DNA of 33,776 nt from a virus. The stretch spans positions 1-33,776 of the IMG/VR virus record IMGVR_UViG_3300011115_000933. The stretch is one strand, 5' to 3'. Under the pieces are notes generated by a model. It searched no databases and was not told where the DNA came from. It saw only the letters and a list, made by a program, of their open reading frames with translations. The position numbers and the translations under genes were made by a program. The first letter of the stretch is position 1. Every line of letters starts with the position of its first letter. Shown piece by piece: positions 1 to 33,776 of the stretch.

Positions 1-485
1 GCACGACAGGTCAGGTTCTTACAGGTGTAACAGGAGCAGATCCCGTTTGGGCATCACCAGCTACTTCTGGCACAGTTACCAGCGTTTCCGTAGTCAGTGC
101 AAACGGTTTAGCAGGGACAGTAGCTAACGCAACAACTACTCCAGAAATCACACTTACAACAACAAGTACAGGTATTTTATCAGGTAATGGTACTGCAATT
201 ACAGGTAGTGCAACGACTAACCATGCAGTTCAAATCGGAAATGCCGGAGGAAGTTTAACTTCAACTGCTGTTGGCACGACAGGTCAGGTTCTTACAGGTG
301 TAACAGGAGCAGATCCCGTTTGGGCATCACCAGCTACTTCTGGCACAGTTACCAGCGTTTCCGTAGTCAGTGCAAACGGTTTAGCAGGGACAGTAGCTAA
401 TGCAACAACTACTCCAGAAATCACACTTACGACAACAAGTACAGGCGTTTTATCAGGTGATGGTACTGCAATTACAGGTAGTGCA
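1..485 (+). repeat. 273-bp (91-codon) in-frame tandem repeat, left block
   Basis: Base 1 and base 274 begin the same sequence, so the period is 273 bp, exactly 91 codons. The match fades at about 485, where the fibre leaves the repeat. The two copies here share GADPV and TTTPE variants. The two copies at the right end of the window share GADPI and TTTPA. Confidence 0.95.
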
Positions 486-1205
486 GTCAGTCAATATAAT
501 GTATTAGTTGGTGGATTAAGCAATTCAATATCATCTGTTGGTCCTGGATCAATAGGTCAAATGTTACAATCTGGTGGAAATGCCGCAAACCCTGCATATA
601 GCACCGCAACTTATCCTTCTACAACAACAGTCAGTCAATTGCTTTATAGTAGTTCTGCCAACGTAGTAGCTGGGTTAGCAACTGTTAATAGTGCAACTCT
701 TGTGACAACAAGTGCTGGTGTTCCAGTCTTTTCATCTTCGATGACAAGTGGACAGATGATTATTGGTTCTACAGGAGCAACACCGGTTGCCGGTAAAATT
801 ACAAGTACCGGTTCAACAATCACTGTTACGTCAGGTGCTGGAACTTTAAACTTAGATGTATTAACCGGTGGTCTTAACTGGAACGAAATAATTAGTGCTG
901 CAACACAAGTGATGTCTGTTCAAAATGGATATGTTACAAGTCGAGTTGCTGGTGTTGTTTATACATTACCAACTACAGCTATTCTAGGTGCTCTGATAAA
1001 GGTAGTGGGTAAACTTGGTATAACAACCATCACACCTAGAGCTAACCAACAGATTTTAATGGGTAGCGCATCTGGAACTGTTGGCGTAACTGGAACTATC
1101 GTTGCAACAAATGTTGGTGACTGCGTGTCATTACGAGTGATCACTTCTGGAACATCTACCGTTTGGCGAGCAGAAAGCTGGGTAGGAAACTGGACAGTAA
1201 ATTGA
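1..1205 (+). CDS. Tail-fibre protein, C-terminal part (5' end lies at the other end of the window)
   Basis: The open frame enters from the left edge (first whole codon at base 3) and stops at 1205. The ATG at 561 is internal, not the start. The first 160 or so codons are one partial and one full copy of a 91-residue Gly/Thr/Ser/Val-rich repeat. After them comes a linker, then a non-repetitive C-terminal domain that starts near NWNEIIS and ends in WRAESWVGNWTVN. A long beta-rich repeat shaft with a compact C-terminal head is the usual plan of a phage receptor-binding fibre. The CDS at 32636-33776 carries the same repeats in the same register and lacks a C-terminus, so the two pieces are very likely one gene. 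The fibre role is inferred from composition and position; no enzymatic motif was seen. Confidence 0.8.
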   Translation, partial: TTGQVLTGVTGADPVWASPATSGTVTSVSVVSANGLAGTVANATTTPEITLTTTSTGILSGNGTAITGSATTNHAVQIGNAGGSLTSTAVGTTGQVLTGVTGADPVWASPATSGTVTSVSVVSANGLAGTVANATTTPEITLTTTSTGVLSGDGTAITGSAVSQYNVLVGGLSNSISSVGPGSIGQMLQSGGNAANPAYSTATYPSTTTVSQLLYSSSANVVAGLATVNSATLVTTSAGVPVFSSSMTSGQMIIGSTGATPVAGKITSTGSTITVTSGAGTLNLDVLTGGLNWNEIISAATQVMSVQNGYVTSRVAGVVYTLPTTAILGALIKVVGKLGITTITPRANQQILMGSASGTVGVTGTIVATNVGDCVSLRVITSGTSTVWRAESWVGNWTVN

Positions 1206-1252
1206 TGGTAATTGGACAGTTATTATATACTCATTATAAATAAGGTAATCAC

Positions 1253-2581
1253 ATGGCTAATCAACAACTTTCAACAAATACTTTCGGATGTGCAAAATGG
1301 ATTGTGTCTAGTGATGCAACTCAAGGTACACATACAACTATAGCAGCAGCTATATCAAGCTCTTCTAGTGGTGATACTATTTTTATTCGTCCGGGAACTT
1401 ATACAGAAAATTTAACATTAAAAGCTGGTGTTAGTTTAACTTCTTATGGATCAGATTCTTCTTTAAATGGTACTGGAGTAATTATTATTTCAGGAACTTG
1501 TACTATGACTACTGCAGGTAGTGTTACAATTTCAGGAATTCAGCTTCAAACAAACTCTGCAGCTTTATTAGCTGTAACCGGATCCGCTGATTCAATAGTT
1601 AATTTGAATAATTGTTATTTGAATTGTTCTAATAATACTGGTGTTACTTTTTCTTCTTCTAGTGCAGCATCAGCTATCAATATTTTTAAGTGCAATGGAA
1701 ATTTAGGAACTACTGGAATTGCTCTTCATACTATGTCTAGCCTTGGAACATTAACTTATTTTGGTTGTAGTTTTTCAAATACTGGATTGTCTACTACAGC
1801 ATCATCAAATTCTGCTGGAATAGTTACTATGCAGTATAGTTATTTTAAATGTGTTTTTTCTACTTCTTCAACAGGTATTTTACTTGGATCTTATTATATT
1901 ATTGATGCGATACTTCTGAATACAACAGGTATAACACTAGCTGGATCGGGTTCGTCCTCAGCAATACACATTACTATAAATTCTGGAACTGCATCATCTG
2001 TTTCTGTTGGAACAGGAACAACTTTAGGACTTTATCAAAGTGATTTATTCTCAAACAACACAAATAATATTACTGGTGCAGGAACTATTAACTTTGGAAG
2101 TTTAAGTTTACATGGAACATTTATTAATAATGTTACTACCCAAGCAGGTGGTGCAATAGTAGGGATTAGAGCTGGAAATCCCCCTTCAGCAGCATTTATT
2201 GGGGAAGTTATAAATAATTTTGTAGCTTTTGCATCTGCTGTATCTATAACTACTGGTAGTACTGTTAATATCACAAGTGTAACATTAACACCAGGAGTTT
2301 GGAATTTAAGTTCTCTAGTTGGTTTTGCTGGAGGTGCAATAACTGGTACTAGTTTTAGATCAAGTATATCTTCTGCTTCTGCTACAATCGATGCAAATTT
2401 TGGTCTGTATACTACTGGAAATAGTTTAGCTCCTACAGCACTTCAGAACCAACATCAAGCTATACCACCTGTTAGAATAAATTTAAGTTCTTCAACAACG
2501 TATTATTTAACTGCTTATGCGGTTTATACCGTAGGTTCTGTAACTGCTTATGGTAGTATTAATGCTTACCGTGTTGGTTAA
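1253..2581 (+). CDS. Tail spike / fibre with predicted parallel beta-helix
   Basis: 442 residues, starting at ATG after AAGGTAATCAC, 47 bp beyond the preceding fibre gene and on the same strand. Residues 25-60 read like the entry of a pectate-lyase-type beta-helix (TIAAAISSSSSGDTIFIRPG, then GTYTENLTLK). Ser/Thr/Asn-rich strands with short turns follow to about residue 290. The last 120 residues (from about NFVAFASAV) look like a separate beta-sandwich receptor-binding domain. No catalytic residues can be assigned, so either a binding spike or a depolymerase is possible. As the last gene of the rightward fibre cluster, it probably forms an outer adhesin. Confidence 0.7.
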   Translation: MANQQLSTNTFGCAKWIVSSDATQGTHTTIAAAISSSSSGDTIFIRPGTYTENLTLKAGVSLTSYGSDSSLNGTGVIIISGTCTMTTAGSVTISGIQLQTNSAALLAVTGSADSIVNLNNCYLNCSNNTGVTFSSSSAASAINIFKCNGNLGTTGIALHTMSSLGTLTYFGCSFSNTGLSTTASSNSAGIVTMQYSYFKCVFSTSSTGILLGSYYIIDAILLNTTGITLAGSGSSSAIHITINSGTASSVSVGTGTTLGLYQSDLFSNNTNNITGAGTINFGSLSLHGTFINNVTTQAGGAIVGIRAGNPPSAAFIGEVINNFVAFASAVSITTGSTVNITSVTLTPGVWNLSSLVGFAGGAITGTSFRSSISSASATIDANFGLYTTGNSLAPTALQNQHQAIPPVRINLSSSTTYYLTAYAVYTVGSVTAYGSINAYRVG

Positions 2582-2606
2582 ATTATTTTATTGCAACTCG
2601 CCTTGA

Positions 2607-2768
2607 CTAATAGCATCCAGTACAATGCGGTAGATCATGTAAATATTCTGTTTTACAATATGGGCATATTTTTGGTTTTGATTTCAATACTTCATTTTTG
2701 ACATTCACATCGTCTTTGATCTGTGATTGAAATTCCTTGTCGTCTTTCTTGATGTGTTTTACTAACAT
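2607..2768 (-). CDS. Small zinc-finger protein with KDDKEF motif (53 aa)
   Basis: Reads leftward from ATG at 2768 to TAG at 2607. The N-terminal half, KHIKKDDKEFQSQIKDD, closely matches KHMAKDDKEFRGQIKDD in the 57-residue protein at 21375-21548. The C-terminal half adds a CPYC...CTGC pair that could bind zinc. The gene faces the tail-spike gene, with 25 bp between the stops. The Shine-Dalgarno is poor, so the evidence is the match to a second gene in the window. It is probably the last gene of the leftward early block. Function unknown. Confidence 0.6.
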   Translation of the reverse strand: MLVKHIKKDDKEFQSQIKDDVNVKNEVLKSKPKICPYCKTEYLHDLPHCTGCY

Positions 2769-2848
2769 ATTTTTTTTACTGCTTTTAAGGTTTGTTAATT
2801 ACATTTCCAACGTTTAAGTGATGCAGCCTTTGCCTTTGAATCGATAAC

Positions 2849-2983
2849 TTAGTACTTATTATTTTTTTTCATTTTAGAGTTTAACATTATTGAACCATCA
2901 GGCATCTTATGCATCTTTGATGTTGCCTTCTTAACAGGCTTCTTCATTGGTTTCATTGGTGTTTTTTTTATTGGTGTTGCCAT
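2849..2983 (-). CDS. Small Lys/Met/Pro-rich basic protein (44 aa)
   Basis: ATG at 2983 follows AGGGAAACTT, a good Shine-Dalgarno; an in-frame ATG 15 bp upstream (2998) is an alternative start. The product begins MATPIKKTPMKPMKKPVKKA, continues through a MHKMPDGS turn and ends KKNNKY. It is strongly basic with no cysteines, suggesting nucleic-acid or capsid association. It lies among other tiny basic genes on the same strand. Function unknown. Confidence 0.55.
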   Translation of the reverse strand: MATPIKKTPMKPMKKPVKKATSKMHKMPDGSIMLNSKMKKNNKY

Positions 2984-3106
2984 AAGTTTCCCTTTCATTT
3001 TTTTGTATCGTTAGCGAATTTTTCAAACTGCTTAGCGAGTAGTTTTAATCTATCGTCTAAAGCAACTTGAATTGACTTTTTTAATTTAATTTTTTATAAA
3101 CAAACT

Positions 3107-3238
3107 TTATTTCTTCTTGGACTTTCCCGCTTTGCTAAAAGCTATTGCTATGGATTGTTTCTGCGGTTTTCCTGATCGAATTTCCGTCGCTATGTTTTTT
3201 GATATCGTTTTTTTCGAATTTCCTTTTTTTAAAGGCAT
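3107..3238 (-). CDS. Small basic phage protein, [16 protein letters not shown] type (43 aa)
   Basis: ATG at 3238, TAA at 3107. The product starts [20 protein letters not shown], followed by [18 protein letters not shown] and a lysine tail. I recognise this pattern (KKG-SKKTIS-N-EI-GKPQKQ-AIA) from short proteins that recur in phage and prophage genomes; I believe they fall in a DUF6496-like family, though the number is from memory. Function is not established. It sits between another tiny basic gene and a lipoprotein gene on the same strand. Confidence 0.65.
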
Positions 3239-3270
3239 AATTAATCCATTTTTTTTTATGTAAATCGGTT

Positions 3271-3453
3271 TTATAATGTAGGTTTTGGTAAAACACTTAC
3301 AGGAATATTAACGCTTGTGCTGGGAGATACTGTATCTGTCTCATCAACAACATCAGAAGCTTGACCTTGTGTATGCACTATCGTGATTGACATGGTACAT
3401 GATGTTAGAATAAATAGTGAAAGGGTTACCCAAATCAATAATAATTTTTTCAT
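3271..3453 (-). CDS. Small predicted lipoprotein (60 aa)
   Basis: The frame is open to 3504, but the ATG at 3453 has the AGAGGA Shine-Dalgarno and begins a clean signal peptide: MKK, a hydrophobic core and lipobox LTSC near residue 19. The mature part starts [20 protein letters not shown] and ends in a Pro/Val-rich tail. Lipidation at the cysteine would anchor it to a membrane. Its mature start resembles that of the lipoprotein at 3764-3922 (SCT-h-I/F, then QG, then an acidic Thr/Ser-rich tail). Small phage lipoproteins can be outer-membrane spanins or superinfection-exclusion factors; nothing here decides which. Confidence 0.7.
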
Positions 3454-3564
3454 TGCGTTTTTCCTCTTTATGGTTAATAATTTCGTTTTATTAAACATAT
3501 ACAAAAAATTTTTATAACAGAAAAGATTTATTTACAGATAGGTTAAAAATAGACCGTAAGCAGG

Positions 3565-3828
3565 GTGCAAAAATTAAAAAGATTGAAAAAAAGAAATAGA
3601 ATAAAAAATAAGCGTTTTTCTCTTCAGCAACTTGAAGAAGCGTTTTCAAATGGCAATATAACTTTCGTTCAGTTTATAGAAGTAATCATAGATAATTTTG
3701 GAAAAGTTCACGGAAAAGAAATTCTGTTTACAAATCTGGAATTATCTATGAAACTTGATAATCTTACAGAGAAGGAATGTGAAGATTCGCGTCAATCTTT
3801 GAATCAGTTTTTAGAGTCTGATCCATAA
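3565..3828 (+). CDS. Hypothetical basic/acidic protein (87 aa), GTG start
   Basis: The only rightward candidate between leftward genes. It starts at GTG 3565; a TTG at 3583 is an alternative, and neither has a convincing Shine-Dalgarno. The first 20 residues are very basic (KLKRLKKRNRIKNKRF). The rest is amphipathic with many acidic residues (FSLQQLEEAFSNGN..., LTEKECEDSRQSLNQF). Its last 65 bp overlap, antisense, the end of the better-supported lipoprotein gene at 3764-3922. The helical pattern looks protein-like but no family was recognised. Confidence 0.4.
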   Translation: MQKLKRLKKRNRIKNKRFSLQQLEEAFSNGNITFVQFIEVIIDNFGKVHGKEILFTNLELSMKLDNLTEKECEDSRQSLNQFLESDP

Positions 3829-3922
3829 ATTCATATACGTTTCCTTGAGCTTCAATTTCATTAAAGGTTAGTGTGCATGAACACATTAGGTACGCACCTA
3901 ATAAAATTAATGCTTGTTTCAT
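3764..3922 (-). CDS. Second small predicted lipoprotein (52 aa), translationally coupled to the exonuclease
   Basis: ATG at 3922 overlaps the TGA of the exonuclease gene (ATGA), and GGAGGG lies just upstream inside that gene, a strong coupling signal. The product begins MKQALILLGAYLMCSCTLTF: a short basic start, a hydrophobic core and cysteines at 14 and 16 that can serve as lipobox. The mature part (CTLTFNEIEAQGNVYEFMDQ, then TLKTDSKID) follows the pattern of the lipoprotein at 3271-3453. The pair looks like diverged paralogues. The 3' end overlaps the doubtful rightward gene at 3565-3828. Confidence 0.65.
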   Translation of the reverse strand: MKQALILLGAYLMCSCTLTFNEIEAQGNVYEFMDQTLKTDSKIDANLHIPSL

Positions 3923-4785
3923 TTTCCCTCCAATCTGATTGTCCAGACTATTGTCATACTTTTTCTATATTTATCTAAATCCACACCTTTTAACTCCGGT
4001 ATATCTTTATATTGAACCTGTCCCTTTGGTGTTGTCTTTGTTATCTTTATTCCGTTTCCCGAACAATCCTCATCACCGCAAAGCTCTATTATTTTTTTTC
4101 GTAGATAATCCTTCTTGTTTTCCAGTGCCTTTAATTGAACATCGCAATCTCTATATTGATCTGAATAATCATTAAAAGATAAAGACCCGCTCATATCTTT
4201 GTAATCTTCTTGAGAAAGCGGGGGAGCTTCAAAAAAGATTATAGATTTCCAGAAGTCTCGAGCTTTAGGTAGATAATCTTTAACAAAGTTAGCGTCCGGT
4301 AAAACTTCTATACAGACACCTTTTTCACCATCGAAAGAGTAGTAATAGCATTTTTCCGCGCCTGTTACTAATAATTGATGCTGCATTTGTGATACATAAT
4401 ATTTTGGGATTTCTCCCTGTAATGCCAAGTCGTGGTTCTTTTTTCCATTTGCCTTTATTTCCAAAATGTATTTACCACACGAACTAATACCATCTAAGGA
4501 AGCGGCTAAAAAATTATACTCTGAGCTTTCCACGCATGCAGGTTGCATGTCGATTCCAAATTCTTCACAGAACGCGTCCAGAGCAACCGATTCAAGCGCT
4601 ATGCCTCTTTCCATAGCCCAATTAGTTTCTTGCTCTTTAACGATCCCTAACTTGCGTTGCCAACACTTGTATTTAGAAGTATAGGGTGAAATATCTAAAA
4701 CTGATGCGGCTTCGGATGCCATAATGTAACCGCGCCTCCAGTTTAACCATTCTTGAGATTTTTGCTTATGTTTAATAATTTTCAT
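3919..4785 (-). CDS. YqaJ-type viral recombinase / lambda-exonuclease-like nuclease
   Basis: 288 residues with the PD-(D/E)XK plan of the YqaJ/lambda exonuclease family. The N-terminal helix WLNWRRGYIMASEAASVL (13-30) is followed by MERGIALE (59-65), the metal-binding aspartate in SLDGI (D98), E-x-K in LEIKA (E109, K111) and QMQHQ (133-137). Such enzymes digest one strand of duplex DNA 5'-3' to leave a 3' tail for an annealing partner. The ERF gene directly upstream is that partner: its TGA overlaps this ATG at 4782-4785. Length is usual for phage members. Together they form a Red-like recombination pair, useful for repair and for building concatemers. Confidence 0.88.
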   Translation of the reverse strand: MKIIKHKQKSQEWLNWRRGYIMASEAASVLDISPYTSKYKCWQRKLGIVKEQETNWAMERGIALESVALDAFCEEFGIDMQPACVESSEYNFLAASLDGISSCGKYILEIKANGKKNHDLALQGEIPKYYVSQMQHQLLVTGAEKCYYYSFDGEKGVCIEVLPDANFVKDYLPKARDFWKSIIFFEAPPLSQEDYKDMSGSLSFNDYSDQYRDCDVQLKALENKKDYLRKKIIELCGDEDCSGNGIKITKTTPKGQVQYKDIPELKGVDLDKYRKSMTIVWTIRLEGK

Positions 4786-5444
4786 TCTTTACTTTTCAAA
4801 TCCTCAAAATATTTTAGACAATTATTAAATTTAATCTTAACATCTTCATACGCGCTTTCGTTAAGAGATTCAATATCTTTTGTTTTATATATCCCAATCA
4901 TCCAAGAATCTAATTTATTTTTTAAATCATCAGAAACCTTCATATACATTTCTTTTAATACCAAAACTTGGTGAATAGACATGTTTTTTGGGGTTACGCA
5001 TTCAGCATATGTAAGTACAGGTTCTTTTTGCTTAGAAGTTCCTCTACCAACAGCAACTTCAGCGTCGTCATCATCATCAGATGAAACAATTCCTAATGCA
5101 GCACATAGAGCATATCTTTTTCCATAAGATGACGCACTACCAACTGCTTGAGCATCCTGTTTAGTTATTGGAATAGATAACGGGCCAAACTCTATCCATT
5201 GACCAGACGTGTGAATAACCCTTGTTGTTATAGAAACAGAGGATTTATCTTCTGTATTCATGTCTTGAAGAATTGTTAATCCTTGTGATGTAGTAGGCAT
5301 TCTAATACAGTCCCAAATAGCTGCTAATGTGCTAAATTTGGATTTAAAATGAGGATTTGCTCCATCTTTTGAAGCGGGTTTAATTTCAGCTTGTGCTACT
5401 GATAAAGCTTTAGCTATTTCATTTATATTTTCAGATGTTTTCAT
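4782..5444 (-). CDS. ERF-family single-strand annealing protein
   Basis: 220 residues with the conserved ERF core: NPHFKSKFSTLAAI (30-43), HTSGQWIEFGPLSIP (78-92) and the signature QAVGSASSYGKRYALCAALG (99-118), followed by an acidic SSDDDDDAE stretch. The P22 Erf family anneals complementary single strands after resection. The C-terminal part (from about 145) is a separate, less typical helical region. The downstream exonuclease overlaps it by 4 bp. A TATAAT-like -10 on this strand (5474-5479) lies about 30 bp upstream, but its -35 spacing is poor, so it may instead be read from the main leftward promoter near 5957-5985. Confidence 0.88.
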   Translation of the reverse strand: MKTSENINEIAKALSVAQAEIKPASKDGANPHFKSKFSTLAAIWDCIRMPTTSQGLTILQDMNTEDKSSVSITTRVIHTSGQWIEFGPLSIPITKQDAQAVGSASSYGKRYALCAALGIVSSDDDDDAEVAVGRGTSKQKEPVLTYAECVTPKNMSIHQVLVLKEMYMKVSDDLKNKLDSWMIGIYKTKDIESLNESAYEDVKIKFNNCLKYFEDLKSKE

Positions 5445-5553
5445 TTTTTTCTTGGTTGTATATTTATTTTTTGATTATATCTTAATTATTAAAAAGATTT
5501 GCAATCACATGTTTTTTTAAGGTGTAGTTTTTTAAATTTTTTTTTCCTTCAGG

Positions 5554-5579
5554 GGACGTGGGGGTTGTTTCCCACGTCC
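5554..5579. other. Strong GC-rich hairpin between early leftward genes
   Basis: GGACGTGGG (5554-5562) pairs perfectly with CCCACGTCC (5571-5579) around an 8-base loop. This is far more GC-rich than its surroundings. It lies between the small gene ending at 5583 and the ERF gene. No U-run follows it on the minus strand, where the neighbours are read, so it is not a standard intrinsic terminator. An RNA-stability or processing element, or a protein-binding palindrome, fits better. Confidence 0.6.
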
Positions 5580-5582
5580 TGT

Positions 5583-5714
5583 CTATTTATAGTTTGTCAT
5601 AAGACAGTAATCACATGAATTACAGCTTTCATATCTGCAATCTGTTATTTTCTTGCTATAGTCTTCTTGATCTTTTACATATTCTTCTTCTTCTTCTTCT
5701 TCTTCATATATCAT
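5583..5714 (-). CDS. Small acidic, cysteine-rich protein (43 aa)
   Basis: ATG at 5714 overlaps the stop of the upstream gene as ATGA, and the frame ends at TAG 5583. The product is MIY followed by eight glutamates, then YVKDQEDYSKKITDCRYESC and NSCDYCLMTNYK. The CRYESC/CDYC pattern supplies four cysteines and could hold a zinc or another metal. The poly-Glu run comes from a GAA triplet tract, so its length may vary between relatives. Coupling to the upstream gene supports it as real. Function unknown. Confidence 0.6.
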   Translation of the reverse strand: MIYEEEEEEEEYVKDQEDYSKKITDCRYESCNSCDYCLMTNYK

Positions 5715-5893
5715 AGTGCTATCCCATAAAGGTAATCTAGTTCTTGTAATTGATTAGCATGTTTGAACATCTCATAAGATATATTTTCAAGATATTGTGA
5801 GTATGGTGTGTTGTAATTTTCTGGTCTATTTGCAGCATTTTCTAATGTTGCACTCATTATTCTAAGATTTTCAATAGCTTGCTTGGCGTTCAT
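5711..5893 (-). CDS. Small early protein (60 aa)
   Basis: The frame is open to 6037, but that would run through the divergent promoter. The ATG at 5893 is preceded by AAAGAGGATAG, a good Shine-Dalgarno, and gives MNAKQAIENLRIMSATLENA with a helical NYNTPYSQYLENISYEMFKH core. It is the first gene behind the predicted leftward early promoter (5957-5985), with a leader of about 57 bases, and is coupled to the next gene. No family recognised; an early host-directed or regulatory protein is a guess from position only. Confidence 0.65.
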   Translation of the reverse strand: MNAKQAIENLRIMSATLENAANRPENYNTPYSQYLENISYEMFKHANQLQELDYLYGIAL

Positions 5894-5917
5894 TCTATCC
5901 TCTTTTTTTATTTTTTG

Positions 5918-5946
5918 TTGACATAAATTGTATCGATAAATATCGT
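5918..5946 (+). promoter_or_regulatory. Rightward early promoter
   Basis: Consensus -35 TTGACA (5918-5923), a 17-bp spacer, then TATCGT (5941-5946) as -10. The expected start near 5953 gives a leader of about 59 bases before the GTG at 6012. It would drive the Cro-like gene and the replication block. Confidence 0.6.
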
Positions 5947-5956
5947 TGTATTCATG

Positions 5957-5985
5957 AATATAACCAAACATGTAATTTATATCAA
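5957..5985 (-). promoter_or_regulatory. Leftward early promoter
   Basis: On the minus strand, TTGATA (5985-5980), a 17-bp spacer, then TATATT (5962-5957). The expected start near 5950 lies about 57 bases before the ATG at 5893. It would drive the small early genes, ERF protein, exonuclease and lipoprotein genes. Confidence 0.6.
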
Positions 5986-6011
5986 CAAAAAAGAAATTAA
6001 AAGGAAAGAAA

Positions 6012-6365
6012 GTGAATATAAAAGAATATCTTGACAAACACCTAACCAGTAGAAAACGATTCGCAGATAAGGTTGGAATTAACTCTGTAACGTTTTATAG
6101 AATTGTAAAAGGATTAAACACGCCATCGTTAAAATTAGCTATTTTAATAGAAAAAGCAACTGACGGTCAGGTAACGGTCTATAGTTGGGCTAATGAAGAA
6201 AATGTTGCTATAAAGAAAGAGGTGAAGGCTAAGATTGAGAAGATAATAAGTATAAAGAAAAAGAAAAAGATTCTAAATTCTTCATCTCGTTTAAGTGCTT
6301 CTATAAGCTCTTGTAAGACTTCTCGCATTAAAAAACCTCTTTCTTCTCACAATGTCAAAGATTAA
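6012..6365 (+). CDS. Cro/CI-like helix-turn-helix regulator
   Basis: 117 residues from GTG 6012, behind AAGGAAAG. Residues 1-60 form a lambda-repressor-type HTH: RKRFADKVGINSVTFYRIVK (turn around G23), then NTPSLKLAILIEKATDGQVT. It probably represses one or both of the divergent early promoters immediately upstream. After about residue 62 the protein becomes a Lys/Ser-rich tail with no recognisable domain. The opposite strand of that part holds an open frame for a small membrane protein (6179-6328). No separate CI-type repressor or integrase was found, so a lysogenic switch is not shown. Confidence 0.75.
   Translation: MNIKEYLDKHLTSRKRFADKVGINSVTFYRIVKGLNTPSLKLAILIEKATDGQVTVYSWANEENVAIKKEVKAKIEKIISIKKKKKILNSSSRLSASISSCKTSRIKKPLSSHNVKD
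6179..6328 (-). CDS. Possible small membrane protein antisense to the regulator tail (49 aa)
   Basis: ATG at 6328 follows AGAGGTTTTTTA and the frame ends at TAG 6179. The product has an amphipathic N-terminus (MREVLQELIEALKRDEEFR) and one hydrophobic segment (about residues 20-43, rich in Phe/Ile/Leu), then SSLAQL. This is a reasonable single-pass membrane protein with a Shine-Dalgarno. The antisense of a Lys-rich tract always looks hydrophobic, however, and no dedicated promoter was seen. Either this gene or the C-terminal half of the regulator frame may be spurious. Confidence 0.35.
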   Translation of the reverse strand: MREVLQELIEALKRDEEFRIFFFFFILIIFSILAFTSFFIATFSSLAQL

Positions 6366-6575
6366 ATTTAAATAAAAGAAAATTCTCGAGATAAAATATA
6401 TAAATTAGTTGAATAAATATATATAAAAATATTATGAAAGGTGAGAAAACCGACGCCAATCGATTTTCCCAAGGATAGTCTTAGTTTAAAGCACTGAATA
6501 ACAACAAACAGAGATAAAAACAGAACCAGGACGGTTATATTTTATTTATATCCGTTTTTAAAAACAACAAAATAT
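6366..6575 (+). promoter_or_regulatory. Structured intergenic leader ending in a terminator-like hairpin
   Basis: No gene seen in these 210 bp. After a very AT-rich start there is an imperfect hairpin around 6443-6469 (GAAAA and CCGA facing TCGA and TTTTC). A second hairpin has ACGG (6531-6534) pairing with CCGT (6552-6555), extended by TATA/TATA, and is followed by a run of five T. The latter has intrinsic-terminator form just before the gene at 6576, so it may end or attenuate the regulator transcript. Confidence 0.4.
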
Positions 6576-6833
6576 ATGAATAAAATAAATAGTTACCCTC
6601 CTTTTGATAATCTTCTACAAATTCTAAAAAACTGCCCAAAGTCTGCTCTGTTGTATTGTCAGCTATGGGATTTAAAAAATTCTAAAAACGAAGTGCATAT
6701 TGATAAACTCAAAGTGCAAGACGTTTTTTGTATTTCTCATACGTTATTTAAAAACACATGTTTACCGATTGCAAAAGATGGTCTTATTTCTTTTAAAAAA
6801 AACAATTTAAAATATGTTGTGGAATTCATTTAG
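6576..6833 (+). CDS. Hypothetical early protein (85 aa)
   Basis: Starts MNKINSYPPFDNLLQILKNC and ends LKYVVEFI. The leader is A-rich without a clear Shine-Dalgarno. The middle (SALLYCQLWDLKNSKNEVHI, then DKLKVQDVFCISHTLFKN) resembles a winged-helix unit, with helices followed by a two-strand wing (LISFKKNN, YVVEFI). That suggests a small DNA-binding protein, but the resemblance is weak. It lies between two hairpin-rich gaps in the early rightward block, before the replication initiator. Confidence 0.6.
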   Translation: MNKINSYPPFDNLLQILKNCPKSALLYCQLWDLKNSKNEVHIDKLKVQDVFCISHTLFKNTCLPIAKDGLISFKKNNLKYVVEFI

Positions 6834-6991
6834 TATGGATAGGAATTGTAATGTAAGAGGAGAGTATGGTATCGTGAGACGAAGAACAGCTCCAATTTGC
6901 CGTCGGAGCTGTTCACATATAGTTGAGGACTATAAAGAGACTTTCGTATCTCTCATTATAGCACTCAACGGTTTATTAATCAACCGTTTTT
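6834..6991 (+). ncRNA. Candidate small structured RNA: four hairpins ending in a U-run
   Basis: Four stems lie in a row. The first is GAACAGCTCC (6884-6893) with GGAGCTGTTC (6905-6914), a perfect 10 bp. The others are TATAGT (6918-6923) with ACTATA (6929-6934), AGAGA (6936-6940) with TCTCT (6949-6953), and AACGGTT (6967-6973) with AACCGTT (6982-6988) running into five T (6987-6991). The last has intrinsic-terminator form. The region is richer in G+C than its flanks. A 52-codon frame from ATG 6835 to 6993 also exists, so a small arginine-rich protein is the alternative. No known RNA family is recognised. Confidence 0.4.
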
Positions 6992-7001
6992 AAGGGTCGC
7001 T

Positions 7002-7805
7002 ATGTCCAGAAATTTCACCGGTATTACAAATTCTTTATCTACAAATGATTTTTGGTTAGATGCTAGACCAGAACATCAAGCTATATTTCTTGCCATTTTA
7101 ATGCATTGCGCTTTTGTTGAAACTATTCATGATATTCATGGAAATAAACACACAGTTCTTGCGGGACAATTATGTGCATCTATAAGAAAAATAGCCGAAT
7201 GGACATCAAAATACACAAATAAAAATGAAGTAGTAGCCGCATTGAAATATTTTTCAGAATGTGGATTTCTCAGACACGAAATCAGACACGGAAAAACACT
7301 TATAACTGTAACAGAATCAGAGGTTTATAGTTGTGCTTTTCTATTAGGTCAGACACAAACCCAGACAAGATCCAGACAAGATCCAGACACAAAGATACAT
7401 GATCACACAGAAAACATTGATCTTGATCTGATTGATTATGCCAATTCCAGCGATTGGCTTTACTTCGAACATAGAAAATTAGGTCACATAAAAATTCTTG
7501 TAAGCGAAGCAACTGAAAAATTATTAAAAGACGGTTGGACTTTAATTGATATTAATTCTAAAATATTACAAATGAGAAATTACAATCCATGTATGAATGG
7601 AGAGATAGTTAATTACTTGAAGAAATGTTTAACTAATGATAAAAAAATAGGAAAAAAATGCAAATCCAAAACGGAAAAATCCAAACCAGTGCAGAAATCT
7701 TCGAAATCAATGTTAAACAACGACAACGCTTATCCATGGGAGAAAGATTCGTCGGAGCCTCCCTTAGCTCGCTTCATGCGGACAGATGGGTACAAGAAAA
7801 ACTAA
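7002..7805 (+). CDS. Phage replication initiator (replisome-organizer-like)
   Basis: 267 residues. The N-terminal 105 residues (MSRNFTGITNSLSTNDFWLD to LITVTESEVYSC) look like the winged-helix domain of phage replisome organizers: bulk residues then KIAEWTSKYTNKNEVVAALK and YFSECGFLRHEIRHGKTLIT. A low-complexity hinge (QTQTQTRSRQDPDT) encodes the tandem CAGACA repeats described separately. A second helical domain follows (about 140-215), then a Lys-rich tail. The DnaC-like loader gene comes next, an order like lambda O-P or initiator-DnaC pairs. It would bind the origin and recruit the loader and host helicase. The last 148 bp overlap the next frame. Confidence 0.65.
   Translation: MSRNFTGITNSLSTNDFWLDARPEHQAIFLAILMHCAFVETIHDIHGNKHTVLAGQLCASIRKIAEWTSKYTNKNEVVAALKYFSECGFLRHEIRHGKTLITVTESEVYSCAFLLGQTQTQTRSRQDPDTKIHDHTENIDLDLIDYANSSDWLYFEHRKLGHIKILVSEATEKLLKDGWTLIDINSKILQMRNYNPCMNGEIVNYLKKCLTNDKKIGKKCKSKTEKSKPVQKSSKSMLNNDNAYPWEKDSSEPPLARFMRTDGYKKN
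7271..7391 (+). other. Candidate replication origin: CAGACA iterons inside the initiator gene
   Basis: CAGACA begins at 7271, 7283, 7350, 7362, 7373 and 7384. Spacings of 12 bp and 12, 11, 11 bp put the repeats on one face of the helix. The second cluster includes two consecutive identical 11-mers. AT-rich, GATC-containing sequence follows. Iterons inside the initiator gene are the arrangement of lambda ori within gene O. The origin call is inference from that parallel. Confidence 0.5.
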
Positions 7806-8299
7806 TAAAGTTTTTAGAAAAACCTGAGCATTTTTTAGTTTATTGCGGAAGTCCAGGAATAGGAAAAACTTATTTATGCGCTTCTTTAGTAGAATGGATA
7901 ATGAGAAACTATAATTCAAATTGGAGATATTTTACTGAAGATAATCTATTAAAACAGTTGAGGGGATCTATGGACAGTCTTAATGGTGATTATCTAGAAG
8001 TATTAAAGTACCTGATCGATGATGATTTTTTGATCATTGATGATGTTGGAAGCAGCACAAAGCACACTGAGTGGCGCGAAGAGATTTTGTTTGCTATATT
8101 AGATTCTAGATATAATTCCATGAAACCTACTGTGATAACATCTAATTTTTCTCAACAACAATTTATAGATAAATATCATCGTAGAATACATAGCAGGTTG
8201 TTTTCAACAGAAAACACAATCATAGAAATAGAAAACGGAGTTGACTACAGACTATTACAAAAAAGTAAAATTGAAAACAAAGTGCAGAATGTAAAATAA
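7658..8299 (+). CDS. DnaC/IstB-like AAA+ helicase loader
   Basis: 213 residues from ATG 7658 (AGGA six bases upstream), or 187 from ATG 7736, which has no clear Shine-Dalgarno; the first start overlaps the initiator gene by 148 bp. Walker A is GSPGIGKT (64-71), Walker B is FLIIDDVG (124-131), the sensor strand is VITSNFS (159-165) and a possible arginine finger is RIHSRLF (about 175-181). This is the DnaC-type loader fold that places replicative helicase on DNA opened by the initiator. No phage helicase, primase or polymerase was found, so it probably loads the host helicase. Confidence 0.85.
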   Translation: MQIQNGKIQTSAEIFEINVKQRQRLSMGERFVGASLSSLHADRWVQEKLIKFLEKPEHFLVYCGSPGIGKTYLCASLVEWIMRNYNSNWRYFTEDNLLKQLRGSMDSLNGDYLEVLKYLIDDDFLIIDDVGSSTKHTEWREEILFAILDSRYNSMKPTVITSNFSQQQFIDKYHRRIHSRLFSTENTIIEIENGVDYRLLQKSKIENKVQNVK

Positions 8300-8400
8300 G
8301 AGTAAGAAAGTTTTTCTTATTGTGCCTTGATAATATATAAACCTTGACCCTAAACCCAAAACAACAAACAATTAACTTTAAAAACTTTTTAGGAAACACT

Positions 8401-8739
8401 ATGAATAATTACAAATTTATAAGCTATAAACCAACACCAACCGATGAATATATTTTAGGAATCGTAACACTACTTTTCCACGGAGAAGCTATCATCCGAT
8501 TGAAACATGTTAAAAAGAAAGATGGCGGTACATTTTTCACTTCAGCGAACTACACCATCACCGGGGAAGATCAAACGAAGTCTTACACATCTTGTTTTGA
8601 ACTCGATAGCAACGTTCAGAAAGAGATTTTACAGGAATTTGTGAGAGAAAATGTTAATCGAGAGCTGAATAAAAATTCAGTTAGGGTTAGTCCCACGTCA
8701 AGCCCAAGCGTTAAAGAAGATGACGGATTTCCGTTTTGA
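8401..8739 (+). CDS. SSB-like single-stranded-DNA-binding protein
   Basis: The frame is open from 8344, but ATG 8401 has TTTAGGAAACACT in front and begins MNNYKFISYKPTPTDEYILG, giving 112 residues. Residues 15-90 read as alternating beta strands (IVTLLFHGEAIIRLKHV, then FFTSANYTITGE) compatible with an OB-like fold. The C-terminus is a disordered Ser/Pro stretch ending EDDGFPF. That acidic, Phe-terminated tip is like the DDDIPF tail by which bacterial SSB recruits partners. Its place beside the loader and the RusA-like nuclease fits. Core similarity to known SSBs is weak, so the tail carries most of the evidence. Confidence 0.55.
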   Translation: MNNYKFISYKPTPTDEYILGIVTLLFHGEAIIRLKHVKKKDGGTFFTSANYTITGEDQTKSYTSCFELDSNVQKEILQEFVRENVNRELNKNSVRVSPTSSPSVKEDDGFPF

Positions 8740-9241
8740 GTTTATGGATACAAAATCAAAGGCACCGCCAATAGGCTTAATTAAGCCTCAGGCGAAGAAA
8801 AAAGTAAAATCCATAGCGAAGGCCAGGGTTGTTAAAATTAAAGCTCCTGAGCCAGATTTGGCGGTTTCTGTAATTTCAAATCCAGGCAACATCATTTTGG
8901 TGTTGCCTATTCGAACAGTCAGCGAAGGTAATTGTTTTGAGCCTTGGCAAAAGAAACACAAACGTCACAAAGCACAAAAGCTTCAAATAAGATTAGCGAT
9001 GCTGAGTATTAAGAAAAATATAATGCTTCCATGTAAGATTAAACTAACCAGATATGCTCCAAGATCACTTGATGTATTTGAAAACCTACCCATATCTTTC
9101 AAATACATCGTGGACGCTCTTTGTGAGGAATTGACAGGGGATTATGTTCCTGGAAGAGCTGACAGTAATAAAGAAATTGTTCTTTCATGTGATCAAGAAA
9201 AGTCTAAAGAATATGGGATTAGGATTGAGATTTCTTTTTAG
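8720..9241 (+). CDS. RusA-like Holliday-junction resolvase (putative)
   Basis: 173 residues from ATG 8720, overlapping the SSB-like stop by 20 bp; ATG 8744 is an alternative. The first 45 residues are a Lys/Pro-rich leader. The C-terminal half carries KLTRYAPRSLDVFENLPISF, then KYIVDALCEELTGDYVPGRAD and a final strand IRIEISF. This resembles the RusA-like pattern LxRxAPRxLDxDNL...K...D, although the DDN is replaced by VFEN, so a catalytic aspartate may be lost or displaced. Such enzymes cut four-way junctions left by recombination before packaging. Its place at the end of the replication/recombination block agrees. Confidence 0.5.
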   Translation: MTDFRFEFMDTKSKAPPIGLIKPQAKKKVKSIAKARVVKIKAPEPDLAVSVISNPGNIILVLPIRTVSEGNCFEPWQKKHKRHKAQKLQIRLAMLSIKKNIMLPCKIKLTRYAPRSLDVFENLPISFKYIVDALCEELTGDYVPGRADSNKEIVLSCDQEKSKEYGIRIEISF

Positions 9242-9401
9242 GTTTATCTTTTAATTTTTTCACATGTCTTGAAATTTCTGTTTTTACATGTTTTAAAACG
9301 TCTCTCTTTAGTTTTTCAGAGAAATTTAGTAATTTGAACTGATAAGCCACATCTTCCTCTGTTAATTGATACTTCAGTATAATTAAATTTTCATAGTTCA
9401 T
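9219..9401 (-). CDS. Hypothetical small protein (60 aa)
   Basis: Last gene of the leftward accessory operon, starting one base after the stop of the gene at 9403. The product begins MNYENLIILKYQLTEEDVAY and forms one or two amphipathic helices ending in a Lys-rich tail (KKLKDKPKKKSQS). Its final 23 bp overlap the end of the convergent RusA-like gene. No family recognised. Confidence 0.6.
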   Translation of the reverse strand: MNYENLIILKYQLTEEDVAYQFKLLNFSEKLKRDVLKHVKTEISRHVKKLKDKPKKKSQS

Positions 9402-9402
9402 T

Positions 9403-9750
9403 TCATTTTGTAGCAGACTTTTTTTTAGGTTTCACAGCTTTCTTAACAATCTTCTTTTTAACAGGAACCATTAAGTTCTCTTCTTCAGCGTTGACCATTT
9501 CCCTAAGTAAAGCTTCTTCTATAGGCCCGCTATCTTTGATAGTATAAACTAAACCGTTCAAAGCTTCTACAATATCTCTAGAACATGATTTATATTCTTC
9601 TAACCATGAAGGGTGTTCAATTAGGTAAGAAAGAGTTCCAAGAGATTGCCTCATCTCTTCTTTAAAAGACTCATCAACCATGGGTTTAGCATGAAGTAAG
9701 TTTTGTAATATTTGATTTAAAATCTCTTTATCTTCTTTTTTAAAAAACAT
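9403..9750 (-). CDS. Hypothetical helical protein (115 aa)
   Basis: ATG at 9750 has GAGGATTA upstream and is preferred over ATG 9768, which has no Shine-Dalgarno and would overlap the upstream gene. The protein begins MFFKKEDKEILNQILQNLLH, is helical throughout (SFKEEMRQSLGTLSYLIEHP, then EEALLREMVNAEEENL), and ends in an alternating Lys/Val basic tail. No catalytic or metal-binding motif is visible. It is in an operon with the membrane protein upstream and the 60-residue protein downstream. Confidence 0.65.
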   Translation of the reverse strand: MFFKKEDKEILNQILQNLLHAKPMVDESFKEEMRQSLGTLSYLIEHPSWLEEYKSCSRDIVEALNGLVYTIKDSGPIEEALLREMVNAEEENLMVPVKKKIVKKAVKPKKKSATK

Positions 9751-9751
9751 A

Positions 9752-10483
9752 TTAATCCTCAGCTTCATATTTTTTTAGTAAATCTGCGTAAAAGTCACAC
9801 ATTTCAAAATGATATTGGCACGTCTTTAATTGTGTGTTGATATGGTTCCATTCTTCAATACAGGCTAAACCCATTATAGTAGCAGCCGAGATTATAGTAG
9901 CAGCAATTTTAGCCCTTGGTTCCTTTGCACCAACAAAGGCTATTCCGACAATAAAGCAGTTTTTCCCCATGTCATAATCTGTTATGGTTGGAAGATACCA
10001 ACAACGTCTTTCAGCATCTTTAAAACAGAAGATACCACGTGTTTCATTATATTTATATTGATGTTTCCAATAGTCTATCTTTTTTTTAGAAACTTTTATC
10101 TTATAATCGTTGTGATGATAATCGCTGTCAGATGGTTCAAAATCAATTCTTACTAATGTACCAGCTCCTACAATCATCATTTTATTTTTTCTATGTAAAT
10201 TGCCAGTCCCTACAATCATCATTTTATTTTTTCTATCTAAATTGCCAGTCGCTACTGTCGCCATATATCCACGATTATCAATATTCCGCTCTAAGAAAGT
10301 ATATTCATTATTGGTCTTTGAATTATTTATAGCAGAGATTAATAACTCTATGTCTTGATCTGACAATTTAGTTTGTAATTCCACAGCATTAAGACTATTG
10401 CATTTTAGGTAATATATGTTAGCTATCACTAACAAGATAAAAACAACTCTTTCTATTATGGTCCATATTTTTTGATTTTGCAT
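9752..10483 (-). CDS. Hypothetical membrane protein with an internal 14-residue duplication (243 aa)
   Basis: Starts at ATG 10483 after AAGGAAAAAAA, overlapping the upstream gene by 28 bp. Residues about 10-27 (IERVVFILLVIANIYYL) form a membrane anchor, and a second hydrophobic stretch lies near IAATIISAATIMGLACI (about 195-211). Between them is a soluble part with strands and a CFKDAERRCWYLP segment. The GNL-RKNKMMIVG motif occurs twice in tandem, encoded by a 42-bp direct repeat. It is probably an envelope protein of unknown role, perhaps exclusion or lysis control, but nothing shows which. Confidence 0.65.
   Translation of the reverse strand: MQNQKIWTIIERVVFILLVIANIYYLKCNSLNAVELQTKLSDQDIELLISAINNSKTNNEYTFLERNIDNRGYMATVATGNLDRKNKMMIVGTGNLHRKNKMMIVGAGTLVRIDFEPSDSDYHHNDYKIKVSKKKIDYWKHQYKYNETRGIFCFKDAERRCWYLPTITDYDMGKNCFIVGIAFVGAKEPRAKIAATIISAATIMGLACIEEWNHINTQLKTCQYHFEMCDFYADLLKKYEAED
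10168..10251 (-). repeat. Two 42-bp tandem direct repeats
   Basis: Copies at 10168-10209 and 10210-10251 differ at two bases and stay in frame inside the 243-residue membrane protein, duplicating 14 residues. This looks like a recent slippage or unequal-exchange duplication. Confidence 0.9.
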
Positions 10484-10776
10484 TTTTTTTCCTTTTTTTC
10501 ATTTTTTATTAGCCAACGTTCGGCCGTGTTTTCTGTATTATATCTCATAGTTACACAAGGAGTCCTGCAAAACACCTGATTAGCGGTGTAAGGCAAGAAG
10601 ACTTTTAGGCACTTTTTACATGTTATTGGTAAAAATTCTTTTTTTTTATAAACTTTTTTACTGAAATAGATTTTGTTTAGCTTTTGATTGTGTAATTTTG
10701 TACACAATCTACAACGCAAAGTGTAACGACCATTAAAAAATTTAAGATCATTAGTTTTGCAATCTGGGCACTTCAT
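10456..10776 (-). CDS. Double zinc-ribbon protein (106 aa)
   Basis: ATG 10776 follows TGGAAGAAAATAG. Residues 3-6 (CPDC) and 22-25 (CRLC) form one Cys4 ribbon. CKKC (about 53-56) with CRTPC (about 70-74) forms a second. The C-terminus is a strongly basic stretch (KNEKKEKKCKIKKYGP). Zinc ribbons with basic tails usually bind nucleic acid. It overlaps both neighbours in the leftward operon and stands beside two other cysteine-rich small proteins. No named family recognised. Confidence 0.65.
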   Translation of the reverse strand: MKCPDCKTNDLKFFNGRYTLRCRLCTKLHNQKLNKIYFSKKVYKKKEFLPITCKKCLKVFLPYTANQVFCRTPCVTMRYNTENTAERWLIKNEKKEKKCKIKKYGP

Positions 10777-10948
10777 CTATTTTCTTCCAATCGTAAATTT
10801 GTGTGAAATATTCACAACTATTCTTTTCTTTATTATATGGAAGTTTTTCAAAAAAAGATTGTTTATATTTACTTGGTATTGCTCGGTGGAGATAACATTC
10901 GTTTTTAAAAGGACAGTCGACACCTTCACACATTGTTATGTCTGGCAT
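10751..10948 (-). CDS. Small cysteine-motif protein, CEGxxCPxKxxC type (65 aa)
   Basis: Start chosen at ATG 10948 because it forms a TAATG stop/start overlap with the zinc-ribbon gene upstream; the frame is open to 10999 and ATG 10969 is also possible. The product MPDITMCEGVDCPFKNECYL, then HRAIPSKYKQSFFEKLPYN and a later SCEYF, carries four cysteines in a pattern that recurs in short phage proteins (CEG-x2-C-x5-C ... C). It probably binds a metal. It overlaps the next gene by 26 bp. Function unknown. Confidence 0.65.
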   Translation of the reverse strand: MPDITMCEGVDCPFKNECYLHRAIPSKYKQSFFEKLPYNKEKNSCEYFTQIYDWKKIDEVPRLQN

Positions 10949-11124
10949 TATATAATCTTTGGTGGCCATGTTGGTTTTTTTACTTCGCAATCTGAGCACA
11001 TGATTTTTATATCCTTATTTTCTTCAATTGGAAAATCTTTCTTACACGTCTCACAATAAAAGAAAGACGAATATACTTCATAAAGATGAATTTTTGTTTT
11101 ACAATCAGGGCATCTATATTTCAT
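10948..11124 (-). CDS. Small zinc-ribbon protein (58 aa)
   Basis: ATG 11124 shares a base with the TAA of the upstream gene (TAATG), behind AAGAGAT; TAA at 10948-10950 overlaps the next start the same way. The protein MKYRCPDCKTKIHLYEVYSS, then FFYCETCKKDFPIEENKDIK and MCSDCEVKK, has CPDC, CETC and CSDC knuckles. The first two form a classical zinc ribbon. Its start resembles that of the 106-residue protein downstream (MKCPDCKTND). Nucleic-acid binding is likely, partner unknown. Confidence 0.65.
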   Translation of the reverse strand: MKYRCPDCKTKIHLYEVYSSFFYCETCKKDFPIEENKDIKIMCSDCEVKKPTWPPKII

Positions 11125-11333
11125 TATCTCTTATTTCTTTCTTCGATAACGCATAATCTCGCATGAAAATCTTTAGACTCGTCGTAAATAGCACGAACAA
11201 GTTCACGAGTACTTTCGAGCTTAGAATCCATGTGACGGATGTCGGCTCTAGATTCCGATCTATTCCATATGAATAATGGAATGATGACGGCTGCATTTCC
11301 TAAGATTAAAGTTAGTACGTGTTCAAATCCCAT
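11124..11333 (-). CDS. Single-pass membrane protein with C-terminal coiled coil (69 aa)
   Basis: Starts MGFEHVLTLILGNAAVIIPL with a membrane segment (about 5-22), then a charged helix with heptad-like spacing (SRADIRHMDSKLESTRELVR, then AIYDESKDFHARLCVIEER). Short phage proteins of this form are annotated as holin- or haemolysin-XhlA-like, or as spanin-like, so a lysis role is possible but unproven. Layout resembles the 70-residue protein at 28962-29174. It begins two bases after the stop of the upstream gene and is coupled (TAATG) to the zinc-ribbon gene. Confidence 0.65.
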   Translation of the reverse strand: MGFEHVLTLILGNAAVIIPLFIWNRSESRADIRHMDSKLESTRELVRAIYDESKDFHARLCVIEERNKR

Positions 11334-11335
11334 TT

Positions 11336-11572
11336 TTATTTCCCCTTACAGATGTTTCTTTCTAATATTTCTAAACGATTATGCATCTCGATATACATTT
11401 TGCTTAATTCTCCATGACGGGCAAATAATGATTTTCTGACACGATTGTTAGACTCACTCAACTTTTCCACTTCGCTTTTCAAATCTCTGATAATTTTTCC
11501 ATTATCTAAAACCAAAGTTGGAACAGGCATAAAATCATCAAATAAATCTAATTGCATAACTTTCATTTTCAT
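11336..11572 (-). CDS. Hypothetical coiled-coil protein (78 aa), first gene of leftward operon
   Basis: Starts at ATG 11572; in-frame ATGs lie at codons 3 and 6, so MKVMQL or MQLDLF starts are possible. After a short N-terminus (MQLDLFDDFMPVPTLVLDNG) it is one long coiled-coil helix (IIRDLKSEVEKLSESNNRVR, then LSKMYIEMHNRLEILER). A predicted minus-strand promoter (11606-11634) lies about 35 bp upstream, and a degenerate copy of the phage palindrome (11575-11593) lies in the leader, so this gene is where the operon is probably regulated. No family recognised. Confidence 0.65.
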   Translation of the reverse strand: MKMKVMQLDLFDDFMPVPTLVLDNGKIIRDLKSEVEKLSESNNRVRKSLFARHGELSKMYIEMHNRLEILERNICKGK

Positions 11573-11574
11573 TT

Positions 11575-11593
11575 TGTAAATTCCGCTTTACGT
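11575..11593. promoter_or_regulatory. Degenerate copy of the phage 21-bp palindrome
   Basis: TGTAAATTCCGCTTTACGT matches the 19589-19609 site (TGTAAATCCGCTTTACAT core) with one inserted base and one substitution. It lies between the leftward promoter and the ATG at 11572, where a bound protein could block transcription or translation. Confidence 0.5.
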
Positions 11594-11605
11594 ATAATCT
11601 TGTAT

Positions 11606-11634
11606 ATGATAACATACATGATGATATATATCAA
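11606..11634 (-). promoter_or_regulatory. Leftward promoter of the accessory operon
   Basis: On the minus strand, TTGATA (11634-11629), a 17-bp spacer, then TATCAT (11611-11606), giving a predicted start near 11599. It is the only promoter-like match just upstream of the eight overlapping leftward genes 11572-9219. Confidence 0.5.
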
Positions 11635-11683
11635 CGTATATATGCAAAAGAGTTTACAAGTTTTGAAGGGATTTTAAAGAAAT

Positions 11684-11857
11684 ATGATAATTTCACTAAA
11701 TAAAGAATTGATGGATGAAGCAAGAGAAAAAAGTAAAAAGTACAAAACAACCTCTATACCATATTTTCAGAAGTATTTTAAGGTAGACTTTAATATCGCC
11801 GCTCAACTTAGCGCTATTTTTAAAGAAGAAAGTAGCATAGAAAAAGGCATCGATTGA
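11684..11857 (+). CDS. FtsK gamma-domain-like small DNA-binding protein (57 aa)
   Basis: ATG 11684 to TGA 11857, with AAAGAAAT before the start. The sequence NKELMDEAREKSKKYKTTSI, then PYFQKYFKVDFNIAAQLSAI and a final EKGID, follows the winged-helix FtsK gamma pattern: (D)xLxxEA, then S-I-x3-Q-(R/K)-x3-(V/I)-x-(Y/F)-N-x-A-A. In bacterial FtsK that domain reads the KOPS sequences that direct DNA translocation and contacts XerD. Here it is free-standing, with no ATPase motor. It heads the rightward late block just before the terminase genes. The similarity is from memory of the domain pattern. Confidence 0.55.
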   Translation: MIISLNKELMDEAREKSKKYKTTSIPYFQKYFKVDFNIAAQLSAIFKEESSIEKGID

Positions 11858-11919
11858 TTAACATAATTTTATATTATCAGACGTTCCACTAGGTAAAGTA
11901 GTGAAAAACAAGGAAAAAC

Positions 11920-11997
11920 ATGTATCACGAATTGAAAAAAAAGCAAAATAAAATTACCAGTATTAGGGGAAGTAATAAGATCGGTAAAAAAGGTTAA
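11920..11997 (+). CDS. Possible tiny basic peptide (25 aa)
   Basis: ATG 11920 follows AAGGAAAAAC and the frame ends at TAA 11997, three bases before the next ATG (12001). The peptide is MYHELKKKQNKITSIRGSNK followed by IGKKG. Good ribosome-binding spacing and tight packing with the next gene favour a translated leader peptide. Its size makes chance likely too. Confidence 0.3.
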   Translation: MYHELKKKQNKITSIRGSNKIGKKG

Positions 11998-12000
11998 AAA

Positions 12001-12201
12001 ATGAATATAGAAGTAAATCATAAATCAAGGTACGGAAAGGACTCATTTTATCCTATATCTGAAGATGCCAAATTCCTTTCTCAGGTTATAGGTAAGAAAG
12101 GATTTATGCTAAAACATTTGACTTTATTTAAAAATCGCGGGTGGAGTGTTGTTATTACAGCTATTCCGCAGTCGTTAGAAGAATATCTGAAGGTGAGTTG
12201 A
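12001..12201 (+). CDS. Hypothetical small protein (66 aa)
   Basis: Starts MNIEVNHKSRYGKDSFYPIS after GGTTAAAA, an imperfect Shine-Dalgarno. The middle EDAKFLSQVIGKKGFMLKHL, then TLFKNRGWSVVITAIPQSLE, could be a small alpha/beta unit with a GKKG loop that recalls KH-type GxxG loops, but this is too short to classify. It ends three bases before the 21-bp palindrome (12204), which separates it from the leaderless-promoter gene. No family recognised. Confidence 0.55.
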   Translation: MNIEVNHKSRYGKDSFYPISEDAKFLSQVIGKKGFMLKHLTLFKNRGWSVVITAIPQSLEEYLKVS

Positions 12202-12203
12202 TG

Positions 12204-12224
12204 AATGTAAAGCGGATTTACATT
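12204..12224. promoter_or_regulatory. Perfect 21-bp palindromic site, copy 1
   Basis: AATGTAAA (12204-12211), spacer GCGGA, TTTACATT (12217-12224): perfect 8-bp arms. The same 21 bases occur reverse-complemented at 19589-19609. It lies 7 bp before the -35 of the promoter at 12231-12259, a typical place for an activator or repressor site. Confidence 0.75.
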
Positions 12225-12230
12225 GATAAG

Positions 12231-12259
12231 TTGACATGTAAATATTTTAGTATTATATC
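12231..12259 (+). promoter_or_regulatory. Promoter of the terminase/late genes, apparently leaderless
   Basis: Consensus TTGACA (12231-12236), a 17-bp spacer and TATATC (12254-12259). The expected start, about 7 bp downstream, coincides with the A of the ATG at 12266. No Shine-Dalgarno precedes that ATG, which fits a leaderless message. Confidence 0.65.
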
Positions 12260-12265
12260 TAAATT

Positions 12266-12451
12266 ATGTCAGAACTAACCGTAATATTCAAAGACGAGCA
12301 TAGAACATATCGTCAAAAATTTCTTGCTTATCAACCATATTGCATCGATTTAGAAGATGATTATATATTGCAATGTATAGAAGAAGCTAAAAAAAACTTT
12401 GATGGTGAGCCTGATACTGTTCAAATAAAAATACATATGGAATTTAATTAA
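12266..12451 (+). CDS. Small acidic protein upstream of terminase (61 aa)
   Basis: Begins MSELTVIFKDEHRTYRQKFL and ends PDTVQIKIHMEFN; acidic in the middle (IDLEDDYILQCIEEAKKNFD). The alternation of strands and a central helix (about 30-43) suggests a compact alpha/beta protein. Its ATG lies at the predicted transcription start of a strong promoter with no ribosome-binding site. The TAA shares a base with the ATG of the terminase small-subunit gene (TAATG), so the two are probably coupled. Family not recognised. Confidence 0.6.
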   Translation: MSELTVIFKDEHRTYRQKFLAYQPYCIDLEDDYILQCIEEAKKNFDGEPDTVQIKIHMEFN

Positions 12452-12846
12452 TGGGAACACCAGGTGTGCCTTGTAATTTAACTGAAGATTTAATACTGAA
12501 TGCTATAAAGAAAGCTAGCGGTAGAATGAACAAGATCGCTGAAATATTAGATCTATCAATGACATGTGCTCGTGAGCATCTTTTTAGATATCCTGAATGT
12601 GTAAAATTATTAGCTAATGAACGTAATAAAAGAGATGAAAATCTTTTAAACGGTGCTGAAGATACCCTTCAATTTGCTATAGATAATCGACAAATAGATG
12701 TTAATGCAGCCCTTAAATCATCTTTCTTTGTTCTTAATAACAAAGGAAAACTACGTGGTTATATAGCACCACAGCAAGCTAATGATGAGAATATCGGTAA
12801 ATTAACACCGCAACAGATTACCGATGCAATTAATACAAGCGAGTGA
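12451..12846 (+). CDS. Terminase small subunit (putative)
   Basis: 131 residues. An N-terminal helix-turn-helix, EDLILNAIKKASGRMNKIAE then ILDLSMTCAREHLFRYPE (about 12-50), is followed by a helical oligomerisation region (RDENLLNGAEDTLQFAIDNR, then VNAALKSSFFVLNNKG) and a flexible C-terminus. This HTH-plus-helices plan, the length and the position overlapping the large subunit by 23 bp are typical of phage small terminases, which recognise the packaging start and regulate the motor. Primary-sequence recognition of this family is weak, so context carries much of the call. Confidence 0.7.
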   Translation: MGTPGVPCNLTEDLILNAIKKASGRMNKIAEILDLSMTCAREHLFRYPECVKLLANERNKRDENLLNGAEDTLQFAIDNRQIDVNAALKSSFFVLNNKGKLRGYIAPQQANDENIGKLTPQQITDAINTSE

Positions 12847-14332
12847 TCTTAAATCAAAGTCTTTTCGTTTGAATAATCTTTATCATATCATTGATAAAGA
12901 CGGTAATGATGTACAATTTAATCTTAATTCAGTTCAACAGAATGTTCTAGATAATCTTCATAAACGAAATCTTATTCTTAAAGCTCGACAACTAGGTATG
13001 AGCACGTTCAGTGTTTTGTATTTATTGGATGAGTGTATATGGAATAATAATCTATCTGCTGGTATTGTTTCGTATTCTATGGAACATGCTCAGCATATCT
13101 TTAAGCGTATTATTGGATATGCATTAGACCATCTTCCATCTTGGTTACATGTAGAAGTTATTAATAGGTCAGCACGTGAAATTACTTTTAAAAATGGTTC
13201 TGTTCTTCGTGTTGACACCACTTTACGCGGTGGCGCTTATCAACTTGTGCTTGTTTCTGAGTTTGGGAAAACTTGTGCTAGGAACCCGCTTAAAGCTGAA
13301 GAGGTAATAACCGGAACACTTCAAACAGTACCAAGAGACGGTCGTGTTATTATTGAAAGCACAGGCGAAGGAAGTGACGGTTTTTTTGCAGAAATGGTAA
13401 GTAAAGCCGCTTTACAAGGAAACGATAATCTTTCTTCATTAGACTATAAGCTTTTCTTCTTTCCTTGGTTCTCTGATAAGTCATACGCATTAGATCATAA
13501 AGTGCCTCTTGATATAGAAATAACTGATTATTTTAAAAAGATCGAAAGTGAATGTAAAACAAGCTTTACATATCCTCAAAAATATTGGTACGTACAACAG
13601 AAAGTTTTGCTAGCTGAAAAGATAAAGCAAGAATTTCCGTCTACTATATCAGAGGCATTTCTTAGCTCTTCAGATGCATATTACTTTGCGTTAGGAATAG
13701 ATGCCGCATACTCAAGCGGTAGATGCTTGCAATCTAGTCCATACGATCATACTCAGCCTGTTTACGTCGCCATGGACATAGGTGTTAACGATCTAACTGT
13801 CATGATATTCTTTCAAGTGTGCCACGGTGAAATTAGAGTCATAGATTATTACGCCGATAGCAACAAGGGAGTGGATTTTTATTGTAGATACATGCAGCAA
13901 GATAAACCATATGTTTATAATACAATATTCCTTCCTCATGATTCTGCAAAGCGCGACGGTATAGTCGTAGAGAATACATATGAACGAGAATTTAAAAAGC
14001 TATTCTCACATACGCAAGTAAAAGTATTAGTATTGAAAAGAACAGATAAACAGATACAGATATCTAATGCTAAGATCATGATGAATCGTTGCGTATTCAA
14101 TTTAAACAGGGTTAAATCATTAATTGATATGATAGGAAAATACCGTAAGAAATGGTCGGAGCAATACGGTAAATATCTAGATGAGCCCTACCATGGGATA
14201 GAGTCAAATTATAGCGATGCTTTTCAATATTTATGTCAAGCAGTCAATCATATAGAAACGATCGGTGGTGTTTCCGGAGCGTTAGAAAAGCATAAAAAAG
14301 CAGTAGAAGCACGCAATAAAATTATATGTTAA
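12824..14332 (+). CDS. Terminase large subunit (packaging ATPase/nuclease)
   Basis: 502 residues. ATPase half: Q-motif region NSVQQNVLDNL (35-45), Walker A-like KARQLGMST (53-61), Walker B YQLVLVSE (139-146) and coupling motif ESTGEG (178-183). Nuclease half (RNase H fold): VAMDIGVND (D318), HDS (372-374) and YSDAFQYL (D465), the expected acidic triad. The protein pumps DNA into the prohead through the portal and cuts it. Overlap with the small subunit by 23 bp and the portal gene next downstream are the usual arrangement. A perfect GTAAAGC/GCTTTAC palindrome (13401-13415) lies inside and resembles the regulatory palindrome; significance uncertain. Confidence 0.93.
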   Translation: MQLIQASDLKSKSFRLNNLYHIIDKDGNDVQFNLNSVQQNVLDNLHKRNLILKARQLGMSTFSVLYLLDECIWNNNLSAGIVSYSMEHAQHIFKRIIGYALDHLPSWLHVEVINRSAREITFKNGSVLRVDTTLRGGAYQLVLVSEFGKTCARNPLKAEEVITGTLQTVPRDGRVIIESTGEGSDGFFAEMVSKAALQGNDNLSSLDYKLFFFPWFSDKSYALDHKVPLDIEITDYFKKIESECKTSFTYPQKYWYVQQKVLLAEKIKQEFPSTISEAFLSSSDAYYFALGIDAAYSSGRCLQSSPYDHTQPVYVAMDIGVNDLTVMIFFQVCHGEIRVIDYYADSNKGVDFYCRYMQQDKPYVYNTIFLPHDSAKRDGIVVENTYEREFKKLFSHTQVKVLVLKRTDKQIQISNAKIMMNRCVFNLNRVKSLIDMIGKYRKKWSEQYGKYLDEPYHGIESNYSDAFQYLCQAVNHIETIGGVSGALEKHKKAVEARNKIIC

Positions 14333-14399
14333 AAGATTATATTGATAAATTAATTAAGTTACAGTAATTTGAGCTTAATCAAAATAAAGATTTAATTTT

Positions 14400-16571
14400 A
14401 TGCTTACAGATTACGAGTGCCAAGATGAATTTAAGACCAACTATAGATATGCTCATGATTATTGGGTGCCATTTGTCAAGGATGCGCAAGTTTATACGTT
14501 GGCTGCTTCTGGTTATACTTGGAGCGATCAAGAGCGCAAAGAACTAATCAAGCAGGGTAGAGAACCGATAGAATATAATATTATACGTCGGCCTTTACAA
14601 TTCTTTTCAGGTTATTTAAGAGATAATATCAATGAAATTGTATACGGCCCGGTAGAAGGATCAGATCAAAAGACAGCTGATCAATTTACAAAGCTTGGTT
14701 ATTATATCTGGGATAAAGGTAATGGATTCCCCACGTTTTTAGATGCAGCCGATGAGTGTTTTAAATCTGGAATGTCTTTATGTGGTTTACACATGGATTA
14801 TTCAAAAGATTTTATTAATGGAGACCTGGCTTTCCATAAACGTACATACAATAGTTTCTATCTTGATCCTACTTTTGAAAATATAAATCTTAGTGATTGT
14901 GCTTTTGCGATTACACGCGATCTTATAGATAAACAGTATGCAAAGCAATTGTTGCCATTCATAGATCCTCAAGTCATAGAAGATCTACAAAACAGTTATA
15001 AAGATGATAAATTCCTTCAATATCACCCTCAATTTACCACATTTAGCCGTAATCGTAATCTAATAGCGTATGATCAGTATTACCGTAGACACACAAAAAA
15101 GCGTGAGTTTCTATGCGACATGAAGTCAGCGTATTATCGAGACATTACCGACATTTCAAAAGAAGAAAAAGACAAGCTTAAGATGGGATTGCGTAGATTA
15201 GATGAGATGAGACGCGATTCAGATATCTTGGATATTCCTCATGATCAGATCCCGCAAGTAGAGATTAGGTCTGTGGATAGAGGTTTCGTTGAGCTTAACA
15301 TCATGCTCAATGGAACACGTGTATATTGTGGTGAAGATAAAACAGGTATTAATGAAACTTATCCATTTGTTCCGTTGCTTTGCTATATGGAACCATCAAT
15401 ATGGATGCCAAGTCAAAGAATACAGGGAATATCAGCTGTTAACTGGTCACTACAAAGACAGTTTAACAAACGTCATATGAAAATCACTGATATGATGGAT
15501 TCTACTATATCTACAGGATTTAAATATTTAATTGGTTCGGTTCCAGATCCTCAGGATATGCAGCAATCTGGACAAAATAAACTGATTGGTATTGATCCAG
15601 AAAATGCACCAATGGGACTCGATTCAGTGCAAGAGTTGCGAGGTGGTGGTGCTAATCCAGATCTAATGGCATATCAAACTATTTTAGATCAATTGTCCCT
15701 TACACTTTCTAATGTAAATGAATCTTCAATGGGTATTGATGAGAAGGGAAACACTCAAGTAAGCGGCAGATTAGCACAGGTAAGAATTGCTCAAGGTCTA
15801 AGAGGAAACAGAAAGATAATTGATAACGTTGAGACATCACAACAAGTTTTGGGTGGGTTAATACTTGTTGCAATTCAAAAGAATTATCCTGCTGGAAAAG
15901 TTGAAAGAATACTTGGAGAGGCGCCAACAGAGCAATTCTATGAAGGCGAATTTGAGCAATACGATGCAGTCATTAAAGAGGGTGTGCGTAGTAAATCTCA
16001 GAAAGATGCTTACTATTATGAATTGGTCAGCCTTAAGAAAGATGGTATCGTCAATGTTCCTGAATCAGAGATTGTTCGCGCACTACAAATGTCTGGAATT
16101 GATGATTTACAAGAATCAATGGTACAACAAAATGAGCAAATGGCTAAGGCCCAAGAGATGGCGTCAAAAGCGCAACAACTTCAGATGGAAAAACTCAATT
16201 CAGAAAAAGAAGCAAACCTTGGTCTTGCACAAGAACGTCGATCACGTGTTATTAGTAATCTATCTCTTAAAGATGAGCGCGAGTCAGAAGCTCAGCAAAA
16301 TATTGCACAAGCTTCGCTTGATAGGGCGCGCGCTATGTCTGAAATAGCTAAACTTAAAGAAGATAGAATTCTTCGAGTATTAAAATTTGTCAATGAAATG
16401 GAATCGCAAGAAGCAATGGGACGTGAAATACAAAAAGATCAAGTAGGCTCGCAAGCAGATCAGATAAATACGGAAACACAAGGGTCATCTGAGAATATGC
16501 AGCAACAACAAGCGATGCAGCAAATGCAGCAATCGGAACAAAATAATAACCAAGCACCCTTAGGAGGGTAA
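14400..16571 (+). CDS. Portal protein, P22 type
   Basis: 723 residues, about the length of the P22 portal (725). The N-terminus has WSDQERKELIKQGREPIEYN and IIRRPLQFFSGYLRDNINEI, the typical opening of this family. The core includes RIQGISAVNWSLQRQFNKRH and NESSMGIDEKGNTQVSGRLA. The last 150 residues are a long coiled coil ending in a Gln/Met-rich barrel-like tail (MQQQQAMQQMQQSEQNNNQ). It forms the dodecameric ring at one capsid vertex, through which terminase packs DNA and the neck attaches. It starts 67 bp after the terminase stop. Confidence 0.88.
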   Translation: MLTDYECQDEFKTNYRYAHDYWVPFVKDAQVYTLAASGYTWSDQERKELIKQGREPIEYNIIRRPLQFFSGYLRDNINEIVYGPVEGSDQKTADQFTKLGYYIWDKGNGFPTFLDAADECFKSGMSLCGLHMDYSKDFINGDLAFHKRTYNSFYLDPTFENINLSDCAFAITRDLIDKQYAKQLLPFIDPQVIEDLQNSYKDDKFLQYHPQFTTFSRNRNLIAYDQYYRRHTKKREFLCDMKSAYYRDITDISKEEKDKLKMGLRRLDEMRRDSDILDIPHDQIPQVEIRSVDRGFVELNIMLNGTRVYCGEDKTGINETYPFVPLLCYMEPSIWMPSQRIQGISAVNWSLQRQFNKRHMKITDMMDSTISTGFKYLIGSVPDPQDMQQSGQNKLIGIDPENAPMGLDSVQELRGGGANPDLMAYQTILDQLSLTLSNVNESSMGIDEKGNTQVSGRLAQVRIAQGLRGNRKIIDNVETSQQVLGGLILVAIQKNYPAGKVERILGEAPTEQFYEGEFEQYDAVIKEGVRSKSQKDAYYYELVSLKKDGIVNVPESEIVRALQMSGIDDLQESMVQQNEQMAKAQEMASKAQQLQMEKLNSEKEANLGLAQERRSRVISNLSLKDERESEAQQNIAQASLDRARAMSEIAKLKEDRILRVLKFVNEMESQEAMGREIQKDQVGSQADQINTETQGSSENMQQQQAMQQMQQSEQNNNQAPLGG

Positions 16572-16572
16572 A

Positions 16573-16773
16573 ATGGCAAAAGACATCAAAGGTAAAGGCC
16601 CGATGAATACAGGAACTGGCATGTGTTCATATAAAACAAATCCAATGAGTGCAGCATCTAGAACAGCACCTATGTGCGGCCCTGGCATGAATGCAGATCA
16701 AACAAAAGCAAATGGATTACTACAAGCAGCTCATAAAGAAAGAGAATCACTACGTGGTAAGAGCGGTATGTAA
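16573..16773 (+). CDS. Small Gly/Met/Lys-rich protein (66 aa)
   Basis: Starts 1 bp after the portal stop behind AGGAGGGTAAA, an excellent Shine-Dalgarno. The sequence MAKDIKGKGPMNTGTGMCSY, then KTNPMSAASRTAPMCGPGMN, is unstructured-looking and rich in Gly, Met, Ser and Thr. A short C-terminal helix (ANGLLQAAHKERESLRGKS) follows. Two cysteines, no domain. The ATG of the next gene overlaps its stop (TAATG). Position among the head genes suggests a minor virion component or assembly factor. Confidence 0.7.
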   Translation: MAKDIKGKGPMNTGTGMCSYKTNPMSAASRTAPMCGPGMNADQTKANGLLQAAHKERESLRGKSGM

Positions 16774-17153
16774 TGAATAATTTGCAAGATCCTGTAAGCA
16801 ATTTGATTCTTCCTCGTCAATTTGTCGATGAAAAACAAGCTTTAAAAAAAGTAATAGATGACGTGGTAGATAAAGCAGTGAATGCTTATCAATATATCAA
16901 AGGCACCTATTTCTTAGTGATCCATGCAAAATTTGATTCATTTGACCCCGGTATATTTAATATTAGTACACCAGTAGCTAGCATGAAACTTCCTCCGTTT
17001 ATTTCTAATCAAATGGTCTTTTGGGTTTCAAATTCCAAAGGAATATGTGAATTATTATGGATGGTTACTCGTGGAAATAATAAGAAATTAAAAGTTGAAT
17101 TTAATACTACAGGTGTCGCCTACCTGCAAGCAAAGGGTGCTATGCCATCGTGA
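16773..17153 (+). CDS. Hypothetical head-region protein (126 aa)
   Basis: Coupled to the 66-residue gene by TAATG. Helical N-terminus (DEKQALKKVIDDVVDKAVNA, 18-37), then strands (TYFLVIHAKFDSFD, then ISTPVASMKLPPFISNQMVF, and ICELLWMVTRGNNKKLKVEF). The mixed helix then beta-sheet plan and its position between portal and scaffold suggest a small assembly or decoration protein. No family recognised. Its stop codon lies in the left arm of the hairpin at 17149-17167. Confidence 0.7.
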   Translation: MNNLQDPVSNLILPRQFVDEKQALKKVIDDVVDKAVNAYQYIKGTYFLVIHAKFDSFDPGIFNISTPVASMKLPPFISNQMVFWVSNSKGICELLWMVTRGNNKKLKVEFNTTGVAYLQAKGAMPS

Positions 17154-17167
17154 AAGGCTATTTCACG
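17149..17167 (+). terminator. Hairpin at the end of the pre-scaffold gene (possible attenuator)
   Basis: CGTGAAA (17149-17155) pairs with TTTCACG (17161-17167) around GGCTA, followed by only three T. The TGA of the upstream gene is in the left arm. It may weaken readthrough or mark RNA processing before the highly expressed scaffold/capsid genes. Confidence 0.35.
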
Positions 17168-17187
17168 TTTACCTACGGAGATAAAAT

Positions 17188-17826
17188 ATGGATGAGGGAA
17201 TCGTAGACCCTATACATGAACCAATTGAGCAGATAATGGAAACGGCAGTAGCCGAACAAAGTCAACCAATTGAAACGGCAGATCAGGAGCAAAAAACTGA
17301 TAAAACGATGATACCTCTTTCAGTTGCGCAAAAATTGCGTGAGCAAAAGAGGGAACTAGAATTAGAGCTTCAATGGGAGAGACAGCGTAATGCGCAAGCA
17401 CAGCAATATCAACAAAAACCTGCTGAAGAAGATAATTCTCGTTATGAATCGGCCACAAAAGAAGACTTAAACACTTCTCAGAATGAAGCGATACGCATAA
17501 TTGAAGAAAGATTATGGGTAAAGCAGAATCCTGAAAAGTATGAAAGAATAAATGAATATTTGCCACAATTTTTAAAACAAAGACCTAATCTTGCGTCGGC
17601 GATTAATTCGGCATCAAATAGATATGAAGAGGCATTTACACTAATGGACGCACTGACACCAAAGCAACAGCAACAATTAGTTAAGGCAGCACCAGTTAAA
17701 AAGGAAGCTCCAGGAGCCCCAACAAATGCGCCAAAAGCTGCAGCATTGAATCAAAGTGTGGATGTTATGACAATGTCTGATAATGAATTTGAAGCATGGA
17801 GAAATTCGCAACGAAGACGTAGATAG
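17188..17826 (+). CDS. Scaffolding-like protein
   Basis: 212 residues, starting after ACGGAGATAAAAT. Acidic, Gln-rich N-terminus; central coiled coil (VAQKLREQKRELELELQWER, about 45-64); helices IRIIEERLWVKQNPEKYERI and YEEAFTLMDALTPKQQQQLV; an Ala/Pro linker; and a short C-terminal helix ending in four arginines (EFEAWRNSQRRRR). A coiled coil plus a basic C-terminal capsid-binding helix directly upstream of the coat gene is the layout of P22-like scaffolds, which guide prohead assembly then leave. Identification rests on layout, not direct homology. Confidence 0.65.
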   Translation: MDEGIVDPIHEPIEQIMETAVAEQSQPIETADQEQKTDKTMIPLSVAQKLREQKRELELELQWERQRNAQAQQYQQKPAEEDNSRYESATKEDLNTSQNEAIRIIEERLWVKQNPEKYERINEYLPQFLKQRPNLASAINSASNRYEEAFTLMDALTPKQQQQLVKAAPVKKEAPGAPTNAPKAAALNQSVDVMTMSDNEFEAWRNSQRRRR

Positions 17827-17840
17827 GCATAAGGAAAATT

Positions 17841-18773
17841 ATGTCAGTAACAACAACTAGCGGCTACGGCTCAATGGCTGATAGATGGGCACACCGTGCA
17901 CTTCTACAACGTTCAAAGCCTCGTTGCGTACACAATCTTTTTGGTCGTGCATTTACATTGCCGCAAAAGAATACCGATACTATGGCGTTTAGACGTCAAG
18001 AAAACTTGAATTCTGATCCTGTTGTACTATCTCAAGATGCTGATCCAGCGCCTGAGCAAATACAAAAGTTTGATATTAACGTTACCATTCAAGAATTTGG
18101 TAAAGTTATTCTTCTTGGTCGTAAAGTTCTTTTAGTTGTGGAAGATGATACAGCTTCAGAAACAGCAGATAACCTATCTCAATGCATGCATACTATGCTT
18201 GATAAAGTTACACGTGACGTTTGGAATGCTTCAGTTCCTCAAATTTCTTGTCTTAATGGTATTAATGGAAATGTTATTACTGAATTAACACAGACAGACG
18301 TAAACCGTGCTATTCAATACTTAGATGATAACGATACAGAGCACATGACTCCAACCGTTAACGCTTCAAGAGATTTTGGTACAGGCCCTGTCGAAGCTGC
18401 ATTTTGGGTAACAGCTCATGTTAATCTAAAACCAGATATTCGTGCACTTGATGCGTTTGTTCCATATTCTCAATACGGCTCATTAAAACCTGTATTGCAA
18501 GCTGAATTTGGCGCAACTGATGAAGCTAGATGGGTAACATCTACATTAGTTGAAAAAAGCAGTGGTTCTCCAGTCGTTTATAACAACACATTTGTTGGTG
18601 CTAATGCTTACGGATATGTTGGTCTAGATGAAGTTTCTACAGAAATGATCTTAAAACCTCTTGGTTTTAATGATTATTTAAACCGTTTCCAATCTATGGG
18701 TTTTACAGCTTGGTTTAATGCTGCGATCTTAGATGATTCTCATATCGTAACATTGCTTTCTACAAAAGCATAA
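17841..18773 (+). CDS. Major capsid protein, N4-gp56 family
   Basis: 310 residues, starting 14 bp after the scaffold gene behind AAGGAAAATT. The region PQKNTDTMAFRRQENLNSDP, then VTIQEFGKVILLGRKVLLVV and SQCMHTMLDKVTRDVWNA, matches the N4-gp56 capsid pattern: unmodified strand pairs, TVTIxEYGxxIxLTD-like motif, long helix with LDxxTRD. Later DVNRAIQYLDDNDTEHMTPT and FVPYSQYGSLKPVLQAEFG belong to the HK97-like P and A domains. It forms the icosahedral shell. Confidence 0.82.
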   Translation: MSVTTTSGYGSMADRWAHRALLQRSKPRCVHNLFGRAFTLPQKNTDTMAFRRQENLNSDPVVLSQDADPAPEQIQKFDINVTIQEFGKVILLGRKVLLVVEDDTASETADNLSQCMHTMLDKVTRDVWNASVPQISCLNGINGNVITELTQTDVNRAIQYLDDNDTEHMTPTVNASRDFGTGPVEAAFWVTAHVNLKPDIRALDAFVPYSQYGSLKPVLQAEFGATDEARWVTSTLVEKSSGSPVVYNNTFVGANAYGYVGLDEVSTEMILKPLGFNDYLNRFQSMGFTAWFNAAILDDSHIVTLLSTKA

Positions 18774-18789
18774 GCTTAAGGGGTTAATT

Positions 18790-19554
18790 ATGTCAGATCT
18801 ATTTTTAGGACAAACTTGCACCGAGATGTATCAATTTATCTCAGCAGGAACTGCCCATACTTTTAGTTTTAACTTCCAACCAGATAAAGTTGTTTTTAAT
18901 AACTTATCAAAATGGAAAGCAACTGCAGCCGGTAAACCTATTTCAGTTTGGTTTCGTGATCAAACAACTGCAGCTCATGCGTTTCAAGAACAAGTAATTG
19001 ATTCATCTGCTGGTGCATCATTTAACTTCCTTGATACATCAACAAATGGTTTTACAGTAGCTGATACAGCTGGTGGGCAAGCATCGTCTCACTCTGCTAT
19101 ATCTGGTATTACTGCAGCTGATCCAGTAGTTATAACACATGCAGCTTACACTTTTCAAAATGATCAGATTGTTCGTATTACTGATCTTGGTAATGTAGGA
19201 GTTACAGATCGTGGTATGAGTCAACTTAATAATAATCGCTATAAGATCGTTGTTATATCACCAACAACATTCTCATTGAAAGATGTTATTACAGGCGAAC
19301 CAATTGATGGCACTGCATATACAGCATATGTTTCCGGTGGACAAGTTACACTTGAAACACATGTAATATCCTTGAATAACCCTCAAGTTTATCCATATGC
19401 AACCGTTCCTTACATACCTAATCAATTTAAATATGATCCTGTAACTTATCAATTATTAGCTGGTACAGCTGTAATGGGAAGCGATGGTGATATATTTAAC
19501 ATTGAAGTGTATAAATTTGGTCAAGTAATTGACCTAGGCGACTTGATCGTTTAG
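18790..19554 (+). CDS. Virion protein with E1-FCCH-like beta domain (254 aa)
   Basis: Follows the capsid gene after AAGGGGTTAATT. N-terminal strands (LFLGQTCTEMYQFISAGTAH, 4-23) lead into a region with VDST-like loops. Residues about 115-185 (HAAYTFQNDQIVRITDLGNV ... YKIVVISPTTFSLKD ... YTAYVSGGQV) match the FCCH-like fold (H-x-F-x-x-G/N-D-x-V-R-I-T ... Y-x-V/I ... F-x-L ... Y-x-S-G-G) that I know from phage structural proteins. The next gene carries the same domain almost alone. Decoration or head-completion roles fit the position; neither is proven. Confidence 0.65.
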   Translation: MSDLFLGQTCTEMYQFISAGTAHTFSFNFQPDKVVFNNLSKWKATAAGKPISVWFRDQTTAAHAFQEQVIDSSAGASFNFLDTSTNGFTVADTAGGQASSHSAISGITAADPVVITHAAYTFQNDQIVRITDLGNVGVTDRGMSQLNNNRYKIVVISPTTFSLKDVITGEPIDGTAYTAYVSGGQVTLETHVISLNNPQVYPYATVPYIPNQFKYDPVTYQLLAGTAVMGSDGDIFNIEVYKFGQVIDLGDLIV

Positions 19555-19560
19555 TAAAAA

Positions 19561-19589
19561 TGAGTCGGTTACAAATTGTAGCCGACTCA
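19561..19589. terminator. Strong 13-bp hairpin (terminator form on the minus strand)
   Basis: TGAGTCGG (19561-19568) pairs with CCGACTCA (19582-19589); a T-G wobble and TACA/TGTA extend the stem to 13 bp around a 3-base loop. An A5 run lies immediately upstream, so only the minus strand has the U-tract of an intrinsic terminator, although no leftward gene is near. On the plus strand it could be an RNase-processing or stability element. It abuts the palindrome at 19589-19609. Confidence 0.6.
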
Positions 19590-19609
19590 ATGTAAATCCG
19601 CTTTACATT
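19589..19609. promoter_or_regulatory. Perfect 21-bp palindromic site, copy 2 (inverted)
   Basis: AATGTAAA (19589-19596), spacer TCCGC, TTTACATT (19602-19609): the exact reverse complement of the 12204-12224 site. It lies 8 bp before the ATG at 19618, immediately after the strong hairpin. Confidence 0.75.
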
Positions 19610-19617
19610 GGAAAAAA

Positions 19618-19971
19618 ATGACGTTACAACCAATTGGACAAGTTACAAAACGAAAAAATATTTTGAATATTACAAATTCATTTCCTTGCGAAATTACCAC
19701 AGATGGGGCACATGAATTTGCAACAAAAGATTTTGTTCGTTTAACTGAATTAAATGGATGCATGCCGATACCTCACGGACAAGATCCGTTAAACAATTAT
19801 AAATTTAGAATTATTGTTACAGACACAGACAAGTTTACTTTAGAATATCCCGTAACATTTATAGGAGTAGATTCCACTAATTTTACTCCGTATCTAATGG
19901 GTGGAAGTGCAAATTTAGTACAAAAGACATTTATTTATTATCCGAGCCTGGCTCAAATATTTCCAAACTAA
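19618..19971 (+). CDS. Small E1-FCCH-like domain virion protein (117 aa)
   Basis: Almost the whole protein is one FCCH-like unit: CEITTDGAHEFATKDFVRLT (about 24-43), ELNGCMPIPHG, then NNYKFRIIVTDTDKFTLEYP, FIGVDSTNFTPYLMGGSANL and a final strand. The upstream 254-residue protein carries the same motif, so the pair probably arose by duplication. The start ATG follows GGAAAAAA. The hairpin and palindrome just upstream suggest separate control of expression from the capsid genes. It is likely a minor head or neck protein. Confidence 0.65.
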   Translation: MTLQPIGQVTKRKNILNITNSFPCEITTDGAHEFATKDFVRLTELNGCMPIPHGQDPLNNYKFRIIVTDTDKFTLEYPVTFIGVDSTNFTPYLMGGSANLVQKTFIYYPSLAQIFPN

Positions 19972-19979
19972 GAGGTATA

Positions 19980-20453
19980 ATGGGAAAACACACACACGTA
20001 GCTAATCCAGTAGAAGATCAACAGGTATTAACACAAGCTTTAAAAGAAGCTGAAGAAAACAAACTTCCTATTGAAGAAATGCCTTTAAATAGCATTAGAG
20101 ACTATAGATTGTATAATGAAGAAGCTAGAAAGTTAAATAAGAAATTGAAATTATGCAGGTATCTTATTAAGCAATGCCCTGTTGAGTTACATCCAAAACA
20201 ACGTATTGTATTTCAACGCATGGATCAACCAACAAACCCGTTGCCTGTATTTTTAAGTAATCATTTGATACATTTTGACGAATTATTAATTCCTGGTAAA
20301 ACTTACGATCTTCCTGAATGTATTGTGCATTACTTAGCTGAAAAAGGTAATCCTGTTTGGAATTGGGTAAATCTTTCTGATGGAAGCAAAGAAACACAAG
20401 TAGTTAGTAAAACACCTAGATTCTCATTGAGAACGGTATACCAAGAGGCATAA
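19980..20453 (+). CDS. Hypothetical head/neck protein (157 aa)
   Basis: Starts behind AGAGGTATA. Helical N-terminus (VEDQQVLTQALKEAEENKLP, then EEARKLNKKLKLCRYLIKQC), then a strand-rich half (KQRIVFQRMDQPTNPLPVFL, SNHLIHFDELLIPGKTYDLP) ending WNWVNLSDGSKETQVVSKTP. The basic mid-section and a PGKTYDLPE loop are conspicuous, but no family is recognised. It lies between the FCCH-like protein and the probable adaptor, so a connector or minor capsid role is likely from position. Confidence 0.65.
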   Translation: MGKHTHVANPVEDQQVLTQALKEAEENKLPIEEMPLNSIRDYRLYNEEARKLNKKLKLCRYLIKQCPVELHPKQRIVFQRMDQPTNPLPVFLSNHLIHFDELLIPGKTYDLPECIVHYLAEKGNPVWNWVNLSDGSKETQVVSKTPRFSLRTVYQEA

Positions 20454-20454
20454 A

Positions 20455-21159
20455 ATGGCTACAGGAGTAAGAACAGTATCAAACGTATTACAAATAATGC
20501 GTGTTGCATTAGGCCGTAGAAATGAAAATGATCCTGATTCTTCAGATGAATTATTCTTACAATATCTTAATGATTTTGTAAGTTTAACAATGTCGGACGA
20601 CGTAAAACTTTTTGAACAATTTGGAACATTATCTTTTACTATAGATGGAACTCATCCTGATGGAGTTTATACCTTCAATGATGTTGGAGCCAGCACCGAC
20701 TTTGTTAATTTATCTTCGGAAGCGTTTATATCACTTCTAGACCCTGTAGGTGGATCTATATCTTGGAATAGGTTGCCTATTTTTCAGGATCCCGGTCAAT
20801 TTTTTTCGATATGGGGAGTAAATAACGAAGATATCCTAATAAAAGGATATCCTACGATGATGCTTTATTATGGTAATGAATTCACCTTTAGAACAATACC
20901 ACAAGTCGATGTCCAATATATGATAAAAATATATGGATATAAAAAAAATAATGATTATGCTGAAAGTGATCAAGATATTCAGTACGATTATTGGTTAAGG
21001 TATCTAGCTTATGGTGCAGCGATGAATTATGCGAGGGATTATCGCTATGCACCAGATGTTAAAGCGGAATTGAAGGCAGACTTTGCGCATGAGCGTAAAT
21101 TGATGCTAACCCATACGCATAATCAGATAAAAAATTCCCGAGCAGCACCGAGGTTTTAA
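20455..21159 (+). CDS. Probable head-tail adaptor (P22 gp4-like position)
   Basis: 234 residues starting 1 bp after the upstream stop. N-terminal helices (RTVSNVLQIMRVALGRRNEN, then DELFLQYLNDFVSLTM) resemble adaptor proteins that dock under the portal. A central beta domain (LSFTIDGTHPDGVYTFNDVG, then RLPIFQDPGQFFSIWGVNNE) follows, then a C-terminal helix pair (YDYWLRYLAYGAAMNYARDY, KADFAHERKLMLTHTHNQIK). The helix-beta-helix layout and the repeated YA/YG residues before the last helix fit neck or adaptor proteins of podoviruses. The assignment is by layout and order. Confidence 0.6.
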   Translation: MATGVRTVSNVLQIMRVALGRRNENDPDSSDELFLQYLNDFVSLTMSDDVKLFEQFGTLSFTIDGTHPDGVYTFNDVGASTDFVNLSSEAFISLLDPVGGSISWNRLPIFQDPGQFFSIWGVNNEDILIKGYPTMMLYYGNEFTFRTIPQVDVQYMIKIYGYKKNNDYAESDQDIQYDYWLRYLAYGAAMNYARDYRYAPDVKAELKADFAHERKLMLTHTHNQIKNSRAAPRF

Positions 21160-21378
21160 ATGGCTAAAAAAGTAATGTCCGGAAGTAAGACCGTAAAAGG
21201 AAACAATTACGAAGAAAAAAGCGAAAAAATGCAACAAATAAAAGCTAAGAAAGAAGGCAAAGCAAGCACAAAAGTTGCTGGCATGGAATCTTTGCTTAAA
21301 AAGTCACAAAAAGAACAAGGAATAAGCAAACTTCCTAGCGTTAAAAAATCTGTAAAGGGTAAAGGACTAATTAAATGA
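21160..21378 (+). CDS. Small Lys-rich protein (72 aa)
   Basis: The ATG is immediately after the adaptor stop. MAKKVMSGSKTVKGNNYEEK, then a charged helix (SEKMQQIKAKKEGKASTKVA) and KKSVKGKGLIK. About a third of the residues are Lys. It overlaps the next gene (ATGA). Extremely basic small virion-region proteins may be packaged with DNA or help assembly; that is a guess. Together with 21375-21548 it forms a two-gene basic pair inside the tail block. Confidence 0.65.
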   Translation: MAKKVMSGSKTVKGNNYEEKSEKMQQIKAKKEGKASTKVAGMESLLKKSQKEQGISKLPSVKKSVKGKGLIK

Positions 21379-21548
21379 AAGCAGCAGAAATAAAAAAGAA
21401 AGTCATTAAGCATATGGCAAAAGACGATAAAGAATTTCGTGGCCAAATTAAAGACGATAAAGAAATGAAAAAATCTCTTTTAAAGGTAAAGCCTAAAAAG
21501 AAAGAAAGCGAGAAAGAAGAAAAAAACGAAAAGAAAAAGAGAAAGTAA
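21375..21548 (+). CDS. Small Lys/Glu-rich protein with KDDKEF motif (57 aa)
   Basis: ATG 21375 overlaps the preceding stop as ATGA; TAA at 21548 is 1 bp before the next gene. The product MKAAEIKKKVIKHMAKDDKE, then FRGQIKDDKEMKKSLLKVKP and a Lys/Glu tail, shares KH-x2-KDDKEF-x2-QIKDD with the protein at 2607-2768. That gene replaces the charged tail with a zinc knuckle and is read on the opposite strand at the other side of the genome. The shared motif confirms that both are translated. Function unknown. Confidence 0.65.
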   Translation: MKAAEIKKKVIKHMAKDDKEFRGQIKDDKEMKKSLLKVKPKKKESEKEEKNEKKKRK

Positions 21549-21549
21549 A

Positions 21550-22224
21550 ATGAGTTGGAATGCAGCTAGCCCAAATGGTTCTTTATCTGTAAAGAATAAC
21601 AGAACTCAAATGAATAACAACAATACTTACATAGAAACCACTATGGGTAATGTTCCAAATGATTCTGCATATTCTACATCATTACAAGATCATTTTTGGG
21701 ACGTTGGAAATGATTATTCAGGTCACCATAGGTTCATTAAATCACCGGCTTTTACAGTCGGTGGTATTCCAACTGATCCTGGCAGTACTGGACTTGGTAC
21801 GGGTATGGATGGTATACTATATTTGAAAACCACAAACTCTCGTGTTCAAGGATTTTATAGAAACATTCAGGGAATTTATCAATATATTCCTGCTTTTTTA
21901 TCTGGATCGGTAAGTATAACTTCAACTAGTAGTTTTGTAAATGTGGCAGCAGTTCCAGCAAATGTTTATGGAGATATTAGCATTTGGAAATTTACAAATA
22001 ATGCTAACCCTGCTCTATCAGATCTTGAAATTCAAACAGCATCTTTTGTGAGCAATAATAATACTGTACATGCTTTTTCTAACAGGATTAAGCAACAGGG
22101 CGTTTCAGATGATTATTTTATAGAATTTTCTAATAAATCGACTGTTGATCTAAATATTAAAGCTAGACTTAACGATGGAGCTTCCGGAACTTGGAATTAT
22201 AGAATAACTTACAGAGCACAATAA
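21550..22224 (+). CDS. Tail-region protein (224 aa)
   Basis: Beta-rich protein with an N-terminal NNNNTYIETTMGNVPNDSAY, a conserved-looking YSTSLQDHFWDVGNDYSGHH (about 42-61), GMDGILYLKT (about 92-101), and a C-terminal half resembling a beta sandwich ending WNYRITYRAQ. It lies before the large nozzle-like protein, overlapping it by one base (TAATG). Position and composition suggest a neck or tail component that links to the fibres or nozzle. No named family recognised. Confidence 0.65.
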   Translation: MSWNAASPNGSLSVKNNRTQMNNNNTYIETTMGNVPNDSAYSTSLQDHFWDVGNDYSGHHRFIKSPAFTVGGIPTDPGSTGLGTGMDGILYLKTTNSRVQGFYRNIQGIYQYIPAFLSGSVSITSTSSFVNVAAVPANVYGDISIWKFTNNANPALSDLEIQTASFVSNNNTVHAFSNRIKQQGVSDDYFIEFSNKSTVDLNIKARLNDGASGTWNYRITYRAQ

Positions 22225-24191
22225 TGGAAGTATTTGAAATAACCGGTTATAGAACAGGCGTTGCTAATGATGGTGTAAATTATTTAAGTCCAGCCGATTC
22301 ATTTCAAAATATATATAATGGTTATATCTATAGACAAGTATTACAATCTCGACAAGGCGTTGGTTTTTTTACACCACGTTTAAATCCTGTTTCACCAGCT
22401 GCCCCACCAATAGCAATTAGCGGTCGACGTGTTTACGGAATATTTGAACATATTTTACCTGACTCTACAAAAGAACTTTTAGCAATAGATACTAATTTTC
22501 TTTATAAATTTAATGATTCTACAGGAGTATTTGATCAAGTTCCGTTTGGGGGTTCGTTGACACCAGGTGGTGGAAATGATTATACAGGATTTAATATTTC
22601 TTCAAATGATTTTTACATTTCAGGTGTTTCATATCCATATGCCGACAATACAGGAAGATTTGTTTTTACAGGTGAGGGTATTAATAATCAGTTTCCTGAT
22701 ACAACACCTATTAGCTCTACAATATTTATGTATGATGGGACTAATGTTTTAAGTTATACAGATAATGGAGATAATCCAGATTTTACCAATCCTCCTCAAG
22801 GATCTTTACAATCTGCCACATATGTTTTATGGTTTAATGAAAGAATCAACTTCATAGTTCCTGTAATTGCTAGTGTTGCTTACAACCAAGGAATTCTTTA
22901 TTCAGGAATTAGAACCGGCTCTGGAAATGGAGATAAATTTAATGTAGCCGGCTCTGGATTATTACAAGCAGATACGTATGAATTAATAACTGGAGCCACA
23001 ATTTTAGGACAAGTTTTAGCATTAAATTTTAACCGTTCTAACTGGACAGCGGAAAGAACAAGAGATGCTTTTAATCCTTACTTTATAAGAAAGGTTCCCT
23101 CTGTAATAGGAACAAATGCTAAATTTTCTGCTGTATCTTGGTTTGATTCTGTGCGTTCTATTGGAAAAACAGGAATTGTTGGAACAGATGGAAGACAATC
23201 TTTAAGAACAGATGATAAAATACCTTATTTTACAAATAATGAAATGGATGCTAAAGGTTTTAATCTTACTTACGGTGGATTTGATAGAGTAAACAATCAG
23301 TTTTTGTGGTCATATCTTCAATCTGGTACTACATCCACAACACAAAATTCCGTTCTTGTAGGTAATTACGAAGAAGATACATGGTCAATATACGATCAAA
23401 GATTTAGTGTTTTAGGACAGACAGACAAAGGATTAAATTTTAATTGGGACGATATTTCAGAAACTACAGGTAATGAATCTTGGTCATCTTGGGATACTAC
23501 CGAAGATATTTGGGATCGTATAGGACAGGGCCAAGAAGTTCAAAAAACATTAGCGGGTGATGATTTAGGTTTTATTTATGATATCAACCAAGATTATGAT
23601 GATTATTATACAACAATATCCGCAATATCTCAAGGTTATCCGACTACAGTTACAGTTACAGCAACAGGTATTTTAGCAGGCGATAAAGTTACAATTTCTA
23701 ATGTTGAGGGAATGGTAGAGATCAATAATTATGAAGTTTCAACAAATACACAGCTAAAAGATTCATATAACGTCATATCTTCAACACCAACGAGTATCGT
23801 TATAGATGTTGATTCTACATTATTTGGAGCATATACACAAAATGGAAATTTATCAAAAATCATCAGTTTTTATGCTGAAACGATTCCATTTAATCCTTAC
23901 AGATCAATAGGTCGTAAATGCTTTATTTCTTACGTAGAATTTTTAATTGACAACAATGGCGGAAGCTTAAAAGTTGATGTATATGCAAATGAAGAAAAAG
24001 AGCCTTTCAAGAAAAATATATTATTGTTACCATCAAAAGATTCTACAGCTGACAGGGAATGGATATCAATGTGCGTTAATAATGAATCCAATTTCATGTC
24101 ATTTGTTATGAAACAGGAAAGTCCATCTGTTCAATTAAGATTAACTTCAATGAGAATTCATTGCCAAGCGGGGAGTTTGACAAGTGGCTAG
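22224..24191 (+). CDS. Large tail nozzle / hub protein (beta-propeller-like, with FCCH-like domain)
   Basis: 655 residues. The start EITGYRTGVANDGVNYLSPA DSF leads into SRQGVGFF, then successive four-strand blades (RRVYGIFEHILPDSTKELLA, FMYDGTNVLSYTDNGDN, NERINFIVPVIASVAYNQGI, ILGQVLALNFNRSNW, SVLVGNYEEDTWSIYDQRF). This resembles the propeller of podovirus tail nozzles such as P22 gp10. Residues about 470-550 (AISQGYPTTVTVTATGILAG, DKVTISNVEGM, then a variable loop and SIVIDVDSTLFGAYTQNG) form an inserted FCCH-like unit related to the two small head proteins. It probably forms the tail tube tip to which fibres attach. Confidence 0.7.
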   Translation: MEVFEITGYRTGVANDGVNYLSPADSFQNIYNGYIYRQVLQSRQGVGFFTPRLNPVSPAAPPIAISGRRVYGIFEHILPDSTKELLAIDTNFLYKFNDSTGVFDQVPFGGSLTPGGGNDYTGFNISSNDFYISGVSYPYADNTGRFVFTGEGINNQFPDTTPISSTIFMYDGTNVLSYTDNGDNPDFTNPPQGSLQSATYVLWFNERINFIVPVIASVAYNQGILYSGIRTGSGNGDKFNVAGSGLLQADTYELITGATILGQVLALNFNRSNWTAERTRDAFNPYFIRKVPSVIGTNAKFSAVSWFDSVRSIGKTGIVGTDGRQSLRTDDKIPYFTNNEMDAKGFNLTYGGFDRVNNQFLWSYLQSGTTSTTQNSVLVGNYEEDTWSIYDQRFSVLGQTDKGLNFNWDDISETTGNESWSSWDTTEDIWDRIGQGQEVQKTLAGDDLGFIYDINQDYDDYYTTISAISQGYPTTVTVTATGILAGDKVTISNVEGMVEINNYEVSTNTQLKDSYNVISSTPTSIVIDVDSTLFGAYTQNGNLSKIISFYAETIPFNPYRSIGRKCFISYVEFLIDNNGGSLKVDVYANEEKEPFKKNILLLPSKDSTADREWISMCVNNESNFMSFVMKQESPSVQLRLTSMRIHCQAGSLTSG

Positions 24192-24471
24192 ACTGCCTGA
24201 GGTGTTTAACACAGGAGATAAAACAAATATAACTCCTGAGCAACTTCTTATTTTGATAGAAAGAATGTATATTGATATTGCAGAAGCTGTAAATAGTAAA
24301 CCAGACTTATACCAAAGAGAAGATACAGCGGGGCCAAATTCTGGTGATGGACAACCAGGAGATACATTTTTAGCACAAGGTTCAATAAACATAAATCTTA
24401 GTACAAATAAAGTTGAAATGTTGACAAATCACGTTTCTCAGACGGTCGTCACATGGGTAACTCTTAGCTAG
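24184..24471 (+). CDS. Small tail-region protein (95 aa), GTG start
   Basis: The GTG at 24184 follows GGGGAGTTTGACAA, a good Shine-Dalgarno, and overlaps the nozzle gene by 8 bp. N-terminal helix (NITPEQLLILIERMYIDIAE, about 17-36), then an acidic Gly/Asp loop, then short strands ending MLTNHVSQTVVTWVTLS. The terminal strand pattern resembles a fibre or nozzle adaptor. It is the last gene before the inserted HNH endonuclease. No family recognised. Confidence 0.65.
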   Translation: MARLPEVFNTGDKTNITPEQLLILIERMYIDIAEAVNSKPDLYQREDTAGPNSGDGQPGDTFLAQGSININLSTNKVEMLTNHVSQTVVTWVTLS

Positions 24472-24517
24472 TCATTATATGCAAATACGTGTATAATGGA
24501 CTAAAAGAGGTGTTATA

Positions 24518-24979
24518 ATGAGAGAGTGTATAGGATGTAAAAAAGAAAAAGATGAACAAGAGTTTCATAAACATTATAGAAATAAATTAAAAACCAGATT
24601 TAGCTTTGCTTCGTATTGCAAACCTTGCAATCGAGCTAAAAACAGAGAATATTGTCATAAAAATAAACAGGTTTTAGCAGAAAAAAGAAAAAATCGAATT
24701 CAAACTGAACGATCTAGAATAGGTGTTTCTGTTCATCATGGATTTGCAATAGTAAAAGAAGAAGAAAAAAAGAGAAAAGAATCTTGTAGACATAAGGCAA
24801 TAGAATTAAGAAAAAAAGGATTAATTAAAGATCCTGGATTTTGTCAATTTTGTGCTATAGAAGGAATGAAGTTAGAAATGCATCATGCAAAATATGATTT
24901 GCCAAGTAGTGTGGTTTTTTTATGTAGGCCATGTCATCTTAAGATGCATTGGAACGTTTTAAAAGATTTTATTAGATAA
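24518..24979 (+). CDS. Free-standing HNH homing-type endonuclease
   Basis: 153 residues behind AAAGAGGTGTTATA. An N-terminal zinc ribbon (CIGC at 4-7, CKPC at 34-37) and a Lys/Arg-rich middle precede a C-terminal HNH module: C109-x2-C112, MEMHH-like H122 H123, then C136-x2-C139 H140 and H144. These small phage HNH enzymes nick or cut DNA and usually spread as intron-free homing genes. Its place between two structural genes, with a putative own TATAAT (about 24500), is typical of such an insertion. Specific target unknown. Confidence 0.82.
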   Translation: MRECIGCKKEKDEQEFHKHYRNKLKTRFSFASYCKPCNRAKNREYCHKNKQVLAEKRKNRIQTERSRIGVSVHHGFAIVKEEEKKRKESCRHKAIELRKKGLIKDPGFCQFCAIEGMKLEMHHAKYDLPSSVVFLCRPCHLKMHWNVLKDFIR

Positions 24980-24989
24980 GAGGAAAAAT

Positions 24990-25658
24990 ATGGATCCGGG
25001 AACAATAGCATTAATAGCATCGGGAATATCTTCAGCAGGATCTATTGGGGGTGGCTTTCTATCGGGAAGAAGCAATAAACCTCAAGAATCTAAACTTGAA
25101 ACAAAAAAACGAAAATTAATAGACGATCTTTTATCTTCTATAAATGGTCAAGGAAGTTATAACGATTTATTTTCAACTAATGAAGATACTTTTCAAAAAT
25201 CATTTGTAGATCCTGCTAAGTCAAGATTTAACAATCAGATTGCTCCACAAATCCAACAAAATTCTATATTTGGTGGACAACAAAGAGGAACTGGTTTAGA
25301 TGATCAATTGCTACGTGCTGGTGTGGATTTAGACCAATTGCTTAATGAATCGTATATGCAATATCAAGAACAAGGAAAAAACCGTAAAGCTAATACTATT
25401 AGCAATATATTAGGTCAACAAGGTGGTGTTCAGCCTGGAATGAATAATAACGATATCTTAGGAAATGCTGCATCGGGTTATCTTTCTAGTTCAGCATTTA
25501 GCGATTCTATTTCAAATATTTTTAATCCTAAAACTCAATCTCAAGGTTCTTCACAACCTTCTTCACCATATGCTTCACAACCAAGAAAAGGTTATCAATC
25601 CGATTTTAAACAATGGGACAATATGCAACTAGGTGATAAACGTTGGGGGCAGCAATGA
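24990..25658 (+). CDS. Internal virion / DNA-ejection protein (small)
   Basis: 222 residues with an N-terminal hydrophobic Gly/Ser/Ala stretch (PGTIALIASGISSAGSIGGG, about 3-22), followed by a helical, Gln/Asn/Ser-rich body (SRFNNQIAPQIQQNSIFGGQ, LLNESYMQYQEQGKNRKA). The pattern of hydrophobic N-terminus plus flexible body resembles ejection proteins of short-tailed phages (P22 gp7-like position). It is the first of three adjacent candidates, the next one overlapping its stop. It would be packaged inside the head and released to form a channel. Role inferred. Confidence 0.6.
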   Translation: MDPGTIALIASGISSAGSIGGGFLSGRSNKPQESKLETKKRKLIDDLLSSINGQGSYNDLFSTNEDTFQKSFVDPAKSRFNNQIAPQIQQNSIFGGQQRGTGLDDQLLRAGVDLDQLLNESYMQYQEQGKNRKANTISNILGQQGGVQPGMNNNDILGNAASGYLSSSAFSDSISNIFNPKTQSQGSSQPSSPYASQPRKGYQSDFKQWDNMQLGDKRWGQQ

Positions 25659-26923
25659 ATCCACAAGGAGCTATAGCTTATCAAACAGCTAATCAAATAG
25701 GTAATAATTTACAGCAAAGCTTTACAAAACGAAAAGATGAAAACGCTATTGAGAGTATACTTGCAGAGGCAAATAGTACTAATGATCCAAAAGTTTTGCA
25801 AGATACTATTGGTAAAATTCTTTCTAATGTTTCACCTGAAAGACAAGGCGCTGCAATTAAATATTTAGAAAACGCATATAAGAATGTAAAAGATCAAGAA
25901 AAACTAGGACGAGAAAGAAAATCAGCTGTTGATATAGGAGTTAATCCTGATCTTCCACCAACATTGCAAGTAGCACAATTCAAAGAAAAGTCAAAATCTG
26001 GAAGAATTGAAAACGCAAATAAAGTATTTAATCAACCTGACAATCTTTTTAAAGAAACAAATTTAGATCAAAATCAGGTAGCAATAACACAGCCTGACGT
26101 AATACCTGACGTAATACCTGAAGGAAATCAAGGAAACCAAGGAAACCAAAGAAAACAACAATTATTACAGCTTACAGGTCATCCTGATAGAGAAGTTTCA
26201 GAAAGAGCAAAAGCCGAATTAAAGAATATAGAGACTAATGAAAAATTAGACAGAGCTGATACTAGAGAAATGCGAAAAGAAACGCTTCCATTAAGACAAA
26301 AAATAATAGAGGAAGCAAATACAGCAAGAGAAAGTATTAGAAATAAAACAAATCTTATTGAGTTGATTGATAAGGGTGATCTAGATGATCCGACATATGC
26401 AATTATTGCAGAAAATATGCCATTTAATTTAGGTAAACGTCTTCTTTCAAAAGATACAGTAGTATATAAAGGTGGTCTAGTAGATGAATTTGGAGACCTT
26501 AAAAATATATTTAAAGGGGCTACTAGAGTTAAAGAAGTTGAAATTTATGAAAATAAATTAGCGGATTTATATCTTACAGATTCTCAAAAGAAAGCTATTC
26601 TTAAATCTAGAATTAATGCAGCTAAAATTCCAATAATAAGAGAAGAGGCAGCAGCAGAAGTAGAAAGAAAATACCCAAACATTAGTGCTCTTCAATTTAA
26701 TGCTAAAGTTGATGAATTAACTCAACCAAAAATTAATGAATTATTTAACTCTATTTGGGGTGACCAAAAAGCTGTTTTAGATCAAGCTGAAAAAAGAAAA
26801 AACATGAAATTAGATGTTAGTGATCCAGATGATCTAGAGATTGTAGATCAGATTTTGAAAGAAGCTAAAGGAAATTATATTGAAGCCGAAAAGATAGCTA
26901 AGAAAAAAGGATATAAATTCTAA
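25655..26923 (+). CDS. Internal virion / DNA-ejection protein (coiled-coil)
   Basis: The frame is open to a TTG at 25643, but ATG 25655 has GGGGG seven bases upstream and overlaps the preceding stop as ATGA, giving 422 residues. The protein is strongly helical and charged (LPLRQKIIEEANTARESIRN, then EADYEAERK-like stretches). A tandem PDVI/GNQ repeat (about 148-161 of this start: PDVIPDVIPE, GNQGNQGNQ) forms a flexible linker. A conserved-looking block, YPNISALQFNAKVDELTQPK (near 338), follows. Probably an ejection-channel subunit, by order and coiled-coil nature. Confidence 0.6.
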   Translation: MNPQGAIAYQTANQIGNNLQQSFTKRKDENAIESILAEANSTNDPKVLQDTIGKILSNVSPERQGAAIKYLENAYKNVKDQEKLGRERKSAVDIGVNPDLPPTLQVAQFKEKSKSGRIENANKVFNQPDNLFKETNLDQNQVAITQPDVIPDVIPEGNQGNQGNQRKQQLLQLTGHPDREVSERAKAELKNIETNEKLDRADTREMRKETLPLRQKIIEEANTARESIRNKTNLIELIDKGDLDDPTYAIIAENMPFNLGKRLLSKDTVVYKGGLVDEFGDLKNIFKGATRVKEVEIYENKLADLYLTDSQKKAILKSRINAAKIPIIREEAAAEVERKYPNISALQFNAKVDELTQPKINELFNSIWGDQKAVLDQAEKRKNMKLDVSDPDDLEIVDQILKEAKGNYIEAEKIAKKKGYKF

Positions 26924-28677
26924 TGACATCTATATTTGAGCAACGTGCTGCACAACTTCCTGATTTAATTGATAAAAGTAATCCTAATTATAATGGACAA
27001 GGAAGCGTTTTTCAAACACGTGCTCAAGAATTAAAGTCTGAAGAATCAACAGGCAAAACAGCAGCTAGATATGCATTACAAGTTCCTCAAGGATTAGCTG
27101 AAGCAAGTCCATATGGCATTGCTGCTGGGTTAGGTAGTTTCCTTGGATATGCTGCATTAGATCCAGAGGAAATAGATCAAATAAGAAAAATATCAGAAAG
27201 GGAAGGAATTCCTTTTGATGAAGAAAAGTACATGGAAAGTTTTAATCAAGCTCAGTCTATGTTTCCAACAGTTAGTAATATAGCAAGGGAAGTTGAAGGT
27301 AAAACGGGAATTCCTCTTGAAGCTAAAACGCGTGGTCAAAAAGCTCTTAGATTTGCTACAACTGCAGGAAAAATTTCTCCTAAAGACGCAACATTAAGAC
27401 CATTTAATACCTCACTACCTAAGCCTGTTTTAGGTGCAGGTGTTGCGGGTACTAAGGAATTATTAACTGAAGCTGGATTGCCTGAACCTGTTTCTGATTT
27501 AGCTTCATTTGCTATATTAAAAAATCCAACTGCTGGAGCTGGTAAAATTAATATAGGGTCTAAGAAAAAGCCTTCTGGAATGTCAGAGTTAAATTATGAA
27601 AAATTAAAAAAACCAACAGAAGTTTCGGAAGGTAAAATTAATAAGATTCAAGAGAGACACAAACAAGAATTTACAGATTTAGCTAATAAAATTGTAGAAG
27701 AAAGTCCGGTTGGAGAAACAGCAGCAGCGTTGAAGAATGATGTGACATTCAAGCAGAAAACAGCTGAAGGATTTAAAGAACTTGAGCAACTAGCTGAAAA
27801 GATTCCAGATAAGATAACCACCAAATCTCTTAAAACTGATTTATCCAAAAACTTAGCAAGCAAAAATACAGGAATTACACCATCGGAATTTGAAAAATCT
27901 CATAACAAATTCATAAGAGATTTCATAAAACAAACCTCTGAAAAAGATGTAGGTTTTCCTGAACTTCTTAGCCAATATAGGAAAAATAATAGCGAACTTG
28001 GACAAGTCTTTGAACCAGGTCAGTCATATGCTTATAATGGAGCTAAAAGAGAAGCACTTTTGGATTATAACAAAGCTATTGCCGATGTGTTTGAAAAAAC
28101 CTTTCCTAATTCTGGATTTTCAGAACCATTTAAAGAGCTTAATAAGAAATGGACACAGATTAGTGATGCCGAATTGATTGATAAATTTCTTGGAGATATG
28201 TTTGATGGAAAGATAGATTATAAGAAGGGGCATCAGTTCTTTGATAAGGAGGGTATGACCGTACCGTTTGAAAGAGCTATGGGCAAGGAAGGTTTTAATA
28301 AGTTTGAAACGCTTATGAAAGATCTAATGAGCACTGAACAGGCCTCTGGACTTTTAAAGAAAGCAAAGTCACAGGGTTATAATGATTTGGTTAAAACTGC
28401 AGGTTCATACATTCTTCATCCAGATCTTGCAAAAGCTAAAATTGGTATAAATCTATTGAAAGGTGGATATAAGACTATATTTGAAATGTTGTTAGATAAA
28501 CCTCAACTTGCTGTAACATGGGATAAAGGAATAAATGCGTTTAAAAAAGGTGATTTTGCAGTTGCTGAAAAAGAATTATCTAAAGTAAATAACGCAAAAA
28601 AAGAATTTGATGTTAAAGAAAGTAAACGATTAGAAACACTTAAAAACTTTAATCAGCAAAAATCCCAACCAAAATAA
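26923..28677 (+). CDS. Large internal virion / DNA-ejection protein (584 aa)
   Basis: Starts MTSIFEQRAAQLPDLIDKSN with TAATG overlap. Residues 3-12 (SIFEQRAAQL) and about 28-37 (SVFQTRAQEL) look like a duplicated amphipathic motif, a short tag found near the start of large inner virion proteins. A hydrophobic Gly/Ala segment (GIAAGLGSFLGYAAL, 63-77) could insert in membranes. The rest is mostly helical, with FVNKFI-type and KELNKKWTQISDAELIDKFL regions. Its C-terminal end overlaps the antisense peptide gene at 28649-28732. It probably is the largest ejection-channel component. Confidence 0.6.
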   Translation: MTSIFEQRAAQLPDLIDKSNPNYNGQGSVFQTRAQELKSEESTGKTAARYALQVPQGLAEASPYGIAAGLGSFLGYAALDPEEIDQIRKISEREGIPFDEEKYMESFNQAQSMFPTVSNIAREVEGKTGIPLEAKTRGQKALRFATTAGKISPKDATLRPFNTSLPKPVLGAGVAGTKELLTEAGLPEPVSDLASFAILKNPTAGAGKINIGSKKKPSGMSELNYEKLKKPTEVSEGKINKIQERHKQEFTDLANKIVEESPVGETAAALKNDVTFKQKTAEGFKELEQLAEKIPDKITTKSLKTDLSKNLASKNTGITPSEFEKSHNKFIRDFIKQTSEKDVGFPELLSQYRKNNSELGQVFEPGQSYAYNGAKREALLDYNKAIADVFEKTFPNSGFSEPFKELNKKWTQISDAELIDKFLGDMFDGKIDYKKGHQFFDKEGMTVPFERAMGKEGFNKFETLMKDLMSTEQASGLLKKAKSQGYNDLVKTAGSYILHPDLAKAKIGINLLKGGYKTIFEMLLDKPQLAVTWDKGINAFKKGDFAVAEKELSKVNNAKKEFDVKESKRLETLKNFNQQKSQPK

Positions 28678-28732
28678 GTCCATATCCTAATGCAAATATG
28701 ATTGCGCAGAATATTAAAAATAATTCTATCAT
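28649..28732 (-). CDS. Tiny hydrophobic membrane peptide (27 aa)
   Basis: ATG 28732 follows AAGGAAGG, one of the strongest Shine-Dalgarno sequences in the window; TAA at 28649. The peptide is MIELFLIFCAIIFALGYGLI followed by LVGIFAD, a single membrane-spanning helix. It is the last gene of the leftward mini-operon and overlaps the end of the convergent 584-residue gene by 29 bp. Tiny single-helix peptides next to other membrane proteins can be holins, antiholins or lysis regulators; the role here is speculative. Confidence 0.55.
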   Translation of the reverse strand: MIELFLIFCAIIFALGYGLILVGIFAD

Positions 28733-28773
28733 TTCCTTCCTTCTTTAAGTAAATCGTAAAACATAAGGCTAAA

Positions 28774-28965
28774 TTATTCCTCTTTTTTAATTACAAATTC
28801 GAACGTCAAACCATTCATAAGAATTTTACTTATATCTTTTTCTGTTTTTTCTTTCGGATCAAAAACATAAGCATTTGGATATACTTTTAATAATTTTTTT
28901 AACACCTTAAACGCTTGATGCGGTTCACAATTTTCTATAAAATCCAAAACTTCTTTTATCTTCAT
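28774..28965 (-). CDS. Hypothetical small protein (63 aa)
   Basis: ATG 28965 overlaps the stop of the membrane-protein gene as ATGA, behind GGAGGGTAGGAA. Helical first half (MKIKEVLDFIENCEPHQAFK, VLKKLLKVYPNAYVF), a DPKEKTEKD loop and a C-terminal strand (LTFEFVIKKEE). No cysteine knuckle and no membrane segment. The strong Shine-Dalgarno and coupling show that it belongs to the leftward mini-operon with the regulator and two membrane proteins. No family recognised. Confidence 0.7.
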   Translation of the reverse strand: MKIKEVLDFIENCEPHQAFKVLKKLLKVYPNAYVFDPKEKTEKDISKILMNGLTFEFVIKKEE

Positions 28966-29174
28966 TTCCTACCCTCCTTAAGCAAATCATAAAACATGGT
29001 GTGTAAAGTATCCATTCTTGTATTTGCAGCATCTACACGTGCATTTACAGCAGCTATACTAGTGATATTAGAAATGCATAAATTTAACGCAATAGCTCCA
29101 ATTGCTAAATTGACACCAATAATAGTCATGGTATCAGCATGATTTTTTAGGAAACTTACAGGTTTGTTTTTCAT
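28962..29174 (-). CDS. Single-pass membrane protein with coiled-coil tail (70 aa)
   Basis: ATG 29174 overlaps the regulator stop (ATGA). MKNKPVSFLKNHADTMTIIG, then a hydrophobic segment (about 18-38: IIGVNLAIGAIALNLCISNIT), then a short heptad helix (VNARVDAANTRMDTLHTMFY) and a basic end. Layout matches the protein at 11124-11333, so the phage has two such proteins in different operons. Holin-like or membrane-sensor roles are possible. Coupled in turn to the 63-residue gene. Confidence 0.7.
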   Translation of the reverse strand: MKNKPVSFLKNHADTMTIIGVNLAIGAIALNLCISNITSIAAVNARVDAANTRMDTLHTMFYDLLKEGRK

Positions 29175-29329
29175 TTTACACCTTTTAATTGCTTGATTTT
29201 ATCTCGTATTGACACGCGTATAAACTCACCCATACTCACATGTGTAAGCACACACATTAAAGCCAATTCATCGCGTAAAGTTTTTGGTAATCTCAAAGTC
29301 GTTGTTGTAAGTAATTTATTCTCTTTCAT
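29171..29329 (-). CDS. Ribbon-helix-helix regulator (52 aa)
   Basis: ATG 29329 to TGA 29171, behind ATAGGAAAATATA. The sequence LLTTTTLRLPKTLRDELALM, then CVLTHVSMGEFIRVSIRDKI, has the Arc/CopG plan: a short beta strand (TTTLRLP), helix A (KTLRDELALMCVLTH), a turn with a small residue (VSMGEF) and helix B (FIRVSIRDKIKQL). Dimeric RHH proteins bind operators through the strand. It is the first gene of the leftward operon behind a strong promoter, so autoregulation or control of the adjacent fibre genes is plausible. Confidence 0.75.
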   Translation of the reverse strand: MKENKLLTTTTLRLPKTLRDELALMCVLTHVSMGEFIRVSIRDKIKQLKGVK

Positions 29330-29349
29330 TTATATTTTCCTATTATTCA

Positions 29350-29378
29350 ATTATATCAGATTTAATAATTAATCTCAA
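29350..29378 (-). promoter_or_regulatory. Strong leftward promoter of the RHH mini-operon
   Basis: On the minus strand, TTGAGA (29378-29373), a 17-bp spacer and a consensus TATAAT (29355-29350). The predicted start near 29343 gives a leader of about 14 bases with the Shine-Dalgarno of the RHH gene in it. This is the best sigma70-type match that I found in the window. Confidence 0.7.
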
Positions 29379-29441
29379 GTATAGCTTTTTTTTTATTTTA
29401 AATAGGAATACAAATAAGTTTAATTAAAAAAAGGAATTTAT

Positions 29442-31346
29442 ATGCCAAAGTTTGCAAGACCAAATTCATACACTGGAAAACAATCAAATCAATCCTGGAC
29501 AGGTTCTACAAGAGCTGCAAATACAGTTGAGGCTGCAGCAGGAGTTGACGCTCAATTATATATTAGCCCACTAACACTTGCTGAATCTTTGACTGGATTA
29601 GTTCCACATGCATCTACAACAGTTTTTGGTGTAGTCCAATTAACAGATAATCATCAACCTGTGGCAACAAAGTATTATGCTGATAATTTAGCTATAGCTG
29701 GTGCTACTCCATGGTCGGAAAGTGTTTCTGGTATTGGTCAATTGTCAACTACATTAGAAGCTACAACAGGAACTGATGATAATACTGCAATGACTCCTTT
29801 GAAAGTAAATCAGGTTTTAACTGGAGGATCATCTTCTCCATCATTTACAAACGTGCTCATTTCGGGAACTTTAGGAGTAACTGGCCTCACTTCCCTTAAT
29901 GGATCAGCATCAATAGTTACAGGTGCTACAGCTCTTAACTTGGGTGCAGACAATTCGACAGGAGCTGTAAATATTGGTACGGGTGCTGGAGCTAGAAATA
30001 TTACAATTGGTAACATAACAGGAGCTACCGCTGTTGCAGTTAATACCGGTACTGGAAGTTTTACGGTTTCCACTACAACTGCTGGAGATATTGTTCTTAA
30101 TTCTGCTGATACTGTTCTTATTGATTCAGCAGGAGTTTTAGAATTAAATTCATCAGCTGGTGTAATAGGAATTGGTAATGATGCTGTTGCTCAAAACATA
30201 AATATTGGTACTGGTGCAGCTGCTAGAGTAATTACATTAGGAAATGGTTCAGGAGCAACTCAAGTAGTTGTTAATGCTGGTACTGCTGGTGTAAATATTG
30301 GAACTAATGCAATTGAACATACCGTAACAATTGGTAATCAAACTAGTGCTTCTGCTGTTGTTATTGATTCGGGTACAGGGCCCATCAATATTGGTACAAC
30401 AATTGCTAAAGTTATAACTATTGGTAACGTTACAGGAGTTTCAGGAGTTGCAGTAAATGTTGGAACAGGAAACTTTTCCCTTAACGGTGCACCAACATCT
30501 GACTATAATGTAGGAGCTGCAACAACTACTGGAACAATAACAATTGGTGGAACAAATCAAACAGGAACAATTTCTATTGCTCCGGGAACAAGTGTACAAA
30601 CTGTTAATATTGCTAATAGTAATACAGGTGTAAAGACTGTCAATATTGCAACAGGTTCAGTTGGAAATATCGTGACAATTGGATCTTCAAAAGCGGCAGC
30701 TTCTTTATCTTTATTTGTTGGAACTGGAAACTTTTCTTTAGACGGTGCACCAACATCAACATATACATTTGCTCCTAGTTCTATTTCAGGAACAATAAAC
30801 TTTGGTGGAACAGCCGCAAGCACAGGAACAATGACAATTGCTGGTGGTACAGGAACTCAAACTGTAAATATTGCAAGTAATTCAGGAATTAAGACTGTTA
30901 ATATTGGTGTTACAACAGATCCTGATATTATTAATATTGGTACAGGTGGAACAGCGACTCACACAGTTAATGTAGGTTCTACAAGTTCAGCTTCTACAGT
31001 AGTTTTAAATTCTGGTTCAGGAAACGTTAATGTAACTGGTGGTCATCTTTCAATAGCAACGGTTGCTAAAACTCTTCTAGTAAATGGTGGTGCAGTAACT
31101 GATTTTATTGGAACAGGTGTATTAACAGCTGGTACACAAACTATTGCAAATACAAATATTCAAGCAGGTGACGTTATCCTATTAACAAGAATAGGTGTAC
31201 AGACTTCAACAACACTAGGTATACTTACATACACTATTTCTAATGGTGTTAGTTTTACTGTGACTTCGGTCATATTAGGTACTCCTGGGTTGACTCAGAC
31301 CGACGATGTATCAACCTACGCATATTTCATTGTTCGTCCTACATAG
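29442..31346 (+). CDS. Tail-fibre protein with short NIGTG repeats (634 aa)
   Basis: Starts behind AAAGGAATTTAT. The N-terminal 130 residues (MPKFARPNSYTGKQSNQSWT, then LTGLVPHASTTVFGVVQLTD) resemble attachment and trimer-forming segments of phage fibres. Residues about 150-560 are degenerate repeats of roughly 20-25 residues built around (I/V)NIGTG and ITIGNxTG, for example VNIGTGAGARNITIGNITGA, suggesting a beta-helix shaft. A C-terminal domain (ending TDDVSTYAYFIVRPT) may bind the receptor. First gene of the fibre cluster. Host receptor unknown. Confidence 0.75.
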   Translation: MPKFARPNSYTGKQSNQSWTGSTRAANTVEAAAGVDAQLYISPLTLAESLTGLVPHASTTVFGVVQLTDNHQPVATKYYADNLAIAGATPWSESVSGIGQLSTTLEATTGTDDNTAMTPLKVNQVLTGGSSSPSFTNVLISGTLGVTGLTSLNGSASIVTGATALNLGADNSTGAVNIGTGAGARNITIGNITGATAVAVNTGTGSFTVSTTTAGDIVLNSADTVLIDSAGVLELNSSAGVIGIGNDAVAQNINIGTGAAARVITLGNGSGATQVVVNAGTAGVNIGTNAIEHTVTIGNQTSASAVVIDSGTGPINIGTTIAKVITIGNVTGVSGVAVNVGTGNFSLNGAPTSDYNVGAATTTGTITIGGTNQTGTISIAPGTSVQTVNIANSNTGVKTVNIATGSVGNIVTIGSSKAAASLSLFVGTGNFSLDGAPTSTYTFAPSSISGTINFGGTAASTGTMTIAGGTGTQTVNIASNSGIKTVNIGVTTDPDIINIGTGGTATHTVNVGSTSSASTVVLNSGSGNVNVTGGHLSIATVAKTLLVNGGAVTDFIGTGVLTAGTQTIANTNIQAGDVILLTRIGVQTSTTLGILTYTISNGVSFTVTSVILGTPGLTQTDDVSTYAYFIVRPT

Positions 31347-31404
31347 TAGAGTTTCAAATTAAAAAATTATTTTGAAACAAGTAATATAAATATTTAAAAT
31401 AAAT

Positions 31405-31434
31405 CTGGTTTTGTCTATAAAAGGACAAAACCAG
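31405..31434 (+). promoter_or_regulatory. 11-bp hairpin covering the ribosome-binding site of the next gene
   Basis: CTGGTTTTGTC (31405-31415) pairs perfectly with GACAAAACCAG (31424-31434), loop of 8. The Shine-Dalgarno AGGAG (31433-31437) begins inside the right arm, so folding would partly hide it. This could regulate translation of the 31444 gene, or protect or terminate the fibre message upstream. Confidence 0.6.
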
Positions 31435-31443
31435 GAGAAAAAT

Positions 31444-31662
31444 ATGGCAACACAAATGGCAACACAAATAAATACACAACAATTTTCAAGTAAGTGCAAA
31501 AGAGCTCTATTATATGTAGAGAATGATATGCCTGTTGGAGAACTTCATGATTTTGTTTTATCAGTTAAAGGTCATTTAGTAGACTTGATGGTAAAATTGC
31601 AAAAAGAAGAACAAGAAATGGCAGATTCTCAAAAAAAAGATGACTGTTGTTCAGAAGAATAG
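31444..31662 (+). CDS. Small acidic fibre-region protein (72 aa)
   Basis: ATG 31444 is preferred over an upstream TTG because AGGAG lies seven bases before it. MATQMATQINTQQFSSKCKR begins with a 12-bp duplication, so ATG 31456 is a second possible start. A helix follows (ALLYVENDMPVGELHDFVLS, then VKGHLVDLMVKLQKEEQEMA), ending in SQKKDDCCSEE with adjacent cysteines. A possible chaperone of fibre folding or attachment; no family recognised. Translation may be controlled by the hairpin just upstream. Confidence 0.65.
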   Translation: MATQMATQINTQQFSSKCKRALLYVENDMPVGELHDFVLSVKGHLVDLMVKLQKEEQEMADSQKKDDCCSEE

Positions 31663-31721
31663 AACTTAAAAAATGAGCATAGGCCTCTAAACGTGTTAGC
31701 TCTCAACACAAGGTAAAATAT

Positions 31722-32066
31722 ATGAGTCGTATTCTTCCAATAGAATTAAAAGAATTTGTTGCATCTACTCTTGATGCTACAAATAAAGTTTTTGGTTCAG
31801 CATTATTAAATCCCGCTACAAAGATATGCGTAATAAACACATCGAATGTTGATGTTTATATGAACGCTGCAAATACTCCGGTTCCTCTTCATATGAGAAT
31901 TCCAGCAGGAGCTTGCATAACTCTTGATGAGTCTACTCTATATTTTAGAGGAACAGATCAGGAATATTATCTTCCTCGTGGAACACAATTAACTCTTACA
32001 CAAGTAACTGTTGCAGCAACAAGCGGTAATATAGTTGCTCATATAATTACGAGACAGATAGCATGA
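31722..32066 (+). CDS. Fibre-attachment / small virion protein (114 aa)
   Basis: Starts behind AAGGTAAAATAT. Beta-rich: LIELKEFVAS-like start (SRILPIELKEFVASTLDATN), then KICVINTSNVDVYMNAANTP and VPLHMRIPAGACITLDESTL, RGTDQEYYLPRGTQLTLTQV. The pattern of repeated strands with PAG/PRG turns resembles cupin- or jelly-roll-like virion decorators. It overlaps the next gene by 4 bp (ATGA). Its place within the fibre cluster suggests an adaptor between nozzle and fibre. Family unassigned. Confidence 0.6.
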   Translation: MSRILPIELKEFVASTLDATNKVFGSALLNPATKICVINTSNVDVYMNAANTPVPLHMRIPAGACITLDESTLYFRGTDQEYYLPRGTQLTLTQVTVAATSGNIVAHIITRQIA

Positions 32067-32623
32067 GTAATGCTTATCTTCTTCAAAATGTCAATAATTT
32101 ACCTCCAGTAGTAGCTACTTCTTATATTACTCAAGATGGTACTGCGATTCCATTAGCAAATACATTAATTATTGATGGTTTTAGCTCAACTGAAAACAAT
32201 AATTATGGAATTATAACAAAAGGTGGCGTAATAGGTACAGGCACATCTAACGAAGTTGATGTTATACTTACTAATAGATATAGGACAAATACCACAACTT
32301 CAGGAGCTGTAACATCTACTGTTACAATGCTTCCATCTCTATCTGCAGGTATATATGTTTTAGATGTTAAATTTGCAGGAATTTCAACTTCTGGTGCTCC
32401 AGCAGCAGGGGTTGGTTACACTGTAGTTGGAGCTGTTAGAAGCGATGGAGTAACAGCAACATTAATATCCGGACAACAGAAAGATTCATTTGAAGAACCA
32501 TCACTTGTTGGAGCTAATGTAATTATAGGGGTCTCAGGTAATTCAATTACATCAACCTTAACTGGTGTTGCAGCTTATGATATCTCATGGGTTGTAAGTG
32601 GTGATTATACATTTTTAACATAA
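32063..32623 (+). CDS. Beta-sandwich tail-fibre protein (186 aa)
   Basis: ATG 32063 overlaps the preceding stop. N-terminal ATSYITQDGTAIPLANTLII (about 19-38) with a GIITKGGVIGTGTSNEVDVI stretch is typical of proteins that cap or precede repeat fibres. The C-terminal half (SAGIYVLDVKFAGISTSGAP, then GVAAYDISWVVSGDYTFLT) forms the alternating strands of a beta sandwich. It lies directly before the 91-residue-repeat fibre gene (13 bp gap). Probably a fibre adaptor or secondary receptor-binding protein. Confidence 0.65.
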   Translation: MSNAYLLQNVNNLPPVVATSYITQDGTAIPLANTLIIDGFSSTENNNYGIITKGGVIGTGTSNEVDVILTNRYRTNTTTSGAVTSTVTMLPSLSAGIYVLDVKFAGISTSGAPAAGVGYTVVGAVRSDGVTATLISGQQKDSFEEPSLVGANVIIGVSGNSITSTLTGVAAYDISWVVSGDYTFLT

Positions 32624-32635
32624 GAGAGTAATTAT

Positions 32636-33776
32636 ATGGCTGGTTTTGGAGTTGATTCTAATGGAACTGAAATAATGTGGTCTAATAATGTAGACTTTTC
32701 AGGGAATGTTATTCAAACTAGACAAATTACTGCTGACGGTCAACTTCTTATTGGATCAACAGCTTCTCCAAATATACGATCAGCTACACTAACTGCAGGA
32801 ACAGGCGTTTCTATAACAAATGGCCCAGGTTCTATTACCATTGGATTAGCAGGTGGTGCGGCAATTCAGACAATTACAGGTGATACAGGTGGAGCAGAGG
32901 TTCCTTTAACTGGTAATTTTAACCTTAAAGGCACAGCCAATCAGATTACTGTTACCGGAACCACTAATACTCAAACATTTAGTCTTATTGGGCCTTATAC
33001 GCCAGCTACTTATACTAATCATGGCGTACTTTTAGGTCAAGGAACATCCTCTATTGTAGCAACAAGTGTTGGTACAACAAATACAGTTCTTTTAGGAAAT
33101 ACCGGATCAGATCCAAGTTTTGGTGCCGTTTCAAATGCAGCTTTAGTCAACAGTACAGTAACCCTTAATAATGGTAATAACATAACGGTTACTGGAGGTG
33201 GACCTTTAACTTTAGGTGGAACGGCTTCTTTTGATTTAACTGGAACGACTAACCATGCAGTTCAAATCGGAAATGCCGGAGGAAGTTTAACTTCAACTGC
33301 TGTTGGCACGACAGGTCAAGTTCTTACAGGTGTAACGGGAGCAGATCCTATTTGGGCATCACCAGCTACTTCTGGAACAGTTACTAGCGTTTCCGTAGTC
33401 AGTGCAAACGGTTTAGCAGGGACAGTAGCTAATGCAACAACTACTCCAGCAATCACACTTACAACAACAAGTACAGGTATTTTATCAGGTAATGGTACTG
33501 CAATTACAGGTAGTGCAACGACTAACCATGCAGTTCAAATTGGAAATGCCGGCGGAAGTTTAACTTCAACCGCTGTTGGCACGACAGGTCAGGTTCTTAC
33601 AGGTGTAACAGGAGCAGATCCTATTTGGGCATCACCAGCTACTTCTGGCACAGTTACTAGCGTTTCCGTAGTCAGTGCAAACGGTTTAGCAGGGACAGTA
33701 GCTAATGCAACAACTACTCCAGCAATCACACTTACAACAACAAGTACAGGTATTTTATCAGGTAATGGTACTGCAA
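32636..33776 (+). CDS. Tail-fibre protein, N-terminal part (continues beyond the window; C-terminus at 1-1205)
   Basis: Starts behind AGAGAGTAATTAT; open to the window end, where one base of a codon remains. N-terminal MAGFGVDSNGTEIMWSNNVD, then SGNVIQTRQITADGQLLIGS, is the attachment region. A variable beta region leads to the 91-residue repeat (TNHAVQIGNAGGSLTSTAVG, then GQVLTGVTGADPIWASPATS) from about codon 204. The left-edge partial CDS (1-1205) starts with two bases of a codon and the same repeat, so joining the ends keeps the frame. The intact fibre is at least 780 residues. Confidence 0.8.
   Translation, partial: MAGFGVDSNGTEIMWSNNVDFSGNVIQTRQITADGQLLIGSTASPNIRSATLTAGTGVSITNGPGSITIGLAGGAAIQTITGDTGGAEVPLTGNFNLKGTANQITVTGTTNTQTFSLIGPYTPATYTNHGVLLGQGTSSIVATSVGTTNTVLLGNTGSDPSFGAVSNAALVNSTVTLNNGNNITVTGGGPLTLGGTASFDLTGTTNHAVQIGNAGGSLTSTAVGTTGQVLTGVTGADPIWASPATSGTVTSVSVVSANGLAGTVANATTTPAITLTTTSTGILSGNGTAITGSATTNHAVQIGNAGGSLTSTAVGTTGQVLTGVTGADPIWASPATSGTVTSVSVVSANGLAGTVANATTTPAITLTTTSTGILSGNGTA
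33244..33776 (+). repeat. 273-bp (91-codon) in-frame tandem repeat, right block
   Basis: The same unit as at 1-485: starts of matching sequence at 33306 and 33579 are 273 bp apart. The window stops at unit position 198 while the left end restarts at unit position 1, so 75 bp plus an unknown number of whole 273-bp units is missing between the ends. Confidence 0.95.

Follow-up and report, generated by a model that had tools for sequence, protein, structure and literature searches.

The gamma domain of FtsK is normally part of a motor protein, and an isolated gamma-like peptide encoded near a phage terminase raises the question of what such a domain would do for the phage. The gene, here called g57, was analysed in a 33,776-nt stretch of viral DNA (IMG/VR record IMGVR_UViG_3300011115_000933), referred to below as the window, which carries genes for a P22-like portal, a terminase large subunit, a major capsid protein and a DnaC-like helicase loader as well as Erf/YqaJ recombination genes. 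g57 lies on the plus strand at 11684..11857, with an ATG start at 11684 and a TGA stop at 11857, and encodes 57 amino acids. The codon content of its frame (+0.21 bits per codon) is comparable to that of the neighbouring genes, the other frames of the region give -0.88 and -1.15 bits per codon, and the opposite strand is negative throughout; the ORF is a real gene that is coding-like in its own frame only. The original prediction described a free-standing, motor-less gamma-like peptide, and this description holds: the ORF stands alone, its model consists of three helices (residues 7-20, 25-32 and 36-55), and no match to the RecA-type FtsK motor (PF01580) was found anywhere in the window. The predicted motif (EA, S-I-x3-Q-K, F-N-x-A-A) was likewise found in g57.

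The sole Pfam match of g57 was FtsK_gamma (PF09397; E=0.0034), in which residues 7-43 align to profile positions 4-40 of 63 with a score of 17.5 bits, short of the gathering cut-off of 30.6 bits. Searching the same profile against the six-frame translation of the window genome gave g57 an E-value of 3.9e-4 (15.8 bits), and the NCBIfam search returned insignificant, unrelated matches only. A gamma HMM built without g57, which includes a wingless homologue from the related phage G016, scored g57 at 22 bits, while the best of 17,350 scored shuffles of g57 reached 10.3; the same HMM placed g57 at the top of 28,388 six-frame ORFs from the first 130 loci, behind the known gamma domains. When the HMM was restricted to canonical gammas, g57 scored 13 bits, compared with 9.1 for the best shuffle, and its E-value across all ORFs was 0.12. 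Sequence comparison by itself therefore gives modest evidence, and the fold match matters for the case. In hhalign, g57 alone against eight canonical gammas gave 85%, two neighbouring ORFs gave 0.2% and 0.01%, and the value with the G016 protein was 95%. Close relatives of g57 were found neither in viral_contigs, whether g57 was queried as a single sequence or together with the G016 protein, nor among cultured phages, nor in the PDB by phmmer.

The AlphaFold2 model of g57, predicted from the single sequence with no alignment or templates, has a pLDDT of 84.5 and contains three helices and no strand. When it was compared with 350,542 PDB chains using Foldseek, ranks 1-12 were all FtsK-gamma, with probabilities of 0.91-1.00, TM values of 0.59-0.68 and weak E-values of 0.19-0.77. 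The top structures were 2ve8, 2ve9, 2j5o and 2j5p; the XerD-FtsK-gamma complex 5dcf stood at rank 47 and rose to rank 5 on realignment. However, realignment with VIA-align scored homeodomains, other helix-turn-helix (HTH) proteins and ribosomal proteins level with gamma (Z 5-6), and the fold match alone is therefore not decisive. As predicted by the model, g57 has the three-helix core of the gamma fold, but the winged helix originally proposed has to be given up, since the ORF ends ahead of the wing; g57 is an incomplete gamma domain. The HMMs, hhalign and Foldseek all led to gamma rather than to no match or to another fold, and g57 is probably, though not certainly, a remote homologue of FtsK-gamma.

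In E. coli FtsK, residues R1300, E1303 and E1306 matter for KOPS (PMC2680272). At these positions g57 has Q, A and K in an ungapped alignment; moreover, it has I at R1297, and the wing residue R1320 is absent. In 83 viral gamma domains, R1320 is present in 81 and R1297 is R in 77, while E1303 is E or D in 82 and E1306 is E in 78. g57 is thus an outlier among viral gammas and should not read KOPS. Judged from these residues, the KOPS recognition put forward in the original prediction is unlikely, because g57 has no wing and R1300, E1303 and E1306 are replaced. The octamer count in the window gave 0 copies of GGGNAGGG and 1 copy of GAGAAGGG, GAGAAG occurs 8 to 5, and no KOPS bias was found. Among GC-rich octamers, TACAGGTG showed the strongest strand skew (11:0); it was rejected as a candidate, being scattered and partly a product of a 273-bp fibre repeat.

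The same 273-bp repeat, 96-97% identical, occupies both ends of the window (1-485 and 33244-33776) in a long fibre-like frame with 91-residue repeats. As the window ends in the same repeat array, the record probably represents a nearly complete genome with its break in the array. A 42-bp tandem duplication, 95% identical, is present at 10167-10255 within a 243-aa minus-strand ORF. The major capsid protein (17841-18773) is 82-99% identical across 80 IMG/VR loci sampled at many sites, the TerL of the same phages being mostly 55-68% identical and their TerS hardly alignable. Host assignment from this capsid protein was abandoned: only two MAG contigs matched (Bacteroidales and Parcubacteria), which may be binning errors.

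The contacts of E. coli FtsK-gamma to XerD are made by Q1288, R1289, R1292, I1293, G1294 and N1296 (PMC5052618, Table 1). At these positions g57 has Q K K V D N, that is, two identical residues, three conservative replacements and one change (G1294 to D). The mostly kept strip is suggestive of XerD contact. The G016 protein has Q R Q V N T, keeping Q1288 and R1289 with R1292 replaced by Q and N1296 by T; as this only related wingless protein does not repeat the g57 pattern, the pattern is no family rule. The conservation is also partly a matter of ascertainment, because the strip is what made g57 recognisable, and the alpha2-alpha3 strip of gamma contacts DNA as well as XerD. A nine-residue FtsK segment (1289-1297) fused to XerC weakly stimulates XerCD recombination. 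Likewise, FtsK carrying R1300A or E1303A is defective in KOPS recognition and still supports XerCD recombination (PMC2680272). Scanning the window with E. coli dif arms, which may not be those of the host, revealed no dif-like site above chance (best two-arm score 15/22), and XerD-arm-like sites numbered 32 against 55 expected from mononucleotide shuffles. One candidate just past g57, GATTAACATAATTTTATATTAT (from 11855 on), matches 9/11 XerD-arm letters; it was rejected, since its XerC arm is poor and arm-like sites fall below the shuffle expectation.

The left neighbour of g57 is a conserved 78-aa gene on the minus strand (11336..11572), whose homologues adjoin the 66-aa gene in three related records, L048, L068 and L073. 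In the window this conserved 66-aa gene lies to the right of g57 at 12001..12201 on the plus strand. The gap between the two genes is 66, 74 and 69 nt long in L048, L068 and L073, respectively, and 428 nt in the window, with g57 inside; g57 thus seems to be an accessory gene inserted next to a divergent promoter region. The AT-rich divergent intergenic stretch at 11573..11683 is, by comparison with the relatives, the probable site of these promoters; promoter-like matches around it were no more frequent than expected by chance. The 143 nt between g57 and the 66-aa gene (11858..12000, plus strand) form, together with g57, the extra sequence relative to the three records, and contain no dif-like site above chance. 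A conserved motif of the TTTACATGAA-N-TATATA type precedes the homologue of the 66-aa gene within the intergenic gap (L048 4216-4281, L073 3443-3511; also upstream of that homologue in the related L049 and L131) and is probably the promoter of the phage. Further downstream on the plus strand are a 131-aa putative small terminase subunit (12451..12846), so named from its position and a weak HTH_8 match (E=0.062) and devoid of gamma similarity, and the terminase large subunit gene terL (12824..14332). The YqaJ/RecE-like exonuclease and the Erf-like annealing protein are encoded on the minus strand at 3919..5444, and no tyrosine recombinase was found in the window. The closest relative, L040 (TerL 83%), has different genes upstream of terL. 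Its translation shows a 421-aa ParB-like/DNA-methylase-like gene (303-1568) immediately before TerS, a place taken by small ORFs in the window.

FtsK_gamma was present in one of the 50 related records, that of G016, whose TerL is ~60% identical. The 60-aa wingless protein of this phage (L119/L120) matches FtsK_gamma with 27.9 bits (E=1.9e-6; 26.4 bits in the six-frame search), gamma chains take the top four Foldseek ranks with its model, and it aligns with g57 without gaps over 42 residues (24% identical, 64% similar). Its gene is separated from terL by 11 kb and is found on the other strand, downstream of the Erf and YqaJ genes. Given this location and the relatives' gap without g57, the terminase proximity of g57 is not conserved and looks incidental. 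The tie to terminase and packaging drawn in the original prediction is weakened accordingly, as the G016 gene sits in a recombination operon and the window has a separate TerS candidate.

Gamma modules as such are common in phages and mostly fused, and the free-standing kind was known before. Among 50,697 records, 369 matched the E. coli gamma query and 388 the B. subtilis query, the E. coli query sequence being consistent with the residue numbering in PMC8190038, PMC2680272 and PMC5052618. At least 467 IMG/VR contigs carry gamma; in a sample of 80 such contigs, 2/80 had it in ORFs no longer than 130 aa, and most gammas were C-terminal in longer proteins. In cultured phages, gamma was found in RdgC-annotated proteins (L122 538-1698, L130 583-1695), in a Gordonia phage protein that faintly resembles a DNA polymerase III beta clamp (L121 697-1734, E=0.041) and in a Pseudomonas phage protein (L125 1036-1968). 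Several cultured-phage gamma proteins are annotated as FtsK translocase though too short for a motor. In Brevibacillus phage Jenst (L124 1459-1680), an in-frame TAA interrupts a free-standing gamma ORF, which the annotation lists as two small genes. Free-standing gamma ORFs of phages have been reported, their role not being known (PMC8190038).

The three-helix core, S-I-x3-Q-[RK] and F/Y-N-x-A-A are common to g57 and FtsK_gamma (E. coli FtsK 1266-1329 and the SpoIIIE C-terminus); g57 differs in the missing wing and motor, in the replacement of R1297, R1300, E1303 and E1306, and in a score under the curated cut-off. The G016 protein (60 aa), the L142 protein (65 aa) and those of Jenst resemble g57 in being short and almost a gamma-like domain alone. 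However, the L142 protein has the complete winged domain (83.5 bits), and the wing sequence is retained in what is left intact of the Jenst ORF; winglessness is shared with g57 only by the G016 protein, at 21% identity. In the Bacillus phages Sam46 and Sam112, as in the window, gamma is encoded in the packaging region (PMC8190038), but there it forms the N-terminus of the small terminase, joined to Terminase_2, with its DNA-contact residues conserved, whereas g57 is separate and degenerate.

Several explanations of g57 were weighed. If g57 were a chance ORF, or a short three-helix protein resembling gamma by convergence, this would account for the score below the Pfam cut-off, the 13 bits with the canonical-only HMM and a Foldseek E-value of 0.19 at best; we consider this improbable, as the shuffles never match the score of g57, the G016 alignment is free of gaps, hhalign gave 85%, gamma chains head the Foldseek list and the composition is coding-like. 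By analogy with the Sam46 small terminase and its N-terminal gamma, g57 might serve in packaging by tagging phage DNA for terminase; its position 1 kb upstream of terL would suit this role, and a gamma-small terminase fusion is on record (PMC8190038). Such a role is nevertheless very improbable given the separate TerS candidate without gamma similarity, the lack of g57 in the same gap of three relatives, and the single FtsK_gamma among 50 related records, far from terL and on the other strand.

In FtsK, each KOPS site is occupied by three gamma domains (PMC5052618), and a gamma mimic could therefore poison FtsK assembly; g57 might join or block gamma assemblies and disturb segregation or division as a means of host takeover. 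The PHROG FtsK/SpoIIIE-like family is indeed filed under host takeover, but the match of g57 to it is insignificant (E=0.086), and having lost the DNA-specific contacts g57 should stay out of KOPS complexes, which leaves interference with host FtsK unlikely. A less remote alternative is that g57 is a small HTH DNA-binding protein of non-KOPS specificity, either a regulator of the divergent promoters or a generic binder, its gamma fold reflecting ancestry only. The fold matches homeodomains and HTH proteins at comparable Z on realignment, the gene adjoins the divergent promoter region, and the alpha2-alpha3 strip retains basic residues. Against it, neither an inverted repeat nor an operator was identified, the homologue in G016 lies inside an operon and not in a divergent gap, and the wing arginine kept in 81 of the 83 viral gammas is absent; on balance this role is a close rival of the reading favoured below, only slightly less probable than it.

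The reading that we tentatively favour, from residue comparison, is that g57 is an accessory, KOPS-blind gamma derivative that may act on host XerD; a Xer ligand is the most likely role because the KOPS residues are lost while most of the XerD strip is kept. According to this proposal, g57 would have been gained between the divergent promoter and the conserved 66-aa gene as a stripped-down gamma, with three helices, lost KOPS-reading residues and most of the alpha2-alpha3 XerD strip, and would act on the host Xer recombinase as a small, diffusible ligand. The protein might switch XerD on without FtsK, for example resolving phage multimers that arise from Erf/YqaJ recombination, or it might occupy XerD in place of FtsK. 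The presence of 5dcf in the Foldseek list, the strip itself and the precedents of the 1289-1297 fusion and the R1300A/E1303A mutants are consistent with the proposal, as are the combination of Erf and YqaJ with no tyrosine recombinase found and the location of the G016 gene in an operon on the Erf-YqaJ side. A mobile-element activator of XerD is also on record: XafT, from an integrative element of Vibrio cholerae, offers by its description (PMC9765430) an analogy in which such a factor replaces FtsK-gamma, although, unlike in that element, no integration module or dif-like site was found in this phage. Arguing against the proposal, the strip is a DNA contact too and its conservation partly reflects ascertainment, the acidic D at G1294 would face a XerD surface with acidic contacts, the G016 strip differs, and no dif-like site exceeded chance with the E. 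coli arms. Promoter use, XerD binding and a benefit to the phage are what we infer from the arrangement described above.

A wider and more speculative possibility, which we regard as rather unlikely, is that the wingless, KOPS-blind gammas of g57 and G016 represent a phage family of stand-alone Xer activators or decoys that would uncouple XerCD from FtsK during lytic growth. The loss of KOPS reading together with a mostly kept XerD strip would naturally separate the two roles of FtsK-gamma, and it predicts that g57 acts on XerD and not on KOPS. If this is true, g57 would give the phage a means of acting on the universal system of chromosome-dimer resolution.
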